Shown one piece after another: positions 1-64,000 of a stretch of 64,000 bases of DNA. Position 1 is the first letter of the stretch. Each line of letters starts with the position of its first letter. The stretch comes from Alphaproteobacteria bacterium. GTDB lineage: Bacteria > Pseudomonadota > Alphaproteobacteria > CACIAM-22H2. The translations under genes were made by a program, and so were the position numbers. The notes beneath the pieces are model-generated. The model did not search any database. It was given only the letters and a program-made list of their open reading frames with translations, and was not told the origin of the DNA. The stretch lies in assembly GCA_017308135.1 (NCBI GenBank), contig JAFKFM010000008.1, positions 62,001 to 126,000 of the forward strand, in the 5' to 3' direction.

Positions 1-857
1 AACAGCGAGGCCGACGTCGTCAGCGTTTCGATCAGCGACGTTTTGAAATTATCGTAGGTCAGACGGCGCGTGGCGATCGCGATCCCGATCGCGCCGATGG
101 CGCCGACCGCACCGCCTTCCGTCGCGGTGAACGCGCCGGAGAACAAGCCGCCGAACACGATCGCCATCAGCAGCAAGGCGGGCCAAATCTTCGCCAAGGC
201 TTCGCGCGGAGAGATGCCGTCGGCGTCGAGCGGACGCGGCGGACAGATATCGGGGCGAAAGCGCGAGATGATCAGCACCACGGCGGAGTAAGCCGCCGCC
301 GTCAGCAAGCCGATGCTAACCCCGCCCATGAAAACCTTGAGTACGGAAGTTTCGGCGAACACGCCATAGACGATCATCAGGATCGACGGGGGAATCAGCG
401 CGCCGATCGTGCCGCCGGCGGCGATGGCGCCGCAGGCGAAGCTGGGCGAATAGCCCGAGCGCACCATTTCCGGGATCGCGATGCGGCCCATGGCGGCGGC
501 CGTGGCGAGGGAAGAGCCGCAGATCGTCGCGAAGCCCGAGCACGCGAAAATCGCCGAGATCGCCAGTGCGCCGGGAATGCGGCGCAGGACCGCCTTGGCC
601 GCTTCGAACAATCCCGTCGTCAAGCCGGCGTGATAGGCGACGAAGCCCATCATCAAAAACATCGGGACGGAGGACAGCGTCCAATTGTCGACGAACGAGT
701 AAGGCGTGTTGGCGATGATGCCCAGCGCCGGTTCGACGCCGATTAGCCATGCCACACCGCTGAACGAGACGACGATCATCGCGATGGCGACCGGCACGCG
801 CAGCACCAGCAGGGCGATCAGCAGCACAACGCCCGCGAAACCCGTTTCGACGCTCAT
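1..857 (-). CDS. dctM: TRAP transporter large permease (DctM type), partial
   Basis: Large membrane subunit of a tripartite ATP-independent periplasmic transporter, which moves an organic acid inward using an ion gradient. Reading the minus strand from the ATG at 857-855 gives 285 codons open to the window edge, so the C-terminal third of a family protein of about 430 residues is missing. It is strongly hydrophobic and carries the family stretch FATICGSSLATAAAMG, followed by a GALIPPS turn. Its start overlaps the stop of the small permease gene (ATGA, 854-857), which indicates translational coupling. It is the last visible gene of an operon that begins with a crotonase, so an aromatic or acyl acid is a reasonable cargo guess; the substrate itself is inference. 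Confidence 0.9.
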   Translation of the reverse strand, partial: MSVETGFAGVVLLIALLVLRVPVAIAMIVVSFSGVAWLIGVEPALGIIANTPYSFVDNWTLSSVPMFLMMGFVAYHAGLTTGLFEAAKAVLRRIPGALAISAIFACSGFATICGSSLATAAAMGRIAIPEMVRSGYSPSFACGAIAAGGTIGALIPPSILMIVYGVFAETSVLKVFMGGVSIGLLTAAAYSAVVLIISRFRPDICPPRPLDADGISPREALAKIWPALLLMAIVFGGLFSGAFTATEGGAVGAIGAIGIAIATRRLTYDNFKTSLIETLTTSASL

Positions 858-1348
858 GGCGCTTCGGACTTTCCAGGTTGAACGATGCGGATAGCGACGG
901 CGACCGCCGCCAGCGCGAAGCCGAGCGGCGGCAGGAAGAAGCCCGGCCAGACGGGCAGCTGGTAGGTTTGCGCCATCACGAAGGCGCCCGTGGCGAAGGC
1001 ATCCAGCGCGTCAGTCAGCGTGACCCAAGCGAGCGTGCCGTAGACGGCGGCGGAGAGCGCCGCGACCAGCCGCTCCAGCGCGTCGCGCGCAACGGCGGAC
1101 AGGAACGGGTCGATCACCTCGACCTGCACCATGCCGCCGCGCCGCTCGACGAAGGCGAGCGGCACGAAGGCGAGCGCGATCATGTAGTACTTGGTCACGA
1201 TCTCGTAGGTCGCGGGGATCGGCGTGTTGCTGACATTGCGCAGGATCACGTCGACGATGACGTGGAGCATCATCGCGACGATCGCGAGCGCGCCGATCAG
1301 AACGAGCGCGTCGAGTAGCAGCGAATGGAGACGGGCAAGGGGGCGCAT
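854..1348 (-). CDS. dctQ: TRAP transporter small permease (DctQ type)
   Basis: Small membrane subunit (164 residues) of the TRAP transporter. Four hydrophobic segments are visible at about residues 11-33, 50-66, 92-112 and 130-155, as in DctQ proteins. It is predicted to associate with the large permease DctM in the inner membrane. The stop overlaps the dctM start by four bases, and 58 bases separate it from dctP upstream. Sequence conservation in DctQ is low, so the call rests on size, topology and the flanking dctM and dctP genes. Confidence 0.88.
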   Translation of the reverse strand: MRPLARLHSLLLDALVLIGALAIVAMMLHVIVDVILRNVSNTPIPATYEIVTKYYMIALAFVPLAFVERRGGMVQVEVIDPFLSAVARDALERLVAALSAAVYGTLAWVTLTDALDAFATGAFVMAQTYQLPVWPGFFLPPLGFALAAVAVAIRIVQPGKSEAP

Positions 1349-1406
1349 CGATCCTCCGGCGTGAATCCGGAAGCCGGCGCCGCCGGCCTCCGGAATTCGG
1401 ACCGCA

Positions 1407-2531
1407 TCACATGCCGTATTTGGAATAGTCGAGTTTCGACCAGACTTCTTCCTGCAGCTTCACGGCCATCTGCTTGGGATCGCTGTTCACCGAATTGGCG
1501 ATGGCGGTCCATTTTTCGGTCAAGGCCAGGAAACGCTTGATGCGTTCGCCCGCGTCCTGGATACCGAAATTCTTGGCACTAAGGGCGGCGACGGATTCGG
1601 GTTCCGTCTTGGCGAAGGCTTGGAACGCGGCCACGAACGCCGCGTCGGGCTGGATCATCTCGATGCCCTTGGCCTTGGCGGCGGCTTCGGCTTCCTTCTC
1701 CATCTCCGTGCCCCAGCGATGGGTGAAGTCGGTGTTGGCGCGGTTGGCCGCGCGCGCCATCGCCGCGCGATCCTGGACCGACAGGCTGTCCCAGGTCGCG
1801 TTCGCCGTGGCGAAGTTCGACGTCGATTGATAGAGCCCGATCGGCAGGTAGGTGACGTATTTCACCGTTTCGACCAAACGGAACGAGATCAGATCGGCGA
1901 TCGACGCCATTGTGCCGTCGATCACGCCCTGGTTCATCGCTTCGAACTGGTCGAACACCGACATCTGCACGGGCGTCGCGCCGAAATGCTGCGCGAGCCG
2001 GGCCCACGGGGCGCCGCCCGACCGCAAGCGCAGACCTTTGAGGTCTTCGGGTTTGCGCACCGGTTTGGTCGTCATGATCTCGTAGACGTCCGAAGCGCCG
2101 GAACCCAGGAACACGACGCCGAAGCGGCGCATTTCGCGCTGGCAAGGTTCGCAGTTGACGACGAATTCGGTGACGGCGGCGGCGGTCGCTTGCGGGTTGG
2201 TGCCCAGCAGCGACAATTCGCCCGCCAGCGCCATGTTCGGCAGATCGGCGGGGAAATAGAGCGGCAGAAGATTGCCGACTTCGGTGATGCGGCTGCGCAG
2301 CGCGTCCTTCATCTGCCCGAGATTGACGACCTCGGGGCCGAGGATCTTGGCGGTCAGACGGCCTTGCGATTCCTCGGGCAGATACTTGGCGAAATTCGTG
2401 TACATCACGCCGTTCGCCGGATGGGCGGGCGGGGCGGCGGGGGCGGTGCGCAATTCGCGCGCGTTGACGGCCGACCCTAGTGTCAGCGACCCCGCTACGG
2501 CGAGGACCGCAAGCTTGACGAGCGTTCGCAT
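1407..2531 (-). CDS. dctP: TRAP transporter substrate-binding protein (DctP type)
   Basis: Periplasmic solute-binding protein of 374 residues with a cleavable Sec signal at about residues 1-24 ending in AVNA. Family features are the MKDALRSR helix near 74-81, the segment DLKGLRLRSGG whose Arg170 sits where DctP proteins bind the substrate carboxylate, and FDQFEAMNQGVIDGT. An odd point is a CxxC pair (Cys127, Cys130), which could form a disulfide or bind metal; I do not know this from ordinary DctP proteins. The gene is followed by dctQ and dctM and lies 19 bases after the amidohydrolase. The ligand is probably an organic acid; the neighbouring CoA-ligase genes suggest an aromatic one, by inference. 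Confidence 0.9.
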   Translation of the reverse strand: MRTLVKLAVLAVAGSLTLGSAVNARELRTAPAAPPAHPANGVMYTNFAKYLPEESQGRLTAKILGPEVVNLGQMKDALRSRITEVGNLLPLYFPADLPNMALAGELSLLGTNPQATAAAVTEFVVNCEPCQREMRRFGVVFLGSGASDVYEIMTTKPVRKPEDLKGLRLRSGGAPWARLAQHFGATPVQMSVFDQFEAMNQGVIDGTMASIADLISFRLVETVKYVTYLPIGLYQSTSNFATANATWDSLSVQDRAAMARAANRANTDFTHRWGTEMEKEAEAAAKAKGIEMIQPDAAFVAAFQAFAKTEPESVAALSAKNFGIQDAGERIKRFLALTEKWTAIANSVNSDPKQMAVKLQEEVWSKLDYSKYGM

Positions 2532-2550
2532 GATAACCTCCCTGTGCGCC

Positions 2551-3432
2551 TCATTTGAGGTTCAAAAGCCTCGTTGCGTTTTCCTTCAGGATGAGGGGGC
2601 GCACCTCGTCCTTGAACGGCATTTGGGCGAAGTCGGCGAGCCACGTATCGGGCGTTATCGCCGGCCAGTCGGACCCGAAAAGCATCTTCTTCTTGAGCAG
2701 CGCGTTGGCGTACTTCACCAGAATTTCGGGGAAGTATTTCGGCCGCCAGCCGCTAAGATCGATATAGACGTTGGGCTTGTGCTGGCAGACGGCGAGCGCT
2801 TCCTCCTGCCAGGGGAAGGACGGATGGGCCATTACGATCGGCATGTCGGGGAAATCCGCCGCCACATCGTCGAGATGGATCGGGTTCGAGTATTTGAGGC
2901 GCATGCCCATGCCGCCGCGCATGCCCGAGCCCACGCCGGTCTGCCCGGTATGGAACAGCGAGATGGCACCTTCGGCGGCGATCGCCTCGTAGAGCGGATA
3001 GGCCATGCGGTCGTTCGGGAAGAAACCTTGCATGGTCGGATGGAACTTGAAGCCGCGCACGCCGAAATCGCGCACCAGGCGGCGCGCTTCGCGCGCACCG
3101 ACGCGCCCCTTGGCGGGATCGATCGACGCGAACGGGATCAGGATGTCGGCGTTTTCGGCGCAGATGCGCGCGACCTCCTCGTTCGCGTAACGCTTGAATC
3201 CCGTCTCGCGCTCGGCATCGACGGGGAAGATCACCGCCGCGATCTTGCGTTCGCGATAATACGCGGCCGTCCGCTCGACGCTCGGCAGCATGCCGTCGGC
3301 ACCGGCGGGATTGCAGAAATACCGGGCCATGCCGGCTTGGAATTCGTTGTAGCCGTCGTCGCGCGCGCAATCGCACGGCTCTTCCGCGTGGGTGTGGAAG
3401 TCGATCGCGACGATGTTCGCGAGATCGATCAT
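2551..3432 (-). CDS. Amidohydrolase-2 family metal-dependent hydrolase
   Basis: Predicted 293-residue TIM-barrel enzyme of the ACMSD/LigJ-like amidohydrolase-2 family. Metal-ligand candidates are the HTH pair His13 and His15 near the N-terminus, His161 (FHTG), His203 (AHPSF) and Asp255 (GSDWP). Members are decarboxylases, lactone hydrolases or hydratases acting on aromatic ring-cleavage products. The ATG at 3432 was chosen because it overlaps the marR stop as ATGA (3429-3432); upstream extension in this frame is only the shadow of marR. In this operon it may act on a hydroxycinnamate metabolite or an alternative ring-fission product. The precise reaction cannot be read from the sequence. Confidence 0.85.
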   Translation of the reverse strand: MIDLANIVAIDFHTHAEEPCDCARDDGYNEFQAGMARYFCNPAGADGMLPSVERTAAYYRERKIAAVIFPVDAERETGFKRYANEEVARICAENADILIPFASIDPAKGRVGAREARRLVRDFGVRGFKFHPTMQGFFPNDRMAYPLYEAIAAEGAISLFHTGQTGVGSGMRGGMGMRLKYSNPIHLDDVAADFPDMPIVMAHPSFPWQEEALAVCQHKPNVYIDLSGWRPKYFPEILVKYANALLKKKMLFGSDWPAITPDTWLADFAQMPFKDEVRPLILKENATRLLNLK

Positions 3433-3899
3433 GGGGGCGCCCCGATACCCGCGAATTTGCGCAGCAGCGCCACGAAATCCGTGTATTCGCGGTCGTTCAA
3501 TGTGCCGCGCTCGGCGCGATGAATCGCGCGCATTTCCGTCCGGCTGCGCTCGTATGCCGACTTGCCCGCTTTGGTCAGCGACAGGCGGACGGAGCGCCGG
3601 TCGTTGGGCGGTACGTAACGCTCGATCAAGCCGTCGTCGACCATCGCGCGCACCAGCTTGGTCATGTGCGCGGGCTTGATCATCAAGCGCCGCGCGATGG
3701 CGCCCTGGCGCAAACCGGGGTTGAGGGCGATCACCCACAGCACCGTCAGCGCACCGGGTTTCAAGCCGAGTTCGGACACGCGGAAGAAATGCGCGAAGGC
3801 GCGCAGCTGCGCCATGCGCAGCAGGAAGCCGAGCGTCGTCTCGATTTCGCCCAGATCGACGCGTTCGGCCTCGATCTCCTCGCGCGTGAACTGATTCAT
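3429..3899 (-). CDS. MarR-family transcriptional regulator
   Basis: A 156-residue winged-helix regulator. The body GALTVLWVIALNPGLRQG, the recognition helix around IKPAHMTKLVRAMVDDGLI and the wing DRRSVRLSLTKAG are typical of MarR. It overlaps both neighbours by four bases, so it is produced together with the crotonase and the amidohydrolase. MarR proteins beside feruloyl-CoA synthase genes commonly respond to hydroxycinnamoyl-CoA thioesters (known for FerC/CouR-type proteins); that this one does the same, acting on the divergent 4676-4771 region, is inference. Confidence 0.88.
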   Translation of the reverse strand: MNQFTREEIEAERVDLGEIETTLGFLLRMAQLRAFAHFFRVSELGLKPGALTVLWVIALNPGLRQGAIARRLMIKPAHMTKLVRAMVDDGLIERYVPPNDRRSVRLSLTKAGKSAYERSRTEMRAIHRAERGTLNDREYTDFVALLRKFAGIGAPP

Positions 3900-4675
3900 T
3901 CGCCCCCACCCGGAGCGGCGACCTTCGCCGCGCGCTTTTCGAGGAAGGCTTTGAGCCGCGCTTCGGCCTCAGGGCTCGTCGCGGTGAGGGCAGCGACGAA
4001 GCTTTCCGCGAACAGCCCGTCGTCGTTGGACATGTCCTGGATGCGCGGCAGCGCGTTGACGATCGCGTAATTCGAAATTTCGGCGTTGCCGGCGGCGCGC
4101 GCGGCGAGCTCCAGCGCCTTGTCGAGCGCCTTGCCGGCGGGCACGACATATTGCACGGCGTTCCAGCGTTCGGCCGTCGCGGCGTCGATCGTGCGGCCGG
4201 TCAGCATCATGTCGGTGACGCGCGCGACGCCGAGCAAGCGCGTGGTCCGCACCGATCCGCCGCCGCCCAGGAAAATGCCGCGCTGGCCTTCGGGCAGCGC
4301 GAAGAACGCGGTTTCGTCCGCTACGCGGACATGGGTGGCGGAGGCGAGTTCCAGCCCGCCGCCGACCACGGCGCCGTGCAACGCCGAGAACCACGGCAAG
4401 CGCCCGCGATGGATGCGATCGAACGCGCGATGCCAGCGCCGCGAACCGTGCAGCCCGTCGAATGCGGATTTGCCGAGATGCTCGGCGAGATCGAGACCGG
4501 CGCAGAAATGCGGACCCGCGCCATGCACGATTCCGGCCTTCGCGTGACGTTCGGCCCAATCGACCGCCGCTTCGAGTTCGCCGATGACCGCGTCGCAAAT
4601 CGCATTGCGCTTGTCCGGGCGGTTGAGCCCGATCAACGCGATGTCGCCGCGCAATTCGGTGACGAGAAACGGCAT
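3896..4675 (-). CDS. Crotonase / enoyl-CoA hydratase family protein
   Basis: A 259-residue crotonase-fold enzyme. Both glutamates needed for hydration are present: Glu109 in GGGLELA and Glu129 in LPEGQRG. The oxyanion-hole segments are FCAGLDL (about 58-64) and HGAVVGGG (100-107). It diverges from feruloyl-CoA synthase, so its likely substrate is a hydroxycinnamoyl-CoA, hydrated either to give the aldehyde plus acetyl-CoA (Ech type) or as the first beta-oxidation step. I cannot tell the two apart by eye, so no symbol is given. A good sigma70-like promoter lies just upstream on the minus strand. First gene of the crotonase-marR-amidohydrolase-TRAP operon. Confidence 0.87.
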   Translation of the reverse strand: MPFLVTELRGDIALIGLNRPDKRNAICDAVIGELEAAVDWAERHAKAGIVHGAGPHFCAGLDLAEHLGKSAFDGLHGSRRWHRAFDRIHRGRLPWFSALHGAVVGGGLELASATHVRVADETAFFALPEGQRGIFLGGGGSVRTTRLLGVARVTDMMLTGRTIDAATAERWNAVQYVVPAGKALDKALELAARAAGNAEISNYAIVNALPRIQDMSNDDGLFAESFVAALTATSPEAEARLKAFLEKRAAKVAAPGGGE

Positions 4676-4771
4676 GAAGCGTTGGTCCTCCCGGAATTCG
4701 ACGGCTTATTCGTGGAGATACTATCTTCGGAGATTGTTTCCATGTAAAGTATTTTCAGGGAGAGACGCCGA
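4676..4771. promoter_or_regulatory. Divergent promoter region, crotonase operon / feruloyl-CoA synthase
   Basis: This 96-base AT-richer spacer separates two divergent operons. On the minus strand TTTACA (4743-4748) and GATAGT (4720-4725) are separated by 17 bases and match the sigma70 consensus in 5 of 6 and 4 of 6 positions; this would start the crotonase operon. ATACT near 4718 and AGTAT near 4749 form a weak interrupted inverted repeat that could be a MarR site. The plus-strand ribosome site is GGGAGAG at about 4758-4764. Regulator binding is inference. Confidence 0.5.
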
Positions 4772-6601
4772 ATGGCCGGAATAGGCTTTCGCGAAGTCGA
4801 ATTATGGCGGGCGGATATCGCCTGGGAACGCCGGGCGGACGGTTCGATTCTTGTCCGGCAAACCGGTGCGCTGCCCGATTATCCGGATCGCATGTCCGAT
4901 CGCATCGTCCATTGGGCGGCGGCCGCACCGGATCGAACATGGATGGCCGAGCGCGGGCCCGACGGTGATTGGCGCCGCGTGTCCTATGCCGAATTGCTGA
5001 CGTCGATCCGCTCGATCGGGCAACGCTTGCTCGAGTTGGGGCTGGGGCCGGAACGTCCCTTAGCGATCCTGTCGGGCAATTCCATCGCGCATGGGCTGAT
5101 GGCGCTGGGCGCGCAATACGCGGGCATTCCGTCCGCCGCGGTATCGACCGGTTATTCGCTCGCGGGCGACGGCTTCGGGCGATTGAAGGAAGTCGCCGCA
5201 CAGACGATGCCGGGCGCGGTGTTCGCCGACGATACCGATCGCTACGCGGCCGCGTTGCGCGCGGTGTTTCCCGATCTGCCGCATCTGGGTTTGCGCGGAC
5301 AAGGAAGGCGCTTGGAATGGCGCGACTTGATCGCGGCGACCGATACGGCGCAAGCCGACGCCGCCTATCGCGCGACCGGGCCCGACACCGTGGCGAAGTT
5401 CATGTTCACCTCGGGCACGACGGGAACGCCGAAAGCCGTGATCCAAACCCAGCGCATGCTGTGTTCGAACATGGCGATGGTGCTCGATTGCTACGCCTAT
5501 CTGAAGGACGAGAATCCGGTCTTCGTCGATTGGGCGCCCTGGAGCCATGTCGCCGCCGGCAACAAGGTCTTCAACATGGCGATCTATAACGGCGGCACCT
5601 ATTACATCGACGAAGGCAAGCCGACGCGCGCCGATATCGGCAAGTCGATCCGCAATCTCGCCGAGATCTCGCCCAACTGGTATTTCAACGTGCCCGCCGG
5701 TTACGAGATGCTGGTCGAGGCGATGCGCGCCGACCCGGCGATGGGCCGCAATTTCTTCCGCGACCTGAAGCTGTTGATGTATGCGGGGGCGGCGATGGGC
5801 GAGCATCTGTGGAACGAGATCGACCGTCAGGCCGAAGCGGCGACGGGCACGCGCATCCTGCAGACGACGGGGCTCGGTTCGACCGAGACCGCGCCCTTCG
5901 CGCTGTTTTGTACCGATCCGCAGGATCGGCCCGGCAATGTCGGCATTCCCGCGAAAGGCATCACGTTGAAGCTAGTGCCGCAGGACGGCCAATGGGAAGC
6001 GCGCCTCAAAGGCCCGAACGTGACGCCCGGCTATTGGCGCGATGCGGCGCAAACCGCCGCCGCGTTCGACGAGGAAGGCTTCTACAAACTCGGCGACGCG
6101 TTGCGCTTCGCCGATCCCGCGGACCCGGCGAAGGGTTTTTTCTTCGACGGGCGCACCGCCGAAAACTTCAAGATGTCGACCGGCACCTGGGTTGCGGTCG
6201 GCAATCTGCGCAAGCGGATCGTCGATGCGCTGAACGGTTTGGCGAGCGACGCCGTGATCGCGGGTGAAGGCCGCGAGGCACTGGGCGTATTGCTTGTGCC
6301 GTTCCGTCCGGCGATCGAGCGCGTCGTGCCGGGTGGCACGGAGTTGGCGGATTCGGAACTTTTCGCGCATCCGGCCGCGCGCGCGGCGGTCGCCAAGGCG
6401 CTCGAGGCGTATAACGCGAAGGCGGGCGGGGCGTCGGAGCGCGTCGCGCGCGCGCGATTTTTCGCGTCGGCCCCCGATCGCGCCAAGGGCGAACTGACCG
6501 AGAAAGGCTCGGTCAATCAGCGCGTCGCCTTGCGCTTGCGCGACGCGGAAGTCGCCGCGATGTTCGCGGGCGATGCGGCAACGATCGTTATCGGAAGGTA
6601 G
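4772..6601 (+). CDS. fcs: Feruloyl-CoA synthase (AMP-dependent acyl-CoA ligase)
   Basis: A 609-residue adenylate-forming ligase that activates ferulate, and probably coumarate or caffeate, with ATP and CoA. The phosphate-binding loop FTSGTTGTPK is at about 212-221, the TGLGSTETAP motif follows near 368, the YKLGDALR segment is near 435, and the C-terminal catalytic-lysine region is around KGELTEKGSVN. Length and the N-terminal block (WRADIAWERRADGS, LPDYPDRMSDR) resemble feruloyl-CoA synthases rather than 4-coumarate ligases of about 540 residues. The ATG has a GGGAGAG ribosome site. Stop is 4 bases before the SDR gene, so the two form an operon divergent from the crotonase and MarR genes. 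Confidence 0.87.
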   Translation: MAGIGFREVELWRADIAWERRADGSILVRQTGALPDYPDRMSDRIVHWAAAAPDRTWMAERGPDGDWRRVSYAELLTSIRSIGQRLLELGLGPERPLAILSGNSIAHGLMALGAQYAGIPSAAVSTGYSLAGDGFGRLKEVAAQTMPGAVFADDTDRYAAALRAVFPDLPHLGLRGQGRRLEWRDLIAATDTAQADAAYRATGPDTVAKFMFTSGTTGTPKAVIQTQRMLCSNMAMVLDCYAYLKDENPVFVDWAPWSHVAAGNKVFNMAIYNGGTYYIDEGKPTRADIGKSIRNLAEISPNWYFNVPAGYEMLVEAMRADPAMGRNFFRDLKLLMYAGAAMGEHLWNEIDRQAEAATGTRILQTTGLGSTETAPFALFCTDPQDRPGNVGIPAKGITLKLVPQDGQWEARLKGPNVTPGYWRDAAQTAAAFDEEGFYKLGDALRFADPADPAKGFFFDGRTAENFKMSTGTWVAVGNLRKRIVDALNGLASDAVIAGEGREALGVLLVPFRPAIERVVPGGTELADSELFAHPAARAAVAKALEAYNAKAGGASERVARARFFASAPDRAKGELTEKGSVNQRVALRLRDAEVAAMFAGDAATIVIGR

Positions 6602-6605
6602 CGTC

Positions 6606-7367
6606 ATGGACATCCAAAACCGTTCCGCCTTGGTGACGGGGGCGGGCTCCGGCCTCGGCGCCGCCGTTGCGCGCGCCCTGGCCGCGCGCGGCGCGAAGGT
6701 CGCGGTGATCGATCGCGACGGCGACAAGGCGCGCGCGACCGCCGGTGAAATCGGCGGCTTGGCGCTGACGGCCGATGTGCGCCGCGAGGCGGAGATCGTC
6801 GCCGTGCTCGACGCGATCGATGAAGCGCATGGCACGGCAAGTATCGTCGTGAACTGTGCCGGCATCGGCACGGCGGGGCGAATCGTCGGCCGCGAAGGCC
6901 CGCTGTCGCTCGACGCGTTCGCGCGCGTGATCGACGTCAATCTGATCGGCACGTTCAACGTGATGCGTCTGGCCGCCGCACGGATGAGCGTGTTGGCGCC
7001 CGACGCCGACGGGGCGCGTGGCGCCATCGTCAACACCGCGTCAGTCGCCGCCTATGACGGGCAGATCGGGCAGGCGGCCTATGCCGCGTCGAAAGGCGGC
7101 ATCGTGGCGATGACCTTGCCCGCCGCGCGTGAATTCGCGCGCTTCGGTATCCGCGTCAACACGATCGCGCCCGGCGTGTTCTTGACGCCGCTGCTGGGCG
7201 AGTTGCCGGAGGAATCGCGCCGCTCACTGGCGGCGGATATTCCGTTCCCGGCGCGGCTGGGCGGCCCGGACGAGTTCGCGGACGCGGTGCTGTTTTGCGT
7301 CGCCAACGGCTATATCAACGGCGAGACGATCCGTCTCGACGGCGCGCTGCGCATGAAAGCGAAATAA
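6606..7367 (+). CDS. SDR oxidoreductase, type II 3-hydroxyacyl-CoA dehydrogenase-like
   Basis: A 253-residue short-chain dehydrogenase. The NAD-binding TGAGSGLG is at residues 11-18, the NCAG motif at 83-86, and the catalytic Ser146, Tyr159 and Lys163 are present. The overall pattern, including NTASVAAYDGQIGQAAYAASKGG (split over 143-165) and the PFPARLG block, matches the HSD10/type II 3-hydroxyacyl-CoA dehydrogenases. ATG at 6606 follows GGAAGGTAGCGTC. Directly downstream of fcs, it would oxidise the 3-hydroxyacyl-CoA made by the crotonase, suggesting CoA-dependent beta-oxidation of the ferulate side chain. A thiolase is not in the window. Confidence 0.85.
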   Translation: MDIQNRSALVTGAGSGLGAAVARALAARGAKVAVIDRDGDKARATAGEIGGLALTADVRREAEIVAVLDAIDEAHGTASIVVNCAGIGTAGRIVGREGPLSLDAFARVIDVNLIGTFNVMRLAAARMSVLAPDADGARGAIVNTASVAAYDGQIGQAAYAASKGGIVAMTLPAAREFARFGIRVNTIAPGVFLTPLLGELPEESRRSLAADIPFPARLGGPDEFADAVLFCVANGYINGETIRLDGALRMKAK

Positions 7368-7370
7368 CGC

Positions 7371-8129
7371 TCAGCGCTTGGGGGCGAATTTCCGGGCGAG
7401 CGGATCGAGGACGAGTTTCTCGCCCGCGACGAATAGCAGCACGATCGCCAAGCACGCGGCAATGACCGTCGCCATATCGGCCGAGCCTTGCGCCTGGAGC
7501 ATCAGATAGCCGAGGCCCGATGTGCCGCCGAGCAACTCGGACACCAGCGCGATCTTCCACGCGATGCCGTAGGCGATGCGCAGCGACCCCAGGATATAGG
7601 GCAGCAGCAGCGGCGCCGCGACCATCGCCAGTGCGCGCGTGCGGTTGCGGGTGAAGCTTTGCGCCATCTCCATCGTTTCGGCGTCGATCTGGCGCAAACC
7701 TTCCGCGATATTGATCAAACAGAAGGGCGTGAGGATCGCGACCTGGACGAAGACGACCGGGAAATCGCCCGGCTGAAACCAGATCGCCGCCAGGATCGCC
7801 CAGCCGATCGACGGAAAGGAATTGAGGAAGGGCAGCGTCATGCCCCGGATCACCCAATCTAGCGCGGGCACGCCGCGATTGATCAGCGCCAAGCCGCCGC
7901 CCAGCACGAGGGCGAGCACGACCGCGAGCAACACGCGCCACACCGACGAGAATGTGTGCGAAAGGAAACTCGGCGTGACGAACATCGCGACCAGGCGTTC
8001 GCCGACCGCGATCGGGCCGGGCAGCACGAAATCGGGCAGGCCGCGGGCCCCCCACGCCCAGGCGAGGATCGCGAGCAAGACGGCGATATCAGCGGCGATT
8101 TGCGCCTTGCTGCGGCCCAGTACGTTCAT
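7371..8129 (-). CDS. ABC transporter permease (NitT/TauT type)
   Basis: A 252-residue inner-membrane permease with about six hydrophobic segments and the cytoplasmic EAA-loop region centred on EMAQSFTRNRTRALAM (about residues 150-165). It converges with the SDR gene, three bases apart. The start overlaps the stop of the other permease gene (ATGA, 8126-8129). It pairs with a different permease in the same operon, so the channel is probably a heterodimer. The substrate is unknown; the operon begins with a carboxylesterase. Confidence 0.87.
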   Translation of the reverse strand: MNVLGRSKAQIAADIAVLLAILAWAWGARGLPDFVLPGPIAVGERLVAMFVTPSFLSHTFSSVWRVLLAVVLALVLGGGLALINRGVPALDWVIRGMTLPFLNSFPSIGWAILAAIWFQPGDFPVVFVQVAILTPFCLINIAEGLRQIDAETMEMAQSFTRNRTRALAMVAAPLLLPYILGSLRIAYGIAWKIALVSELLGGTSGLGYLMLQAQGSADMATVIAACLAIVLLFVAGEKLVLDPLARKFAPKR

Positions 8130-8905
8130 CGCCGCTTTCCTTGCCGGCCGAAATGGCGCGACGTGGCGAATTCCAGCGGCGCGAAGATGAAGCGATCGGC
8201 GAGATAGACCGCGACCACGATCGTCAACACGACCGCGAAGATGATCTCCGTGTCGTATTCCTGGCGCGCGAGATTGATCAGATAGCCGAGACCTTCGCCG
8301 CCGCCGAACAACTCCGCCGTCAGCGTCACTTTCCAGGCGACGCCGAACATGATGCGCAGCGTGGCGATGGCGAAAGGAAACAGCGCGGGCACGACGATAA
8401 ACAAAAACTGGCGGATGCCGCTGCGCCCGAAACTACGCGCCATTTCGTCGATCTCGCCGTCGAGCGCGTTCAAGCCTTCGCGCAGATTGATCAGCGCGAA
8501 AGGCAGCAGCACCACGGTGATCGCGAACACGACCGATGTCGTAGAGACACCGAACCAAATCGCGGCGAGCAGCGTCCAGCCGATGCCGGGAAAGGCGTTG
8601 AGGAACGGGCTGAAGCGCCCGTGGATCGTGGGGCCCGCGAAACGCGCGTAGTGGCACAGCAAGGCGAGCGCCGAGCCGAGCACGAAGGCGATGGCGATCG
8701 AAAGGCCGACATTGAACAATGTCGCCTTCAGATGCCCGATTTCGCGCGCGGAGGTGAAGAAGCGCGTCGCCGCGCGCAGCACCGCGTCGGGCGGCGGCAT
8801 CATATAAGGCGGCAGGCGTGCCGACGCGGCGTACCAGCCCCCGGCCACAAGGGCGAGGAACAGCGCCGCGAAGGCCGCCTTAACTTGCGTTGAGTCCGCG
8901 CGCAA
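8126..8905 (-). CDS. ABC transporter permease (NitT/TauT type)
   Basis: A 259-residue permease, homologous to but clearly different from the next gene. Shared landmarks are PFLNAFPGIGWTLLAAIWF, an ..LINLREGLNALD.. segment, and the EAA-like loop EMARSFGRSGIRQFLF near 160-175. Hydrophobic segments are regularly spaced from about residue 8. It lies 4 bases downstream of the substrate-binding protein gene and overlaps the second permease by four bases. Two unlike permeases in one NitT/TauT-type operon are less usual than a single homodimeric one. Confidence 0.87.
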   Translation of the reverse strand: MRADSTQVKAAFAALFLALVAGGWYAASARLPPYMMPPPDAVLRAATRFFTSAREIGHLKATLFNVGLSIAIAFVLGSALALLCHYARFAGPTIHGRFSPFLNAFPGIGWTLLAAIWFGVSTTSVVFAITVVLLPFALINLREGLNALDGEIDEMARSFGRSGIRQFLFIVVPALFPFAIATLRIMFGVAWKVTLTAELFGGGEGLGYLINLARQEYDTEIIFAVVLTIVVAVYLADRFIFAPLEFATSRHFGRQGKRR

Positions 8906-8909
8906 AATC

Positions 8910-9908
8910 TTAGCCGCGCAACGTCTGGTCCCAGGTCACGGATTCGACCGCGGGCGCGCCTTGGATCATGCCGAAGCGCAGGCCGATTTCCCACGCGCGG
9001 GTCACGGCCTGTGCTTGGGCGGGCCCGAAGATCGCGGGCACGTCGGTCGTGCGATCGAACCACCAATCGAAGAACGCGGGATCGATATTCGCTTGCGTGC
9101 CGACGGCGGTGAACACTTCCTTGCGATTGGCCATCGCGTAGTCGATCGACGCTTTGAGCATGCGGTTGAATTCGCGGAATTCCGCCGTGCGCGCGGCCAA
9201 GCGGTCGGCGTAACCGACATTGACGGCCGAGACGAGGCGGCCATGGATCTCGTTCAGGATCGAGCCGGTCTCGCAGATATTGACGTATTCGCCCGAGCTG
9301 CGCGCGCGGAACGCCTGGGAATGGATTAGCGTGGCGGCGTCGACGCGATTGGTCGACAGCGAGGCGGGCAGGTTGGGGGCGGCGATTTCGACCTGGCGGA
9401 CGTCGCCGCCTTCCAGCGCCATGTTGAGGCCGAATTTCTTGTTCAGCGCTTCGCGCACGAACATATAGCCGGTTGCGCGCAGGCCGTAGGAACCGAGCGT
9501 CTTGCCCTTCAACGCCGCGGGGTCCTTCAGCGCGGAATCCTTGTTGACCCAAACGCCGCCGCCTTCGCCGTTGGCCGAAGCGTGCAACGCCGCCGACAGG
9601 ATGCGCAGATCCAGACCGCGCGACAGCGCCGCCGGCACGCCGATCACGGCGGTCATCACGACGTCGTATTGGCGCGTCGCGGTGACCTGCAGCAGCGTGG
9701 GGATGTTCATGCCCGTCGCTTCGACGTCGATCAGGTCGGAGCGCACCTTGCCGTTGCGGATCGCCCAGACGACGGCGTCGTAGGCGGGATCGAGCAGATA
9801 GGCATAGGTGACTTTGGGCTTCGCTTGGCCGCGCACGACCGAGGGGGCGGCGAGCAGGGCGGCGGCACCGGCGAGAATTGCGCGGCGGCCGGGCAGGACG
9901 AGGGTCAT
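8910..9908 (-). CDS. ABC transporter substrate-binding protein (NitT/TauT type)
   Basis: A 332-residue periplasmic protein with a Tat-like export signal: GRRAILAGAAALLAAPSVVRG near residues 6-26, shown here as the twin Arg plus hydrophobic run. The mature part (VTYAYLLDPAYDAVVWAIRNG.., then LLQVTATRQYDVVMTAV) has the NMT1/SsuA-like organisation in which the ligand is read through the two-lobe cleft. ATG 9908 was chosen because it precedes the signal and follows the TTCCTCC-type ribosome site on the complement (GGAGG). It is one base from the ATPase gene. Ligand unknown. Confidence 0.85.
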   Translation of the reverse strand: MTLVLPGRRAILAGAAALLAAPSVVRGQAKPKVTYAYLLDPAYDAVVWAIRNGKVRSDLIDVEATGMNIPTLLQVTATRQYDVVMTAVIGVPAALSRGLDLRILSAALHASANGEGGGVWVNKDSALKDPAALKGKTLGSYGLRATGYMFVREALNKKFGLNMALEGGDVRQVEIAAPNLPASLSTNRVDAATLIHSQAFRARSSGEYVNICETGSILNEIHGRLVSAVNVGYADRLAARTAEFREFNRMLKASIDYAMANRKEVFTAVGTQANIDPAFFDWWFDRTTDVPAIFGPAQAQAVTRAWEIGLRFGMIQGAPAVESVTWDQTLRG

Positions 9909-9909
9909 T

Positions 9910-10689
9910 TCATTCCTCCGTGGTGGGGGCGTCGGGTTCGAGGGAGCGGAAAAGTTCGTTGAGGCGGTCGTGCATGGCGACCAATTCGGGATCATCCTTC
10001 AGCGCGCGCGGCCGCGCGGCTTTGACGTCGAAAATCTCGAGCACGCGGGTCGGCTTCTTCGACAGCAGCACGATGCGGTCGGCGAGCGTCAGCGCTTCGT
10101 CGATATCGTGCGTGACGAACAGGATCGTTTTGCCGGTTTCCTGCCAGATGCGCACGATCTCCGCGCGCAAGCGCCGGCGCGTGTTGGGATCGAGGGCCGA
10201 GAACGGCTCGTCCATCATGATGATCGCGGGATCGACCGCGAGGGCGCGGGCGATCGCCACGCGCTGGCGCTCGCCGCCCGACAGCATCAAGGGATATTTG
10301 TTGGCGCTGTCGGCCAGCCCGACAAGGGCGAGAAGATCGCGCGCTTTGGCCGCGCGCTTGCGACCCTCCGCGCGGCCGAAACGAAGTTCAGCCCCCAGCA
10401 ACACGTTCGACAGCGCGTTGCGCCACGCGACCAAGCGCGGCGATTGGAACACGAAGGCGATATCCTGCCACGCGTCTTTGGGCGCCTTGCCCAGCACTTC
10501 GACGCGGCCCGCATCGGGCGGCACCAAATCGCCGGCGATGCGCAGCGCCGTCGACTTGCCGCAGCCCGAGGGGCCGAGCAGGCACACGAACTCGCCCTTG
10601 CGGACGGTGAAGTCGAGGCGGTCGTAGATTTGCTCCGCGCCCAGCTTCAGGCGCGCACCGTCGAAAACGATCGCGTCGGCGGCGCTCAC
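9910..10689 (-). CDS. ABC transporter ATP-binding protein (NitT/TauT type)
   Basis: A 259-residue ATPase with Walker A GPSGCGKST at about 39-47, signature LSGGERQR, Walker B IIMMDEP and the switch histidine in VTHDIDEA. It has a GTG start at 10689-10687 that overlaps the esterase stop as GTGA. Longer reading in this frame upstream is only the shadow of the esterase gene. The protein drives import through the two permeases encoded downstream. Confidence 0.88.
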   Translation of the reverse strand: MSAADAIVFDGARLKLGAEQIYDRLDFTVRKGEFVCLLGPSGCGKSTALRIAGDLVPPDAGRVEVLGKAPKDAWQDIAFVFQSPRLVAWRNALSNVLLGAELRFGRAEGRKRAAKARDLLALVGLADSANKYPLMLSGGERQRVAIARALAVDPAIIMMDEPFSALDPNTRRRLRAEIVRIWQETGKTILFVTHDIDEALTLADRIVLLSKKPTRVLEIFDVKAARPRALKDDPELVAMHDRLNELFRSLEPDAPTTEE

Positions 10690-12167
10690 GGCCAGTAGCG
10701 CCAGATCTTGCGGCCGGCCGGGTCCGCCGCGAGGCGCGACGGCGTATCGAACAGCATCGTCTCGCGGTCGGTCTGTTCGTAACGCCGCCAATGCGGCAGA
10801 TGCGCGCCGTTGGGATTGCCGGTGCGCACGAAGGCGGCCCAGGTGTCGCGCATTTGCGCCGCCAGCGCGGTCATGCCCGCCTTGTCGCCGCCTTCCAGCA
10901 TCGGCGCTTGATAGGTGGGAAGGCTGTCGAACATGAACGGCAATTCGATGCAGTGGCATGCCCCGAACGGATTGCCCGGTGCCGCCCAATCGAAGCGGTA
11001 GACATAGGCGGGTTTGCCGATCGTCGCCAGCGCGTCGCAGAAGCCGAGCGATTTGGCGGCGAGTGCGGCGTCGCCCACCATCGCGGAGATGAGCGAGACA
11101 GGCGTGTTCGATCCGGTGCGGATCACGTATTCGGCCATCGCGGCGCGCGCGTCGGCGCCGAAGAAATCGCGGAAGCGGCCTTCGACCTGCGCATCCGTCG
11201 CGTCGATCACGGGCTGCGCCTTGGCGAAGAAGGCCGCGGACTCGTCCTTCGTGTAGCCGATCATGATGTCGCGATCGGCGGCACCGGGCAGCGCCGACTG
11301 GAACAGATCGGCGCCGAACAATTCGCCGTCGGCGACCGGCCAGAAGGGCGGCGTCACGTCGGCGAATTTGGCGTAGTGCATCATCGTCTTGAGCTGGGCG
11401 GCGAGGATGTCGGGCACTTTCGCGTCGGCCCATTGCGCGGCCGATTTGATGCCCAGGAACTCCTCCATCTTCGCGGCGGGCTCGAGGCAGGATTCGACCG
11501 TGCGCAGCGGACGGCCGAACGGGGCGCTTTGAATGATCGCGCGCTTGAACAGCTTGCGCGCGGCGGGCAGGGCCAACAGCGCCAACACCGACAAGCCGCC
11601 GGCCGATTGGCCTGCGACGGTGATCGTCTCCGGATCGCCGCCGAACGCATCGATATTGGCGTGGACGAATTCAAGCGCCGCGATCTGGTCGCGCAAGCTG
11701 AGATTGGGTTCGGCCACGCCGGGCTTGTGCATGAAACCGAGCACGCCCAGGCGATAATTCACGCCGACGACGACCACATCGCCGAACTCGGCAAGGCGCG
11801 CGCCCGAATACCAATCGAGCGAGCCGGCACCGGAGACGAACGCGCCGCCGTGATACCAGACTAGCACCGGGCGGCGTTTGCCGTCGGGCTTGGGCGTCCA
11901 GATCGTCAGGGTCAGGCAGTCTTCGTCTTGGGCGCGCGTGAAATCGCCCATCGCGGCGGCGAGGCGCGAGCGGTTCTGCGGCGGAATGGGCCCGTGCTGC
12001 GTGGCGTCGCGTTCGCCCGACCAGGGCTTGGGCGCTTCGGGGCGGCGGAAACGGAGTTTGCCGATCGGCGGGGCGGCGTAGGGGATGTTGCGGAAGGCGA
12101 CGACGCCGCCCTCGGTTGTGCCTTTCAGAACGCCAAGCTTGGTCTTCGCCACCAATGAATCGCTCAC
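10686..12167 (-). CDS. Carboxylesterase, type B family
   Basis: A 493-residue alpha/beta-hydrolase of the type-B carboxylesterase family. The nucleophile elbow is GQSAGG, the oxyanion loop is WYHGGAF, the N-terminal FRNIPYAAPPIG block is typical, the acidic residue is probably in TKDESAAFF, and the catalytic His is in GACHCIELPF. No signal peptide is seen, so it acts in the cytoplasm. A GTG start at 12167 is preferred because AGGAGG (12175-12180) lies 7 bases upstream. First gene of the esterase-ABC importer operon, so it probably hydrolyses an imported ester; next to the feruloyl-CoA genes a hydroxycinnamate ester is a plausible guess. Confidence 0.87.
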   Translation of the reverse strand: MSDSLVAKTKLGVLKGTTEGGVVAFRNIPYAAPPIGKLRFRRPEAPKPWSGERDATQHGPIPPQNRSRLAAAMGDFTRAQDEDCLTLTIWTPKPDGKRRPVLVWYHGGAFVSGAGSLDWYSGARLAEFGDVVVVGVNYRLGVLGFMHKPGVAEPNLSLRDQIAALEFVHANIDAFGGDPETITVAGQSAGGLSVLALLALPAARKLFKRAIIQSAPFGRPLRTVESCLEPAAKMEEFLGIKSAAQWADAKVPDILAAQLKTMMHYAKFADVTPPFWPVADGELFGADLFQSALPGAADRDIMIGYTKDESAAFFAKAQPVIDATDAQVEGRFRDFFGADARAAMAEYVIRTGSNTPVSLISAMVGDAALAAKSLGFCDALATIGKPAYVYRFDWAAPGNPFGACHCIELPFMFDSLPTYQAPMLEGGDKAGMTALAAQMRDTWAAFVRTGNPNGAHLPHWRRYEQTDRETMLFDTPSRLAADPAGRKIWRYWP

Positions 12168-12345
12168 GTCGTGCCCTCCTGCCAGCGCGAATTTAAGCAC
12201 AATTCGCCGGCACCTGTTCAATACACTTGTACGGTGTCGCGCGAAAAACAGCGCGCATCGCCGCTTGCGAAAACTCTCCGCCCGCGCGGACTGAAAAACC
12301 AGCCTGAATTTTCTGATCGATTGATCCGCCGCGCCGATAAATGCG
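12168..12345. other. Intergenic region between carboxylesterase and ohrR
   Basis: This 178-base gap lies between the start of the esterase operon and the end of ohrR, both on the minus strand. The only clear signal is the AGGAGG ribosome site at 12175-12180. ACAC and GTGT arms at 12223-12237 flank TTGTACG and could be a small operator. TTGAAC (minus, near 12216-12221) is a possible -35 box, but no convincing -10 box follows at the right distance. I see no terminator for ohrR. Confidence 0.35.
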
Positions 12346-12813
12346 TCAGCGCGGTTTTTTCGCGTCGGCGGCGAGCAAGCGTTCGCGCAAGCCCGTGATC
12401 TCGGCCGAGAGCGCGCGCAATGCGTCGAGCTTCATGCCGGACGCTTCGAGAATGCCTTCCGGCACGCAGCGCGCTTGTTCGCGCAACGCCTTACCTTTGG
12501 CGGTCAGGCGGACGCGCACCTGGCGCTCGTCGGCGGGATCGCGATTGCGCTCGACATGGCCCAGCGCTTCCAGCCGCTTCAACAGCGGGGTGAGGGTGTT
12601 CGACTCAAGGAACAGCTTCTCGCCCAGTTCGCCGACGGTCTGGTCGTCCTGCGCCCAGAGCGAGACGAGGGCGAGATATTGCGGATAGGTCAGGCCGAGT
12701 TCGTCCAAAAACGGCTTATAGACCCGGCTGAACGCCAGATTCGCCGAGTAGACGGCGAAACAGATGAATGGATTCAGACCGTTGGCGAAGGGTTCGGGGC
12801 GGGCGGCGGGCAT
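12346..12813 (-). CDS. ohrR: Organic hydroperoxide resistance regulator OhrR (MarR family)
   Basis: A 155-residue MarR-type repressor that senses organic peroxides by cysteine oxidation. The OhrR hallmark NPFICFAVYSA holds the reactive Cys18, followed by FLDELGLTYPQYL; a second cysteine, Cys116 (QARCVPEG), suggests the two-cysteine mechanism with a disulfide on oxidation. The wing is DPADERQVRVRLT. An ATG six bases upstream (12819) is also possible; 12813 has the better spacing, 8 bases after GGAG. It diverges from the hydrolase-ohr operon, with two operator-like palindromes in between. Confidence 0.93.
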   Translation of the reverse strand: MPAARPEPFANGLNPFICFAVYSANLAFSRVYKPFLDELGLTYPQYLALVSLWAQDDQTVGELGEKLFLESNTLTPLLKRLEALGHVERNRDPADERQVRVRLTAKGKALREQARCVPEGILEASGMKLDALRALSAEITGLRERLLAADAKKPR

Positions 12814-12847
12814 GGTCATCGCTCCAGAAAGGGTTCCCTATAAATAA

Positions 12848-12859
12848 ATCGCGCACGAT
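12848..12859. promoter_or_regulatory. Candidate OhrR operator 1, over the ohrR promoter
   Basis: ATCGCGCACGAT is an imperfect palindrome with ATCG/CGAT arms. It lies between minus-strand TTGCGA (12864-12869) and TATTTA (12841-12846), which are 17 bases apart and would be the ohrR promoter. The 16-base context AATCGCGCACGATCTA recurs with two changes, inverted, as operator 2. OhrR binding and autorepression are inferred from position and the known OhrR pattern. Confidence 0.55.
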
Positions 12860-12873
12860 CTAATCGCAAGAGC

Positions 12874-12904
12874 TTGACTCTCGATCCCGGTAGGAGCATA
12901 TAGA
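12874..12904 (+). promoter_or_regulatory. Candidate promoter of the hydrolase-ohr operon
   Basis: TTGACT at 12874-12879 is a strong -35 match. TATAGA at 12899-12904 is a 4-of-6 match to the -10 box with a 19-base spacer; CATATA at 12897-12902 gives the ideal 17 bases but a weaker match. Operator 2 starts inside or just after the -10 box, so repressor binding would block initiation. Confidence 0.5.
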
Positions 12905-12915
12905 TCGCACGCGAT
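12904..12915. promoter_or_regulatory. Candidate OhrR operator 2, over the hydrolase-ohr start
   Basis: ATCGCACGCGAT has perfect 5-base arms (ATCGC/GCGAT) around AC. It sits at the -10 box and presumed transcription start of the plus-strand operon. Read on the minus strand, it matches operator 1 over 14 of 16 positions including the flanks. Binding by OhrR is inferred. Confidence 0.55.
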
Positions 12916-12950
12916 TAAATCGCTTAAGATTTAAAGAAAGGATGACCCCT

Positions 12951-13937
12951 ATGTCCGCCGCCGCACTGCTCGAAGCTCCCGCAGCCGAGACCATTCCCGT
13001 TCTCGAACCCACGACGCGCCGTTTCCTGGACGGGCTCGCCGGTGCCGCACCGATCTATACATTGACGCCCGACGGCGCACGCGAGGTATTGCGCAGCGTT
13101 CAGGCCGGCGCCGCGGCGCGGCGGAACGTCGCCATCGCCGACCATGTTCTGCCGGTGGGACCAACGGGCAGCACGCGGATCCGTATTCTGCGCCCGGCCG
13201 ATGTGACCGGCGCGCTGCCGGTGTTGATGTATTTCCATGGGGCGGGGTGGGTGATGGGCGACCCCCAGACGCATGATCGGCTGGTCCGCGAACTCGCGGT
13301 CGAGGCCAATGTCGCCGTCGTGTTCGTCGACTACGAACGCTCGCCCGAGCATCGCTTCCCGATCGCGATCGAACAGGATTACGCCGCGACCAAGTATATC
13401 GCCGAGCATGGCGCGGAATTCGGCCTCGACGCGTCGCGTCTGGCGATCGGCGGCGATAGCGTGGGCGGCAACATGGCCGCGGTCGTGGCCCAACTCGCCA
13501 AGCTGCGCAACGGCCCCAATATCGCCGCACAATTGCTGTTCTATCCGGTCACGGATGCGCGCATGGACAACGGTTCCTACCGTGAATTCGCGGAAGGTCC
13601 GTGGCTGACCAAGACCGCAATGGCGTGGTTCTGGAACGCCTATTTGCCTGACGTCGAAGCGCGCCGCCATCCGGCCGTTTCGCCGCTGAACGCCAGCGTC
13701 GCCGATCTCGTGGGCCTGCCCCAGGCTCTGGTGATCACCAGCGAGAACGACGTGCTGCGCGACGAAGGCGAAGCCTATGCGCGCAAGCTTTCGGCGGCGG
13801 GGGTGCCGGTCGTGGCCACGCGCTACGAAGGCACGATCCACGACTTCGTCCTGCTGAACGCGCTCGCCCAAACACCGGCGACGCGGGCGGCCATCGCCCA
13901 GGCGGCATCGTTTGTTCGTAACGCACTCGCGGCCTGA
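12951..13937 (+). CDS. Alpha/beta hydrolase of the hormone-sensitive-lipase family
   Basis: A 328-residue cytoplasmic esterase or lipase-like enzyme. The HSL family marks are HGAGW (96-100), nucleophile Ser170 in GGDSVGG, Asp267 in ENDVLRDE and His297 in TIHDF, so the triad is complete. ATG 12951 lies 9 bases after AAAGG; an in-frame ATG at 12942 touches that site and is less likely. It lies between ohrR and ohr under a promoter that overlaps operator 2, so it is probably peroxide-induced and may remove oxidised or peroxidised lipid esters. That role is inference. Confidence 0.85.
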   Translation: MSAAALLEAPAAETIPVLEPTTRRFLDGLAGAAPIYTLTPDGAREVLRSVQAGAAARRNVAIADHVLPVGPTGSTRIRILRPADVTGALPVLMYFHGAGWVMGDPQTHDRLVRELAVEANVAVVFVDYERSPEHRFPIAIEQDYAATKYIAEHGAEFGLDASRLAIGGDSVGGNMAAVVAQLAKLRNGPNIAAQLLFYPVTDARMDNGSYREFAEGPWLTKTAMAWFWNAYLPDVEARRHPAVSPLNASVADLVGLPQALVITSENDVLRDEGEAYARKLSAAGVPVVATRYEGTIHDFVLLNALAQTPATRAAIAQAASFVRNALAA

Positions 13938-13984
13938 CTTCCATTGCGTCTCAATCAACCAACCAACCTGAAAGGAAGACTCCC

Positions 13985-14413
13985 ATGACCGTTTCCAAAG
14001 TCGTTTACAGCACCGCCGCCCGCGCCACCGGCGGCCGCGACGGCAAGTCCGGCACGCTGGATGGCTCGTTCAGCGTGAACCTCGCCGTGCCGAAGGAAAT
14101 GGGCGGCAACGGGCAAGGCGTGAACCCGGAACAATTGTTCGCGACCGGCTATTCGGCGTGTTTCCTGGGTGCGATGAAGTTCGTCGCCTCGCAAGGCGGC
14201 ACGGCGAAGGTGCCGAATGACGCGACCGTCACCGCGACGGTCGGCATCGGCCCGCGCGTCGAAGGCGGGTTCGGTCTGGAAATCTCGCTGGCGATCGATC
14301 TGCCGGGCGTGCCGAAGGCCGAGGCCGAAGCGCTGGTCGAGAAGGCGCATCAGGTGTGCCCGTACTCGAACGCCACGCGCAACAATATCGACGTGAAGCT
14401 CAGCGTCGTCTGA
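13985..14413 (+). CDS. ohr: Organic hydroperoxide resistance protein Ohr
   Basis: A 142-residue thiol peroxidase that reduces organic hydroperoxides, usually with lipoyl groups as reductant. The two active cysteines are Cys59 in GYSACFLGA and Cys125 in HQVCPYSNATR, at the classic positions; Glu50 (NPEQLFA) and the Arg18 region complete the site. The start follows AAGGAAG by 6 bases. It lies 47 bases downstream of the hydrolase, probably in one transcript controlled by OhrR. A large hairpin follows at 14423-14453. Confidence 0.95.
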   Translation: MTVSKVVYSTAARATGGRDGKSGTLDGSFSVNLAVPKEMGGNGQGVNPEQLFATGYSACFLGAMKFVASQGGTAKVPNDATVTATVGIGPRVEGGFGLEISLAIDLPGVPKAEAEALVEKAHQVCPYSNATRNNIDVKLSVV

Positions 14414-14422
14414 CGACAAGCG

Positions 14423-14453
14423 GGCGGCGCAAGACGGAAAATCTTGCGCCGCC
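14423..14453 (+). terminator. Strong hairpin after ohr, possible terminator
   Basis: A perfect 12-base-pair stem (GGCGGCGCAAGA at 14423-14434 and its complement at 14442-14453) closes a 7-base loop just after the ohr stop. No T run follows, so it is not a textbook intrinsic terminator. It may stop transcription with Rho or protect the 3' end of the mRNA. Confidence 0.5.
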
Positions 14454-14554
14454 AATCGCTTGGGCGATAGCGCCCGTCGATCAAGTACGTGCGAGCCCCT
14501 ATGGGTCCGCCCGTATGGATCGAAACCACGGATCGTGCGGACTTTAGGTCCGTG

Positions 14555-15286
14555 ATGACTCGATCCTTATTCGCAAACCGAAACGACGCCTTCTTTCTGG
14601 ACTTCGACGGGACCCTCGTCGACCCAGCCCCCACACCCGATAGCGTGATCGTCGATCCGCGCGTGCCGAAGACTTTACGTCTTCTGTACGAGGCGACCGG
14701 CGGGGCGGTGATGATCGTCACCGGCCGCCCGTTGTCGGAGATCGACAAGCTGCTGGCGCTGGATTTGCCCGCCGCCGGCCGCCACGGCGCGGAAATCCGC
14801 CTGCCGGGCGAGAGCCATGCCGATATCCGCATCGAGGAATCGGCCTTCGCGGGTATCGCCGCCGCCTGCGGCGCCGTGGGCGCCAATTATCCCGGCATTC
14901 GCTTCGAATTCAAAAACCCGGTGATCGCGATCCATTATCCGGCGGACGATCCGCTCTTCGCCAAGTTGCGCGACGGTGTGGCGAAGCTGGTCGAGGCGTC
15001 GCCCGAGAAACTCGAATTCGTGATCGCGCGCAACGCGATCGAATTGCGCCCGCCGGGCGTGCACAAGGGCCGGGCGGTGCGCGCGGCGGCCGCCACGCAA
15101 CCTTTCATCGGCCGCCGACCGGTGTTCATCGGCGACGACACGCCCGACGAAGACGGTTTCAGCGCCGCCCATGATCTTGGCGGCATCGGCGTTTGCGTCG
15201 GCATCCAGCGCCCGGGTGCGGCGCATCTGCTGAAATCGCCCGACGACGTTCTCGCGGCGCTGGCGGCGATCGCGGAGGCGCAATGA
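14555..15286 (+). CDS. otsB: Trehalose-6-phosphate phosphatase
   Basis: A 243-residue HAD-type phosphatase that removes phosphate from trehalose 6-phosphate. Catalytic Asp16 and Asp18 lie in FLDFDGTLVD; the second motif is IVTGR and the Mg-binding motif is FIGDDTPDEDGF near the C-terminus. ATG 14555 follows AGG by 6 bases; an in-frame ATG at 14489 has no clear site. Its stop overlaps the GH15 start (ATGA, 15283-15286). First gene of the trehalose operon. Confidence 0.92.
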   Translation: MTRSLFANRNDAFFLDFDGTLVDPAPTPDSVIVDPRVPKTLRLLYEATGGAVMIVTGRPLSEIDKLLALDLPAAGRHGAEIRLPGESHADIRIEESAFAGIAAACGAVGANYPGIRFEFKNPVIAIHYPADDPLFAKLRDGVAKLVEASPEKLEFVIARNAIELRPPGVHKGRAVRAAAATQPFIGRRPVFIGDDTPDEDGFSAAHDLGGIGVCVGIQRPGAAHLLKSPDDVLAALAAIAEAQ

Positions 15287-17091
15287 ACGCGAAGCATTCC
15301 AAGCAAACCCTCGATCTCGGCATGATCGGAAACGGCCAGGTCGCCGCGTTGATCGATCCCGAAGGCGCGTTGGTCTGGCTGTGCCATCCGCGCCTGGATT
15401 CCGATCCGATCTTCGGCGCGCTGCTCGATGGCGGTGCGCCCGACGGCGCATGGACGATCGAAGCCGCGGGCACGCGTTCGATCGAACGGCGCTATATGCG
15501 CAACACGCCGATCTTGGAGACGCGCATTGCGTGCGCCGATCAATCGGCGTTGCGCATCGTCGATTTCGCGCCGCGCTTCAAACGTCACGGGCGGATTTTC
15601 CGCCCGCCGATGATCGTGCGCCGGATCGAACCCACATCCGGCACGCCGCGCATTCGCATGCGCATCCGGCCGCGCGATCTTCGCAGCGGCCAGCCGCCTT
15701 CGTCGAGCCAGGGCAGCCATCATCTGCGCTACGCCTTTCCCGGCGGCGGGTTCCGCATCACCAGCGACGCGCCCTTGTCCTATGTGCAGGACGAGATCGA
15801 GTTCACGCTGCTCACACCGCTCACCTTCGTGCTCGGCCCCGACGAAGCGCTCGCCGACGATCCCGCCCATCTGGGCGTCGACTGGATCGCGGAGACCGAG
15901 GCCTATTGGCTCGAATGGGTGCGCTATTTGTCGCTGCCCTACGAATGGCAGGAACAAGTCGTGCGTGCGGCGATCACGCTGAAGCTGTGCCAATACGAGG
16001 ATACGGGCGCCGTGGTCGCGGCGATCACGACGTCGGTTCCCGAGGCGCCGGGCAGTTCGCGCAATTGGGATTATCGCTTCTGCTGGCTGCGCGACGCGTT
16101 CCACGTCGTCTACGCGCTGAACCTGCTGGGGGCGACGCGCACGATGGAGGAATTCATCCGCTTCGCGACCGATGTGGCGGGCGAGTCCGAAGCCGGCACG
16201 CTGCGCCCGCTTTATCCCATCGTCGCGCGCATTCCCCCGCCCGAAGAAGAACTCGCGCGCGCCCAAGGCTATCGCGGGCATAAGCCCGTGCGACTGGGCA
16301 ATGCCGCGGCGTTCCAGGTGCAGAACGACGTTTACGGCAGCGTCATCCTGGCGGCCGCGCAGATGTTCTTCGACGAGCGTTTGCCGCGCATGGGCGATTG
16401 GTCGCTCTATCAAAAACTGGTGAAGCTTGGCCAGCGCGCGCGCGAAGTGGCACTCACACCCGATGCCGGCATTTGGGAATATCGCGGCCGCGCGTCGATC
16501 CACACGCATTCGGCGGTGATGTGCTGGGCGGGGCTCGACCGGCTCGCGCGCATCGCCAAGCGCCTGGGCGACCAAACCGCCGCGCAATGGCGCGCGGACG
16601 CCGACAAGCTGCACGCCGAAATCGTCGCGCGCGCGTGGGATGAAAAGCGCCAAGCCTTCGTCGGAACGCTCGACGGCGGCGAAATGGACGGCGCCGTGCT
16701 CGTCATGCCGATGGTCGGCTTCCTGCGCGGCGACGATCCGCGTTTGCGCACCACGCTCGACGCGATCGAACGCGAACTCGATCTGGGCGGCTTCATCGCT
16801 CGTTACGCGCATGAAGACGATTTCGGCAAGCCGGAGAGCAGCTTCGTCGTGTGCTCGTTCTGGTACGCCGAAGCGTTGGCCGCGGCGGGCGAGGTCGAAC
16901 GCGCGCGCGCCGTGTTCGAACGCGTGATGGGGCAGGCGAGTTCGCTGGGCTTGTTTTCGGAGGACATCCTCGCCGCGACGGGCGAGCACTGGGGAAATTT
17001 CCCCCAAACCTACTGCATGGCGGGCCTGGTCGGCGCCGCGATGCGGCTTAGCCGAGGTTGGCGGGAGGGCGTATGGGACGGCTCGTTGTAG
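15283..17091 (+). CDS. Glycoside hydrolase family 15 (glucoamylase/trehalase-like)
   Basis: A 602-residue (alpha/alpha)6-barrel enzyme. The N-terminal block (LDLGMIGNGQVAALID, LCHPRLDSDPIF) and the core SRNWDYRFCWLRDAF followed by the late WGNFPQTYCMAGLVGAA block are those of GH15 proteins encoded beside otsA and otsB. Some actinobacterial and archaeal relatives are trehalases. Its place between the two synthesis genes suggests turnover or quality control of trehalose, or removal of competing glucans. ATG 15283 overlaps the otsB stop, and its own 3' end overlaps otsA by 19 bases. Confidence 0.88.
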   Translation: MNAKHSKQTLDLGMIGNGQVAALIDPEGALVWLCHPRLDSDPIFGALLDGGAPDGAWTIEAAGTRSIERRYMRNTPILETRIACADQSALRIVDFAPRFKRHGRIFRPPMIVRRIEPTSGTPRIRMRIRPRDLRSGQPPSSSQGSHHLRYAFPGGGFRITSDAPLSYVQDEIEFTLLTPLTFVLGPDEALADDPAHLGVDWIAETEAYWLEWVRYLSLPYEWQEQVVRAAITLKLCQYEDTGAVVAAITTSVPEAPGSSRNWDYRFCWLRDAFHVVYALNLLGATRTMEEFIRFATDVAGESEAGTLRPLYPIVARIPPPEEELARAQGYRGHKPVRLGNAAAFQVQNDVYGSVILAAAQMFFDERLPRMGDWSLYQKLVKLGQRAREVALTPDAGIWEYRGRASIHTHSAVMCWAGLDRLARIAKRLGDQTAAQWRADADKLHAEIVARAWDEKRQAFVGTLDGGEMDGAVLVMPMVGFLRGDDPRLRTTLDAIERELDLGGFIARYAHEDDFGKPESSFVVCSFWYAEALAAAGEVERARAVFERVMGQASSLGLFSEDILAATGEHWGNFPQTYCMAGLVGAAMRLSRGWREGVWDGSL

Positions 17092-18434
17092 TTTCGAACA
17101 GGATCCCAGGACATGGAACCCGCGGCGGCAATGGCGGCGGTCTCGCGGTCGGGTTGAATGCGGCTTTGGCCAAACGGCCTTCGCTGTGGCTGGGCTGGAG
17201 CGGGGAGGTCGCGGAAACGCCGCCGCCGCCCGAGCGCCGGCATTCGCGGCGCACCGAGATCGTCGGCGTGGCGCTCACGCCGGCATTGCACGCGGGCTTC
17301 TATGCCGGTTTCGCCAACAGCATTTTGTGGCCGCTGTTCCACTACCGGCTCGGCTTGGTCGAGTATCGCCGTGCCGATTACGCGGCCTATATCGAGGCGA
17401 ACGAATGGATCGCCTCGGCTTTGATGAACGAGTTGCGCCCCGACGACACGATCTGGGTGCACGATTATCACCTGATCCCGCTCGCCAAGATTTTGCGTGC
17501 GCGCGGTGTCGCCAATCCGATCGGCTATTTTCTGCATATCCCGTTCCCGGCGACGGAGGTGTTCCGCTGCCTGCCGGTCTATCGCGACTTGGTCGAAGCC
17601 TTGGCGCATTACGACCTGGTCGGATTCCAGACGGAATCCGACCGCGTGCAATTCGTCGATGTGCTGGGGGCACCCGACAAGCGCGCCGGCGATGCGATCG
17701 AGATGTTCGGGCGCGTGTTTCAGACCGGCGTATTCCCCATCGGCATCGACACCCAATCCTTCGCCGCTTTCGCCGCCAAGCCGTCGCCCGACGGACAGCG
17801 TTTGGCGGACAATATCGGCGATCGCAAACTGGCGATCGGCGTCGATCGCCTCGATTACTCGAAGGGCTTGCCCAACCGCATCGCCGCCTATGGTGCGTTC
17901 CTGGAACGCAATCCCGATTGGCGCGGCAAGGTGCAGTATCTCCAGATCGCGCCGATCTCGCGCGGCGAGGTGTCGAATTATCGCGCCCTGCGCCGCGAGC
18001 TCGACGGGGCGGCGGGCCGCATCAATGGCAAATACGCCGATTTCGATTGGACACCGCTGCGCTACGTCAATCGCGGCTTCCCGCGCGGCACGCTGGCCGC
18101 GTTCTATCGCCGCGCGCGCGTCGGGCTGGTGACGCCCTTGCGCGACGGGATGAACCTCGTGGCGAAGGAATTCGTCGCCGCCCAGCCGCAAGACGATCCG
18201 GGCGTGCTGATCTTGTCCGAATTCGCGGGGGCGGCGGTGGAATTGTCGGGTGCCTTGACGATCAATCCCTACGACGTGGACGGCATCGCCGACGCGTTGC
18301 AGCGCGCCTTGGAAATGCCCCTGGACGAGCGGGTTTCGCGGTGGCGCGCCGATTTCGACGTGATTTCCACGAATACGGCGGCGTTCTGGTCGGAATCGTT
18401 CCTGTCCGCCTTGGCCGCCGCCCGGACCACCTGA
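17073..18434 (+). CDS. otsA: Trehalose-6-phosphate synthase (GT20)
   Basis: A 453-residue glycosyltransferase that joins UDP-glucose (or another NDP-glucose) and glucose 6-phosphate. Family marks are the N-terminal VVVSNR, the WVHDYHL and FLHIPFP blocks, [11 protein letters not shown] and the late [17 protein letters not shown] 17073 lies behind GGGAGGGCGT and within the end of the GH15 gene, so translation is coupled. With otsB it makes the osmoprotectant trehalose. The N-terminal glycine loop ([10 protein letters not shown]) is present. Confidence 0.94.
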
Positions 18435-18557
18435 CCCTGTCAGCCCGGACCATCGAAAATCCGTAAAAATTTCGGAAATTCTTGTCGGAGCCTCGGACCC
18501 GCGTTGTAATCTTACCCCACAAAGGGCGAGAGGATTCGCGCCCGAGGGGAAGCTCAT
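18435..18557. other. Spacer before the chemotaxis operon
   Basis: These 123 bases separate otsA from the chemotaxis operon. There is an AT-rich patch around 18458-18485 (GAAAATCC..TAAAAATTTCGG) with a weak inverted pattern, and TTGTAATC near 18503. I find no convincing -35/-10 pair. The ribosome site GAGGGGA at 18544-18550 lies 7 bases before the ATG of the STAS gene. Confidence 0.3.
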
Positions 18558-18860
18558 ATGGGCGGGGACGCGGCGAACGCGACCATCGAGTTGCCGTCGA
18601 CGGGCGATGCGATCACCGTCGCGGCGCTGAAGACCGAACTGCTGGAACGGCTGGCGGCGGGCGAAGGCGTGCGCTTGGACGCCCGCCATGTCGCCGAGCC
18701 ATCGACCGCGTTGATCCAGACGATCGAAGCGGGGGCCGCCGCCTTCGCCGAGAAGACACTGCCTTTCGGTTTGCTCGAACCTTCCGACGCGCTGTGCGGC
18801 GCCTATGAGACGCTGGGTCTGTTCACGGCGCTGATGTCGCGCATCGTGATGGAAATGTGA
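18558..18860 (+). CDS. STAS-domain protein heading the che operon
   Basis: A 100-residue protein that looks like a lone STAS domain: a beta strand with TGDAITVAALKTELLERL, then VRLDARHVAEPSTALIQTIEAG, where Ser70-Thr71 or nearby sits at the usual phospho-acceptor loop. Similar single STAS proteins open several alphaproteobacterial chemotaxis operons, where they may tune the kinase. It is one base from cheA. The identity as STAS comes from pattern only; no function is proved. Confidence 0.7.
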   Translation: MGGDAANATIELPSTGDAITVAALKTELLERLAAGEGVRLDARHVAEPSTALIQTIEAGAAAFAEKTLPFGLLEPSDALCGAYETLGLFTALMSRIVMEM

Positions 18861-18861
18861 G

Positions 18862-20922
18862 ATGAGCGCCGAGGACCAGGAACTTCGGCAGATATTCCTC
18901 CTCGAATGCGAGGAACTGGTCACGCTGGCTGAATCCAGCGTCGAGACCTTGCGTGCCGCCCCGACCGAAGACGCGATCCATGCGCTGTTCCGCGCGGTCC
19001 ATTCGATCAAGGGCGGGGCGGGGGCGTTCGGGCTCGACCACATGGCGTCGTTCGCGCATGTGTTCGAGACCTATATGGATTTGCTGCGCAAAGGTAAGGC
19101 GACGCTCGACGACGCGGCGGTGGATCTGCTGTTCGACGGCGTCGATGTGTTGCGCCAATTGTCGGACGAGGCGCGCGACGGCGAAAAGGCCTCGACTCAG
19201 CGTTACGAGGCGGCGCTCGAAGCGTTGCGCGCGGCGGCGGGGCTGGAGGAAGATGCGGCTGCCGCCAAGCCGCCGCCCGCCGATTTCGATCCGATGGCGG
19301 AATTCGAAGCGCAGATGGCGGCCGTTCCCGCCGCGGACGAAGCGCCGCGCCGCAAATACAAAATCCGTTTCGTCCCCGGTCCCAAAATGCTGGAAGCGGG
19401 GATCGATCCCTTGCGCATTTTGGGCGTGCTTAAAACGTTGGGCGATCTGCAGGTCGAGATCGCGGGGCAATTGCCGCCGCTCGCCGACCTGAATGCGCAG
19501 ATTTGCGCGTGGTCGTGGACCGGCACGCTGGAAACCGCCGCCCCGCAAGCCGATCTCGACGACGTGCGCGACATGATCGACGATCTGGCGGTGTTCGAGT
19601 TCGAGGGCGATGCCCCGCCGCCCGAATCCGAGAAACCTGCCGTTGCCGCGACCGCCGCCCCGGCGCCCAAGAAGCCGGCGGCAGCACCCGCCGCCGAACC
19701 GGCCAAGCCGCGCGACAAGCCGGTGGCGACCGTCCGCGTCGATGTCCCAAAGCTCGAGCGGCTTGGTAATATGGTCGGCGAACTTATTATTACACAAGCA
19801 TTTTTAGCGCGTCAGGTCTCTGGCCTCGATCCCGAAGCGCATCGCCCGCTGTTCCGCGCCCTCGACGACATGGGCCAGCATATTCGCGAGGTCGCGGATG
19901 CCGCGACGTCGATCCGCGCCCAGCCGCTGAAGGCGGTGTTCTCGCGCTTCGGATCGCTGGTCCGGGATTTGGAGAAAACCACCGGCAAGCGTATCCGGCT
20001 GGAGATCGTCGGCGATCATACCGAGATCGATAAGACGGTGGTCGAGCGGTTGAGCGAGCCGCTGACCCATCTGATCCGCAATTCGATCGATCACGGGATC
20101 GAGAATGCCGAGGGCCGCGCCGCGGCCGGCAAGGACCCGGCCGGGCTGTTGCGTCTGTCGGCCGAGCAGCGCGGCGCGCAGGTCGTGATCGAACTCGCCG
20201 ACGACGGCAAGGGCATCAACCGCGAGCGCGTGCTCGCCAAGGCGATCGAACGCGAATTGGTGTCGCCCGGCGCGATGCTGAGTGACCAGGAAATCGACGA
20301 ACTGATCTTCCTGCCGGGCTTCTCGACCGCCGATCAAGTCACATCCGTTTCCGGGCGCGGTGTCGGCATGGATGCCGTGCGCCAAGTTATCGAGGAAATG
20401 GGCGGGAACGTGGCGCTCGCCTCGCGGCCCGGCGAAGGCACGACGTTTTCGCTGACCTTGCCGCTATCGCTCGCCATTCTCGACGCGATGGTGACGCTGG
20501 TCGGGCGGCAGAATTACCTCGTCCCCATCTCGGCGATCATCGATTGCCTGCGGCCCGAGGCGTCGGCGCTGGTGCGCATGGATGATCGTGGTGCAATGCT
20601 CGCCTGGCGCGGGCAGATCTTGCGCATTCTGCCGCTGGCGACGGAATTCGGTGTCGCGGGGGCGGAACTCGATCCCACGCGCGCGATCCTCATTCTGGTC
20701 AAGCCGTCGGGCGGCGAAACGGTGGCGATTCAGGTCGACGATCTGATCGGGCAGGAACCCGTTGTCGTCAAAAGCCTGGAACGCAACTATCGCAAAGTGC
20801 GCGGCGTGTCGGGCGCCACGATCCTGGGCGACGGGCGCCCGGCATTGATTTTGGATTTGTCGTCGCTGACGGCGGTGGACGGGCGCAATCGCCGCGCCCC
20901 GCGCGCGGCGGCGGAAGGATGA
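18862..20922 (+). CDS. cheA: Chemotaxis histidine kinase CheA
   Basis: A 686-residue kinase that passes phosphate to CheY and CheB in response to receptors. P1 carries the phospho-accepting His47 in AVHSIKGGAGAFG; a P2-like domain lies at about 165-255; a proline/alanine-rich linker at 255-285; the P3 dimer helices (VPKLERLGNMVGEL) near 290; P4 ATP-binding motifs HLIRNSIDHGIE, DDGKGI and GRGVGMD; and a CheW-like P5 at the C-terminus. A short AT-rich, rare-codon patch interrupts the normal codon use in P3 (19761-19820). The stop overlaps the cheW start as ATGA. Confidence 0.95.
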   Translation: MSAEDQELRQIFLLECEELVTLAESSVETLRAAPTEDAIHALFRAVHSIKGGAGAFGLDHMASFAHVFETYMDLLRKGKATLDDAAVDLLFDGVDVLRQLSDEARDGEKASTQRYEAALEALRAAAGLEEDAAAAKPPPADFDPMAEFEAQMAAVPAADEAPRRKYKIRFVPGPKMLEAGIDPLRILGVLKTLGDLQVEIAGQLPPLADLNAQICAWSWTGTLETAAPQADLDDVRDMIDDLAVFEFEGDAPPPESEKPAVAATAAPAPKKPAAAPAAEPAKPRDKPVATVRVDVPKLERLGNMVGELIITQAFLARQVSGLDPEAHRPLFRALDDMGQHIREVADAATSIRAQPLKAVFSRFGSLVRDLEKTTGKRIRLEIVGDHTEIDKTVVERLSEPLTHLIRNSIDHGIENAEGRAAAGKDPAGLLRLSAEQRGAQVVIELADDGKGINRERVLAKAIERELVSPGAMLSDQEIDELIFLPGFSTADQVTSVSGRGVGMDAVRQVIEEMGGNVALASRPGEGTTFSLTLPLSLAILDAMVTLVGRQNYLVPISAIIDCLRPEASALVRMDDRGAMLAWRGQILRILPLATEFGVAGAELDPTRAILILVKPSGGETVAIQVDDLIGQEPVVVKSLERNYRKVRGVSGATILGDGRPALILDLSSLTAVDGRNRRAPRAAAEG
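19761..19820 (+). other. AT-rich rare-codon patch inside cheA
   Basis: Within otherwise GC-rich cheA the codons for the LIITQAFLARQVS stretch are CTT, ATT, ATT, ACA, CAA, GCA, TTT, TTA and so on, nearly all ending in A or T. The protein sequence is a normal P3 helix. The patch could be an internal regulatory site, a start region for a short CheA form (ATG at 19771), or a gene-conversion scar. Only the base composition is observed. Confidence 0.5.
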
Positions 20923-21446
20923 GGGCGGGAACGATGGCCAAGGAAGGCGAGAACGCGGCCGCGAACGCGGGGCAGGAAAGCCAATTCGTCAGCTTCGAAA
21001 TCGGCGGCACGACGTTCCTGATCCCGATCGACCGGGTGATCGAGTTCCGCACTTGGACCGAGCCCACGCAAGTGCCGCACACGCCGTCTTACGTGCGCGG
21101 GATCGTCAATATCCGCGGCGAAATCGTGCCGATATACGACGTCGCCGCAAGGCTGGGGCGCGGGACGACCGATCCGGGCGCGCGCCATGTCGTGGTCATC
21201 GTGCGCGGTCATGAAGGCCGATCCGTCGGGCTGCTGGTCGACAGCGTGACCGATATCGTCGCAGCGCGCGACGCCGATCGCGCCCCGATGCCGACGATCG
21301 AAGGCGGCGACGCCACACCCTTCATGGCGGGCGTGGTGTTCTCGGCCGACCGCATTCTGGGCGTGACGGATGTCGATCGTCTGGTCGAAGAAACCTTCCC
21401 GCACGGCGAATACGCGGCCGCCGAAGGCGAGAGCCCGCCCGCATGA
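20919..21446 (+). CDS. cheW: Chemotaxis adaptor CheW
   Basis: A 175-residue CheW-domain protein that couples CheA to receptors. The domain runs from about residue 20 (QFVSFEIGGTTFLIPI) through the RGIVNIRGEIVPIYD motif to GVTDVDRLVEE near 155. The ATG at 20919 overlaps the cheA stop; an in-frame ATG at 20934 (MAKEGEN) is an alternative start with a GGGA site. The next gene, cheR, overlaps its stop by four bases. Confidence 0.94.
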   Translation: MRAGTMAKEGENAAANAGQESQFVSFEIGGTTFLIPIDRVIEFRTWTEPTQVPHTPSYVRGIVNIRGEIVPIYDVAARLGRGTTDPGARHVVVIVRGHEGRSVGLLVDSVTDIVAARDADRAPMPTIEGGDATPFMAGVVFSADRILGVTDVDRLVEETFPHGEYAAAEGESPPA

Positions 21447-22270
21447 GCCCGCTTTCCAACATCGTCCCGGAACCGCAGGCCGATCCCGGCGATCTCGCGT
21501 TTTTCGCGGATGCGATGCGCGCGCGCACGGGCGTGCAATTGCCCGATACGAAGCGCGCGCTGATCTATCGGCGCCTCGTGCCGCGCTTGCGCGAATTGGG
21601 GCTTGGCTCCTTCGCCGCCTATCGCGCGCGCCTTGCGGACAACGCCGATCCCGAATGGGACGTCGTCGTCAACGCGCTGACGACGAACCATTCGCGTTTC
21701 TTCCGCGAGATCCATCATTTCAAGCTGCTCGACAAGCATCTCGAAAAGCTTTTGAACGCGCGCGCCAAGCGCATCCGCCTGTGGTCGGCCGCGTGTGCGG
21801 GCGGGCAAGAACCGTATTCGATGGCGATCCTGCTGCTGCGCGCCTTGGGCGCGCGGCGCGACGTGGACGCGCGCGTGCTGGCGACGGACGTCGACAACAC
21901 CGCGTTGGACACGGCCGCCGCCGCGATCTATCCGCCCGAAGATGTCGGGCGCTTGCCGCGTTTCGCGCGCGAATATTTGAAGCAGGGCACCGACAAACGC
22001 TTCACGCTGGGCGAACGCCCGCGCAAGCTGGTCACGTTCAAGCGGCACAATCTGATCGGCGACGAATGGCCGATGAAAGGGCCGTTCGACGCGATCTTCT
22101 GCCGCAACATGCTGATCTATCTGTCGGTCGCCGATCAGGCCAAAGTGGTCCGGCGCTTGGTCGATCTTCTGGCGCCGGGGGGCATCCTTTGCCTCGGCCA
22201 TTCCGAAACGGTGCGCGGTTCGCTGCCCCTGGAACGTCTCGAAACCGCGAGTGCCTATGTCCGAATCTGA
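21443..22270 (+). CDS. cheR: Chemotaxis protein methyltransferase CheR
   Basis: A 275-residue SAM-dependent methyltransferase that methylates receptor glutamates. The N-terminal helical domain precedes LTTNHSRFFRE (the conserved substrate-binding region), the SAM loop RLWSAACAGGQEPYSMA, VLATDVDNTALD and the late FDAIFCRNMLIY and LGHSET motifs. It overlaps cheW by four bases and cheB by 14 bases. The receptor encoded downstream ends in a CheR-tether-like motif. Confidence 0.95.
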   Translation: MSPLSNIVPEPQADPGDLAFFADAMRARTGVQLPDTKRALIYRRLVPRLRELGLGSFAAYRARLADNADPEWDVVVNALTTNHSRFFREIHHFKLLDKHLEKLLNARAKRIRLWSAACAGGQEPYSMAILLLRALGARRDVDARVLATDVDNTALDTAAAAIYPPEDVGRLPRFAREYLKQGTDKRFTLGERPRKLVTFKRHNLIGDEWPMKGPFDAIFCRNMLIYLSVADQAKVVRRLVDLLAPGGILCLGHSETVRGSLPLERLETASAYVRI

Positions 22271-23339
22271 AAACAAACCCGCCCGCGTTCTGATCATCGA
22301 CGATTCAGCACTCGTGCGCGAATTGCTGACCGGAATCATCTCGTCCGATCCGCGGTTGACGGTGGTGGGCACGGCGCCCGATCCGATCATCGCGCGCGAC
22401 AAGATCAAGGCGTTGTCGCCGGACGTATTGACCCTCGACGTCGAAATGCCGCGCATGAACGGCATCGAGTTCCTCGAAAAGATCATGCGCTTGCGCCCGA
22501 TGCCGGTGGTGATGATCTCGACGCTGACGCGCGAGGGCGCGGACACGACCTTGCGCGCGTTGGAGCTGGGCGCGTTCGATTACGTCGCCAAGCCCACGCA
22601 GCGACTGACCGAGGCGATCGAGCCGTTGAAGCGCGAGATCTGCGACAAGGTCGCGGCGGCGGCGAAGGCGCGCGTGCGCGGCTTGTCGCCGGCGCCCAAA
22701 CCCGCGCATGCGGCACCGGCGGCGGATGCGTCCGATCCCGCGCGATACGCGGGGCTGGACGTGATCGGGCTTGGCGCATCGACGGGTGGGGTGGAAGCCT
22801 TAGGCGAGTTGCTTTCCGCGATTCCGCCCGACGCACCGAGCATCGCGATCGTGCAGCATTTGCCCGGCGCCTATACGGCGCGCTTTGCGGCACGCCTCGA
22901 CGGGCAGTTGCCGCTGAAGGTCGTCGAGGCGGAGGACGGCATGCCGATGCAGCCCGGTCATGTCTATATCGGGCGCGGCGAGAAGCGCTTCGAAGTGGTG
23001 AAGGGGGCCGGCGGTAAGCCGGTTTGCCGGGTCACCGACGGCGAGAAGGAAAGCGGCCATCTGCCGTCGATCGACCGCTTGTTCGCGTCGCTGGCCGCGT
23101 TCGGGCCGCGCGCGGGCGCCGCTTTGCTGACCGGCATGGGCCGCGACGGCGTCAACGGGTTGAAGCAAATGCGGGCGGCGGGCGCCGTCACCATCGCGCA
23201 GGATCAGGCGACGTCGGTCGTCTACGGCATGCCGCGCGCGGCGATGGAAGAGGGGGCGGCTTCGCGCCAATTGGCGCTGCCGCGGATCGCGGCGGCGCTG
23301 CTGGAAGCGGCGTCGCGCAAATCGGGGGTTGGGAAATGA
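22257..23339 (+). CDS. cheB: Chemotaxis response regulator / methylesterase CheB
   Basis: A 360-residue two-domain enzyme. The receiver domain has IIDDSA (13-18), phospho-acceptor Asp61 in TLDVEMPRM and the AKP lysine near 112. The methylesterase domain starts near 165 with nucleophile Ser175 in GASTGG, followed by QHL with the catalytic His and GMGRDG with the catalytic Asp. ATG 22257 is preferred over a GTG at 22251. The stop overlaps the next gene's start. It removes methyl groups added by CheR when phosphorylated by CheA. Confidence 0.95.
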   Translation: MSESENKPARVLIIDDSALVRELLTGIISSDPRLTVVGTAPDPIIARDKIKALSPDVLTLDVEMPRMNGIEFLEKIMRLRPMPVVMISTLTREGADTTLRALELGAFDYVAKPTQRLTEAIEPLKREICDKVAAAAKARVRGLSPAPKPAHAAPAADASDPARYAGLDVIGLGASTGGVEALGELLSAIPPDAPSIAIVQHLPGAYTARFAARLDGQLPLKVVEAEDGMPMQPGHVYIGRGEKRFEVVKGAGGKPVCRVTDGEKESGHLPSIDRLFASLAAFGPRAGAALLTGMGRDGVNGLKQMRAAGAVTIAQDQATSVVYGMPRAAMEEGAASRQLALPRIAAALLEAASRKSGVGK

Positions 23340-23728
23340 GCGTACCGGCCAGAACGCTGCGGGTCTTGGTTGTCGACGATCAGGCGAGCATGCGCGCGCT
23401 GATTCGGTCTTACTTGCGCAAGATGGGGTTCGAGACGATCGACGAGGCGGATAGCGGCAAGGCCGCGTATCTGGAATTGGGCAAGCGGCCCTATAACCTC
23501 GTCATCTCGGACATGAACATGATCAACGGCACGGGGCTCGAGCTGTTGAAGATGATGCGCGCGCATCCCGTGCTGAAGCGCGTGCCGGTCATCATGGTGA
23601 CGGGCAACAACGATTCCGGGACAGTGCAATCCGTCGTGCAGGCGGGCGTCAACGGCTACGTGGTCAAGCCGGTGGCGCAGGACCAGCTCGAAGCGCGCGT
23701 GACGAAAATCCTCGGACCGCTTTCCTAA
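23336..23728 (+). CDS. cheY: Single-domain response regulator CheY
   Basis: A 130-residue receiver domain with the acidic pair VVDDQ (13-14), phospho-acceptor Asp59 in ISDMNM, the TGNN switch residue region and the conserved Lys in VVKPV. No output domain, so it is the CheY that carries the signal to the flagellar motor or acts as a phosphate sink. ATG 23336 overlaps the cheB stop (ATGA). The Met after the Asp (DMNM) is typical of CheY. Confidence 0.93.
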   Translation: MSVPARTLRVLVVDDQASMRALIRSYLRKMGFETIDEADSGKAAYLELGKRPYNLVISDMNMINGTGLELLKMMRAHPVLKRVPVIMVTGNNDSGTVQSVVQAGVNGYVVKPVAQDQLEARVTKILGPLS

Positions 23729-23738
23729 GGACCGGCTC

Positions 23739-25835
23739 ATGCGGATATCCACCAAACTCTCCGGCCTGATCGTCCTCTCGGCGATCGTCACCACGGCGCT
23801 GTTCGGCGCGGTGACGTGGCAAAGCTACGTGGATTTGCGCTACGTGCAGCGCGTCTCGGCGGCGGGTACGGAGATCCTGCCGATCCGCGCGCTCGGCGCT
23901 TCGCTCTTCCGCCACAAGGAGGAAATGCTCAAAAGCACCGCGAACGGCGGCAAGGCGGATGCCGACCAGCTCGCGCAGAGCAAGGATCGCATCGCCAAGG
24001 CGCTGACGGAGGTCGAGGCCACGCGCAAGCGGATGCGCGAAGACTTCGGCATGGCGGTCGAGGTGCAGGCCTTGCGCCCGACGATCGAACAGGTGCTGGC
24101 GTTGCGTCCGTCGCCGGAATTGTCGGCGGCGCAAGTGCTGGAGATTCAAGAGGCCGCCTTCGGACAGTTCATGGCGCTGGCCTACGCGTCGGCGGACGCG
24201 TTCAACATCCTGGGCGACACCGAGACCGATGTCGTGCTGATGCTGATCAATCAGTTCGACGTGTTTCCCAGCATGCTGCGCGGCAACGCCTATCTGATGG
24301 GCCGCCTGTTCTTGTTCGACGAAACGCTGTCCGGCAAAAGCGTGACCGCCGAAGGCTTGCAGGAACAGCTCGAGACGCTTCAGCGCCAGATCGGCGTCAA
24401 TCAGGAAACGATGTCGCGCCAATTGCGCAATATCCAGCGCGCCATCGGATTCGACAAAAGCGATCGCGGCTGGGGCCAGCGTTTGCCCGATGCGCGCCGC
24501 CTGCATCAGCGCCTGGAACGCACCGAACGCGCGATGATGGCGGCGCTCGCCAATCCGCCCGGCGCCGTCCAGGCGGTGGGCGAATTCGATCAGGCGCTCG
24601 ACGCGATTTTGGAAAGCTGGTCGAATTTGTCGGGGCTGCTCGACGTCACGCTCGACAAACGACTGAAGAAAACGACGCAGAAATTCTGGACGATGATCGG
24701 CGTGACGGCCGTGCCGGCCTTGTTGATTATGCTGGCGATGTTGCTGGGCGTGCTGCGCGTGTCGCGCGATATCGGCGTCGCGGAGGCGACGACCGGGCGC
24801 ATCGCGGCGGGCGAACTCGACGATCCGGTCATGGGCACGGAACGCGGCGACGAAATCGGCGGCTTGATGCGCGCGGTCGAAGTGCTGCGCGGCAACTCGA
24901 TCGAGCAGCGCAAGCTGCAAGCCAAGGAAACCGAGACGCTGCTGCGCATGTGGCGCACGGCGACGGAGGTGAAGGAATCCGTCGGCGCCATCCGGGCGGC
25001 GGCCAGCGAGATTTCGCAAGGCAGCGCCGACCTCGCCACGCGCACTGAACGCCAAGCCTCGGCGTTGCAGGAAACAGTCGCGACGATGGGCGAAATCGCG
25101 GCGACCGTCTCGACCAACGCGCAGAATTCCGAGCTCGCGCGCAAATTGGCGGCCGACGCGCTGGCGCGCGCGGAAACCGGCGGGCAGGCGATGACCAGCG
25201 TCACCGGCGCCATGTCGGGCATCGAGACGTCGTCCGCGCGTATCGGCGCCATCATCCAGGTGATGGAGGAGATTTCCTTCCAGACCAAGCTGCTCGCCCT
25301 CAACGCGGCGGTCGAAGCCGCGCGCGCGGGCGAAAGCGGGAAGGGCTTCGCGGTCGTGGCGCAGGAAGTGCGCTCGCTCGCCGATCGTTCGCGCCAGGCC
25401 TCGCAGCAGATCCGCGATCTGATCGGCGAAAGCTCGCGCGAGGTCGCGCAAGGCGTGCAACTCGCCGGGGCGGCGGGCGACGCGCTGTCGAACATCATCG
25501 ATATCGTGCGCAAGGTCGCGGAGATCGCGCCCGAAATCGCGGCGGGCAGCCGGGAACAGTCGCGCTCGATCGCCGAGATCAACAAGGCGCTCAGCGATCT
25601 CGACGCCGCGACCCAACAGAATGCGGCGCTGGTCGAAGAAAGCTCGGCCTCGGCCGCGTCGCTCGCCGATCAGGCGACGCATCTCGTCGAGGTCGTGGCG
25701 GCGTTCGAAACCGCCGATACGAACGCACCGGCGGCACCGGCCGATGCCGAAGCGCCGGCGCCCAAATCCGCGCCGCCGGCCAAGCCCGCCCAAAGCACAG
25801 CGGCCAAGGCCAGCGAGTGGGACGAGGATTTCTAA
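23739..25835 (+). CDS. Methyl-accepting chemotaxis protein
   Basis: A 698-residue receptor. TM1 is at about 7-29, a helical periplasmic sensor domain of about 280 residues follows, TM2 lies near 312-334, then a HAMP domain (about 335-390) and the methylated signalling hairpin, whose tip has EISFQTKLLALNAAVEAARAG and FAVVAQEVRSLA. An alanine/proline-rich tail ends in EWDEDF, resembling the xWxxF pentapeptide that tethers CheR and CheB in high-abundance receptors. It is the last gene of the che operon, 10 bases after cheY. The ligand is unknown. Confidence 0.94.
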   Translation: MRISTKLSGLIVLSAIVTTALFGAVTWQSYVDLRYVQRVSAAGTEILPIRALGASLFRHKEEMLKSTANGGKADADQLAQSKDRIAKALTEVEATRKRMREDFGMAVEVQALRPTIEQVLALRPSPELSAAQVLEIQEAAFGQFMALAYASADAFNILGDTETDVVLMLINQFDVFPSMLRGNAYLMGRLFLFDETLSGKSVTAEGLQEQLETLQRQIGVNQETMSRQLRNIQRAIGFDKSDRGWGQRLPDARRLHQRLERTERAMMAALANPPGAVQAVGEFDQALDAILESWSNLSGLLDVTLDKRLKKTTQKFWTMIGVTAVPALLIMLAMLLGVLRVSRDIGVAEATTGRIAAGELDDPVMGTERGDEIGGLMRAVEVLRGNSIEQRKLQAKETETLLRMWRTATEVKESVGAIRAAASEISQGSADLATRTERQASALQETVATMGEIAATVSTNAQNSELARKLAADALARAETGGQAMTSVTGAMSGIETSSARIGAIIQVMEEISFQTKLLALNAAVEAARAGESGKGFAVVAQEVRSLADRSRQASQQIRDLIGESSREVAQGVQLAGAAGDALSNIIDIVRKVAEIAPEIAAGSREQSRSIAEINKALSDLDAATQQNAALVEESSASAASLADQATHLVEVVAAFETADTNAPAAPADAEAPAPKSAPPAKPAQSTAAKASEWDEDF

Positions 25836-25844
25836 CCCTTTCCG

Positions 25845-25853
25845 GTATACATA
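25845..25853. promoter_or_regulatory. Upstream partial copy of the van operator
   Basis: GTATACATA shares its last eight bases (TATACATA) with the perfect palindrome at 25927-25938. It lies 74 bases upstream of that site, a distance that could allow looping by a dimeric GntR regulator. Function is inferred. Confidence 0.35.
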
Positions 25854-25926
25854 AAATCCGATAATCGGGGCGTTTAGGCGCCTCGGCCTTGCGAATTTGT
25901 GCCGAAACAGCTAATTTGGCGTCAAA

Positions 25927-25938
25927 TATGTATACATA
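25927..25938. promoter_or_regulatory. Candidate VanR operator upstream of vanA
   Basis: TATGTATACATA is a perfect 12-base palindrome ending 12 bases before the vanA ATG. FCD-type GntR regulators commonly bind such sites. A weak promoter TTGCGA (25889-25894), 17 bases, TAATTT (25912-25917) precedes it, so bound repressor would sit on the transcript start. The regulator is encoded by the next gene; binding is inferred. Confidence 0.6.
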
Positions 25939-25950
25939 AGGAATTCATAG

Positions 25951-27006
25951 ATGGAGATGGCCCCCAGCTACCCCCTTAATGCTTGGTACGCCGCCGCCTG
26001 GGACGTGGAGGTCAAGCGCAGCCTGCTAGCGCGCACGATCTGCGACCGGCGGCTCGTCCTTTATCGCACCCAAGATGGCAAGCCCGTGGCGCTGGCCGAT
26101 GCGTGCTGGCATCGCCTCGTGCCGCTGTCGCGCGGGCATCTGCGCGGCGACGAGGTGGTTTGCGCCTATCACGGCCTGGTCTTCGATCCGAACGGCCGTT
26201 GCACCCATATGCCATCGCAGGAGACGATCAACCCGTCGGCTTGCGTGCGCGCCTATCCGGTCGCGGAGAAGCATCGCTTCGTGTGGATCTGGCCCGGCGA
26301 TCCGGCCTTGGCCGATCCCGCGAAGATCCCCGATCTGCATTGGAACCTGGATCCCGACTGGACGGGCGATGGCCGCCTGATCCACGCCAAATGCGATTAC
26401 CGGCTCGTGATCGACAATCTGATGGACCTCACGCACGAGACCTTCGTGCATGGCTCGTCGATCGGCAACGCGGCCGTCGCCGAAACGCCGTTCGACGTGA
26501 CCCATGGCGAGCGCACGGCGACGGTCACGCGCTGGATGGAAGACATCGAGCCGCCGCCGTTCTGGCGCAGCCAGCTCGGCAAGCCGGGCAATGTCGACCG
26601 CTGGCAGATCATTCGCTTCGAAGCGCCCGCGACCGTGGTGATCGACGTCGGTGTGGCCGTCGCGGGAACCGGGGCGCCGCAAGGCGACCGGTCGCAGGGC
26701 GTCAGTGGCCGGGTGCTGAACACGATCACGCCGGAGACGGGCCGGACCTGCCACTATTTCTGGGCCTTCGCGCGCGATTATCGCCGCGACGAACAGGCGC
26801 TGACGACGCAAATCTGCGACGGCGTCGCCGGGATCTTCCGCGAGGACGAGGCGGTGCTGGAAGCCCAACAGATCGCCATCGAGGAAAACCCGGACAAGAT
26901 TTTCTACAACATCAATATCGACGCGGGCTCGATGTGGGCGCGGCGCTTGATCGACAAGATGATCGCGGCCGAACGCCCGCGAATCGTCGCATCGGCGGCG
27001 GAGTAA
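25951..27006 (+). CDS. vanA: Vanillate O-demethylase oxygenase subunit VanA
   Basis: A 351-residue Rieske non-haem iron oxygenase that removes the methyl group of vanillate (giving protocatechuate and formaldehyde) and, in relatives, of syringate or 3-O-methylgallate. The Rieske cluster ligands are Cys52, His54, Cys71 and His74; the iron-binding region NLMDLTHETFVHGSS is near residues 152-166. ATG 25951 lies 8 bases after AAGGA. Its redox partner VanB is encoded two genes downstream with the vanR regulator between them. Length and the opening PLNAWYAAAW match VanA. Confidence 0.9.
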   Translation: MEMAPSYPLNAWYAAAWDVEVKRSLLARTICDRRLVLYRTQDGKPVALADACWHRLVPLSRGHLRGDEVVCAYHGLVFDPNGRCTHMPSQETINPSACVRAYPVAEKHRFVWIWPGDPALADPAKIPDLHWNLDPDWTGDGRLIHAKCDYRLVIDNLMDLTHETFVHGSSIGNAAVAETPFDVTHGERTATVTRWMEDIEPPPFWRSQLGKPGNVDRWQIIRFEAPATVVIDVGVAVAGTGAPQGDRSQGVSGRVLNTITPETGRTCHYFWAFARDYRRDEQALTTQICDGVAGIFREDEAVLEAQQIAIEENPDKIFYNINIDAGSMWARRLIDKMIAAERPRIVASAAE

Positions 27007-27011
27007 GCGCG

Positions 27012-27776
27012 ATGGCCGCTTCGCTCGCGTCCAAAACCGAAGATCGCGGTACGTCGCAAACGATCCGCGCACAGCTGGCGTTGCGCGAAATGCTGATGGC
27101 GGGCGAGATCCGGCCGGGTGAACGCCTGTCAGAACTCGCCATCGTCGAGAAGATCGGCGTGTCGCGCACGCCGGTGCGCGCCGCGTTGATGACATTGGCC
27201 GAGGAAGGCTTGCTCGACGCGATTCCGTCGGGCGGCTACGCCGCGCGCGGTTTCACCGAACGCGAAGTGCTCGACGCCATCGAGGTGCGCGGCACGCTGG
27301 AAGGCTTGGCGGCGCGGCTCGCGGCCGAGCGCGGGGCGGGGACGATCGCGCTGCAATCGATGCGCGAAAGCCTGCTACGTTTGGACGATGCGGTGACGGC
27401 GATCGCCGAAGGCCGGGACGCGTTCGAAGCCTATATCGAGCACAACGCCGCCTTCCATCGCGCCATCGCGCGCATGGCGGACAACGCGGCGCTCGACCGG
27501 CAGATGGAACGCGCGATCGCGCTGCCCTTCGCCTCGCCCAACGCCTTCGTCAAAACCCAGGGCGAAACGCCCGAGACGCGCCGCGTGCTGCTGGTGGCGC
27601 AAGAACAGCATCGCGGCGTGTTCGAGGCGATCGAGCGCCGCGAAGGTTCCCGTGCGGAAGCCTTGATGCGCGAACATTCGCGCGTCGCCGCGCGCAATTT
27701 TGCCCAAACCGTGCGCAGCCGTGCGGCGTTGGATCGCGTGCCCGGCGGCGCTTTGATCCGCTTGGCGAGCGAATAG
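27012..27776 (+). CDS. vanR: GntR-family (FCD) regulator VanR
   Basis: A 254-residue regulator with an N-terminal winged helix (LREMLMAGEIRPGERLSELA.., then VSRTPVRAALMTL) and a C-terminal FCD ligand domain (EVRGTLEGLAARLAAE, HNAAFHRAIARMADN). ATG 27012 lies 5 bases after the vanA stop; any longer reading is only a shadow of vanA. Between vanA and vanB, it is expected to repress the operon at the palindrome 25927-25938 and to release it with vanillate. Confidence 0.88.
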   Translation: MAASLASKTEDRGTSQTIRAQLALREMLMAGEIRPGERLSELAIVEKIGVSRTPVRAALMTLAEEGLLDAIPSGGYAARGFTEREVLDAIEVRGTLEGLAARLAAERGAGTIALQSMRESLLRLDDAVTAIAEGRDAFEAYIEHNAAFHRAIARMADNAALDRQMERAIALPFASPNAFVKTQGETPETRRVLLVAQEQHRGVFEAIERREGSRAEALMREHSRVAARNFAQTVRSRAALDRVPGGALIRLASE

Positions 27777-27786
27777 GAGACACGCG

Positions 27787-28758
27787 ATGGCCCAAGCCGC
27801 CAAATGGATCGACGCGCGCGTGCGCAACGTTCGCGACGTGACGCATGACGTGCGCGAGTTCGAGATCGTGCCGGAAACCGGCGCCGTCCTGTCCTTCGCA
27901 CCCGGCGCCCATATCGACGTGGGCGTGATGATCGGCGACGCACCGCAAACGCGCTCCTATTCGCTGGTCGGCATGCCGGGCGGCGATTGCTATCGCATCG
28001 CGGTCAAGCGCGTGGCGCCGTCGCGCGGCGGCTCGGCCTATATGTGGCGCTTGGCGCCGGGCGATCGCTTGCGCGCGACCGAACCCAAATCCGCTTTCGC
28101 CGTCGAATTCGGGCGGGCTTCGTATCTGCTGATCGCCGGCGGAATCGGGATCACGCCGCTGGTCGGCATGGCGCAAATGCTCGCCAAGCGCGGCGCCGAT
28201 ATGCGGATGCTTTACGCTGTCCGAAGCGAGCGCGATCTCGCTTACGCCGAAACCTTACGCGACGCGTTGGGCGATCGGCTGGAACTCCATATCGGCCGGC
28301 AGATCGATTTCGCCGCCGAATTCGCCGCGCTGAAGCCCGGTACGCTCGCGGCCCTGTGCGGGCCGATCCCGATGCTCGAAGCCGTACGCGGCGCGTGGGA
28401 AGCGGCGAAACTGCCCGTGGCCGATCTACGTTGGGAAACCTTCGGCTCGTCGGGACGGATGGCGGCGGCGCCGTTCAAGGTGCGCGTGCCCAGCCACGAT
28501 CTGGAATTCGACGTGCCCGCCGACGCGTCGTTGCTCGACGCGTTGCGCAGCGCCGGGATCGACGCGATTTCGGATTGCCGGAAGGGCGAGTGCGGTTTGT
28601 GCGCGATGGATGTCGTCGCCTGCGAGGGCGAGATCGATCATCGCGATGTGTTTTTGTCGCCCGAGGAAAAAGCGCACGGGCGCAAGCTGTGCGTTTGCGT
28701 CTCCCGCGCGCGCGGCGTGCTGACGCTCGACAGCGGCTGGCGGCCGGACGCGATCTGA
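27787..28758 (+). CDS. vanB: Vanillate O-demethylase reductase VanB
   Basis: A 323-residue ferredoxin-type reductase. The FMN domain has RSYSLVG (about 58-64), the NAD domain begins with LLIAGGIGITPL, and the C-terminal plant-type 2Fe-2S domain has the ligands CRKGECGLC plus a distant Cys near LCVCVSRA. It carries electrons from NADH to VanA. It is 10 bases from vanR. The gene converges with the minus-strand MetE-like gene; the spacer of 25 bases holds nothing clear. Confidence 0.92.
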   Translation: MAQAAKWIDARVRNVRDVTHDVREFEIVPETGAVLSFAPGAHIDVGVMIGDAPQTRSYSLVGMPGGDCYRIAVKRVAPSRGGSAYMWRLAPGDRLRATEPKSAFAVEFGRASYLLIAGGIGITPLVGMAQMLAKRGADMRMLYAVRSERDLAYAETLRDALGDRLELHIGRQIDFAAEFAALKPGTLAALCGPIPMLEAVRGAWEAAKLPVADLRWETFGSSGRMAAAPFKVRVPSHDLEFDVPADASLLDALRSAGIDAISDCRKGECGLCAMDVVACEGEIDHRDVFLSPEEKAHGRKLCVCVSRARGVLTLDSGWRPDAI

Positions 28759-28783
28759 CGATCGCATCCGGCGCCGGTCGTTC

Positions 28784-29890
28784 TTAGGCGTCGCCCCACA
28801 CGTCGCGGGCGACGTTGACGATCATCTCCATCTTGCGCCACTGCTCGTCCTCGGCCAGCGTGTTGCCTTCCTCGGTCGAGGCGAAGCCGCATTGCGGCGA
28901 CAGGCACAGCTGATCCTTGGCCGCGAATTTTGACGCTTCGTCGATGCGCTTTTTGACGTCGTCGGCCTTTTCGAGCGAGCCGGTCTTCGACGTGACGAGG
29001 CCGAGCACGACATGCTTGCCCTTGGGCAGGAAGCGCAACGGCTCGAACCCGCCCGCGCGATCCGTGTCCCATTCCATGAAATAGCCATCGACCGGCATGC
29101 GGTTGAACAGCGTTTCGGCGACCGGCTCGTACCCGCCCGAGGCGATGAAGGTCGAACGGAAATTGCCGCGGCACAGATGCATGGTAATCGTCAGGTCCGC
29201 GGGTTTGTCGGCCAGCGCCTTGCGCACCATGCCCGCGTAGATTTCCGGCTGCTTGTCCGGATCGTCGCCGCGCGAGCGCAGCATTTCGCGCTGCGCGGGA
29301 TCGCACAGATAGGCGAAGGAGATGTCGTCGAGCTGCAGATAGCGGCAGCCCGCGTCGTAGAAGGCGCGGATCGCCTTGTTATAGGCCGTGCCGACGTCGT
29401 CGTAGAAACGCTCCATGTCGTCGTAGACGCCGGGATGGATCATCTTGCGGCCGCCGCGATAATGCAGCATCGACGGGCCGGGGATCGTCATCTTCGCCGT
29501 CTTCTTGGTATTGGCGGCGAGGAAGCGGAAATGGTCGAGCATCGGATGCTTGGGGTTGAAGCCCACGCGGCCCGTGACCTTCAGCGCCTTGGCGATGCCC
29601 ACGCCGCCTTTGAAGTTCATGCCGGAATCCGCGTTGACGGATTCGACCGAGTCCAATTCCTCGAGGAAATCGAAATGCCAATAGGCGCGGCGGAACTCGC
29701 CGTCGGTGACGCCTTGCAAGCCCACGGCTTCCTGCTTGGCGATCAGCTTCTTGATCTCGGCATCTTCGACGGCCTTCAACGCGGCGGCGTCGATCTCGCC
29801 CTTGTGATGCTTGTCGCGCGCTTCCTTCAAGGGGGCGCTGCGCAGCAGCGAGCCGACTTGATCGGCGCGGAAAGGCGGTTTCTTGGCCAT
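28784..29890 (-). CDS. Cobalamin-independent methionine synthase (MetE) C-terminal-domain homologue
   Basis: A 368-residue TIM-barrel protein equal to the catalytic half of MetE, lacking the N-terminal domain. Zinc-ligand candidates are His238 and Cys240 in TMHLCRGN, a Glu in FMEWDTD near 273, and Cys334 in SPQCGFAS. It would transfer methyl groups from a methyl donor to a thiol. It is 20 bases after livF and in the same direction as ligAB and the liv genes, so it is probably co-transcribed. A role in handling methyl groups released from methoxyaromatics is attractive but inferred; classical methionine synthesis with a small methyl donor is also possible. Confidence 0.82.
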   Translation of the reverse strand: MAKKPPFRADQVGSLLRSAPLKEARDKHHKGEIDAAALKAVEDAEIKKLIAKQEAVGLQGVTDGEFRRAYWHFDFLEELDSVESVNADSGMNFKGGVGIAKALKVTGRVGFNPKHPMLDHFRFLAANTKKTAKMTIPGPSMLHYRGGRKMIHPGVYDDMERFYDDVGTAYNKAIRAFYDAGCRYLQLDDISFAYLCDPAQREMLRSRGDDPDKQPEIYAGMVRKALADKPADLTITMHLCRGNFRSTFIASGGYEPVAETLFNRMPVDGYFMEWDTDRAGGFEPLRFLPKGKHVVLGLVTSKTGSLEKADDVKKRIDEASKFAAKDQLCLSPQCGFASTEEGNTLAEDEQWRKMEMIVNVARDVWGDA

Positions 29891-29910
29891 GGTGGTCTCC
29901 GTTCTAGGGA

Positions 29911-30621
29911 TCAGTGTTTGGCCGCGACGCCGAGATGCAGTTCGAGCGGCGCGGGATTATCGAGAAGATCGCGGCTTGGTGCGGCATGTACCACGCTGCC
30001 GCGATCGAGGATTATGGAATCGTCGGTCAGCTTCAGGATCTTTTGCGCGTGCTGCTCGACGACGATCGCCGCCAAGCCTTCCTCGCGGATGATGCGCTTC
30101 AGCGCCGCCATCAACTCGTCGACGATGATGGGGGCCAGGCCCTCGGTCGGCTCGTCGAGCAGGATCAAGCGCGGATTGAGCATCAGCGCGCGGCCGATCG
30201 CCAGCATTTGCTGCTCGCCGCCGGAAAGCTGGTTGCCGAGATTGCGCTTGCGCTCCGCCAGACGCGGGAACATGGCGTAGACGCGGCTCGTATCCCAGGG
30301 GCCGGGCAACGCGACGGCGGTCAGGTTTTCCTCGACCGTCAGGGAGCGGAAGATATTCCGCTCCTGCGGGACCCAGCCGATGCCGGACGTCGCGCGCGTT
30401 TCGGGGGCGAGGCGCGTGATGTCGCGCCCCTCGAACTCGATGCTGCCGCCCAGATGCCGCGTGACGCCGATGACGGTGTTCAGCAGCGTTGTCTTGCCCG
30501 TGCCGTTGCGCCCCAGCACGGCGAGCGAGCGGCCTTGCTTGAGCGTCAGGTCGATGCCGTTGACGACTTTCGCGCGGCCATAGCCCGACGAAACGGATTT
30601 GAGGACGAGAAGCTCAGCCAT
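29911..30621 (-). CDS. livF: Branched-chain/aromatic ABC transporter ATPase LivF
   Basis: A 236-residue ATPase of the Liv type, with Walker A GRNGTGKTT near residue 35, signature LSGGEQQM, Walker B RLILLDEPTEGLAP. The ATG at 30621 lies in ATGGCTGA, overlapping the livG stop, and follows GAGG by 6 bases; an ATG 15 bases upstream is possible. Part of a complete five-gene importer behind ligAB, so its cargo is likely an aromatic acid rather than leucine; that is inference. Confidence 0.9.
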   Translation of the reverse strand: MAELLVLKSVSSGYGRAKVVNGIDLTLKQGRSLAVLGRNGTGKTTLLNTVIGVTRHLGGSIEFEGRDITRLAPETRATSGIGWVPQERNIFRSLTVEENLTAVALPGPWDTSRVYAMFPRLAERKRNLGNQLSGGEQQMLAIGRALMLNPRLILLDEPTEGLAPIIVDELMAALKRIIREEGLAAIVVEQHAQKILKLTDDSIILDRGSVVHAAPSRDLLDNPAPLELHLGVAAKH

Positions 30622-31366
30622 GTTCGCCCTCGCCAAGATAGACGGCGCGCACGCGCGGATCGTTGGAAATCTCGGCGACCGTGCCGTCGGCGAATAGCGT
30701 GCCGTCGACCAGCACGGTGATCTTCTTCGCGAAGGAGAAGACGAGATCCATGTCGTGTTCGATCAGCAGGATCGAGACGTCATCCGGCAAGCGCGCGATG
30801 GTTTCGAGCAATTCGGCGCGCTCGGCCTCGGGCACGCCGGCCGCCGGCTCGTCCAGCAGCAACACGCGCGGTTTGCAGGCGAAGGCCAGCGCGATTTCCA
30901 GCAGGCGTTGCTTGCCGTAGGCGAGATTGCCCGTGCGCTCCTCCAAAACGTCGATCAGGCGGAAGCGCTCGGCGACTTCGACGATCTCGTCGGTGACGCT
31001 CGCTTTCGTACCGACGACGCGCCACCAATCGCGGCCGTGCCCTTGGCGTTCGGAGACGGCGACACCCAGCGCTTGCAGCGGTGTCATGCCGGCGAAAAGC
31101 TGGTTGATCTGGAACGTACGCACGAGGCCCATTTTCACCCGGGCTTCGGCTTTCACATTCGTGATGTCCTTGCCGTCGAGCGAAATACGGCCCGAGGTCG
31201 GTTCCAGCACGCCGGTCAGCAGATTGATGAAGGTCGTCTTGCCCGCCCCGTTGGGGCCGATCAGCGCGTGGCGCGCGCCCTTTTCGAGCGCGAACGTCAC
31301 CGAATTCGTGGCCGTGATGCCGCCGAACTTCTTCACCAGCGCGTTCGTTTCAAGTACGGCGGTCAT
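30614..31366 (-). CDS. livG: Branched-chain/aromatic ABC transporter ATPase LivG
   Basis: A 250-residue ATPase with Walker A GPNGAGKTT near 37-45, the LivG-type insertion after the Q-loop (RTFQINQLFAGMTPLQ), a modified signature region LAYGKQRLLEIA (YGxQR instead of SGGQ, common in LivG proteins), and Walker B VLLLDEPAAG. It overlaps livM by four bases (31363-31366). It pairs with LivF on the cytoplasmic face. Confidence 0.9.
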   Translation of the reverse strand: MTAVLETNALVKKFGGITATNSVTFALEKGARHALIGPNGAGKTTFINLLTGVLEPTSGRISLDGKDITNVKAEARVKMGLVRTFQINQLFAGMTPLQALGVAVSERQGHGRDWWRVVGTKASVTDEIVEVAERFRLIDVLEERTGNLAYGKQRLLEIALAFACKPRVLLLDEPAAGVPEAERAELLETIARLPDDVSILLIEHDMDLVFSFAKKITVLVDGTLFADGTVAEISNDPRVRAVYLGEGEHG

Positions 31367-32352
31367 GCCGCACCGCCTTTGCCCAACAGGCGCGACCAGA
31401 CACCCATCACGCCGTTGCCGATGCGCTGGCGGCCGATCAGCACGATCGCGACCAGGATCGCGCCGATCCAGAAGGTCCAGTATTGCGGCGTCCAGACGGA
31501 CAGGATTTCCTGCAACACCTTGAACGCGACGGCGCCGATGATGCCGCCGTAAAGATAGCCCGTGCCGCCGATGACCAGCATCAGCAGCGCATCGGCCGAG
31601 CGATGGAAGGCGAGCACGTCGAGCGACACGAATTGCGCGGTCTGGGCGAGCAGCGCGCCCGCGACGCCGGCGATCGCGGCGGAGATCGTATAGATCGCGG
31701 TCAGACGGTTATTGACCGGAATGCCGATCGCCCGCGCGCGCAAGGGGTTGTCGCGGATCGCCAGCAGTGACAGGCCGAAGGGCGACACGACGATGCGCCG
31801 TGCCACGACGAACAACAAGAAGAACACCACAAGGCAGTAGACATAGCCGACATGGCCGAACAGATCGAACTCGAAGCGGCCCAGGATCGGCGCCATGAAC
31901 ACGCCCTGCAAACCGTCGGCGCCGCCGGTGATCTTGCCGGCCTTGTTGGCGATCTCGCCCAGCACCAGCGCCACGCCCAGCGTCACCATCAGGCGCGTAA
32001 GGTCGGCGCCGCGCAACACCAGGAAGCTCGTCGCGAAACCGAGGAAAGCTGCGACGATGGCGCCGGCGAAAAGACCGAGCAGCGGATCGTTGGTGACATG
32101 GATCGCGAACAACCCGGCGGCATAAGCGCCGGCACCAAAGAACGCGGCATGGCCCAGCGACGCGATCCCCGCATAGCCGAGGATCAGATCGAGCGAGACC
32201 GCGAACAGCGCGATGATCGCGATCTCGGTCAGTACCAGATGGTATTCGGTCAGCAACGGCACGCTGGCGGCGGCGGCGAGCCAGAACAAGATCTCCGGCA
32301 GACGCCAGCGGCCGAGCGTGGAGAGACGGGAGACGGCGGCTTTGCTGGGCAT
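31363..32352 (-). CDS. livM: Branched-chain/aromatic ABC transporter permease LivM
   Basis: A 329-residue permease with about ten hydrophobic segments starting near residue 18. The LivM marks are LDLILGYAGIASLGHAAFFG, split as AGIASLGHAAFFGAGAYA, and the cytoplasmic loop LLAIRDNPLRARAIGI. It lies one base after livH's stop and overlaps livG by four bases. Together with LivH it forms the membrane channel. Confidence 0.9.
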   Translation of the reverse strand: MPSKAAVSRLSTLGRWRLPEILFWLAAAASVPLLTEYHLVLTEIAIIALFAVSLDLILGYAGIASLGHAAFFGAGAYAAGLFAIHVTNDPLLGLFAGAIVAAFLGFATSFLVLRGADLTRLMVTLGVALVLGEIANKAGKITGGADGLQGVFMAPILGRFEFDLFGHVGYVYCLVVFFLLFVVARRIVVSPFGLSLLAIRDNPLRARAIGIPVNNRLTAIYTISAAIAGVAGALLAQTAQFVSLDVLAFHRSADALLMLVIGGTGYLYGGIIGAVAFKVLQEILSVWTPQYWTFWIGAILVAIVLIGRQRIGNGVMGVWSRLLGKGGAA

Positions 32353-32353
32353 G

Positions 32354-33202
32354 TCAGGACCGCACGAAAAGGCCGCGGGGGCGGAAGACGAGCACGACGA
32401 TCATGACCGTGTAGATGATGAAGGCGCCAAGATCCGGCACGAAATATTTTCCCGCGACGTCGGCGATACCCAGGATCAGCGAGGCGACGAACGGGCCGAT
32501 CAAGCCGGTCGTGCCGCCGACGGTCACGACGATCAGGAAGTAGATCATGAACTTCAGCGGGAAGATCGGATCGAGGCCGAGCAATTCCGCACCGAGCGCG
32601 CCGCCGAGCCCCGCGAGGCCCGAGCCCGCCGCGAAGGTCACCATGAATACGCGCTCGACCGGAATGCCCAGGCCCCGCGCGACGCGCGGATCGTCGACGG
32701 CGGCGCGCAGACGGCTGCCGAAGCGCGTGCGGTTCAGCACGAGTTGCAGCGCCACGGTCAGCAGGCTGCACACGACGACGATGAACAGGCGATAACGGCC
32801 GATCTGCATGCCCAGGAATTCGAAGCGGCCGCTGAGCCATTCGGGCAAGCGGATCAACTGCGGCTGCGAGCCCATCAGATAATCGGTGCCGGCGACCGCC
32901 ATGAAGACAAGGCCGATGGTGAACAGCACCTGATCGAGATGCGAGGCGTCGTAAAGGCGGCGATAGAGCGTGCGTTCCAGCACCACGCCGATCAGGGCGG
33001 GCACGAGGAAGGCGAAGGGCAGGGTGGCGACGAAGGGCCAGCCCCAGCGATTCATCAAAATCGTCGCCGCGTAGCCGCCCGCCATCGCGAACGCACCATG
33101 CGCCAGATTGACGAAGTTCATCAGCCCCAGCGTCACGGACAAGCCGCATGCGAGGACGAACAGAACCATGCCGTAGGCGATGCCGTCGAACAGGATGGTC
33201 AA
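32354..33202 (-). CDS. livH: Branched-chain/aromatic ABC transporter permease LivH
   Basis: A 282-residue permease with about eight hydrophobic segments. It opens with the family pattern LFDGIAYGMVLFVLACGLSV and GLMNFVNLAHGAFAM, and contains ARGLGIPVERVFMVTF in the cytoplasmic loop. A rho-independent terminator-like hairpin lies just upstream, between it and the binding-protein gene, so its level is probably lower than that of the binding protein. Confidence 0.9.
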   Translation of the reverse strand: MTILFDGIAYGMVLFVLACGLSVTLGLMNFVNLAHGAFAMAGGYAATILMNRWGWPFVATLPFAFLVPALIGVVLERTLYRRLYDASHLDQVLFTIGLVFMAVAGTDYLMGSQPQLIRLPEWLSGRFEFLGMQIGRYRLFIVVVCSLLTVALQLVLNRTRFGSRLRAAVDDPRVARGLGIPVERVFMVTFAAGSGLAGLGGALGAELLGLDPIFPLKFMIYFLIVVTVGGTTGLIGPFVASLILGIADVAGKYFVPDLGAFIIYTVMIVVLVFRPRGLFVRS

Positions 33203-33219
33203 GCGGGGGAACTCCGGCG

Positions 33220-33260
33220 AAAAAGCACGGCGGCGGCCCCCTCGAAGGAGCCGCCGCCGT
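33220..33260 (-). terminator. Intrinsic terminator between the liv binding-protein gene and livH
   Basis: On the minus strand ACGGCGGCGGC (33260-33250) pairs perfectly with GCCGCCGCCGT (33237-33227), and the stem extends by a U-G pair and two G-C pairs to 14 pairs. Two bases later a run of five T follows (33224-33220). This is a good rho-independent terminator inside the operon, suited to partial termination so that more binding protein than permease is made. Confidence 0.75.
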
Positions 33261-33269
33261 TTGTGGAAC

Positions 33270-34436
33270 TTACTTCGTCTTCGACGGATCCTTGACGTTC
33301 GGGATCGTCGCGAACTCGACGTTGTAGAGTTCGCCGCCGACGCGCTCGACGCGGCGGATATAGACGTTCTGCACGATCTCGCGCGTTTCGGGATCGATCG
33401 AGATCGGCCCGCGCGGGCTTTCCCAAGCGAGACCCTTCATCGCGTCGACCAGCTTCTCGCCGCCTTCGCCGTTGGTCTTCTTCAGGCCTTCGAACAGCAC
33501 ATGCATGCCGTCATAGCCGCCGACGGCCATGAAGTTCGGACGCAAGCCGTTATTGGCCTTGCCGAAGGCTTCGACGAACGCCTTGTTCGTGGGCGAGTTA
33601 TGCGCGGCCGAATAATGGTGCGCGGTGATGACGCCCAGCGCCGCATCGCCCATCGGGTTCAGGATGTCGTCGTCGGTCACGTCGCCCGTGCCGATCAACT
33701 TGATGCCCGACTTGTCGAGGCCGCGTTCCACGAATTGCTTCATGAACTGCGAACCCACGCCCGACGGCACGAAGACCAGCAGCGCGTCGGGCTTCGAATC
33801 CGCCACGCGCTGGAGGAACGGCGAGAAATCGGGATTGGCGAGGGGGACGCGGATGTTTTCGACGTTGCCGCCGGCCTTCTTGAACGCGTCGGAGAAGAAC
33901 GTCTCGACGTCGTGGCCCGGACCGTAATCCGACACGATCGTCACGACCTTCTTCATGCCTTGTTCGGCGACCCAAGTGCCGAACGGATAGGCGATCTGCG
34001 GCACGACCTGGCCCGAGCGGATGATGAAGGGCGAACGTTCGGTGATGATGCCCGTCGCGGCGGCCATGACGACCATCGGCGTCTTGGCTTGTGTGGCGAG
34101 CGGGGCCGTGGCCAGCGCCAGCGGCGTCAGGCCGAAACCGGCGATCGCCGTCACCTTGTTGTTGACGATCAATTCCTGCGCGATGCGGCGCGTGACGTCG
34201 GCCGTGCCGGTGTCGTCGCGGATCAGCAGCTCGACCTTGCGGCCGGCGACGGTCGCGTTCTGCTGCGCGACGTAGAGATTGGCGGCGGCCGAGATCTGCT
34301 TGCCGGTCGTCGAGAACGGACCGGTCAGCGGCAGGATCAGGCCGATGCGGATCGGCTCCTGTGCCATGGCGCCGAAGCTGGCGCTCGCCAGCGTGGCGGC
34401 GGCGAGGGCGCCGCGAAGGATTGTGCGTCTCAACAT
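33270..34436 (-). CDS. Liv-type ABC transporter substrate-binding protein
   Basis: A 388-residue periplasmic protein with a Sec signal of about 24 residues (ending SFGAMA) and the type I Liv-binding fold (IRIGLILPLTGPFSTTGKQ). It follows ligB by 19 bases. ATG 34436 lies 7 bases after AGGAGG; an upstream Met in frame has no ribosome site. The ring-cleavage genes in the same operon suggest an aromatic acid such as protocatechuate or vanillate as ligand. A terminator-like hairpin follows the stop codon. Confidence 0.9.
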   Translation of the reverse strand: MLRRTILRGALAAATLASASFGAMAQEPIRIGLILPLTGPFSTTGKQISAAANLYVAQQNATVAGRKVELLIRDDTGTADVTRRIAQELIVNNKVTAIAGFGLTPLALATAPLATQAKTPMVVMAAATGIITERSPFIIRSGQVVPQIAYPFGTWVAEQGMKKVVTIVSDYGPGHDVETFFSDAFKKAGGNVENIRVPLANPDFSPFLQRVADSKPDALLVFVPSGVGSQFMKQFVERGLDKSGIKLIGTGDVTDDDILNPMGDAALGVITAHHYSAAHNSPTNKAFVEAFGKANNGLRPNFMAVGGYDGMHVLFEGLKKTNGEGGEKLVDAMKGLAWESPRGPISIDPETREIVQNVYIRRVERVGGELYNVEFATIPNVKDPSKTK

Positions 34437-34455
34437 GGGGATTCCTCCTGTGGGA

Positions 34456-35307
34456 TTATTGATTGGGTTGGTTTTCAAGCACCAGCATACCAACGCCGGT
34501 CATCGAAGCGGGCGCGAAATAATGAGTGTGGCGGACCGCGACTTGGGCGTCCATAGCGCCCCGCATGACCAGCCACATAATCAGCTCGGCGCCTTCGCTG
34601 CCGAATTCCCGGACGTAATCCTCGCGGCTCATGTTCACGAGCCGGTCCGGGGCGGCGGCGATATCGCGCAGGAAAGCTTTATCGGCGTCGCGGTTGATGA
34701 AACCGGCACGCGCCCCCTGCAATTGATGCGACAGCCCGCCCGTGCCCAGCACGACGAAGCGCTCGTCGCCGGGGAAAGAGTCGATCGCGGTGCGCAGGGC
34801 CTTGCCCAGCGCGTAACAGCGCGACGGCAGCGGGATCGGATACTGAATAACATTGACGAAGATCGGCACGATTTTGACCGGCCATGCGGCGCCCGGGCGG
34901 CCCCAGAACAGCTCCAACGGCACCTGCAAGCCGTGATCGACCTCGACTTCCTGGACAATCTCGGGATCGAAGCTGTTCTCGACCAGACGGTCGATCAGAT
35001 GCCAGCCGAATTCCCGATGGCCTTGGAAGGCGGGTCGTTGGCGCGGGCCCCAGCCTTCGTCGGCGAGCGGATAATTCGCGGCACAACCGATCGCGAAAGT
35101 CGGCATGCGATCGAGGAAGAAGGCATTGCCGTGATCGTTGAAGATCACGACCGCGACGTCCGGGCGATTGGCTTCGACCCATTCGCGGCCCGGGACGGTG
35201 CCGTCGAAGAAGGGTTTCCAGTCCGGCGTGTCGGCGATGCCCCGGTCGATCGCCATCGCGATCGAAGGGACATGCGAGCAGCCCAATCCGCCGATCAGCT
35301 TGGCCAT
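34456..35307 (-). CDS. ligB: Protocatechuate 4,5-dioxygenase beta chain LigB
   Basis: A 283-residue class III extradiol dioxygenase, catalytic subunit. Iron ligands are His12, His59 and Glu241; the catalytic base is His194 in GTGGLSHQL. These agree with the characterised LigB positions. It opens the ring of protocatechuate between carbons 4 and 5 and may also accept gallate or 3-O-methylgallate. The start overlaps the ligA stop by one base (TGATG), so the subunits are made together. It differs from the fused dioxygenase at 39767. Confidence 0.93.
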   Translation of the reverse strand: MAKLIGGLGCSHVPSIAMAIDRGIADTPDWKPFFDGTVPGREWVEANRPDVAVVIFNDHGNAFFLDRMPTFAIGCAANYPLADEGWGPRQRPAFQGHREFGWHLIDRLVENSFDPEIVQEVEVDHGLQVPLELFWGRPGAAWPVKIVPIFVNVIQYPIPLPSRCYALGKALRTAIDSFPGDERFVVLGTGGLSHQLQGARAGFINRDADKAFLRDIAAAPDRLVNMSREDYVREFGSEGAELIMWLVMRGAMDAQVAVRHTHYFAPASMTGVGMLVLENQPNQ

Positions 35308-35645
35308 CAGCGTTTCCCCAAGCGATCGCGCAGGAACGTCGCGTGCTCGATCCCGGCTTGATGCGCGCCGATCTCTGTCATCGTCGCGGGCTCGATGGCG
35401 CCGAGCTTCAGAATGTAGAAGACGTTGCCGCCCAGGCGGACCATTTCGCGCCAGTCGCGCGCCAGCACGGCGCGCTTGGCGTCGTCGGGCACGCCGTAGG
35501 AATCGAGATACGCCGCCGGATCACGGCGATACGCGTCGCGCTTTTCCGGAATGCGCAGATCCTTCGTCGCCTTGTTGAGCGCGTAGCCGGCGCTTTGGCG
35601 CGCGCGGTCGAACAACGGCGTGTCGGGAATACGATCCGCGCTCAT
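35307..35645 (-). CDS. ligA: Protocatechuate 4,5-dioxygenase alpha chain LigA
   Basis: A 112-residue helical subunit that covers the active site of LigB. The blocks YALNKATKDLRIPEKRDAY and LARDWREMVRLGGNVFYILKLG are typical. The C-terminal half of the fused dioxygenase (39767-41059) is homologous to it (RRRDWRGMIHYGVIFFMLEKLG). It overlaps the hydrolase gene by four bases and ligB by one. Confidence 0.92.
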   Translation of the reverse strand: MSADRIPDTPLFDRARQSAGYALNKATKDLRIPEKRDAYRRDPAAYLDSYGVPDDAKRAVLARDWREMVRLGGNVFYILKLGAIEPATMTEIGAHQAGIEHATFLRDRLGKR

Positions 35646-36346
35646 GCGAAACCCAGAAAATCGAGCAACGCTCTATTGACCGCTTCCGGGCGCTCGTAAC
35701 AAGCGAAATGCCCGGCATCCTCGATCACGCTGAGCTTCGAACCGGGAATGGCGGCGACGAGCGCTTCGTGCTGTTCCAGCGTTGCCCAGCGATCCTGGCG
35801 CCCGACCATTACCAAAGTAGGGCAAGCGATCTGGGGCAGCAGCGGCCGCGCATCGGGCCGGCCCATCAATGCGCGGATCTGGCGCTCGTGAATCTCGGGC
35901 GTCATGTCCAGGACCATCTCGGTCAGCGGCATGATCAAGGCGGGATCGGTTTCGCGCGCCGGGTGCAGCATCGGCGGCAGCCATTTGGCGGCGAGCGCTT
36001 TCATCCCTTCCTTATGGGCAAGCTCGATCACCGCCAAGCGGCCGGGCATTTCCTTGTCGCTGCCGGGATGGGCACCCGTATCCATCAGCACCAGGCGTTC
36101 GACGCGGCTCGGGGCGAGGCGCACGGCTTCCAATGCGGCGCGGCCGCCCATCGAAAACCCGACGATCGTGAGGGGGCCCTCGAACGCGGCCAACGCGATC
36201 TCGCCCATTTCGGTGATCGATGCGGCTTTGGTGAAATCGGCGACCTTGGTTTCGGCGAACGGCGCCAACGCGCTTGTCTGCGCGGCAAAAACCCGCGCAT
36301 CGCAGAGCAGACCCGGCAGAAATACGATTTGCGCGCGCGGCGCCAT
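35642..36346 (-). CDS. Alpha/beta hydrolase heading the ligAB operon
   Basis: A 234-residue alpha/beta hydrolase with nucleophile motif GFSMGG (about residues 63-68), the opening IVFLPGLLCDARVF as oxyanion region, VGRQDRWA holding the probable Asp, and DAGHFACYERPE with the catalytic His. No signal peptide. Its ATGA overlap with ligA shows coupled expression. It might open a lactone or ester arising in the pathway (pyrone hydrolysis is one option since no ligI is seen), but this is inference. Confidence 0.82.
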   Translation of the reverse strand: MAPRAQIVFLPGLLCDARVFAAQTSALAPFAETKVADFTKAASITEMGEIALAAFEGPLTIVGFSMGGRAALEAVRLAPSRVERLVLMDTGAHPGSDKEMPGRLAVIELAHKEGMKALAAKWLPPMLHPARETDPALIMPLTEMVLDMTPEIHERQIRALMGRPDARPLLPQIACPTLVMVGRQDRWATLEQHEALVAAIPGSKLSVIEDAGHFACYERPEAVNRALLDFLGFA

Positions 36347-36478
36347 GGCGTCGTCCCGAAATTCTCGTTGGGGTTTGTCTAAGGGGCGGGGCGCAATTCC
36401 GAAAATGGATTGATTTGCTGGTTATATGAATTTCATGCATCATTAGCCGAATTCGGGAATTTCGGGAAGAAACACGCC
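36347..36478. promoter_or_regulatory. Divergent control region, ligAB operon / LysR regulator
   Basis: This 132-base region separates two divergent operons. An imperfect palindrome ATGAATTTCAT (36426-36436) and a perfect one CCGAATTCGG (36447-36456) lie in AT-richer sequence, suited for the LysR protein. GGGAAG at about 36462-36468 is the ribosome site of the regulator. Promoter boxes are not clear to me. Confidence 0.45.
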
Positions 36479-37387
36479 ATGCGCATCGATTTTCTGGGCC
36501 TTCACGCCTTCGTCGCCATCGCCGAGCGCGGCAGTTTCCAGAAGGCGGCGGCGCATCTCAACCTGTCGCAAACGGCGCTGAGCCATCGAATCCGCAAGAT
36601 CGAGGACGATCTGGGCGTGCGGTTGCTGGCGCGCACGACGCGCGAGGTGTCGTTGACCTCGGCGGGCTTGCAATTGCTGCCGCGCGTCAAATCGATGATC
36701 GACGATCTGGGCGCGTCGCTGGAGGATCTGCGCGGACTCGCGCGCGTGCGCCAGGAACGCTTGTCGATCGCGTGTTTGCCGACGATCGCGGCGGGTTTCA
36801 TGCCGCGCGTGCTGCCGCTGTTCCGCCAGGCGCACCCCGAAACCATGCTGCGCATCCACGACAACGCGGCGACGGAGATCGCGGAGCTGGTGCAGAACGG
36901 CACGGTCGAGTTCGCCGTGACGCTCGTCTCGGCCCATCGCTGGGATTTCGAAATCCAAACCCTGGCGCGCGATCCGTTCGTGTTGCTCTGCCACAAAAAG
37001 GCGTGGCCGGCCGAACGGACGGTCGCATCCTGGGCCGATGTCGCCGAGCAGCCGCTGGTGCGCATTTCCACGCAAACCGGCAATCGCATGATGATCGACG
37101 ACGCGCTGGGCAGCCGTCGCGAAAGCGTCAAATGGCGCTACGAGGTGCAGCATATCGGCACGGCGATCGGCATGGTGCGCTCCGGTGTGGCGATGGCCGT
37201 GGTGCCGCGTCTATCGCTGGATTCGACCGATATCTCGGCCTTGCGCGTGGTCGAGCTGCGCAATCCCAGCGTCAACCGCCAGATCGGCATCGTGTCGAAA
37301 CGCGCCACGCCCTTGTCGCAGCCGGCGGCCGATTTGAGGCGTTTGATCGTGCGCGAACTCTCCGGCAAACGGCGCAAAGCCGCCTAG
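36479..37387 (+). CDS. LysR-family regulator of the gallate/protocatechuate genes
   Basis: A 302-residue LysR-type regulator. The helix-turn-helix is at about 1-60 (FLGLHAFVAIAERGSFQKAAAHLNLSQ, split here by reading AIAERGSFQKAA and LSQTALSHRI), followed by the effector domain LSIACLPTIAAGFMP. It diverges from the ligAB-liv operon and precedes galB, galC and galA, so it resembles GalR-type activators responding to gallate or a ring-cleavage product. ATG 36479 was chosen for its clear ribosome site. The assignment to gallate is inference. Confidence 0.87.
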   Translation: MRIDFLGLHAFVAIAERGSFQKAAAHLNLSQTALSHRIRKIEDDLGVRLLARTTREVSLTSAGLQLLPRVKSMIDDLGASLEDLRGLARVRQERLSIACLPTIAAGFMPRVLPLFRQAHPETMLRIHDNAATEIAELVQNGTVEFAVTLVSAHRWDFEIQTLARDPFVLLCHKKAWPAERTVASWADVAEQPLVRISTQTGNRMMIDDALGSRRESVKWRYEVQHIGTAIGMVRSGVAMAVVPRLSLDSTDISALRVVELRNPSVNRQIGIVSKRATPLSQPAADLRRLIVRELSGKRRKAA

Positions 37388-37518
37388 ATGCATCGGATTC
37401 ATTAAACCGCGCGAAGTACGCATTTGCTTCACGTGACTTCGGCTCGGATAAGTTTCGCCCAACGCTAGGGAGAAACGCCGCCCGCTTGCCGCCGACGGCG
37501 CCGCATCGGAGTCGAATC
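37388..37518. other. Spacer between the LysR gene and galB
   Basis: These 131 bases hold no gene. An AT-richer part with ATTCATTAAACC (37401-37412) and TTGCTTCACGTGACTT (37424-37439) could be promoter or LysR contact sequence, but I see no firm box pair. The galB ribosome site is weak (GGAG at 37508-37511). Confidence 0.3.
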
Positions 37519-38241
37519 ATGTCCACGCAGAAATCGGGTCTCGTCGTATCCGCCCATCCGGGCGATTTCGTCTGGCGCGCGGGCGGGGCGATCGCGTTGC
37601 ATGCCAAGCGCGGCTATCGGATGAAGATCGTCTGCTTCGCCTATGGCGAGCGCGGCGAAAGCCAATGGGCGTGGAAGAAGGCGGGCGTCGACATCAAGGA
37701 CGTGAAGGCCCAGCGCCACGAGGAATCCGAGCGTGCCGCCAAGCTGCTCGGCGCGGAAATCGAATTTTTCGACGCGGGCGATTATCCGCTGCGCACGACC
37801 GACGCGATGCTCGACCGTCTCGTCGACATCTATCGCGAAGTGAAGCCGAGCTTCGTGCTGACCCACGCGCTGGAAGATCCCTACAACTTCGATCATCCGC
37901 ACGCGGCGCATGTGGCGCAGGAAGCGCGCATCATCGCGCAGGCCGCCGGCCATAAGCCCGATCCGTCGCGCAGCTATTTGGCGCCGCCGGTGTTCCTGTT
38001 CGAGCCGCACCAGCCCGAACAGTGCAACTACAAGCCCAATCTGCTGCTCAAGATCGATGAAGTGTGGGAGACGAAGCGCCAAGCCTTCGAAATCCTCGCG
38101 GCGCAAAAGCATCTTTGGGAGTACTACACGCGCGTCGCCCTGAATCGCGGCGTGCAGGGCAGCCGCAATTCCGGCAAGCCGATGACCTATGCCGAAGCCT
38201 ATCAGCGCATCTTCCCCGACGTGGTCGAGGAATTGGCCTGA
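37519..38241 (+). CDS. galB: 4-oxalomesaconate hydratase, PIG-L type (GalB)
   Basis: A 240-residue member of the PIG-L deacetylase-like zinc family. The N-terminal motif is [13 protein letters not shown], a variant of the AHPDDE motif that also marks the GalB hydratases of gallate pathways; FDHPHAAHV is the second metal-binding region. It would hydrate 4-oxalomesaconate to 4-carboxy-4-hydroxy-2-oxoadipate. Its stop overlaps the galC start by one base (TGATG). Family membership alone would allow a deacetylase; the neighbours galC and galA make GalB far more likely. Confidence 0.88.
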
Positions 38242-38939
38242 TGAAACCCGTCGTCGTCACCGGCGTGCCGCGCGTGGCGCCCGATAAGCTCGCGCGCCTC
38301 GCGACGTTGGGTGTCTCCACGGCGCACGAAGCGATGGGCCGTTCGGGGTTGCTGAAGCCCTATATGCGGCCGATCGATCCCGGTTCGGCGATCGCGGGCT
38401 CGGCCGTCACCGTATTGGCCCAGCCCGGCGACAATTGGATGATCCATGTCGCGATCGAGCAATGCGGGCCGGGCGATGTGCTGGTCGTCGGCGTTACCGC
38501 CGACAACACCGACGGCATGTTCGGCGATCTGCTCGCGACTTCGGCCAAGGCGCGCGGCGTCGTCGGTTTGGTGATCGACGCGGGCGTGCGCGATGTGGCG
38601 ACACTCAACGAAATGGGCTTTCCGGTCTGGTCGCGCGCGATCTCGGCAAAAGGCACGGTCAAGGCGACGCTGGGTGCCGTCAACGTGCCGGTCGTGTGCG
38701 CGGGGGCGCTGGTGAAACCGGGCGACGCGATCGTCGCGGACGACGACGGCGTGCTGGTCGTGCCCAAGCGGGAGATCGACGCGACGTTGAAAGTTGGCGA
38801 AGCGCGCTTGGCCAACGAAACCGACAAACGCGCGAAGCTCGCTTCCGGCGTGCTCGGCCTCGATCTTTATTCGATGCGCAAGCCTTTGGCCGATGCGGGG
38901 CTTGTCTACCGCCCGTGGAATGAAAGCGAGGATCGATGA
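38241..38939 (+). CDS. galC: 4-carboxy-4-hydroxy-2-oxoadipate aldolase (GalC/LigK, RraA family)
   Basis: A 232-residue RraA-fold aldolase. The characteristic [23 protein letters not shown] (split: [13 protein letters not shown] near 93-105) and VIDAGVRD motif with the metal/substrate Arg-Asp are present. It cleaves the hydrated product to pyruvate and oxaloacetate and also decarboxylates oxaloacetate in characterised homologues. It overlaps galB by one base and the dehydrogenase by four. Confidence 0.9.
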
Positions 38940-39760
38940 CCTTTACCGTCGCCTTCATCGGATACGGCGAAGTCGGGCAGTTGTTCGGCAAGCAGCTTGC
39001 CGCGCAACAAGGCGTCGCTGTGCGCGCACATGATGTGTTGTTCGACGATGCGGCGAAAGGCTCGGCCCTGAAAGCCATCGCGGCCGAAACCGGCGTGGCG
39101 GTTTGCGGCTCGCATGTCGAAGCGTGCCGCGAGGCTTCGCTCGTGATCTCGGCCGTCACCGCCGATCGCGCGGTCGATGCGGCGCGCCAATGCGCCAATG
39201 CGCTCACACCCGATCAGATCTATGTCGATCTGAATTCGATCTCGCCCACGACCAAGGGCCAAGTCGCCGACGCGTTGCAGCGCGACGCCGCCGGTTTCGT
39301 CGAATTCGCCGTCATGGCGCCGGTCGCGGGGCCGGGGATCGCGGTGCCGATCCTCGCGGGCGGCGCCAAGGCGAAGATCGTCGCCGAAATGCTCAATCCG
39401 CTGGGCATGAAGATCGATGCGGTCGCCGAGAAGATCGGCGTGGCGTCGGCGACCAAGCTGTGCCGCTCCATCGTCATCAAGGGGATGGAAGCGATCATGG
39501 TTGATCTCAAAGCCGCGACCGAGGCGACCGGCGTGTGGCCCGCCGTTTTGGCGAGCCTGACCGCGTCCTATCCCGGCATGGATTGGGCGAAGATCATCGA
39601 CTACATGCCGCCGCGCGTGAAGCGGCACGGCATTCGCCGCGCCGCCGAAATGCGCGAAGCGGGCAAGATGCTGGACGAGGCGGGGGCGAACGGCGATTTC
39701 GCCCGCGCGATCGCCGATGCGCATGAGCGCTACGCGCGCGCCAACGTAAAGCAAGGGTAG
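38936..39760 (+). CDS. NAD(P)-dependent dehydrogenase with 6-phosphogluconate-dehydrogenase-like fold (DUF1932)
   Basis: A 274-residue protein. The Rossmann loop GYGEVGQ is at 9-15; an ISAVTAD segment and [19 protein letters not shown] follow; the C-terminal helical part with [20 protein letters not shown] and a central Lys resembles the beta-hydroxyacid dehydrogenase/DUF1932 group. It lies between galC and galA with 4-base and 6-base junctions, so it belongs to the pathway. No ligC is visible, so this could be the semialdehyde dehydrogenase for the protocatechuate branch, or it may reduce a keto acid; neither is shown. Confidence 0.78.
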
Positions 39761-39766
39761 GGCACC

Positions 39767-41059
39767 ATGGCGCGGATCATCGGCGGCTTGGCCGCATCGC
39801 ATACGCCGACCATCGGCTTCGCCTTCGACAAGGACAAAGCGTCCGATCCCGTTTGGGCGCCGATCTTCAAGGATTTCGCGCCGCTGAAAGCCTGGATCGA
39901 GGCGAAGAAACCCGACGCGCTGGTCGTGATCTACAACGATCACATCACGTCGTTCTTCTTCGATCATTATTCGGCTTTCGCGCTGGGTATCGGCCCCGAA
40001 TGGCGCGTGGCCGACGAAGGCGGCGGTGCGCGCGATCTGCCGCCATTGCCCGGGCATCCGGAACTCGCGCGCCATATCGGTGCGTCGCTGGTCGCCGACG
40101 AATTCGACATGTCCTTCTTTCAGGACAAGGCGATTGATCACGGCGTGTTCTCGCCGATGTGCATGATGATGGATCACAAGCCCGCCTGGCCCGTGCCCAT
40201 CGTGCCGTTGCAGATCGGCGTGCTGCAAGCACCCGTGCCTTCGGGGGCGCGTTGCTTCAAGCTCGGCAAAGCCCTGCGCCGCGCGATCGAATCCTATCCC
40301 GCCGATATTTCCGTCGCCGTCGTCGCGACAGGCGGCCTGTCGCATCAAGTGCATGGCGAGCGCGCGGGTTTCAACAACACCGAATGGGATCGCCTTTTCC
40401 TCGACCTATTCGAGCGCGACCCCGAGCGTATCGCGGGCATGACCATCGCCGAACTCGCCACGCTCGGCGGGTTCGAGGGCGCCGAAGTGATCATGTGGCT
40501 GGTGATGCGCGGCGCGCTGCCGTCATCCGTGCGCAAGAGTCACGAAAGCTATTATCTGCCGTCGATGACCGGAATCGCGACCGCGATCTACGACGTCGAC
40601 GATGCGCCGCCCGATGCGGCGCAAGTCGAACGCCAACGCGCGCATATCGCCCGGCAGTTCGATGGGATCGATAAACTGCACGGGACTTATCCTTTCACGC
40701 ATGAACGCAGCGTGAAGGCGTACCGCATCAATAAGTTTCTCCACGGCCTGATCGCGCCCGAAGCGCGCAAGCGTTTCCTGGCCGATCCCGAGGCGGCATT
40801 CGAAACGGCGAAGCTGTCCGATGTCGAGCGCGATCTGATCCGCCGCCGCGATTGGCGCGGCATGATCCATTACGGCGTGATCTTCTTCATGCTGGAGAAG
40901 CTCGGCGCCGTCGTCGGCGTTTCGAATTTGCACATCTACGCGGCGATGCGCGGGCAGACGCTGGAGGAATTCCAGAAAACCCGCAACGCGCCCGGCGCGC
41001 TTTACTCGGTCGCCGGCAAGGAGGGACAAGCGACAAGCTGGTCGGCATCGAAAACCTAA
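39767..41059 (+). CDS. galA: Gallate dioxygenase, fused LigB-LigA type (GalA)
   Basis: A 430-residue extradiol dioxygenase whose N-terminal 280 residues match LigB and C-terminal 120 match LigA. Iron ligands His12 and His59 (YNDHITSF), catalytic His in ATGGLSHQV and Glu in FEGAEVIMW are conserved. This length and fusion are typical of gallate dioxygenases GalA/DesB, which open gallate to 4-oxalomesaconate. With galB and galC it completes gallate to pyruvate plus oxaloacetate. The start follows AGGGTAGGGCACC. Confidence 0.9.
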   Translation: MARIIGGLAASHTPTIGFAFDKDKASDPVWAPIFKDFAPLKAWIEAKKPDALVVIYNDHITSFFFDHYSAFALGIGPEWRVADEGGGARDLPPLPGHPELARHIGASLVADEFDMSFFQDKAIDHGVFSPMCMMMDHKPAWPVPIVPLQIGVLQAPVPSGARCFKLGKALRRAIESYPADISVAVVATGGLSHQVHGERAGFNNTEWDRLFLDLFERDPERIAGMTIAELATLGGFEGAEVIMWLVMRGALPSSVRKSHESYYLPSMTGIATAIYDVDDAPPDAAQVERQRAHIARQFDGIDKLHGTYPFTHERSVKAYRINKFLHGLIAPEARKRFLADPEAAFETAKLSDVERDLIRRRDWRGMIHYGVIFFMLEKLGAVVGVSNLHIYAAMRGQTLEEFQKTRNAPGALYSVAGKEGQATSWSASKT

Positions 41060-41104
41060 AGTACAAAGTTAAAAAAACGACGAATAACCCCCTGGGAGGT
41101 CGAC

Positions 41105-41557
41105 ATGGCGAATTTGAACGTCAACGGACAGGTGCGGCAGATCGATGCGGCACCCGATACACCCTTGCTGTGGGTGCTCCGCGAACATCTGAAATTGACC
41201 GGCACGAAATACGGCTGCGGCGTCGCGGCCTGCGGTGCCTGCACCGTTCATCTCGACGGCGAACCGATCCGTGCCTGCATCACGCCGTTGTCGCAAGCCG
41301 AAGGCAAGCGCGTGACGACGATCGAAGGTCTGCCGGGCGGCGAGAATAATCGCCTGGTCCAAGCTTGGATCGCCGAGCAGGCGCCGCAATGCGGCTACTG
41401 CCAATCGGGCCAGATCATGCAGGCCGCCGGTCTGTTGGCGAAAACGCCGAAGCCGACGCGCGAGCAGATCGTCGAACATATGGACGGCAATCTCTGCCGC
41501 TGCGGCAGCTATGCCCAGATCGTCGCGGCCGTCGAACGCGCCGCGGGCGGGAGGTAA
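41105..41557 (+). CDS. iorA: Molybdenum hydroxylase small subunit, 2Fe-2S (IorA-like)
   Basis: A 150-residue iron-sulfur subunit of the xanthine-oxidase family. The plant-type cluster ligands are Cys38, Cys43, Cys46 and Cys58; the second cluster ligands are Cys96, Cys99, Cys131 and Cys133. It passes electrons from the molybdenum subunit. It follows galA after 45 bases that contain a run of seven A, and has a GGGAGG ribosome site. Its partner iorB is next. It resembles isoquinoline 1-oxidoreductase alpha; the true substrate may be an aldehyde or N-heterocycle. Confidence 0.9.
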
Positions 41558-41562
41558 GCGCC

Positions 41563-43758
41563 ATGACCAAGAACGCAATTCAAGCCGCCGGTATCGGCCG
41601 GCGCGGCTTTCTGAAGGGTTCGGCGGGCCTCGCCTTCGCCTTCGCTTTGATCGAAGCCGGCGATGTCATGGGGCAGGGCGCGCCCGCGCGTCTCAACGCC
41701 TATATCTCGATCGGCACCGACGGCACGATCCGCATCGCCGCACCGGCCCCCGAGATGGGGCAAGCGACGAACACGGCGTTGCCGCTGATCATCGCCGAAG
41801 AACTCGATGCCGATTGGGCGAAGGTCGTGGTGGAGACCGCACCCGTCGCCGCCGCCTATGACCATCCGATCTTTCGCGCGCAATTCGTCGTCGGCAGTTT
41901 GACGACGCGCGGCTATTGGATGGTGATCCGCACGGCCGGCGCGCAAGCGCGTCGCGTGCTGATCGACGCCGCAGCGCAACGCTGGAACGTGCCCGCGAAC
42001 GAGCTATCGACCGAGCCGAGCACGGTCGTCCACAAGGCGAGCAATCGGCGTTTGAGCTATGGCGAGATCGCGTCCTTCGCCCAGGTTCCGGCGCAATTGC
42101 CGGAAATCCGGCCCGATATGCTGAAGAAGCCCGCCGATTTCCGGTTGATCGGGCGGGATGTGCGCCGCTGGGACGTGCCCGCCAAAGCGACGGGCAAGGC
42201 AATCTACGCGATCGACGTGCAGGTGCCCGGCATGCTCTACGCCACGCTGGCGCGTTCGCCGGTGATGGGATCGACCCCGCGCGGGCATAACGGCGCGGAT
42301 CTCATGCGCCGTTCCGGGATCGTCGCGGTCGTGCCGCTCGCCCAGGGTGTCGCGGTCGTCGGCGACAAGATCGAAACCGTTCTGGCCGCGCGCGCCGATC
42401 TCAAAGTCGATTGGTCGCCCGCACCGGGTTCGAATTTCGATTCCGATCGCGGGCGGGAGATGTATCTCGCCCATGTGCGCGATCCGTCCGGGCAGAAGGT
42501 CGTCGTCGGCCGCCGCACGGGCGACGCCAACGCGGCGCTGCAATCGGCCGCGCGCGTCGTGTCGGGCGAGTTCACGACCGACTATGTCTATCACGCGCAG
42601 ATGGAGCCGCTGACGTGCGTCGCCTCGGTCACCGCCGACGGCGTCGAAGTGTGGACCGGCACGCAATGGGCGTCGCGCGCGCGCGACGATGCCGCCAAGG
42701 CGGCGGGCGTGCCGCCCGAAAAGGTCAAGGTCAATATGCTGCAGATGGGCGGCGGTTTCGGCCGGCGCGCCCAGATCGAATACGTCGTCGAAGCGGTCGA
42801 GGTGTCCAAAGCGGTCGGCAAGCCGGTCAAGCTGATGTCGACGCGCGAGGACGACGTCGCCAACGCGCATTGCCGGCCGATGACCGCGCACAAGATCGAT
42901 ATCGGTCTCGACGCGGGCGGCAAGATCGCGGGCTGGCGCCATCGCATCGCGGCCGATCTGGTGGTGACGCAAGTCTACGGGCAGCCGCGCCTCGACGCGC
43001 AGAACGGCGTCGATCACATCGTCATGGCGCATGCCGACGTGCCGCTTTACGACGTCGCGTCGCATCTGGCCGAACATGTCTACGAAGCGCCGGGCGTGCG
43101 CTCGGCGGCGTGGCGCGGCATCGGGGCGGGGCCCAACGCCTTCGCGATCGAAGCGATGATCGACGAACTCGCGGCACTCGCGGGCGAGGATCCCGTCGCC
43201 TATCGCATGAAGCTGCTGAAGGACCGGCGCGCGCGCACGGCGGTCGAAGTCGCGGCCGATATGGCGGGCTGGCCCAAAGCGTCGCGCGGCGATACGGGCT
43301 TCGGCATCGCGTTGTCGCGCTTGGGCGTGCCGCAGTTGGGCGAGTCCATCGCGGTGACGATCGTCGAAGTGGCGCTGGACCGTACACGCGGCAACATCGC
43401 CGTGCGCAACATGTGGTGCGCCGCCGATGTCGGTTTGCCGATCCAGCCGCGCAATATCCGCCAGCAGGTCGAAGGCTCGCTCGTCTGGGGCTTGTCGGCC
43501 GCGCTGTCGGAACGCATCACGTTCAAGAACGGTGCCGTGCAGCAGCAGAACCTGTCGGATTACGAAGTGCTGCGCGTGTCGCGTTTGCCGAAGGTCGAGA
43601 TCAACATCATCCGCAGCGGGGAGGTTCCGCTGCCCGTGGGCGAACTCGGGCTGGGCACCGTGGCGCCCGCGATCTCGAACGCGGTGCGCGGTTTGACCGG
43701 CAAGCGGCTTGCCGCGTTGCCGTTCACGCCCGATCGGGTGCGCGCGACGCTCGCTTAG
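41563..43758 (+). CDS. iorB: Molybdenum hydroxylase large subunit (IorB-like aldehyde/isoquinoline oxidoreductase)
   Basis: A 731-residue molybdopterin-cytosine-dinucleotide-type subunit. An N-terminal Tat motif RRGFLKG (about 13-19) suggests export as a folded complex with IorA. Landmarks are GGGFGRRAQIEY, the APGVRSAAWRG block and the C-terminal LPVGELGLGTVAPAISNA, which includes the conserved active-site Glu. ATG 41563 is 5 bases after the iorA stop. No FAD subunit is seen, as in other IorAB enzymes, which use cytochromes. In this operon it may oxidise an aromatic aldehyde; inference. Confidence 0.88.
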   Translation: MTKNAIQAAGIGRRGFLKGSAGLAFAFALIEAGDVMGQGAPARLNAYISIGTDGTIRIAAPAPEMGQATNTALPLIIAEELDADWAKVVVETAPVAAAYDHPIFRAQFVVGSLTTRGYWMVIRTAGAQARRVLIDAAAQRWNVPANELSTEPSTVVHKASNRRLSYGEIASFAQVPAQLPEIRPDMLKKPADFRLIGRDVRRWDVPAKATGKAIYAIDVQVPGMLYATLARSPVMGSTPRGHNGADLMRRSGIVAVVPLAQGVAVVGDKIETVLAARADLKVDWSPAPGSNFDSDRGREMYLAHVRDPSGQKVVVGRRTGDANAALQSAARVVSGEFTTDYVYHAQMEPLTCVASVTADGVEVWTGTQWASRARDDAAKAAGVPPEKVKVNMLQMGGGFGRRAQIEYVVEAVEVSKAVGKPVKLMSTREDDVANAHCRPMTAHKIDIGLDAGGKIAGWRHRIAADLVVTQVYGQPRLDAQNGVDHIVMAHADVPLYDVASHLAEHVYEAPGVRSAAWRGIGAGPNAFAIEAMIDELAALAGEDPVAYRMKLLKDRRARTAVEVAADMAGWPKASRGDTGFGIALSRLGVPQLGESIAVTIVEVALDRTRGNIAVRNMWCAADVGLPIQPRNIRQQVEGSLVWGLSAALSERITFKNGAVQQQNLSDYEVLRVSRLPKVEINIIRSGEVPLPVGELGLGTVAPAISNAVRGLTGKRLAALPFTPDRVRATLA

Positions 43759-44105
43759 GACGGGTGGCCGACGACGATCTGGATGCGATCGCAATCGCCG
43801 CGCGACGGCGCATTGCGATCGCTCGTCCGGACGGGTTCGAGCAGTATGGCGACGAGTTCGGACGTGCCGAGGCCCGGATTGCGGTCGCGCACGTCGCGCA
43901 GCCGCTTTTCGACGAACTTGCCGATCGCGCGTTCGGACACGCCGCAATCGCGCGCCTTCGCGGCGAAGGCGCCGATCTCGCGCACTTCGACGTTCACGTC
44001 GCGATCGGGCTGGCGCAGCCAGATGGCGCCCAGGAAAACAGCGACGAAAAGCACCAGGCCGGCGACGGTCGCCGCTTCCCGGGTTTTCAGATCGCGCAGG
44101 AACAT
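43755..44105 (-). CDS. Small single-pass membrane protein, unknown
   Basis: I do not recognise this 116-residue protein. One hydrophobic segment at about 10-27 (ATVAGLVLFVAVFLGAIWL) follows a short basic N-terminus, and the rest is charged, with ARDCGVSERAIGKFVEKRLRDVR as a likely helix. ATG 44105 follows GGTGA by 5 bases; an ATG at 44123, inside the DUF882 gene end, is an alternative. It is close to and coupled with the DUF882 gene. The stop overlaps the end of iorB on the other strand. Confidence 0.55.
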   Translation of the reverse strand: MFLRDLKTREAATVAGLVLFVAVFLGAIWLRQPDRDVNVEVREIGAFAAKARDCGVSERAIGKFVEKRLRDVRDRNPGLGTSELVAILLEPVRTSDRNAPSRGDCDRIQIVVGHPS

Positions 44106-44110
44106 GGGGT

Positions 44111-44731
44111 TCACCGTCGCCATGTGCGGTACGGGCCCGTATCGAGATGGACGAAGCCGCGCTTGCCGTAATTGCCGATGCCGCCGATCTTCTCGCGCCG
44201 CGCGGCGGCGGCGATGGCGTTGGGCGAACGGCCGATCATCGTCACGTCGACCGCGCGGCCTTGGGTGTGCATCGAACTGCGCGCGGCGGTTTTTTCGACG
44301 CGGCGGATCTGGTTCTGCGAGCGTACGGTGCGATAGGCGGAAAGGATGCGCCAAGGTTCGTCGGCATCGAGCCGGTTGCCGACGCGCCATAGCGCGTCGA
44401 GCAACGGCACGTTGATGCGCGCATGCGCGCCCGTGCGATGGTCGCGCAAAATGCGCGCGATCGCTTTGCCGGCCGCGTCGTCGATCTTGCCGTCGCGCCA
44501 ATAGACGCCGTTCCAGGATTCGTTCGTATTGACGTTGACGAACGACAATCCGCGCGTCACGGGCAAACGCGCGGGCGCCGCTTCGGCGATGGCAGGCAAG
44601 AACGTCAATGCGGCGAAAGCGGCACCGATACCAGCGAGTGCGGTACGACGCGGAACGACGGACTCGCCGCAAAACGAGCAGTCGCAACCCGTATCGTCGT
44701 TGTCCGCCGGATCGAAGCAAGCGAAGCGCAT
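44111..44731 (-). CDS. DUF882/YcbK-family peptidoglycan-associated peptidase-like protein
   Basis: A 206-residue protein of the M15-like DUF882 family. The metal-site motifs MHTQGRAVDV and FVHLDTG are in the right order. An unusual cysteine-rich N-terminus (four Cys in the first 21 residues) precedes a twin-arginine, Tat-like hydrophobic stretch PRRTALAGIGAAFAAL. Relatives are exported and may cleave or bind murein peptides. It overlaps the small membrane protein if that starts at 44123. No clear promoter is seen in the 100 bases upstream. Confidence 0.83.
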   Translation of the reverse strand: MRFACFDPADNDDTGCDCSFCGESVVPRRTALAGIGAAFAALTFLPAIAEAAPARLPVTRGLSFVNVNTNESWNGVYWRDGKIDDAAGKAIARILRDHRTGAHARINVPLLDALWRVGNRLDADEPWRILSAYRTVRSQNQIRRVEKTAARSSMHTQGRAVDVTMIGRSPNAIAAAARREKIGGIGNYGKRGFVHLDTGPYRTWRR

Positions 44732-44832
44732 ATCGACTGTCTAGGGGGCGGACGCCCCGCAACGCCATACGGAAGCACACTTATTCGCCGCGCCCCGGGA
44801 CCGGCCGGGTTGCTTATGGGCGCCCGCGCGCC
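44732..44832. other. Upstream region of the DUF882 gene
   Basis: These 101 bases between the DUF882 start and the MITE-like element contain no gene. A TAAGTGTGC-like AT patch on the minus strand near 44775-44785 may belong to a promoter, but I find no firm boxes. Confidence 0.25.
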
Positions 44833-44849
44833 TAGAGCCTATTTCGAGC
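44833..44849 (+). repeat. Left terminal inverted repeat of the MITE-like element
   Basis: TAGAGCCTATTTCGAGC, the exact reverse complement of 45089-45105. The following 17 bases also match the other end at 13 positions. Confidence 0.9.
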
Positions 44850-45088
44850 GAATGAAATCGCCTGCGCCGCTGGGATTTTGCGACGCAGGTAGGAGAAGGG
44901 CGCCGCGCGTAGTGGTTCTACGCGCAAGTCCTTCGACGCCCCTGCGGCGCAAAAGAACGCGGCCCGAATGGGTTGGGTTCCGGCGGGCGCCCGCTTTGTT
45001 GCAGCCCTCGCCGATAGAACCACTATCGGCTTCGGACCGCGCCGCGCGGATCGCACACGCCGGAATCCCAACGCAGGCGGTTCCATCT

Positions 45089-45105
45089 GCTCGAAATAGG
45101 CTCTA
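45089..45105 (-). repeat. Right terminal inverted repeat of the MITE-like element
   Basis: GCTCGAAATAGGCTCTA, the exact reverse complement of 44833-44849. It ends 10 bases upstream of the kinase ATG, so it lies in the ribosome-binding region of that gene. Confidence 0.9.
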
Positions 45106-45115
45106 GCTTTGCGCG

Positions 45116-46738
45116 ATGGAATCTCAGGCGCGCATTTTGCGACTTACCGGCTTGTCCGGGCCGGGGTGGAGCGGGGCGGCTGCGCGGTTCGCCGTCTTCG
45201 TCGCGCTCTATGTCGCGTCCGATTGGATCAGCAATATCGATCCGCAAACGCCGTTCGGCTTCACCTTGTGGAATCCGCCGGCAGCACTGGCGCTGTTCTT
45301 GGGGCTGGTTTGGCGCTGGCGCGCTTTGCCGGCCATCGCGATCTCCGCGGCGCTGTCGGGGATTATGATTCGCGGCTACGCGCTCGACCTGCATTCGGCC
45401 TGGGTGACGCCGGCGGTGCTGTCCTTCGGCTATGCGGCGCTGGGCAACGCGCTCGCTTCGCGCCGCGACGCCGCCGCCCCGTTCGCCGAGCCGATGTCGG
45501 CACTCGCCTTCATGCTGCTGGCGATTTTCGGGGCGGGCGCCATCGCGGTCTTGCATGTCGGCGTGTTCGCAGCACTCGGCTTTCTCGATCCGTCGCTGCT
45601 GCTCGCCCTGTCGACGCGATCGTGGATCGGCGACGCGACCGGCATCGCGGTCATGCTGCCCGTGCTGGTGCAGTTCGGCGCCGTGCGCGCGGAGGAGGGC
45701 TGGCGCGATATCGCGACGGCCGATACGTTCGGCGCGATCGCGGCGGCGGCCACACTCGCGGGCATGGCAATATTGGGACCGGGAGCGACGACCAATCTCG
45801 CCTATCTGGTCATTCTGCCGGTCGTCTGGGTCGCGGTGCGGCGCGGCTTGTCGGCGACGCTCGCCACGCTGTTCGCGATCCAATGCGCGATCATTCTGTT
45901 CATCGTGCAGGACGAAGCGGCCGACACGGCGTTCTCGGAATTCCAGGTGCTGATCGTCGTCGTCGCGATGACGGGCCTGATCCTGGGCACGGCGGTCGGG
46001 CATATCCGGCGCTCCGCCGACGATCTGGCGCGCGCGCGCGCCGAGGGCGATCGTTTGGCGCGGTTGACGGCGGTCGGCGCGCTCGGCTCGGCCATCGCGC
46101 ATGAATTGAGCCAGCCGCTTTTCGCGATCCGCACGGCCAGCCACGTGTTGATGCGCGGGCTGGAGCGCGACGGCGGAACGGGCGAAATGCTGCGCGCCGC
46201 GCGCACGATCGAAAGTCAGATCGAGCAGGCGAGTGCCCGCATTCGCGCCTTGCGCGCCGAGTTCCAAAGTGCCGGTCCGATGCCCAGCGTTTTCGATCTG
46301 GTCGTCGCGGCGCGTCAGGCGGCGCGCATCGTCGATGGCGGCGCGGCCATGGCGCGCGGCCAATTGACGGTCGAGGATTCGCCGCCGGTGCGCGTGCGCG
46401 CCGACCGCGCGCATGTCGCCTATATCCTCGACAATCTGTTCCGCAACGCGCTGGCGGCGATCCGCGCGCGCGGGGCCGGCGGGCGCGTGCGCGTCGTGTT
46501 CGGCGCCGCCGATGACATCGTTCGAGTCGAAGTCGTCGATAACGGTGTGGGCATTTCCGACGATCTCGCCGGGCGGTTGTTCGAACCGATGGTCACCGGC
46601 CGCCACGACGGCGTGGGGCTGGGCTTGTTCATCGGCCGCACGCTCGCCGAACTCAACGACGGCGCCTTGTCGCACCGGGCGACGAATGGCGGCGGCGCTA
46701 CGTTCGTATTGGAACTTCCCGCGGGTGCAAACGCATGA
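45116..46738 (+). CDS. MASE1-domain sensor histidine kinase
   Basis: A 540-residue kinase. The N-terminal 290 residues form a MASE1-type membrane sensor with about eight hydrophobic segments, including the pattern LWNPPAALALFLGLVWRWRALPAI. The dimer helix has phospho-acceptor His329 in AIAHELSQPL. ATP-binding motifs are an N box (LDNLFRNAL), DNGVGI and GVGLGLFI. The start codon is 10 bases after the MITE-like element, without a clear Shine-Dalgarno sequence. The response regulator gene overlaps by four bases. The signal is unknown. Confidence 0.88.
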   Translation: MESQARILRLTGLSGPGWSGAAARFAVFVALYVASDWISNIDPQTPFGFTLWNPPAALALFLGLVWRWRALPAIAISAALSGIMIRGYALDLHSAWVTPAVLSFGYAALGNALASRRDAAAPFAEPMSALAFMLLAIFGAGAIAVLHVGVFAALGFLDPSLLLALSTRSWIGDATGIAVMLPVLVQFGAVRAEEGWRDIATADTFGAIAAAATLAGMAILGPGATTNLAYLVILPVVWVAVRRGLSATLATLFAIQCAIILFIVQDEAADTAFSEFQVLIVVVAMTGLILGTAVGHIRRSADDLARARAEGDRLARLTAVGALGSAIAHELSQPLFAIRTASHVLMRGLERDGGTGEMLRAARTIESQIEQASARIRALRAEFQSAGPMPSVFDLVVAARQAARIVDGGAAMARGQLTVEDSPPVRVRADRAHVAYILDNLFRNALAAIRARGAGGRVRVVFGAADDIVRVEVVDNGVGISDDLAGRLFEPMVTGRHDGVGLGLFIGRTLAELNDGALSHRATNGGGATFVLELPAGANA

Positions 46739-47364
46739 CCGACAATCCCCCCATCCCCTCGCATGTCGCCATCGTCGACGACGATCCCGCTTTGCGCGAC
46801 ACGCTGACGATGCTGTTCGAATCATCGGGGTATCGCGTCAGCACGCTCGATTCCGTGGAAGCGCTGCTCGACAATCCGGAAGCGCTGGGCGCCGCCTGCC
46901 TGGTGCTCGACCATACTTTGCCGGGCAAACAGGGAATCGACGCGCTGGAAACCTTGCGCGAACGCGGGCCCTTGCCGGCGATCGTGGTTTTGACCGGTTT
47001 CGGGACGATTCCGCTGGCCGTGCGCGCGGTACGCAGCGGCGCTTTTGAATTCCTGGAAAAGCCGGTCGAGCCCGATGTGCTGCTCGACGTCGTTGCCCGC
47101 GCGGTAAGCCATTCGCAGGCGCGCGGCGAGGCGGCGGCCGTGGAGGCCGAGGCGCGCGAACGTCTTGCCGGGTTGACGCCGCGCGAGCGCGAAGTGCTGG
47201 CCCATATGCTGGGGGGTGCTCCCAGCAAGGCGATCGCGGCGAAGCTGGATATCAGCCCGCGTACAGTTGAAATCCATCGCGGCCGGGTGATGGATAAGCT
47301 CGGCTGCCGGGGTCCCGTGGAGCTGTTCCGGCGCTATGCCGACCTAATCTCCACGGAGGTGTAG
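46735..47364 (+). CDS. FixJ/NarL-type response regulator
   Basis: A 209-residue transcription regulator. The receiver domain has VDDD (14-17), phospho-acceptor Asp59 in LVLDHTLPG and the conserved Lys in FLEKPV. The C-terminal LuxR-type helix-turn-helix has GLTPREREVLAHMLGGAPSKAIA and ISPRTVEIHRGRVMDKL. It is partner of the MASE1 kinase (ATGA overlap). Target genes are unknown. Confidence 0.9.
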   Translation: MTDNPPIPSHVAIVDDDPALRDTLTMLFESSGYRVSTLDSVEALLDNPEALGAACLVLDHTLPGKQGIDALETLRERGPLPAIVVLTGFGTIPLAVRAVRSGAFEFLEKPVEPDVLLDVVARAVSHSQARGEAAAVEAEARERLAGLTPREREVLAHMLGGAPSKAIAAKLDISPRTVEIHRGRVMDKLGCRGPVELFRRYADLISTEV

Positions 47365-47446
47365 GTAGACACTCGTATTGCGGGAATGGCCCCGATCGGC
47401 GGAAGTGCATACCCAGACGACACACCACTGGCCTGGGAAAGCGAAC

Positions 47447-47944
47447 ATGCTCTATCTGAACCGCCGTGCTCTCGCGGCCATCGATGCCCTGATCGTTCTC
47501 GCCCGCGCTCCCGCGCCGGGCCGGATGCAACGTTCCGAAATTCAGGCCCGTTTGGGGCTCACGGACCGCTCGTTCGAAAGCGCGCTGTTCGAACTCGTGA
47601 AGGCGGGCATGGTCGAATCGCGCCGTGGCGTGGGCGGCGGTTACCGCCTGTCGCGCCCGGTCGAGGAACTGACCGTCATGTCCGTGCTGCAAGCGCTGGG
47701 CGAAACCGGCCGTCCCGCGACCGAAGGCGGCGAGACGCCCGAACCCGCCGCCGGCGTTCCGGCGATCCGCCGCTTGCAACGCGACTTCTGGAACGGCGTC
47801 GAGGCGAAGGTCGTCGATATGCTGTCGCGCACCACGCTGGGCGATATCCTGGAAAACGAGGATGCGTTGACGCAAGACACCGCGTCGGAATCGGCCGAAC
47901 AGCAACGCGTGCGCGAGCACGCGGATGCGATTCAGGGCGCTTAA
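47447..47944 (+). CDS. Rrf2-like transcriptional regulator without cysteines
   Basis: A 165-residue winged-helix protein. The layout (RRALAAIDALIVLARAP, then EIQARLGLTDRSFESALFELVKAGMVESRRGVGGGYRLSRP) is that of Rrf2/IscR family members, with the wing GVGGGYRLSR. It has no cysteine at all, so it cannot bind an iron-sulfur cluster as IscR or NsrR do. ATG 47447 follows GGGAAAG; a longer reading from 47378 lacks such a site. It is followed convergently, with a 4-base overlap, by a racemase homologue. Its ligand and targets are unknown. Confidence 0.75.
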   Translation: MLYLNRRALAAIDALIVLARAPAPGRMQRSEIQARLGLTDRSFESALFELVKAGMVESRRGVGGGYRLSRPVEELTVMSVLQALGETGRPATEGGETPEPAAGVPAIRRLQRDFWNGVEAKVVDMLSRTTLGDILENEDALTQDTASESAEQQRVREHADAIQGA

Positions 47945-48684
47945 AGCACGTCCTTGCCGCCCAGCCGGGCGGCGAGCGCGGCCGAAAGTCCGTCGCTCGC
48001 GATAGCCGGTACCGCGCCCATCGCGGTGCCGGCTTTCGCTTTTTGAGGGCTGGGCGCTTTTTGAAGCGCGCGCAGCGACGCCTCCAGCGGATCGACGATC
48101 GCGATCTTCGTGCGCGCGCGAATGGGTGCGGCCAGACCGGCAAGCCCCGCACCGCCTAGGATCACGCATTCGGCACCGTCTTTCGCGGCACTATCCTCGA
48201 TCGCTTCGACCAGCGATGCGATCGCCATATCCGGATCGGCCGCGATTTCCGCCCCCGACGGCGCCACGGTGCGGATCCCCGCCAGGGTTTTATCCTTGCC
48301 GGATGCCGCCAGAATCTCTCGCAATATGCCGTCCCACAACGCGCCGCCGGTGACGATCGCGTAGCGCTTGCCGCCGGTCGCGTCGACCGCCGCATCGAGC
48401 ATGCCGACGACCGGTTTGGCCGATAGCTCGCGAAGAGCACCGAGCCCCGGATCGCCGAAACAGGCGAGCAGCGTGGCGTCGGTTTGCGCGTCGTGCTTGG
48501 CCCAAGCATCCAGCGCGGCATGCGCGGCGATCGCGTAGCCCGCGCGCGTGACGATGTATTTGGCGCCGAAGGTGCTCGTCGCGGGCACGATCTCGACGCC
48601 CGGTGCGGCGAGTTTGCGCGCCTCGCGCGCGACAAGCTCGGTGATCGCCGGCGTCGTATTCGGATTCAGCAGCAGGATGCGCAT
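47941..48684 (-). CDS. Asp/Glu/hydantoin racemase family protein (1)
   Basis: A 247-residue protein that opens with the family pattern RILLLNPNTT. The first catalytic Cys is present (Cys75, in ACFGDPGL), but the second site reads LGGAGLAGL, where racemases have Cys. One-cysteine members include enzymes other than racemases, so the reaction (racemisation, isomerisation or decarboxylation) is open. It follows the SDR gene on the minus strand by nine bases. A second homologue lies at 49564. Confidence 0.82.
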   Translation of the reverse strand: MRILLLNPNTTPAITELVAREARKLAAPGVEIVPATSTFGAKYIVTRAGYAIAAHAALDAWAKHDAQTDATLLACFGDPGLGALRELSAKPVVGMLDAAVDATGGKRYAIVTGGALWDGILREILAASGKDKTLAGIRTVAPSGAEIAADPDMAIASLVEAIEDSAAKDGAECVILGGAGLAGLAAPIRARTKIAIVDPLEASLRALQKAPSPQKAKAGTAMGAVPAIASDGLSAALAARLGGKDVL

Positions 48685-48693
48685 GTCGTCCCG

Positions 48694-49440
48694 TCAGGGC
48701 ATGATCTCGCCGCCATTGGGATGCAGCAGCTGGCCGCAGAAATAGCGCGATTCCGCCGAAGCCAGAAACACGAAGCTGGGCGTCATGTCGCCGGGCGTGC
48801 CCAGGCGCTTCAACGGCAGGGCGGCGGCGTGGTCGCGCTTGGCCTTCTCGGGCAGCGGGTCGAAGCCGGTATCGACCAAGCCGGGCGATACGCCGTTCAC
48901 CAGAATGCCGAACGGCGCCATTTCCTTCGCCAAGGCGCGGGTGAATCCGATCAAACCGGCCTTGGCGGCGGAATAGGCCGTGTAGTTCCCGCGCCCGATA
49001 TAGCCGAGCTGCGAGCACACGGTGATGATCCGCCCCGATTTGCGCGGCTTCATCGCTTTGGCCGCCGCACGCCCGCACAGGAACGCGCCGCGCATGTGAA
49101 CGGCGATCATGCGGTCCCAATCGGCGACCGACATCTTGTCGATCGGCTGCGATTTTTGGATGCCGGCGTTGTTGACCAGCACGTCCAGGCGGCCGAAATA
49201 CTTCTTATGCGCGGCGAACAGCGCATCGACCTGTTTTTCGTCGGTCACGTCGGCGCGTACGGCAATGGCCTTGCGGCCCAGTTTGACGATGGCCTTGACG
49301 GTCGCTTCGGCGGCGCGCGGATTGTCGAACCAGGCGATCGTCACGTCCGCGCCCTCGCGCGCATAGGCCAGGGCGACGGCGCGCCCGATCCCCGTATTGC
49401 CGCCGGTCACCAGCGTCTTCAACCCCGTCAAACGACCCAT
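48694..49440 (-). CDS. Short-chain dehydrogenase (glucose-1-dehydrogenase-like)
   Basis: A 248-residue SDR. The NAD(P) loop TGGNTGIG is at 12-19, the NNAG motif is at 90-93, and catalytic Ser143, Tyr156 and Lys160 are present in VCSQLGYIG and YSAAKAG. It is divergent from the second racemase homologue. Likely oxidises or reduces a small polar alcohol/ketone; context suggests a cooperating step with the racemase-like proteins, by inference. Confidence 0.85.
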   Translation of the reverse strand: MGRLTGLKTLVTGGNTGIGRAVALAYAREGADVTIAWFDNPRAAEATVKAIVKLGRKAIAVRADVTDEKQVDALFAAHKKYFGRLDVLVNNAGIQKSQPIDKMSVADWDRMIAVHMRGAFLCGRAAAKAMKPRKSGRIITVCSQLGYIGRGNYTAYSAAKAGLIGFTRALAKEMAPFGILVNGVSPGLVDTGFDPLPEKAKRDHAAALPLKRLGTPGDMTPSFVFLASAESRYFCGQLLHPNGGEIMP

Positions 49441-49563
49441 TGCGCGTACTCCTTCACGAAAGGGGAAGATATCAGCAAAAACGGGGCCGGTTTTCATCCC
49501 CCTTGCGGGGTATCGCGTTCCTCGGCACTTTGGCCGCAACTCATTCCAAGGGGCTTCGATGCC
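49441..49563. other. Divergent spacer between the SDR and second racemase homologue
   Basis: This 123-base region contains the promoters of both directions, none of which I can define. A short CCCC-TTG-CGGGG hairpin is at 49499-49510, and AAGGGG near 49548-49553 is the ribosome site of the plus-strand gene. Confidence 0.3.
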
Positions 49564-50304
49564 ATGCGCCTGCTGTTGATCAACGCGAATACGTCCGATT
49601 TCGTCACCTCGAAGGTCCGCGCGGCGGCGCAGGCTTGCGCCTCGCCGGGCACGACGATCGAAGCGGTGACCGGCACATTCGGCGGCCGCGTGATCGGCTC
49701 GCGCACCGAAAACGCGATCGGCGAGCATTCGGCCGTCGATCTGGCGGCGAAACACGCAGCCGGTATGGACGGCGTGCTGATCGCCGTGTCCTACGATACG
49801 GGTGCGAAGGCGCTGCGCGAGATGCTGGATGTGCCCGTCCTTGGCATGACCGAAGCCGCGTTGCATGCCGCGACGATTTTGGGCGGGCGCGTGGGCATGA
49901 TCGTATTCGGGCCGCGCGTGCTGGGGCTTTATCGCGACGTGATCGACGCGACCGGCCTTGCGGGCAAGGTCGGCGGCTGGCGCGCGATCGACAACTCGAA
50001 ACCCTATGCGCCCGGCGATCAGACCGAGGTCGAAGACCAAATCGTCGCCGCCTGCGACGATCTAATCGCCAAGGATTGGGTCGAATCGATCGTGCTGACC
50101 GGGGCGGTGATGGCGGGGGTGCCCGCGCGTATCCAGCATCGCGTCGCCGTGCCCGTGCTCGATGGTATTACGACCGGCGTGCCGATGCTCGAAGCCTTCG
50201 TGAAGTTCAAACCCGCCAAGCCGCGCACCGGCAGCTTCGCGCCGATCACGGGGCGCGAGGCGGTGAATGTCGATCCGGCGCTGATCGCCAAGCTGAAGGG
50301 CTGA
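49564..50304 (+). CDS. Asp/Glu/hydantoin racemase family protein (2)
   Basis: A 246-residue homologue of the 47941 gene product, opening with RLLLINANTSDF. Here the first catalytic position reads AVSYDTGA with Ser76 in place of Cys, and the second reads LTGAVMAGV, also without Cys. It is therefore unlikely to be a normal two-cysteine racemase. The gene is followed by a PfkB kinase after 4 bases, which suggests an operon. Function unknown. Confidence 0.8.
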   Translation: MRLLLINANTSDFVTSKVRAAAQACASPGTTIEAVTGTFGGRVIGSRTENAIGEHSAVDLAAKHAAGMDGVLIAVSYDTGAKALREMLDVPVLGMTEAALHAATILGGRVGMIVFGPRVLGLYRDVIDATGLAGKVGGWRAIDNSKPYAPGDQTEVEDQIVAACDDLIAKDWVESIVLTGAVMAGVPARIQHRVAVPVLDGITTGVPMLEAFVKFKPAKPRTGSFAPITGREAVNVDPALIAKLKG

Positions 50305-50308
50305 ACGT

Positions 50309-51175
50309 TTGATCGTCGTTTTCGGTTCGATCAATATCGATTTTCTGCTGCGCGTCGCGCGTTTGCCGGGCGAAGGCGAAACCGTCGGGGGGCAGGATGT
50401 CGCCTTGGCGCCGGGCGGGAAGGGGGCGAACCAAGCGCTTGCCGCGCGCAAGGCGGGGGCTTCGGTAAAGCTCGTCGGCGCGGCCGGCGGCGACGCTTTC
50501 GCCGATCTGGCGCTCGCCAATCTCGTCGCCTCCGGCGTCGATCTGTCGGGCTTGAGCCGCGTCACGCGGCCGACCGGGGCGGCGTTCATCACCATCGACG
50601 ATGCCGGCCGCAATCACATCGTGCTGTCGCCGGGCGCCAATCAGGATGCGAAGGCGGCCGACTTCGTGCCCGTCGCAAGCGGGATTCTATTGGTTCAGCG
50701 CGAATTGCCCGAAGGCGAAACGCTGGCGGCGCTGCGCAAAGCTAAAGATGCGGGCATGACGACGATCGTCAACGCGGCACCCTCGGCCGGGTTTACGGCG
50801 GAGATGCGCGACCTCGCCGACATCGTCATCGCCAACGAGCACGAGATCGCCGATGTCGCGGGCCGCGTCGATACGCCCGAAGCGCTTGCCGTCGAGCTTG
50901 CCAAGACCGGCAAGTCGATCGTGCTCACACTCGGCGCCGAAGGGGCGCTCGCCGCCAAGGGCGGTCAGGTTTGGCGCGCCCCCGCCAGCAAGGTGAACGT
51001 GGTTGATACGACCGGGGCGGGCGACACGTTCTGCGGCGCTTTCGCGGCGGCCTTGGACGAGGGCAAGGATATCGGTGCGGCCTTGGCTTTCGCCGCCGCC
51101 GCCGGATCGCTCGCCTGCACGGGGCTGGGGGCGCAGAGCGCCACGCCCGATCGCGCCGCTATTTTGAAAGCGTGA
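50309..51175 (+). CDS. PfkB-family carbohydrate kinase (ribokinase-like)
   Basis: A 288-residue sugar or nucleoside kinase. The N-terminal substrate block (FGSINIDF..GGQDVALAPGGKGANQA) and the C-terminal catalytic DTTGAGDTF motif are present, resembling ribokinase. It has a TTG start at 50309 with a modest AAGG site 8 bases upstream, close behind the second racemase homologue. It converges with the unknown 225-residue gene, overlapping by 17 bases at the 3' ends. Confidence 0.87.
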   Translation: MIVVFGSINIDFLLRVARLPGEGETVGGQDVALAPGGKGANQALAARKAGASVKLVGAAGGDAFADLALANLVASGVDLSGLSRVTRPTGAAFITIDDAGRNHIVLSPGANQDAKAADFVPVASGILLVQRELPEGETLAALRKAKDAGMTTIVNAAPSAGFTAEMRDLADIVIANEHEIADVAGRVDTPEALAVELAKTGKSIVLTLGAEGALAAKGGQVWRAPASKVNVVDTTGAGDTFCGAFAAALDEGKDIGAALAFAAAAGSLACTGLGAQSATPDRAAILKA

Positions 51176-51836
51176 TCTGGTGGCGATAGATGCCGGCGGG
51201 CGCTACGCCGATCGCGCCGTGCTTGGCCAGCGCCTCTGGCGATAGAACGCCGCGCACGGTCGCGGCGAATTCCGGCATATCGCCCCAGCCTTCGACCAGC
51301 AGCGCCACGCGCGGCCGGTCGTTGGAAACGCCGCGCGCTTTCTCCTCCGCGTTCACTTCGCCGCTCGCCGCCTCGTCGGCGACGATGGCGGAAAGCGCCG
51401 CGATACCCGGCATCGTCATCAGCTTGTCAAATAACGGGGTGAGCGAGGCGACATGCGCCGCTTCGCCGCCGGGCTTGGTGTTGTAGCGCAATGTCGCCAG
51501 CAAGCCGCCATCGGCCGCCCCGCGATTGACCGCCACGCCGCACAGCGATCGCGCGACATTGCGGAAATGCTGGACGGCTTTCAGCGTCCAGGGTGTCGGC
51601 GAATTCAAACGCGCGCGATAATCGGGCCCAGCGACAACGCCCGCGTCGCGCGTTTCGTAGATGTTGAAAAAGCCGAGATCGGCGTCCAACGCCACAAAGC
51701 GCCGCCCACGCACGAAGCCGGGGATCGCGACACGCTCGGGCATATGCTCGCCGCCGTGCCAAGCGTAGAAATCCGCGAGACCATCGGGAACGATATCGTG
51801 CCAGATCGCGACCGCGCCGTTGCCTTGCAAACTCAT
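51159..51836 (-). CDS. Unknown protein, possible dimeric alpha-beta barrel (EthD-like)
   Basis: I do not recognise this 225-residue protein with certainty. FYAWHGGEHMPERVAIPGFVRGRRF and GFFNIYET (read in short parts: WHGGEHMPERV, PGFVRGRRF) are similar to ferredoxin-like, EthD-type folds, and a second similar half may occupy residues 110-225. It is the last gene of the seven-gene minus-strand operon and overlaps the DapA-like gene (ATGA, 51833-51836). No signal peptide or membrane segment. Confidence 0.65.
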   Translation of the reverse strand: MSLQGNGAVAIWHDIVPDGLADFYAWHGGEHMPERVAIPGFVRGRRFVALDADLGFFNIYETRDAGVVAGPDYRARLNSPTPWTLKAVQHFRNVARSLCGVAVNRGAADGGLLATLRYNTKPGGEAAHVASLTPLFDKLMTMPGIAALSAIVADEAASGEVNAEEKARGVSNDRPRVALLVEGWGDMPEFAATVRGVLSPEALAKHGAIGVAPAGIYRHQITLSK

Positions 51837-52756
51837 CCGATCAGTCCTTGTTGGCGGCACAGGGCCGCGATTTCGGCGCGCTCGGCGTCGGAAATGCCGA
51901 GCTGCGGTTCGCGCACCGCCGCACTGGGGAAGATGCCCTGCAAGCGCAGCACTTCCTTCATGCGCGGGCGAAAATCGCGGATCGGGGCGCGCCAGCAATA
52001 GCGTGCGATGGGGCCAAGCTTGTCCCAAATCGTCTGCGCTTTGGCGAGATCGCGGTCGCGGCAGGCATGGATCATCGTCCGGAGTTCGGCGGTCGCCGTG
52101 CCCGCGAAGCCGATCAACGCGCCGTCGCAGCCCATCAACTGGGCTTCGAAGATGAACGTGTCGCTGCCGGTCAGCACGCCGATCTTGCGCGGCAGCTTGG
52201 CGACGGCCTCGACCGCCTGAATCGTCTGCGTCGCATCGAAGGAGGATTCCTTCATCGCGATCAGTTGCGGGATTTCCGCCATCGCCTGAAGAATGTCCGG
52301 CGTGTAATCCGGGCCCCAACCCCGCGGGAACTGGAAGCAGATGATCGGCAATCCCGCCGCATCGGCGATCGCGCGGTGATAGCGCACGATCATGTCGGCG
52401 GGGACCGGCGCCCCCGAGAAGGTCGGGAAGGCCGGGAACACCGCGAAGCCTTCCGCGCCGTTCTTGGCGAGCTTCTCGGCCTTTTTGGCCGCTGCCTTGG
52501 TCGAGCCGCCGCCGGCCCCCGACAGGAAGGGCACGCGCTTGGCGATGGCCCGCGAACAGAGTCGCGCGACTTCGTAGATTTCGTCGTCGTCGAGCGAGAC
52601 GACTTCCGACGCGTCCATATTCATGACGATCGCGTCGGGCTTCTGGCCCGCGATCCAATCCATGTAGCGCTCAAGAGTCGCCCAGTCGATCGACTGGTCG
52701 TCTTTCATCGGCAGAAACGGTGCCGCGATGAGGCCGGAGAAGGGCCGGGGGAGCAT
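51833..52756 (-). CDS. DapA-family (dihydrodipicolinate synthase-like) aldolase/lyase
   Basis: A 307-residue TIM-barrel lyase. The Schiff-base Lys169 in IAMKESSFD is present. The usual GTTGE motif is replaced by NMDASE (46-51), and the YNxP motif by FQFP (141-144), so the Tyr of true DHDPS is missing. It is therefore a catabolic family member that cleaves or forms a 2-keto acid, not lysine synthesis. ATG 52756 follows GAGG by 9 bases. It lies in an operon with an ABC importer. Confidence 0.83.
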   Translation of the reverse strand: MLPRPFSGLIAAPFLPMKDDQSIDWATLERYMDWIAGQKPDAIVMNMDASEVVSLDDDEIYEVARLCSRAIAKRVPFLSGAGGGSTKAAAKKAEKLAKNGAEGFAVFPAFPTFSGAPVPADMIVRYHRAIADAAGLPIICFQFPRGWGPDYTPDILQAMAEIPQLIAMKESSFDATQTIQAVEAVAKLPRKIGVLTGSDTFIFEAQLMGCDGALIGFAGTATAELRTMIHACRDRDLAKAQTIWDKLGPIARYCWRAPIRDFRPRMKEVLRLQGIFPSAAVREPQLGISDAERAEIAALCRQQGLIG

Positions 52757-52767
52757 GATGCGGGACC

Positions 52768-53562
52768 TCAATATTGGATGACGCCGCGGCGCATGAAGCA
52801 CTCAGTGATTTCTTCGCAGTATTCCGAGAACTTCGCGCTGGCGATGATTTCCTTGTTGCGGGGGCGCGGCAGATCGATGTCGATGATGCGGTCGATCTTG
52901 CCGGGGCGCGGCGTCATGACGATCACGCGATCGGCCAGCGCCACGGCTTCCGAAATCCCGTGCGTCACGAACAGCGTCGTGTGGCGCCGGTCGAGCCAGA
53001 GTTTTTCGAGGTCGATGCGCATCTGTTCGCGCGTCAGCGCGTCCAGCGCGCCGAAGGGCTCGTCCATCAGCAGCAGCGGCGGATCGTGGATCAGGCCGCG
53101 CACGATGGCGCAGCGCTGGCGCATGCCGCCCGACAATTCGCGCGGCATGCGGTCGGTGAAGTCGCCCAAGCCGACCTTGCCGAGCAGCCGTAGCGCTTCG
53201 TCGCGACACTTGGCGGGATCGAGCCCGCGCAGTTCGAGCTGGACCAGCACGTTGTCCAACACGTTGCGCCAGTCGAGCAGCACCGGCGACTGGAACACGA
53301 TACCGATTTCGGTCTGCGGGCCGGTCACGTCGCGCCCGGCGACCTTCACGTTGCCGGAACTATTGCGCAGCAGGCCCGCGACGATACGCAGCAACGTACT
53401 TTTGCCGCAGCCCGACGGCCCGACGATCGCGACGAATTCTCCCGCCGCGATCGTCAGGTCGACATGTTCGATCGCGTGCGTGACCATGTCTCCACGCCGG
53501 AAGACATGCGCCACGCCCGCGATATCGACGGACGAGCCGATTTTGTCGAGATCGTTACGCAC
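52768..53562 (-). CDS. ABC transporter ATP-binding protein (NitT/TauT type)
   Basis: A 264-residue ATPase. Walker A GPSGCGKST is at 48-56, signature LSGGMRQR, Walker B LLLMDEPFGALDA and the switch VTHGISEA are present. It overlaps the binding-protein gene by 8 bases and lies 11 bases before the DapA-like gene. It energises the permease encoded at 54592. Confidence 0.88.
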   Translation of the reverse strand: MRNDLDKIGSSVDIAGVAHVFRRGDMVTHAIEHVDLTIAAGEFVAIVGPSGCGKSTLLRIVAGLLRNSSGNVKVAGRDVTGPQTEIGIVFQSPVLLDWRNVLDNVLVQLELRGLDPAKCRDEALRLLGKVGLGDFTDRMPRELSGGMRQRCAIVRGLIHDPPLLLMDEPFGALDALTREQMRIDLEKLWLDRRHTTLFVTHGISEAVALADRVIVMTPRPGKIDRIIDIDLPRPRNKEIIASAKFSEYCEEITECFMRRGVIQY

Positions 53563-54541
53563 TCGGCATGAACTCGTTGGTGTGGAACGCGGTCCAAGGC
53601 TGGTTCGTCTGCAATTCGCGATACTGCTTCAGCAGATCGATCGTCTGTTCCCAATCCTTCTGCGCGCCGAAACCGATGCGGCCCTTCGAATTCGCGGAAT
53701 CGAGCAATTCGAAATCGACCAGCATCTGATCAAGCGTCGAGGCCGCGTTGAGGTCGGGTTTGACCTTCAATGCCGCTTCGACGGCGGCCTTCGGGTTCTT
53801 CTTCGACTCCTCCCACGAGCGCACGCTGGCGCGCACGAAGCGGCGGACCATGTCGGGCTTGTCGCGGATCGTCGAAAGCTGCGTCAGGATCGTCATGCCG
53901 ACGATATTGGCGCCGTGATCGGCGTAGCGCAGCGCATGCGGCTCATGGCCCTGGTACTTGATCAGGAAGAACTGATCGTCGGCACCGCCGAGCAGCGCGT
54001 CGGCGCGCTTTTCCAGCACCGCCGCGACCTTGGCCGCGGGATCGACCTGGACGAAGCGGATCTTGCTCATGTCCAGCTTGTTGTGCGCGGCAAGGGCGCG
54101 GAACAACTGGCCCAGCGGATCGCCGGGCGACACGGCCAGCGACTTGCCTTCGAGATCCTTGGGCGTGCGGATGCCGGCCGAGGCGAGCGACACGACCGAA
54201 AAGCCGGTCGAGTTCAGCAGCGACATGACCGATTTGATCTCCGCCCCGCGCGCGGCGAGGCCGATCAGGCTGGAGGAATCCGCCATGCCGAACGTGTCGG
54301 ATCCGGCGGCGACGACCTGCACCGTGTTGGCCGAGCCGCGGCCTTCGTTCAGCGTGATGTCGATGCCCGCGTCGCGGAACGCGCCGATGTCGCGGCCGTA
54401 GTAGAACGGCACGTGCAATCCGCCGAGATACCAGTTGAAGCGCAGCGAGACGGCGTCGCGGGCTTGCGCGATGGCGGGGGCGTAGGGGGCGGCGGCGAGG
54501 GCCAAGGCGCCCATGCCGAATTTGCGGCGTGTGGTTTTCAT
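53555..54541 (-). CDS. ABC transporter substrate-binding protein (NMT1/ThiY type)
   Basis: A 328-residue periplasmic protein with a Tat-like signal (TTRRKFGMGALALAAAPYAP) and the NMT1 opening LRFNWYLGGLHVPFYYGRD.. that binds amines, pyrimidine-like or sulfonate ligands in relatives. ATG 54541 follows GGGAGA by 7 bases. The ligand is unknown; neighbours are a cupin and a DapA-like lyase. Confidence 0.86.
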   Translation of the reverse strand: MKTTRRKFGMGALALAAAPYAPAIAQARDAVSLRFNWYLGGLHVPFYYGRDIGAFRDAGIDITLNEGRGSANTVQVVAAGSDTFGMADSSSLIGLAARGAEIKSVMSLLNSTGFSVVSLASAGIRTPKDLEGKSLAVSPGDPLGQLFRALAAHNKLDMSKIRFVQVDPAAKVAAVLEKRADALLGGADDQFFLIKYQGHEPHALRYADHGANIVGMTILTQLSTIRDKPDMVRRFVRASVRSWEESKKNPKAAVEAALKVKPDLNAASTLDQMLVDFELLDSANSKGRIGFGAQKDWEQTIDLLKQYRELQTNQPWTAFHTNEFMPSA

Positions 54542-54591
54542 GGCGTTGTCTCCCTTGTGATTTGTTCGTTGGTTTTGGCCGTTGTTTTCGT

Positions 54592-55380
54592 TCAAGCGCC
54601 GGTCACGCCCGCGGGCCGTTGCGAGACGTGCCAGGGGATGGCGAGCCGTTCGATCAACTCGACGGCGTAGTAGACGACGAGGCCGATGATGCTGAGGATG
54701 ATGATGATCGCGAAGACCATCGCCGTTTCGAACTGCCCGTTATACTGGAGCAGCAGATAGCCGAGGCCACGATCGGCGGCGACGAATTCGGCGACGATCG
54801 CGGCCGTGGCCGACAAGGCGGCACCGACCTTCAGCCCGGTGAAGATGTCGGGCAGCGCCTGCGGCAATTGGATGGTGCGGAACAGCTTCCATTCCGAAGC
54901 GCCCGTGGTGCGCGCGAAATCGGCGATCTCCGGATCGACCGATTTGAAGCCCGCCACACTGGCCACCACGATCGGGAAGAAGCACAGCAGGAAAACGATG
55001 ATGACCTTCGGCGCGAAGCCGAAGCCCAGCCAGATGATGAAGAGCGGGGCAATCGCGATCTTCGGGATGATCTGCAGGAAGACGACGACCGGATAGATCG
55101 ATTGCTCGACGAAGCGGCTGCGCGCCACGACCAGCGCCAAAGGCACGCTGACGACGATCGACAGCAGATAGCCCGCGAGCAATTGGCGCGAGGTGACATA
55201 TGCCGCGTCCATCACGGCGGGCGCGCGTTTGACGAACTCGACCCAGACTTTGGTCGGCGGCGGCAGCAGATATTCCTTGATGCCGAACAGCTTCACGCCG
55301 AATTCCCACAGCAGAAGCAGGATCGCGAAAACGATCAGCGGCCCGGCGCGCCGCTTCGTCCAGTCGAGCAGGGCGGTCAT
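54592..55380 (-). CDS. ABC transporter permease (NitT/TauT type)
   Basis: A 262-residue permease with about six hydrophobic segments and the EAA-like loop ARTTGASEWKLFRTIQLP at about 150-167. It overlaps the cupin stop by four bases (55377-55380) and lies 50 bases before the binding-protein gene. It forms the channel of the importer encoded by this operon. Confidence 0.88.
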   Translation of the reverse strand: MTALLDWTKRRAGPLIVFAILLLLWEFGVKLFGIKEYLLPPPTKVWVEFVKRAPAVMDAAYVTSRQLLAGYLLSIVVSVPLALVVARSRFVEQSIYPVVVFLQIIPKIAIAPLFIIWLGFGFAPKVIIVFLLCFFPIVVASVAGFKSVDPEIADFARTTGASEWKLFRTIQLPQALPDIFTGLKVGAALSATAAIVAEFVAADRGLGYLLLQYNGQFETAMVFAIIIILSIIGLVVYYAVELIERLAIPWHVSQRPAGVTGA

Positions 55381-55829
55381 TCCGCCACCTGCCGAGGCAA
55401 ATCGAACGTGCCGAACTCGGCGGGCGTGTTGATCTCGATAAGCTCGAGATCGTCCGAACGCGCCAGCACGTTATGCGCGACACCGGCGGGCTGCGACAGG
55501 CAATCGCCCGCGCGCACGGTGATCTTGCCCTCGCGCCCGCGATAGCCGAACTCGATCCAGCCTTTCATCACGAATACGAAATGGCCGGTCATGTCGTGCC
55601 AATGCCAGCCGGTTTCGCCGGGGAACGGCTTGATCGCGCGAATATGCTTGGCGCCGATCTTACCGCCGCTGGCGGCGGCGAGCCCCAAATCGCGATATTC
55701 GACATCGGCGCGCGGGCCGTCGCGGGTAAACGGCGCGTCGGCAGAGACGAGGGCGAGTTTGCTCAACGCCTCGGCAAAGGGCAGCGGCCCGGCATAGGTT
55801 GGCGTCGCGGGCATAGCGTCAGACGGCAT
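55377..55829 (-). CDS. Cupin-domain protein
   Basis: A 150-residue protein with a single small barrel. The metal-site histidines are in GWHWHDMTGHFVFVMKG and AHNVLA, typical of cupin_2. ATG 55829 lies 7 bases after GGAG and 11 bases inside the end of iclR; the Met at 55814 lacks a site. It may be an oxygenase, an isomerase or a ligand-binding protein; no choice can be made from sequence. Confidence 0.78.
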   Translation of the reverse strand: MPSDAMPATPTYAGPLPFAEALSKLALVSADAPFTRDGPRADVEYRDLGLAAASGGKIGAKHIRAIKPFPGETGWHWHDMTGHFVFVMKGWIEFGYRGREGKITVRAGDCLSQPAGVAHNVLARSDDLELIEINTPAEFGTFDLPRQVAE

Positions 55830-56706
55830 TGGCGAGCTCCGGCGGAAGGGCGGCGGGCGATCGGCCGACGAGGCCGGCGCGCAAGGGCCAGATGGCGGAA
55901 AGTTCTTGGGCCGCGGCGGCGAGGGTGCGCGCGAATTCGGCGCGCCGTTCGGCGGGGAAGCGGCTGATCGGCCCCGCAAGGCTCAACGTGCCCGCGACGG
56001 GCGCATCCGGTTGCGGCGACACGCGGAACGTGACGGCGACGGCGGCCGTCCCCAATTCCGCTTCCTCCAGCGCCAGGCCGTAGCCGCGCGCGCGCGTTTC
56101 GCGCAGTTTCGCTTTTAGCGCCTCGATCGTGCGCACGACATTGGGGCCGAACAAGGCGGCACGCGGGAAGCCGGCGGCGGTGACGATGCGCACCGCGTCC
56201 TTCTCCGGCAATGTCGATAGCCAGATCGATCCGACGGCGGTCGGGTGCAGGGCGACCAGGAATCCGGTATCTGGATCGTAGCGCAGGCCGTGGCGCGCCC
56301 CTTGGGCCTTCGCGACCCAGATCAGGCGTTCGTTGTCGACGATCGTCAGGCGCGCAAGCTCGCCGCTGTCGCGCGCCAGCCGGTCGAGGATCGGCTGCGC
56401 CACGTCGTTGATGCCCAGCCCCGCATAATGGCGCAGGCCCATCAGGCCGAGTTTCATCGTGAGTTCGTAATCGGCGGAGCCTTCATCCTGCTGCACGAAA
56501 CCCTTTTCGATCAGCATCGCCAGCAGGCGATGGACGGCACTTTTCGGCAGCTTCAAGCGATCGCCGATATCGGTGATCGACAAACCGCCGGAATTGGCCG
56601 CGAGCAATTCGAGAATATCGAGCGTGCGGCGCGCGGCGGATTTGCCGCCGGCCGTTTTGTCGCTCTCCGATTTGCGCGTACCCGCCAAAAGCTTTCCCCG
56701 TCGCAT
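55819..56706 (-). CDS. IclR-family transcriptional regulator
   Basis: A 295-residue regulator. The winged helix is at about 27-90 (LDILELLAANSGGLSITDIG, LPKSAVHRLLAMLIEKGF), followed by the IclR effector domain with ALHPTAVGSIWLSTLPE. The 56706 ATG has AGGA immediately before it; a TTG six codons in is an alternative. It is the first gene of the seven-gene operon and probably regulates it. Confidence 0.87.
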   Translation of the reverse strand: MRRGKLLAGTRKSESDKTAGGKSAARRTLDILELLAANSGGLSITDIGDRLKLPKSAVHRLLAMLIEKGFVQQDEGSADYELTMKLGLMGLRHYAGLGINDVAQPILDRLARDSGELARLTIVDNERLIWVAKAQGARHGLRYDPDTGFLVALHPTAVGSIWLSTLPEKDAVRIVTAAGFPRAALFGPNVVRTIEALKAKLRETRARGYGLALEEAELGTAAVAVTFRVSPQPDAPVAGTLSLAGPISRFPAERRAEFARTLAAAAQELSAIWPLRAGLVGRSPAALPPELANAV

Positions 56707-56811
56707 TCCTGTTTTTAAATCGGAACGTGGTTCCAGTTTGTGCAGGACCGGATGCGGAGTCAAGCCGGTCGCTTGCTCCGGGGATGCGTTTTGTCGGCGG
56801 TTCGGGGTAGA

Positions 56812-57591
56812 ATGATCCGTATGCGCCCCCTCCGCATTCTCCGCACCGTTTTGCTCGTTTTGGCTGTGTTGCTCGCCGGACCCGGCATCACCGCCCTGTC
56901 GCGCGCGTCCGACAACAACGATTGGCGGCGCGCGAGCCGCGAGGCGATGGGCTTGGCACCCGATCCCGCCGTCGCGCGCCAGGCGATGATCCGCGTTTAT
57001 GGGGCCCGCACGCGCGGCTGGCGCGGGGCGTTCGGCGTTCACACCTGGGTCGCGGTGAAGCCGGAGAACGCGGCCGCGTGGACGACCTACGAGATCGTCG
57101 GCTGGCGCTCGCGCTGGGGCGGCGACGGGCTGGCGGTGTCGCAAGGGGCCCCCGACCGGCGCTGGTTCGGCGCCGAGCCCGAGCTCTACGCGCATCTGGA
57201 AGGGCCGGGCACGCAGGAAGCGATCGCGCGCGCGGTCGCGGCGGCCGAAGCCTATCCCTATCGCAACGAATACGGGCTGTGGCCGGGGCCGAACTCGAAC
57301 ACCTTCACTGCGATGGTTGCGCGCGCCGTGCCGGAGCTGCGGCTCGACCTGCCGCCCACGGCGATCGGCAAGGATTTTCTCGGCGGTGCGAAAATCGCCG
57401 CCCCTGCGCTATCGGGCACGGGCGTGCAATTCTCGCTGTTCGGCTTGCTCGGCCTCGTCGTTGCGGCCGAAGAAGGCATCGAGCTCAACGTCGCGGGCCT
57501 GACCTTCGGCATCGATCCGCTGGGCTTGGGCGTCAAGCTGCCCGGCATCGGCCGCCTCGGCCCCGCGCAGGATCCGGCGCGGCAGCTTTAG
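56812..57591 (+). CDS. DUF3750 family protein
   Basis: A 259-residue protein with an N-terminal hydrophobic segment at about residues 8-25 (membrane anchor or signal). The pattern GAFGVHTWVAVKPENA, YRNEYGLWPGPNSNTF and the late ELNVAGLTFGIDPLG marks the DUF3750 family, which is uncharacterised. ATG 56812 follows GGGG by 4 bases; an ATG at 56821 is possible. It diverges from iclR and converges with the next ABC gene, three bases apart. Confidence 0.8.
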   Translation: MIRMRPLRILRTVLLVLAVLLAGPGITALSRASDNNDWRRASREAMGLAPDPAVARQAMIRVYGARTRGWRGAFGVHTWVAVKPENAAAWTTYEIVGWRSRWGGDGLAVSQGAPDRRWFGAEPELYAHLEGPGTQEAIARAVAAAEAYPYRNEYGLWPGPNSNTFTAMVARAVPELRLDLPPTAIGKDFLGGAKIAAPALSGTGVQFSLFGLLGLVVAAEEGIELNVAGLTFGIDPLGLGVKLPGIGRLGPAQDPARQL

Positions 57592-57594
57592 CGA

Positions 57595-58407
57595 TTAATG
57601 CTCGTCGATGCCCGCCGGATTGGCGGCCATGGCGTCGTCGAGCAGTTCCGACACGCGCCGGCACGCGTCGTTATAGGGCTGCGAGGTGCGGAACGCTGTG
57701 CCGCGCGGATAGCCCGCATCGACGCCGAGCTCGCCGACGATCCGGCCCGGGCGTGCGGCCATGACGACGATGCGCGTCGACAGATAGACGCTTTCATAGA
57801 CCGAGTGCGTGACGAACACGACCGTCCAGCGCTGCTTGTTCCAGAGTTCCAGCAGATCGTTGTTGAGTTTGAAGCGCGTGATTTCGTCGAGTGCGGCGAA
57901 GGGCTCGTCCATCAGCAGCACTTTGGGCCGCATGACCAGCGCGCGCGCGATCGACACGCGCATCTTCATGCCGCCGGACAATTCGCGCGGATAGGACTTG
58001 GCGAAACGCTCCAGCCCGACCATCTTCAACGCTTCGGCGACGCGGTCGGGCACTTCCCCTTTCGGCCGGTCCTTCAGCGTGAAGGGCAGGGCGACATTGT
58101 CGAACACCGTCGCCCAGGGCATCAGCGTGGGTTCCTGGAACACGAAGCCGATCTCGCGCTCGGGCTTGCCCGACGCATCGTACATCGCCGTCGGCCATTC
58201 GATCTCGCCTTCGCTGGCTTCGCCGAGCCCCGCGATCATGCGCAACGCCGTCGATTTGCCGCAACCCGAGGGCCCGAGCAGCGAGATGAACTCGCCCGGC
58301 ATGATGTCGAGATCGAGGCCGCGGATCGCTTCTGTGCCGTTGGAGAAGACCTTGCGGATTCCCTTCAAGCGCACGAGCGGGCGGGCGGGGATGGAACCGT
58401 CGTCCAT
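57595..58407 (-). CDS. ABC transporter ATP-binding protein (NitT/TauT type)
   Basis: A 270-residue ATPase. Walker A GPSGCGKST at 45-53, signature LSGGMKMR, Walker B VLLMDEPFAALDE and VTHSVYES are present. It is the last gene of the Rieske/creatininase operon, one base after the creatininase gene. It powers the permease at 59230. Confidence 0.88.
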   Translation of the reverse strand: MDDGSIPARPLVRLKGIRKVFSNGTEAIRGLDLDIMPGEFISLLGPSGCGKSTALRMIAGLGEASEGEIEWPTAMYDASGKPEREIGFVFQEPTLMPWATVFDNVALPFTLKDRPKGEVPDRVAEALKMVGLERFAKSYPRELSGGMKMRVSIARALVMRPKVLLMDEPFAALDEITRFKLNNDLLELWNKQRWTVVFVTHSVYESVYLSTRIVVMAARPGRIVGELGVDAGYPRGTAFRTSQPYNDACRRVSELLDDAMAANPAGIDEH

Positions 58408-58408
58408 T

Positions 58409-59224
58409 TCAAGCGCTCCGCGTCACGAGATTGGCCAGCGGATAGCGATGCACTTCCGCGAGCAGGCGATTGAAGCCGGCGGCGGCGTGATCGATACACG
58501 CATTGCCGCGGGCGGCGTCGGCGTCCTTGGCGTTGCCGCAGGCACCGGCGGGATTCAGATCCTGCGTCTGCCAGCCGAAGCCGATGCGGCCCTCGGGCAT
58601 CAAGAACTCGTATTCCTTCTCCATGGCGACGGAAATCGACACGAAATCGGCGGCATGTTCCATCTGCACGAGATCGGGGCGGCTCGCGAGCATCATTGAC
58701 GTTTCGACCGACCCGCCATGGATGCCGTGGGTGAGCTCAAGTTCGGGGTACAGCCCGTCGGGCACGCCGAAGGAGAACGTGGCACAGGTGATGACGAACA
58801 TGTCGAGGCGCACGCGCAGATCGCGCGCGACGATGTCCAGCACTTGCGGCTGGCCGCCATGCGAGTTGACGATCACCAGCTTGCGGATCCCGGCGCGATG
58901 CACGCATTCGCCGAGTTCCGTCCACATCCGGATCAGCGTTTCGGCCGAGAAGGACAATGTGCCCGGAAAGGCGAGATGCTCGTTCGACTTGCCGACCGGC
59001 ATCGCGGGCAGCACGGTCACCGGCAGATCGGCCGGCATGGTTTCGACCGCGCGCGCGACGACGGCTTCGTTGAGGCACGCGTCGACATAGACCGGCAGAT
59101 GCGGCCCGTGCTGCTCGATCGCCGCGACCGGTAAGACGGCGATCGTATCCTTCGGCAGGCGCGCGAATTCGGCGGTCGTCATGTCGCGCCACCAGCGGCG
59201 CGGCAGGCGGGGGGAAGTCGGCAT
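58409..59224 (-). CDS. Creatininase-family amidohydrolase
   Basis: A 271-residue metalloenzyme. Ligand candidates match creatininase: Glu37, His39 and Asp48 in IEQHGPHLPVYVD, His122 in NSHGGQ, and Glu in GGSVETSMM. Members hydrolyse creatinine, cyclic amides or the amides of mycofactocin or riboflavin-like compounds. It lies between the permease and ATPase genes of a NitT/TauT importer, in the operon with two Rieske oxygenases. A cyclic amide substrate is likely but inferred. Confidence 0.87.
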   Translation of the reverse strand: MPTSPRLPRRWWRDMTTAEFARLPKDTIAVLPVAAIEQHGPHLPVYVDACLNEAVVARAVETMPADLPVTVLPAMPVGKSNEHLAFPGTLSFSAETLIRMWTELGECVHRAGIRKLVIVNSHGGQPQVLDIVARDLRVRLDMFVITCATFSFGVPDGLYPELELTHGIHGGSVETSMMLASRPDLVQMEHAADFVSISVAMEKEYEFLMPEGRIGFGWQTQDLNPAGACGNAKDADAARGNACIDHAAAGFNRLLAEVHRYPLANLVTRSA

Positions 59225-59229
59225 GTCGA

Positions 59230-60030
59230 TCAATTCTCGCGTTTCACTTCGCTCTCGTGCCAGCGATGCAGCAACGCCCATTGCAGCCACATCGTGGCGT
59301 AGAACAGGACGATGCCGAAGGCCGAGAGCATCAATAGCGCCGCGAACATGCGCGGCACGTTCAGCATGTTGCCGCTTTCGATGATGCGCCAGGCGAGGCC
59401 CGTGGCCGAACCCGAGCCCGCCGCGAACTCCGCGACCACGGCGCCGATCAAGGCGAGGCCGCTGGAGACGCGCACGCCGCCCAGGATATAGGGCAGCGCC
59501 GAGGGAAGCTGGAGATAGCGGAATTTCTTCCAGCCCGAGGCGCCGTAGAGATCGAACAGATTCTTGAGTCCGTGATCGGCGGAGCTAAGTCCGATCGTGG
59601 TGTTCGACAGGATCGGAAAGAACGCGACGATCCAGGCGAGGATCAGCAGCGCCAGCCACAGCCGGTCGAGCCCGATCCAGATGATTATGAGGGGCGCGAT
59701 CGCCACAACGGGTGTCACCTGCAACACGACCGCATAGGGCCACAGCGTGCGCTCGATCGTGCGGTTGAGCGTGAACAACACGCCCAAGGTCATGCCGGTG
59801 ACGACGGCGGCGAGGAACGCGACGACCGTGACGCGCGTGGTGAACCAGAGCGAGCCGAGCAGCGACGGCCCGTCCGACCAGAACGCCATCGCGATCAGGC
59901 TGGGGGCGGGCAGCACGAATTTCGGGATTTTCCAAGCCGTGACCGACCATTCCCAGAAGGCGAGGAAGGCGATGCCCGCCGCGAGCGGCAGGATCCAGCG
60001 CGAATGCTTCGACCAGAGTGTCCCGATCAC
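59230..60030 (-). CDS. ABC transporter permease (NitT/TauT type)
   Basis: A 266-residue permease with about six hydrophobic segments and the EAA-like loop DLYGASGWKKFRYLQLPSALP at about 160-178. It begins with GTG at 60030, overlapping the Rieske stop as GTGA; longer reading upstream in this frame is a shadow of the Rieske gene. It lies 5 bases before the creatininase. Confidence 0.87.
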   Translation of the reverse strand: MIGTLWSKHSRWILPLAAGIAFLAFWEWSVTAWKIPKFVLPAPSLIAMAFWSDGPSLLGSLWFTTRVTVVAFLAAVVTGMTLGVLFTLNRTIERTLWPYAVVLQVTPVVAIAPLIIIWIGLDRLWLALLILAWIVAFFPILSNTTIGLSSADHGLKNLFDLYGASGWKKFRYLQLPSALPYILGGVRVSSGLALIGAVVAEFAAGSGSATGLAWRIIESGNMLNVPRMFAALLMLSAFGIVLFYATMWLQWALLHRWHESEVKREN

Positions 60031-61058
60031 GCCGACACCGCACGCGATTCCGTTTCGCCATGCGCTTCCAGCAATTCGCGCAAGCGCCGGCGCATGACCA
60101 AGCCCGGCTTGTCCGACGGCATGTGGAATTCCTCGCCGTCGACGACCGCGAGCGGCACGTCCGGGCTGCAGCCTTCCAGGATCAGCTTGTCCTCGTCGAC
60201 GATCTTGCGGTCGAAGGCGATGACCTGTTCGGTCGAGACGTCGGCTTCCGTGTCGTTGCGGAAGCAGAACTGAATTACCATCGTGCGTGCGTCTTCCATT
60301 GGCGTCGCGGCAGTGACGATCGTGTGGCGCAGGCCGTTGGGATAGGTGATGCCCAAACGCCGCGCGAAGGGCATGAACCAGGTATTGGTGCGCCGGCGCG
60401 TGGTCGTGCCTTCGGCGATCTTCAGCGCATCGGCGGAATCCCCGCCGCGCACATCGACCTCGCTTTCGACGTAGTAGTCGAAGCCGTTCGCGTGCTCGGT
60501 GACGACCGGCATTTGCTCGGGCAGCGGCCGCGACGTGCTGCCGAACGTGCCGCGATGGACGAAGGCGGGATGCGCCACGTCGAAGGAATTCTCCATCAAG
60601 CGCAAAGCGCCGATCTTCCATTCCTCGTAAAACTGATCGACGCGGCGGAAGCCCGGCTCGTTCGCTTCGGGGATCTCGGGCAGCGGCGTCAACGGTTCGC
60701 CGAGCGCCACCCAAATATGGCCGTAGCGTTCTTCGACGCGATAGCCGTCGACCGCGATCTTGCCCGTCGCGGCCGGGTTCTCGCGCTGGGGAATGCGCAC
60801 GCATTTGCCCGCGCAATCGAATGTCCAGCCGTGATAGCCGCAGACGAGATTGCCGGTCTCGTCGAGATAGCCAAGCGACAGCTTGGCCGAGCGATGCGGG
60901 CAGCGATCCGCGATCGCGGCAAGAGTGCCGTCCGGCTTGCGCCAGACGACGATATCCTCGCCCAACAAGCGGAACGGCTTCTGGCCGTCGTCGAGATGCG
61001 ACGCGCGGAACACCGGATACCAGAAGCGGCGCAGGATCGGTTGGCGGGTCGGCAGCAT
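60027..61058 (-). CDS. Rieske aromatic ring-hydroxylating-type oxygenase (1)
   Basis: A 343-residue Rieske oxygenase alpha subunit. Cluster ligands are Cys53, His55 (RCPHR), Cys73 and His76 (CGYHGW); the mononuclear-iron region is MENSFDVAHPAFVHRGTFG near 155-172. It has the short alpha-only architecture of O- or N-demethylases such as VanA. No reductase is encoded near by, so it must borrow one. It lies 5 bases from a close paralogue. Confidence 0.88.
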   Translation of the reverse strand: MLPTRQPILRRFWYPVFRASHLDDGQKPFRLLGEDIVVWRKPDGTLAAIADRCPHRSAKLSLGYLDETGNLVCGYHGWTFDCAGKCVRIPQRENPAATGKIAVDGYRVEERYGHIWVALGEPLTPLPEIPEANEPGFRRVDQFYEEWKIGALRLMENSFDVAHPAFVHRGTFGSTSRPLPEQMPVVTEHANGFDYYVESEVDVRGGDSADALKIAEGTTTRRRTNTWFMPFARRLGITYPNGLRHTIVTAATPMEDARTMVIQFCFRNDTEADVSTEQVIAFDRKIVDEDKLILEGCSPDVPLAVVDGEEFHMPSDKPGLVMRRRLRELLEAHGETESRAVSA

Positions 61059-61063
61059 GCGCG

Positions 61064-62104
61064 TTACTCCGCCGCCTGGGACGAGCGCACGTGGCGCGTC
61101 GCTTCCGTCTCGCCGTGTGCGGCCAGAAGTTCGCGCAGTTTACGGCGCATCACGAGGCCCGGCTTGTCCGACGGCATATGCTGCTCGAAACGGTCGTCGA
61201 GCGGCACGTCGGGATCGCAGGATTCGAGGATCACCTTGTCCTCCAGCGTCACCGCGCGATCGAAGGCGTTGACGTCGGCGGCTGGGGCCTGTTCCTCGGT
61301 GTCCGAGCGATAGCACCATTGCACCAGCATGGTCGTGTCGTCGGTCATCGGCGTGGCCGCCGTGATGATCGTATGGCGAAGCCCGTTGGGGTAGGTGATC
61401 CCGAGGCGCCGGACGAACGGCATGAACCAAGTGTTCTTGAGCTTGCGCACCGTGTCGCCCGGATCGGCGCTGAGCACCTTCGAGGCGAGATCGCCGCGGA
61501 TCTTCACGGGGATTTCCGCGCGCAGATGGAAGCCGTAATCGTATTCCTCGATCTCGTTCTTCGCGGGGATCGGCTCCGACGCTTCGCCGAAGGTCTTGCG
61601 ATGCGTGAAGGCGACATGCGCGTTGTCGAAAGAATTCTCCATCAAGCGCAGCGCGCCGATCTTCCAAGACTCATAGAATTGATCGATATGGCGCAGGCCC
61701 GGCTCGTCGGCCTCCGGGATATACGGCAGATCGGCCAGCGGCTCGCCCAGCACGACCCAGATATGGCCGTAGCGTTCGGCAGCTTGATAGCCGCCGATGC
61801 GCATCTTGCCGGTCGCGGTCGGGTTCTCGCGCTGGGGAATGCGCACGCATTTGCCCGAGCCGTCGAAGGTCCAGCCGTGATAGCCGCAGACGACGTTGCC
61901 TTCCTGCAAAAAGCCGAGCGAGAGCTTGGCCGAGCGATGCGGGCAGCGATCCTCGATGCAGGCGATGCCGCCGTCGGCTTGGCGCCACAGGACGATGTTC
62001 TGTCCCAGCAGCGTGAAGCCGAAGGGCTTGTCGGCCGTCACATCCGCCGCGCGCGCGACGGGATACCAGAAACGGCGCAGCACCGGTTGCTTGGTGTTCA
62101 GCAT
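61064..62104 (-). CDS. Rieske aromatic ring-hydroxylating-type oxygenase (2)
   Basis: A 346-residue paralogue of the 60027 product. Cluster ligands are Cys54, His56, Cys73 and His76; the iron region MENSFDNAHVAFTHRKTFG is conserved. N-terminal and core blocks (RRFWYPVAR, RIPQRENPTATGK, GALRLMENSFD) match closely, so this is a tandem duplicate. They may form a mixed complex or work on two positions of one substrate. Upstream neighbour is the SBP gene. Confidence 0.88.
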   Translation of the reverse strand: MLNTKQPVLRRFWYPVARAADVTADKPFGFTLLGQNIVLWRQADGGIACIEDRCPHRSAKLSLGFLQEGNVVCGYHGWTFDGSGKCVRIPQRENPTATGKMRIGGYQAAERYGHIWVVLGEPLADLPYIPEADEPGLRHIDQFYESWKIGALRLMENSFDNAHVAFTHRKTFGEASEPIPAKNEIEEYDYGFHLRAEIPVKIRGDLASKVLSADPGDTVRKLKNTWFMPFVRRLGITYPNGLRHTIITAATPMTDDTTMLVQWCYRSDTEEQAPAADVNAFDRAVTLEDKVILESCDPDVPLDDRFEQHMPSDKPGLVMRRKLRELLAAHGETEATRHVRSSQAAE

Positions 62105-62135
62105 GAGGATCGCTCCCGATCTTCGTCGTTGCGGC

Positions 62136-63113
62136 TTAGAGGCCGCGGCGCTTGTTGATGAAGTCCAGCGTGAAACCCGAGCGCCAGTCGAAATCCGGCT
62201 TGTACAGGCCCTGGTCGCGCATCATTTCGAAATGGCCTTTGAAGCGCTCTTCGGAGATCGTGCCGATCCCGAATTTTTTGGCGTCGTCGTTCACGATCAA
62301 CTCGTATTTCTTCATCGTTTCGATCGCGAAGGCCATCAGCTCGGGCGTATTATCCGGGTTGTCTTTCTGGATCAGCGCGTTCGCGGGCGCCGGATCCTTC
62401 AGATAATCGATCCAGCCGTCGATCGTGCCGTCGACGAAGCACTGCACGTTCTTGGGCTTCTCCTTGATGTATTTCGTCGGGAAGATGATCAGCGACGAAT
62501 AGGAGAGATAGCCGAAATCGGCGAACAAGAAGACCTTGGGATCGACATTGCCTTCGGTCTTCACTTTGAACGGCTCGCTCGACACGAAGCCTTGCTGGAT
62601 CGCGTTCTTGTCGATCAGCCACGGACCCATCTGGAACGTGTAGGGTCGGATCTGCGAATCCGTGAAGCCGTAGCGCGCGCGCAGGAACGGCCAATAGGTC
62701 GTGCGCGCCGATTGCGCGATCAGGATCGGCTTGCCGCGCATATCTTCGATCTTCTCGATTCCATTGCCCTGATGGGTCATGAAGATCTGCGGCGATTTCT
62801 GGAACGACGCCGCGACCGCCTTGGCTTCGAACCCCGCTTCGTTCAAGCGGAACGGATCGTCGGTGTAGGAACCCATCATCGCGTCCACCGCGCCGCCGGC
62901 GAGCAGCGCCTTGGCATCCGTGCCCGGGCCGCCCATGCGGATCGCGACGTCCAAGCCGCAGGCTTTATAGAAGCCCTTGGCGACCGCTTGGTAATAGCCG
63001 CCATGTTCGGCCTGGGCGCGCCAGCTCGACAGGAAATTCAATTTCTCCTGCGCTGACGCGGGAAATGCGGCCAGCAGGCCGGCCGTCAGAAGGGTCGCCA
63101 ATCGCAGTTTCAT
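62136..63113 (-). CDS. ABC transporter substrate-binding protein (NMT1 type)
   Basis: A 325-residue periplasmic protein with a Sec signal at about 1-21 (LLTAGLLAAFPASA). The mature start QEKLNFLSSWRAQAEHGGYY and the GGAVDAMMGSYTD region are those of NMT1/THI5-like binding proteins. It is first in the operon with two Rieske oxygenases, creatininase, permease and ATPase. ATG 63113 is preceded by a modest GGAGC-type site. The ligand is unknown. Confidence 0.86.
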   Translation of the reverse strand: MKLRLATLLTAGLLAAFPASAQEKLNFLSSWRAQAEHGGYYQAVAKGFYKACGLDVAIRMGGPGTDAKALLAGGAVDAMMGSYTDDPFRLNEAGFEAKAVAASFQKSPQIFMTHQGNGIEKIEDMRGKPILIAQSARTTYWPFLRARYGFTDSQIRPYTFQMGPWLIDKNAIQQGFVSSEPFKVKTEGNVDPKVFLFADFGYLSYSSLIIFPTKYIKEKPKNVQCFVDGTIDGWIDYLKDPAPANALIQKDNPDNTPELMAFAIETMKKYELIVNDDAKKFGIGTISEERFKGHFEMMRDQGLYKPDFDWRSGFTLDFINKRRGL

Positions 63114-63270
63114 CGCCGGGCTCCATTCTCGAAAGGAACAATCTCTGCCGCCAAAAGGAGCAAGCGTCATGCCAGAGCCGATTCGCGCCAAGCCTTTGGC
63201 GTTCTTGTTGCATTGATCACCGGGATCTCGCGGCGCCGACCGGTTGGGTGCCGCTTACATAGGCAGGACC
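63114..63270. other. Divergent spacer, Rieske operon / FAD oxidase
   Basis: These 157 bases carry the control of two divergent units. I see a weak inverted AAGCCTTTGGCGTT region near 63190-63203 and GGCAGG at about 63262-63267 as ribosome site of the oxidase. No firm promoter boxes or operators are visible. Confidence 0.3.
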
Positions 63271-64000
63271 ATGCGCGACGCTACCGATCCCACCGCCCGG
63301 CTGTCCGCGTTCCGCGCGGCGATCGGCGACATTCCGCTGATCGACGATCTGCAAACGCGCAAGGCGATGAGCCGCGACTGGTCGTCGGTATCGCCGGTGC
63401 TGCGCAAATCCTTGCGCGGGCGGATCGCCGACGCGGTCGCCATTCCGCGCGATCGCACGCAGATCGCCACGCTGATCCGTGCGGCGGTTCGCACGGGCAT
63501 GCCGTTGATCGCGCGCGGCGGCGGCACGGCGAATTACGGCCAATCGGTTCCGCTGGTGGGCGGTGTAACGATCGACTTCCGGCATTTCGCCGGCATCGTC
63601 GCGCACGACAAGACGCGTGTACGCGCGCTGGCGGGCACGAATACGGATGTGCTGGACGCCGAGCTTCGTGCGGCGGGCACGGAACTGCGCATCCATCCGT
63701 CAACACGGCATGTATCGACACTCGCCGGGTTCATCGCCGGCGGCTCGGGCGGGATCGGGTCGATCCGCTGGGGATTGCTGCGCGATCGCGGAAACATTTC
63801 CGCAATCAAACTGCTGTCGATCGAGGAATGTCCGCGCGAGGTCGAGTTGCGCGGTAAGGATGTGCTGCTGGCCCATCACGCCTATGGCACCAACGGCCTG
63901 ATCGTCGAGATCGAGATGCCGCTGGAACCGGCGTGGGATTGGCGCGAACTCGTTTTCGCCTTTCCCGATTTCAAATCCGCGCTCGACGCCGGATTGCGCT
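63271..64000 (+). CDS. FAD-dependent oxidase (FAD_binding_4), partial
   Basis: The first 243 residues of a flavoprotein cut by the window end. The FAD-binding domain starts near 50; the pyrophosphate loop is RGGGTANYGQSVPL (82-95) and the second loop follows in HPSTRHVSTLAGFIAGGSGG (near 145-164). Such proteins are alcohol, lactate or amine-type oxidases and dehydrogenases. It is divergent from the Rieske operon and probably belongs to the same pathway; inference. Confidence 0.85.
   Translation, partial: MRDATDPTARLSAFRAAIGDIPLIDDLQTRKAMSRDWSSVSPVLRKSLRGRIADAVAIPRDRTQIATLIRAAVRTGMPLIARGGGTANYGQSVPLVGGVTIDFRHFAGIVAHDKTRVRALAGTNTDVLDAELRAAGTELRIHPSTRHVSTLAGFIAGGSGGIGSIRWGLLRDRGNISAIKLLSIEECPREVELRGKDVLLAHHAYGTNGLIVEIEMPLEPAWDWRELVFAFPDFKSALDAGLR

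Follow-up and report, generated by a model that had tools for sequence, protein, structure and literature searches.

A gene for a MASE1 sensor histidine kinase begins at position 45116 of the window (the whole stretch of 64,000 nucleotides that was analysed), and is followed by a gene for a LuxR-type response regulator. The kinase leader is interrupted by an insertion whose right end, as an earlier note on this DNA had stated, lies 10 bases before the ATG. The earlier note also reported TA at both ends and counted it as part of the element. The TA is present, but comparison with the empty site identifies it as a target duplication, so that the element proper is 269 bp. The features are as follows:

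44833-44834, no strand: left copy of the TA target duplication (a single TA at the empty site in sister genomes G001 and G009)
44835-45103, plus strand: element proper, 269 bp, GAGCC...GGCTC, defined by the empty site (four more copies in the same genome)
44835-44865, plus strand: P1 left arm, the IS630-like terminal inverted repeat (GAGC at 1-4, AATCG at 22-26), from arm pairing and IS630 ends
44866-44963, plus strand: P2, a long hairpin with AGGAG (44891-44895), CAAG (44925-44928), CGACG (44934-44938) and apical loop TGGTT (44913-44917)
44964-44971, plus strand: P3, a mini-hairpin at the centre of the element, from the consensus fold
44972-45072, plus strand: P4, a long hairpin with apical loop AACCA (45018-45022), inverted and weakly related to P2
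45073-45103, plus strand: P1 right arm, the other terminal inverted repeat, from arm pairing and IS630 ends
45104-45105, no strand: right copy of the TA target duplication (same empty site)
45116-46738, plus strand: MASE1 sensor histidine kinase gene (HATPase_c and MASE1 domains), its leader interrupted by the insertion

Most of the earlier structural description was borne out. The perfect inverted 17-nt ends, TAGAGCCTATTTCGAGC, occupy 44833-44849 and 45089-45105; the near-match extension is real, with arms that reach 35 nt and are 89% complementary; and the inner hairpins present complementary apical loops. A search with this end, allowing three mismatches, gave 2 matches against 0.05 expected from shuffles. 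Folded as RNA, the 273 nt including both TA copies give -166.3 kcal/mol (z = -11.9; 0 of 200 shuffles). No transposase ORF lies inside the element, again as reported. With terminal inverted repeats, no coding capacity, and a length below 600 bp, it has the makeup of a MITE.

There is no support for the suggestion that the element provides the kinase promoter or takes its place. A sigma-70-like site was looked for and not found, and where the site is empty, relatives have the same kinase leader and start codon. The insertion therefore separates an existing leader from the kinase gene.

Copies, empty sites, and a class-wide family

The window genome (G000) holds five copies, including that in the window, and the other four are 87-93% identical to it over the matched interior. 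The sister metagenome-assembled genome (MAG) G001 holds about ten. At the window locus, both G001 (flanks 91-93% identical) and G009 (86-89%) are uninterrupted (...GCCTAGCTTTGCGCGATGG), with no element and one TA; the exact empty site in these two genomes reads GCCTAGCT. This is the clean empty site that a comparison of related strains was meant to look for. Ten further insertions were used as queries with the element removed, and for nine of these, all in the genus, the sister site matches across the junction. (The L025 alignment is gapped at the site; for L044 the match stops 8 bases beyond the junction, and this case was left out of the count; and some junctions are blurred by small changes.) The element thus combines multiple copies with empty sites and target duplication, and its copy numbers and insertion sites differ between close relatives. 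The window insertion, just upstream of the sensor-kinase gene, is recent.

One locus is filled in both genomes (L003 in G000, L021 in G001). Flanks and arms agree there, and parts of the L021 interior resemble other G001 copies more than they do L003, a pattern that suggests gene conversion between dispersed copies.

In a set of 87 copies drawn from many genera, 55 are bordered by TA at each end. The consensus target over the 87 copies is YTAR, mostly CTAG; Tenzen and Ohtsubo (1991) reportedly found that IS630 prefers TA within CTAG. The empty sites, the TA duplication with its YTAR preference, and IS630-like ends (including GAATCG at 21-26) agree with the earlier reading of non-autonomous mobile DNA of IS630 type. 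Absence of other copies, or conservation of the site as RNA, had been named as grounds for abandoning that reading; both were examined, and the element was not refuted as mobile.

That reading missed a class-wide family. A covariance model finds members in 35 of 385 sampled alphaproteobacterial genomes and in 30 of 276 genera, often in many copies per genome; most members among the matches listed are full length. (Many copies are entered on both strands in the per-genome listing, and the family-level and order-level searches cover the same 23 genomes.) Lengths cluster at 261-272 bp, with a few longer members. Most inspected members fold as P1 (the arms), P2, the mini-hairpin P3, and P4, and the motifs AGGAG, CAAG, and CGACG recur across genera. 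Among copies within a single genome, the interior is conserved, and the arms have diverged yet still pair.

A pattern scan of named genomes gave matches mostly in the G001 MAG and a Tagaea MAG, with others in Pseudaminobacter and Polyangiaceae. The window element had no match in plasmid, phage, or viral collections, nor had the L067 and L078 elements on plasmids. Two reduced forms were seen: a 103-bp copy with an internal deletion and both arms retained (L028:1501-1603, G010), and a solitary arm, 93% identical to the right arm of the window copy, without core or partner (L024:1501-1530, G001).

Terminal repeats of two transposase families

Most family copies carry IS630-like arms. The ends of the window copy match, at the same offsets, the terminal inverted repeats of the ISRm2011-2-like group of IS630 (TA-GAGC...GGAATCG), and an IS630 from the host's own family (in G017) has the ends TA-GAGCGTGATGAAGTCAGACCGAATCG. 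Plasmid copies of IS630 have TA-GAGC or TA-GAGT in Mesorhizobium, Rhizobium, Sinorhizobium (ISRm2011-2), Agrobacterium, Acetobacter, Martelella, Sphingopyxis, Sphingobium, and others, and most of their left ends have GAATC(G/A) or a variant at 21-26. Among 70 GAG/GAC-type elements, G21 (87-94%), A22 (79-87%), and C25 (96-99%) are conserved. Element and IS630 thus have in common GAGC and GAATC(G/A) at the same offsets, though the full arm is not identical. They also share TA target duplication; IS630 transposition into TA with duplication has been described (PMC2170065). ISRm2011-2-like elements differ in encoding a transposase and in being about 1.05 kb long, and the core of the element was not seen in the one examined fully (L213).

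The enzyme itself was not detected in the window genome. The intact IS630-family element with the same ends that the earlier note anticipated was looked for there and not found, nor was an autonomous element with identical arms. The IS630 transposase domain (PF13358) is absent from G000, G001, and G009, and from 11 of 15 element-bearing genomes in all. The cognate transposase of G000 may have been lost, lie on missing contigs, or be plasmid-borne. Two candidates were set aside: an autonomous partner in G315, where the same arms occur only in complete 270-bp elements; and IS5/IS427, an idea raised by the YTAR target, whose domain PF13340 is absent from G000, G001, and G009.

Not all copies have such arms: 12 of 88 carry IS1380-type ends resembling CCCGCATTTCTCAC. 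The best of these are identical at 14 of 14 positions to annotated IS1380 ends on plasmids of Pseudomonas putida and Stutzerimonas, and also to ends from a Bradyrhizobium plasmid, for which the transposase is unannotated. G078 has an IS1380 transposase (PF13701, E = 1e-155) flanked by related ends, AGCCCGGATTTCTCAC, at a distance of 1.64 kb from each other. In the IS1380 elements of P. putida (pKF715A), Stutzerimonas, and G078, the ends (CTAG-CCCGCATTTCTCAC) are the same as in part of the family; these elements differ from the window copy in encoding a transposase (PF13701), in length (about 1.65 kb), and in end type. A third end type, AGGAGCCTATCTGAG, had no match in plasmids, and the end type in G132 had weak matches only, one of them inside a Nostoc transposase gene.

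Between the arms lies a core of about 205 bp: two long hairpins around the mini-hairpin. A core-only profile, made from IS630-arm copies with the arms removed, recovers 11 of the 12 cores with IS1380 arms (E<=1e-3), as well as all three cores of the third end type; the best decoy among 1760 reached 0.32. The profile links both end groups, so the core is homologous whatever the ends, and one conserved core travels with the ends of two unrelated transposase families. Across Alphaproteobacteria, the core is conserved independently of its ends. The earlier IS630-type MITE reading holds for the window copy, and misses both this separate conservation and the IS1380 ends of some copies.

These results bear on a rival account, an ordinary MITE: an internally deleted IS630 with a passive middle, similar folds in other genomes being kept only by quasi-palindrome correction. 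The IS630-type ends and TA duplication fit such an origin, and template switching, which can keep the arms of a quasi-palindrome paired without selection, could preserve the arm pairing. However, no core was found at either end of the IS630 in L213, core sequence and unpaired motifs are common to 30 genera, the core is shared with IS1380-end copies, and element length is nearly constant (261-272 in most copies). Already weakened by occurrence of the core beyond IS630-end copies, this account is quite improbable.

We instead consider it likely that the window element is a MITE with IS630-type arms, moved in trans, whose separately conserved core travels with the ends of at least two transposase families, IS630 and IS1380. 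It entered a CTAG site, where the TA was duplicated. The outermost arms, about 26-30 bp each, are IS630-type terminal inverted repeats of the ISRm2011-2-like group, and, judging from the ends, the duplication, and the empty sites, an IS630 transposase supplied in trans is the most likely agent of its movement. The core is probably a lasting part of the selfish unit, which has come to carry different ends recognised by transposases.

The arms also display a methylation site. GANTC, the target of CcrM, occurs in 13 of 14 IS630 left ends and in 0 of 13 right ends (L213 and L221-L237); in the 70 GAG/GAC-type copies, counted at arm positions 21-25, it lies in one arm only in 37 and in both arms in 1. 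The window copy has none. The arm contains a conserved mismatch because GANTC sits in one end only. This asymmetry suggests that transposition might be under cell-cycle control, and raises a link between the cell-cycle methylase CcrM and transposition.

Fold of the core

The fold could be a property of RNA or of DNA. Among 2288 arm pairs (26 arm positions in 88 copies), 2096 are Watson-Crick, and the deviations comprise 70 G.T and 63 A.C. Over the whole fold they number 251 G.T and 216 A.C, in an alignment fitted to the plus-strand model. A selected RNA should favour G.U, so the near-equal frequencies of G.T and A.C are read here as a property of the DNA: neither the arms nor the overall counts display the G.U excess over A.C expected of strand-specific pairing. 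From these patterns, the fold looks as though it is maintained in DNA rather than in a strand-specific RNA, either by selection or by template-switch correction of quasi-palindromes.

The contrary view treats the core as a non-coding RNA with a function, or as a regulatory RNA element, that is incidentally mobile and whose transcript is under selection. It can draw on the very stable fold, conserved unpaired motifs, changes kept on both sides in 39 of 105 consensus pairs (16 members), and apical loops complementary above permutation (mean 2.35 vs 1.95). P2 does have more G.T than A.C deviations (84 vs 52), which would be compatible with a plus-strand RNA role, but P4 leans the opposite way (100 vs 118), the arms have no strand bias, and only 40 of 88 copies fold better as the plus strand. 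In addition, no Rfam family matches the fold, and close relatives differ in copy numbers and sites. An RNA function is on balance unlikely.

P2 weakly resembles the reverse complement of P4 (mean z 2.0; the same-strand control gives 0.45), which gives the element an approximate two-fold symmetry. Two inverted AGGAG-tagged hairpins recall a REP/BIME-like element of giant size that a RAYT transposase, a single-strand tyrosine enzyme, would move: the oriented hairpin motif is common to P2 and the reverse complement of P4, and GTAG-tagged REPs with inverted dimers have been described (PMC3733652). However, the TA target duplication and DDE-type ends are at odds with such an enzyme, and REPs measure 20-40 bp (PMC3733652), far from the 269 bp here, making this origin highly improbable.

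For the mobile element with a separately conserved core, the lack of a clear strand preference in pairing suggests that the core acts at the DNA level, through its fold or symmetry, and is read from both directions: perhaps a mobility aid, a host-factor site, or a bidirectional insulator. Conservation is the basis for assigning it any function. One tentative extension, which we rate at somewhat under even chances, makes the folded core itself the selfish unit: a structured DNA satellite, conserved across Alphaproteobacteria, that swaps ends for whichever CTAG- or TA-inserting transposase is present (IS630, IS1380, perhaps others), with the core needed for mobility or host tolerance.

Partial matches in G161 and G378, considered as transposon ends around a gene, proved to be single hairpins or truncated copies. 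Those in G161 are P2 relatives of about 110 bp (L128:8864-8964, L129:8841-8946, and L130:8872-8987), some ending in GCGC adjoining TA; they are possibly a monomer form of the element.

Relation to known repeats

In behaviour the element is a MITE like RUP, ERIC, and NEMIS, set apart by its class-wide core of about 205 bp and by end exchange. RUP of Streptococcus pneumoniae (107 bp; proposed mobiliser IS630-Spn1) is likewise short and non-coding, with IS630-like ends, TA targets, and a stable fold, but it is smaller, and neither a class-wide core nor a second end type is described for it (PMC2229807). ERIC (127 bp) and Correia/NEMIS (about 107-155 bp) share imperfect palindromes, terminal TA, target duplication, and multiple intergenic copies, and give transcripts with long stems (PMC2229807); they form a single long stem-loop in other branches of the bacterial phyla, in contrast to the branched fold here, about 269 bp long, whose ends are exchangeable. 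Among known alphaproteobacterial repeats, those closest by description only are the CIR repeats of Caulobacter and Brucella, which are intergenic, with two-armed folds, terminal TA, and GANTC sites; they differ in size (about 110 bp), and no pairing of 5' and 3' ends is described (PMC2229807). No description of the present family was found in the open-access literature, which is weak evidence of novelty.

The usual view of a MITE is of a degenerate derivative of a single insertion sequence, defined by its termini. In this family it is the middle that persists, and the ends change from one unrelated transposase family to another. Should the core turn out to be required, it would represent a general device, acting in cis, that helps an element to move or to survive once inserted, of a kind not described in any library searched.

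The family also marks recent insertions beside genes, often at stop codons. At 88 loci, a crude ORF caller places 55 of the 98 3' ends of neighbouring genes no more than 10 nt from an element, and the YTAR target often is the stop codon, restored by the element as TAG. Another copy in the window genome (L027:1335-1530, minus strand) has its end at the 5' boundary of a cobalamin riboswitch, and the Rfam match to that riboswitch overlaps the last 30 nt of the element.
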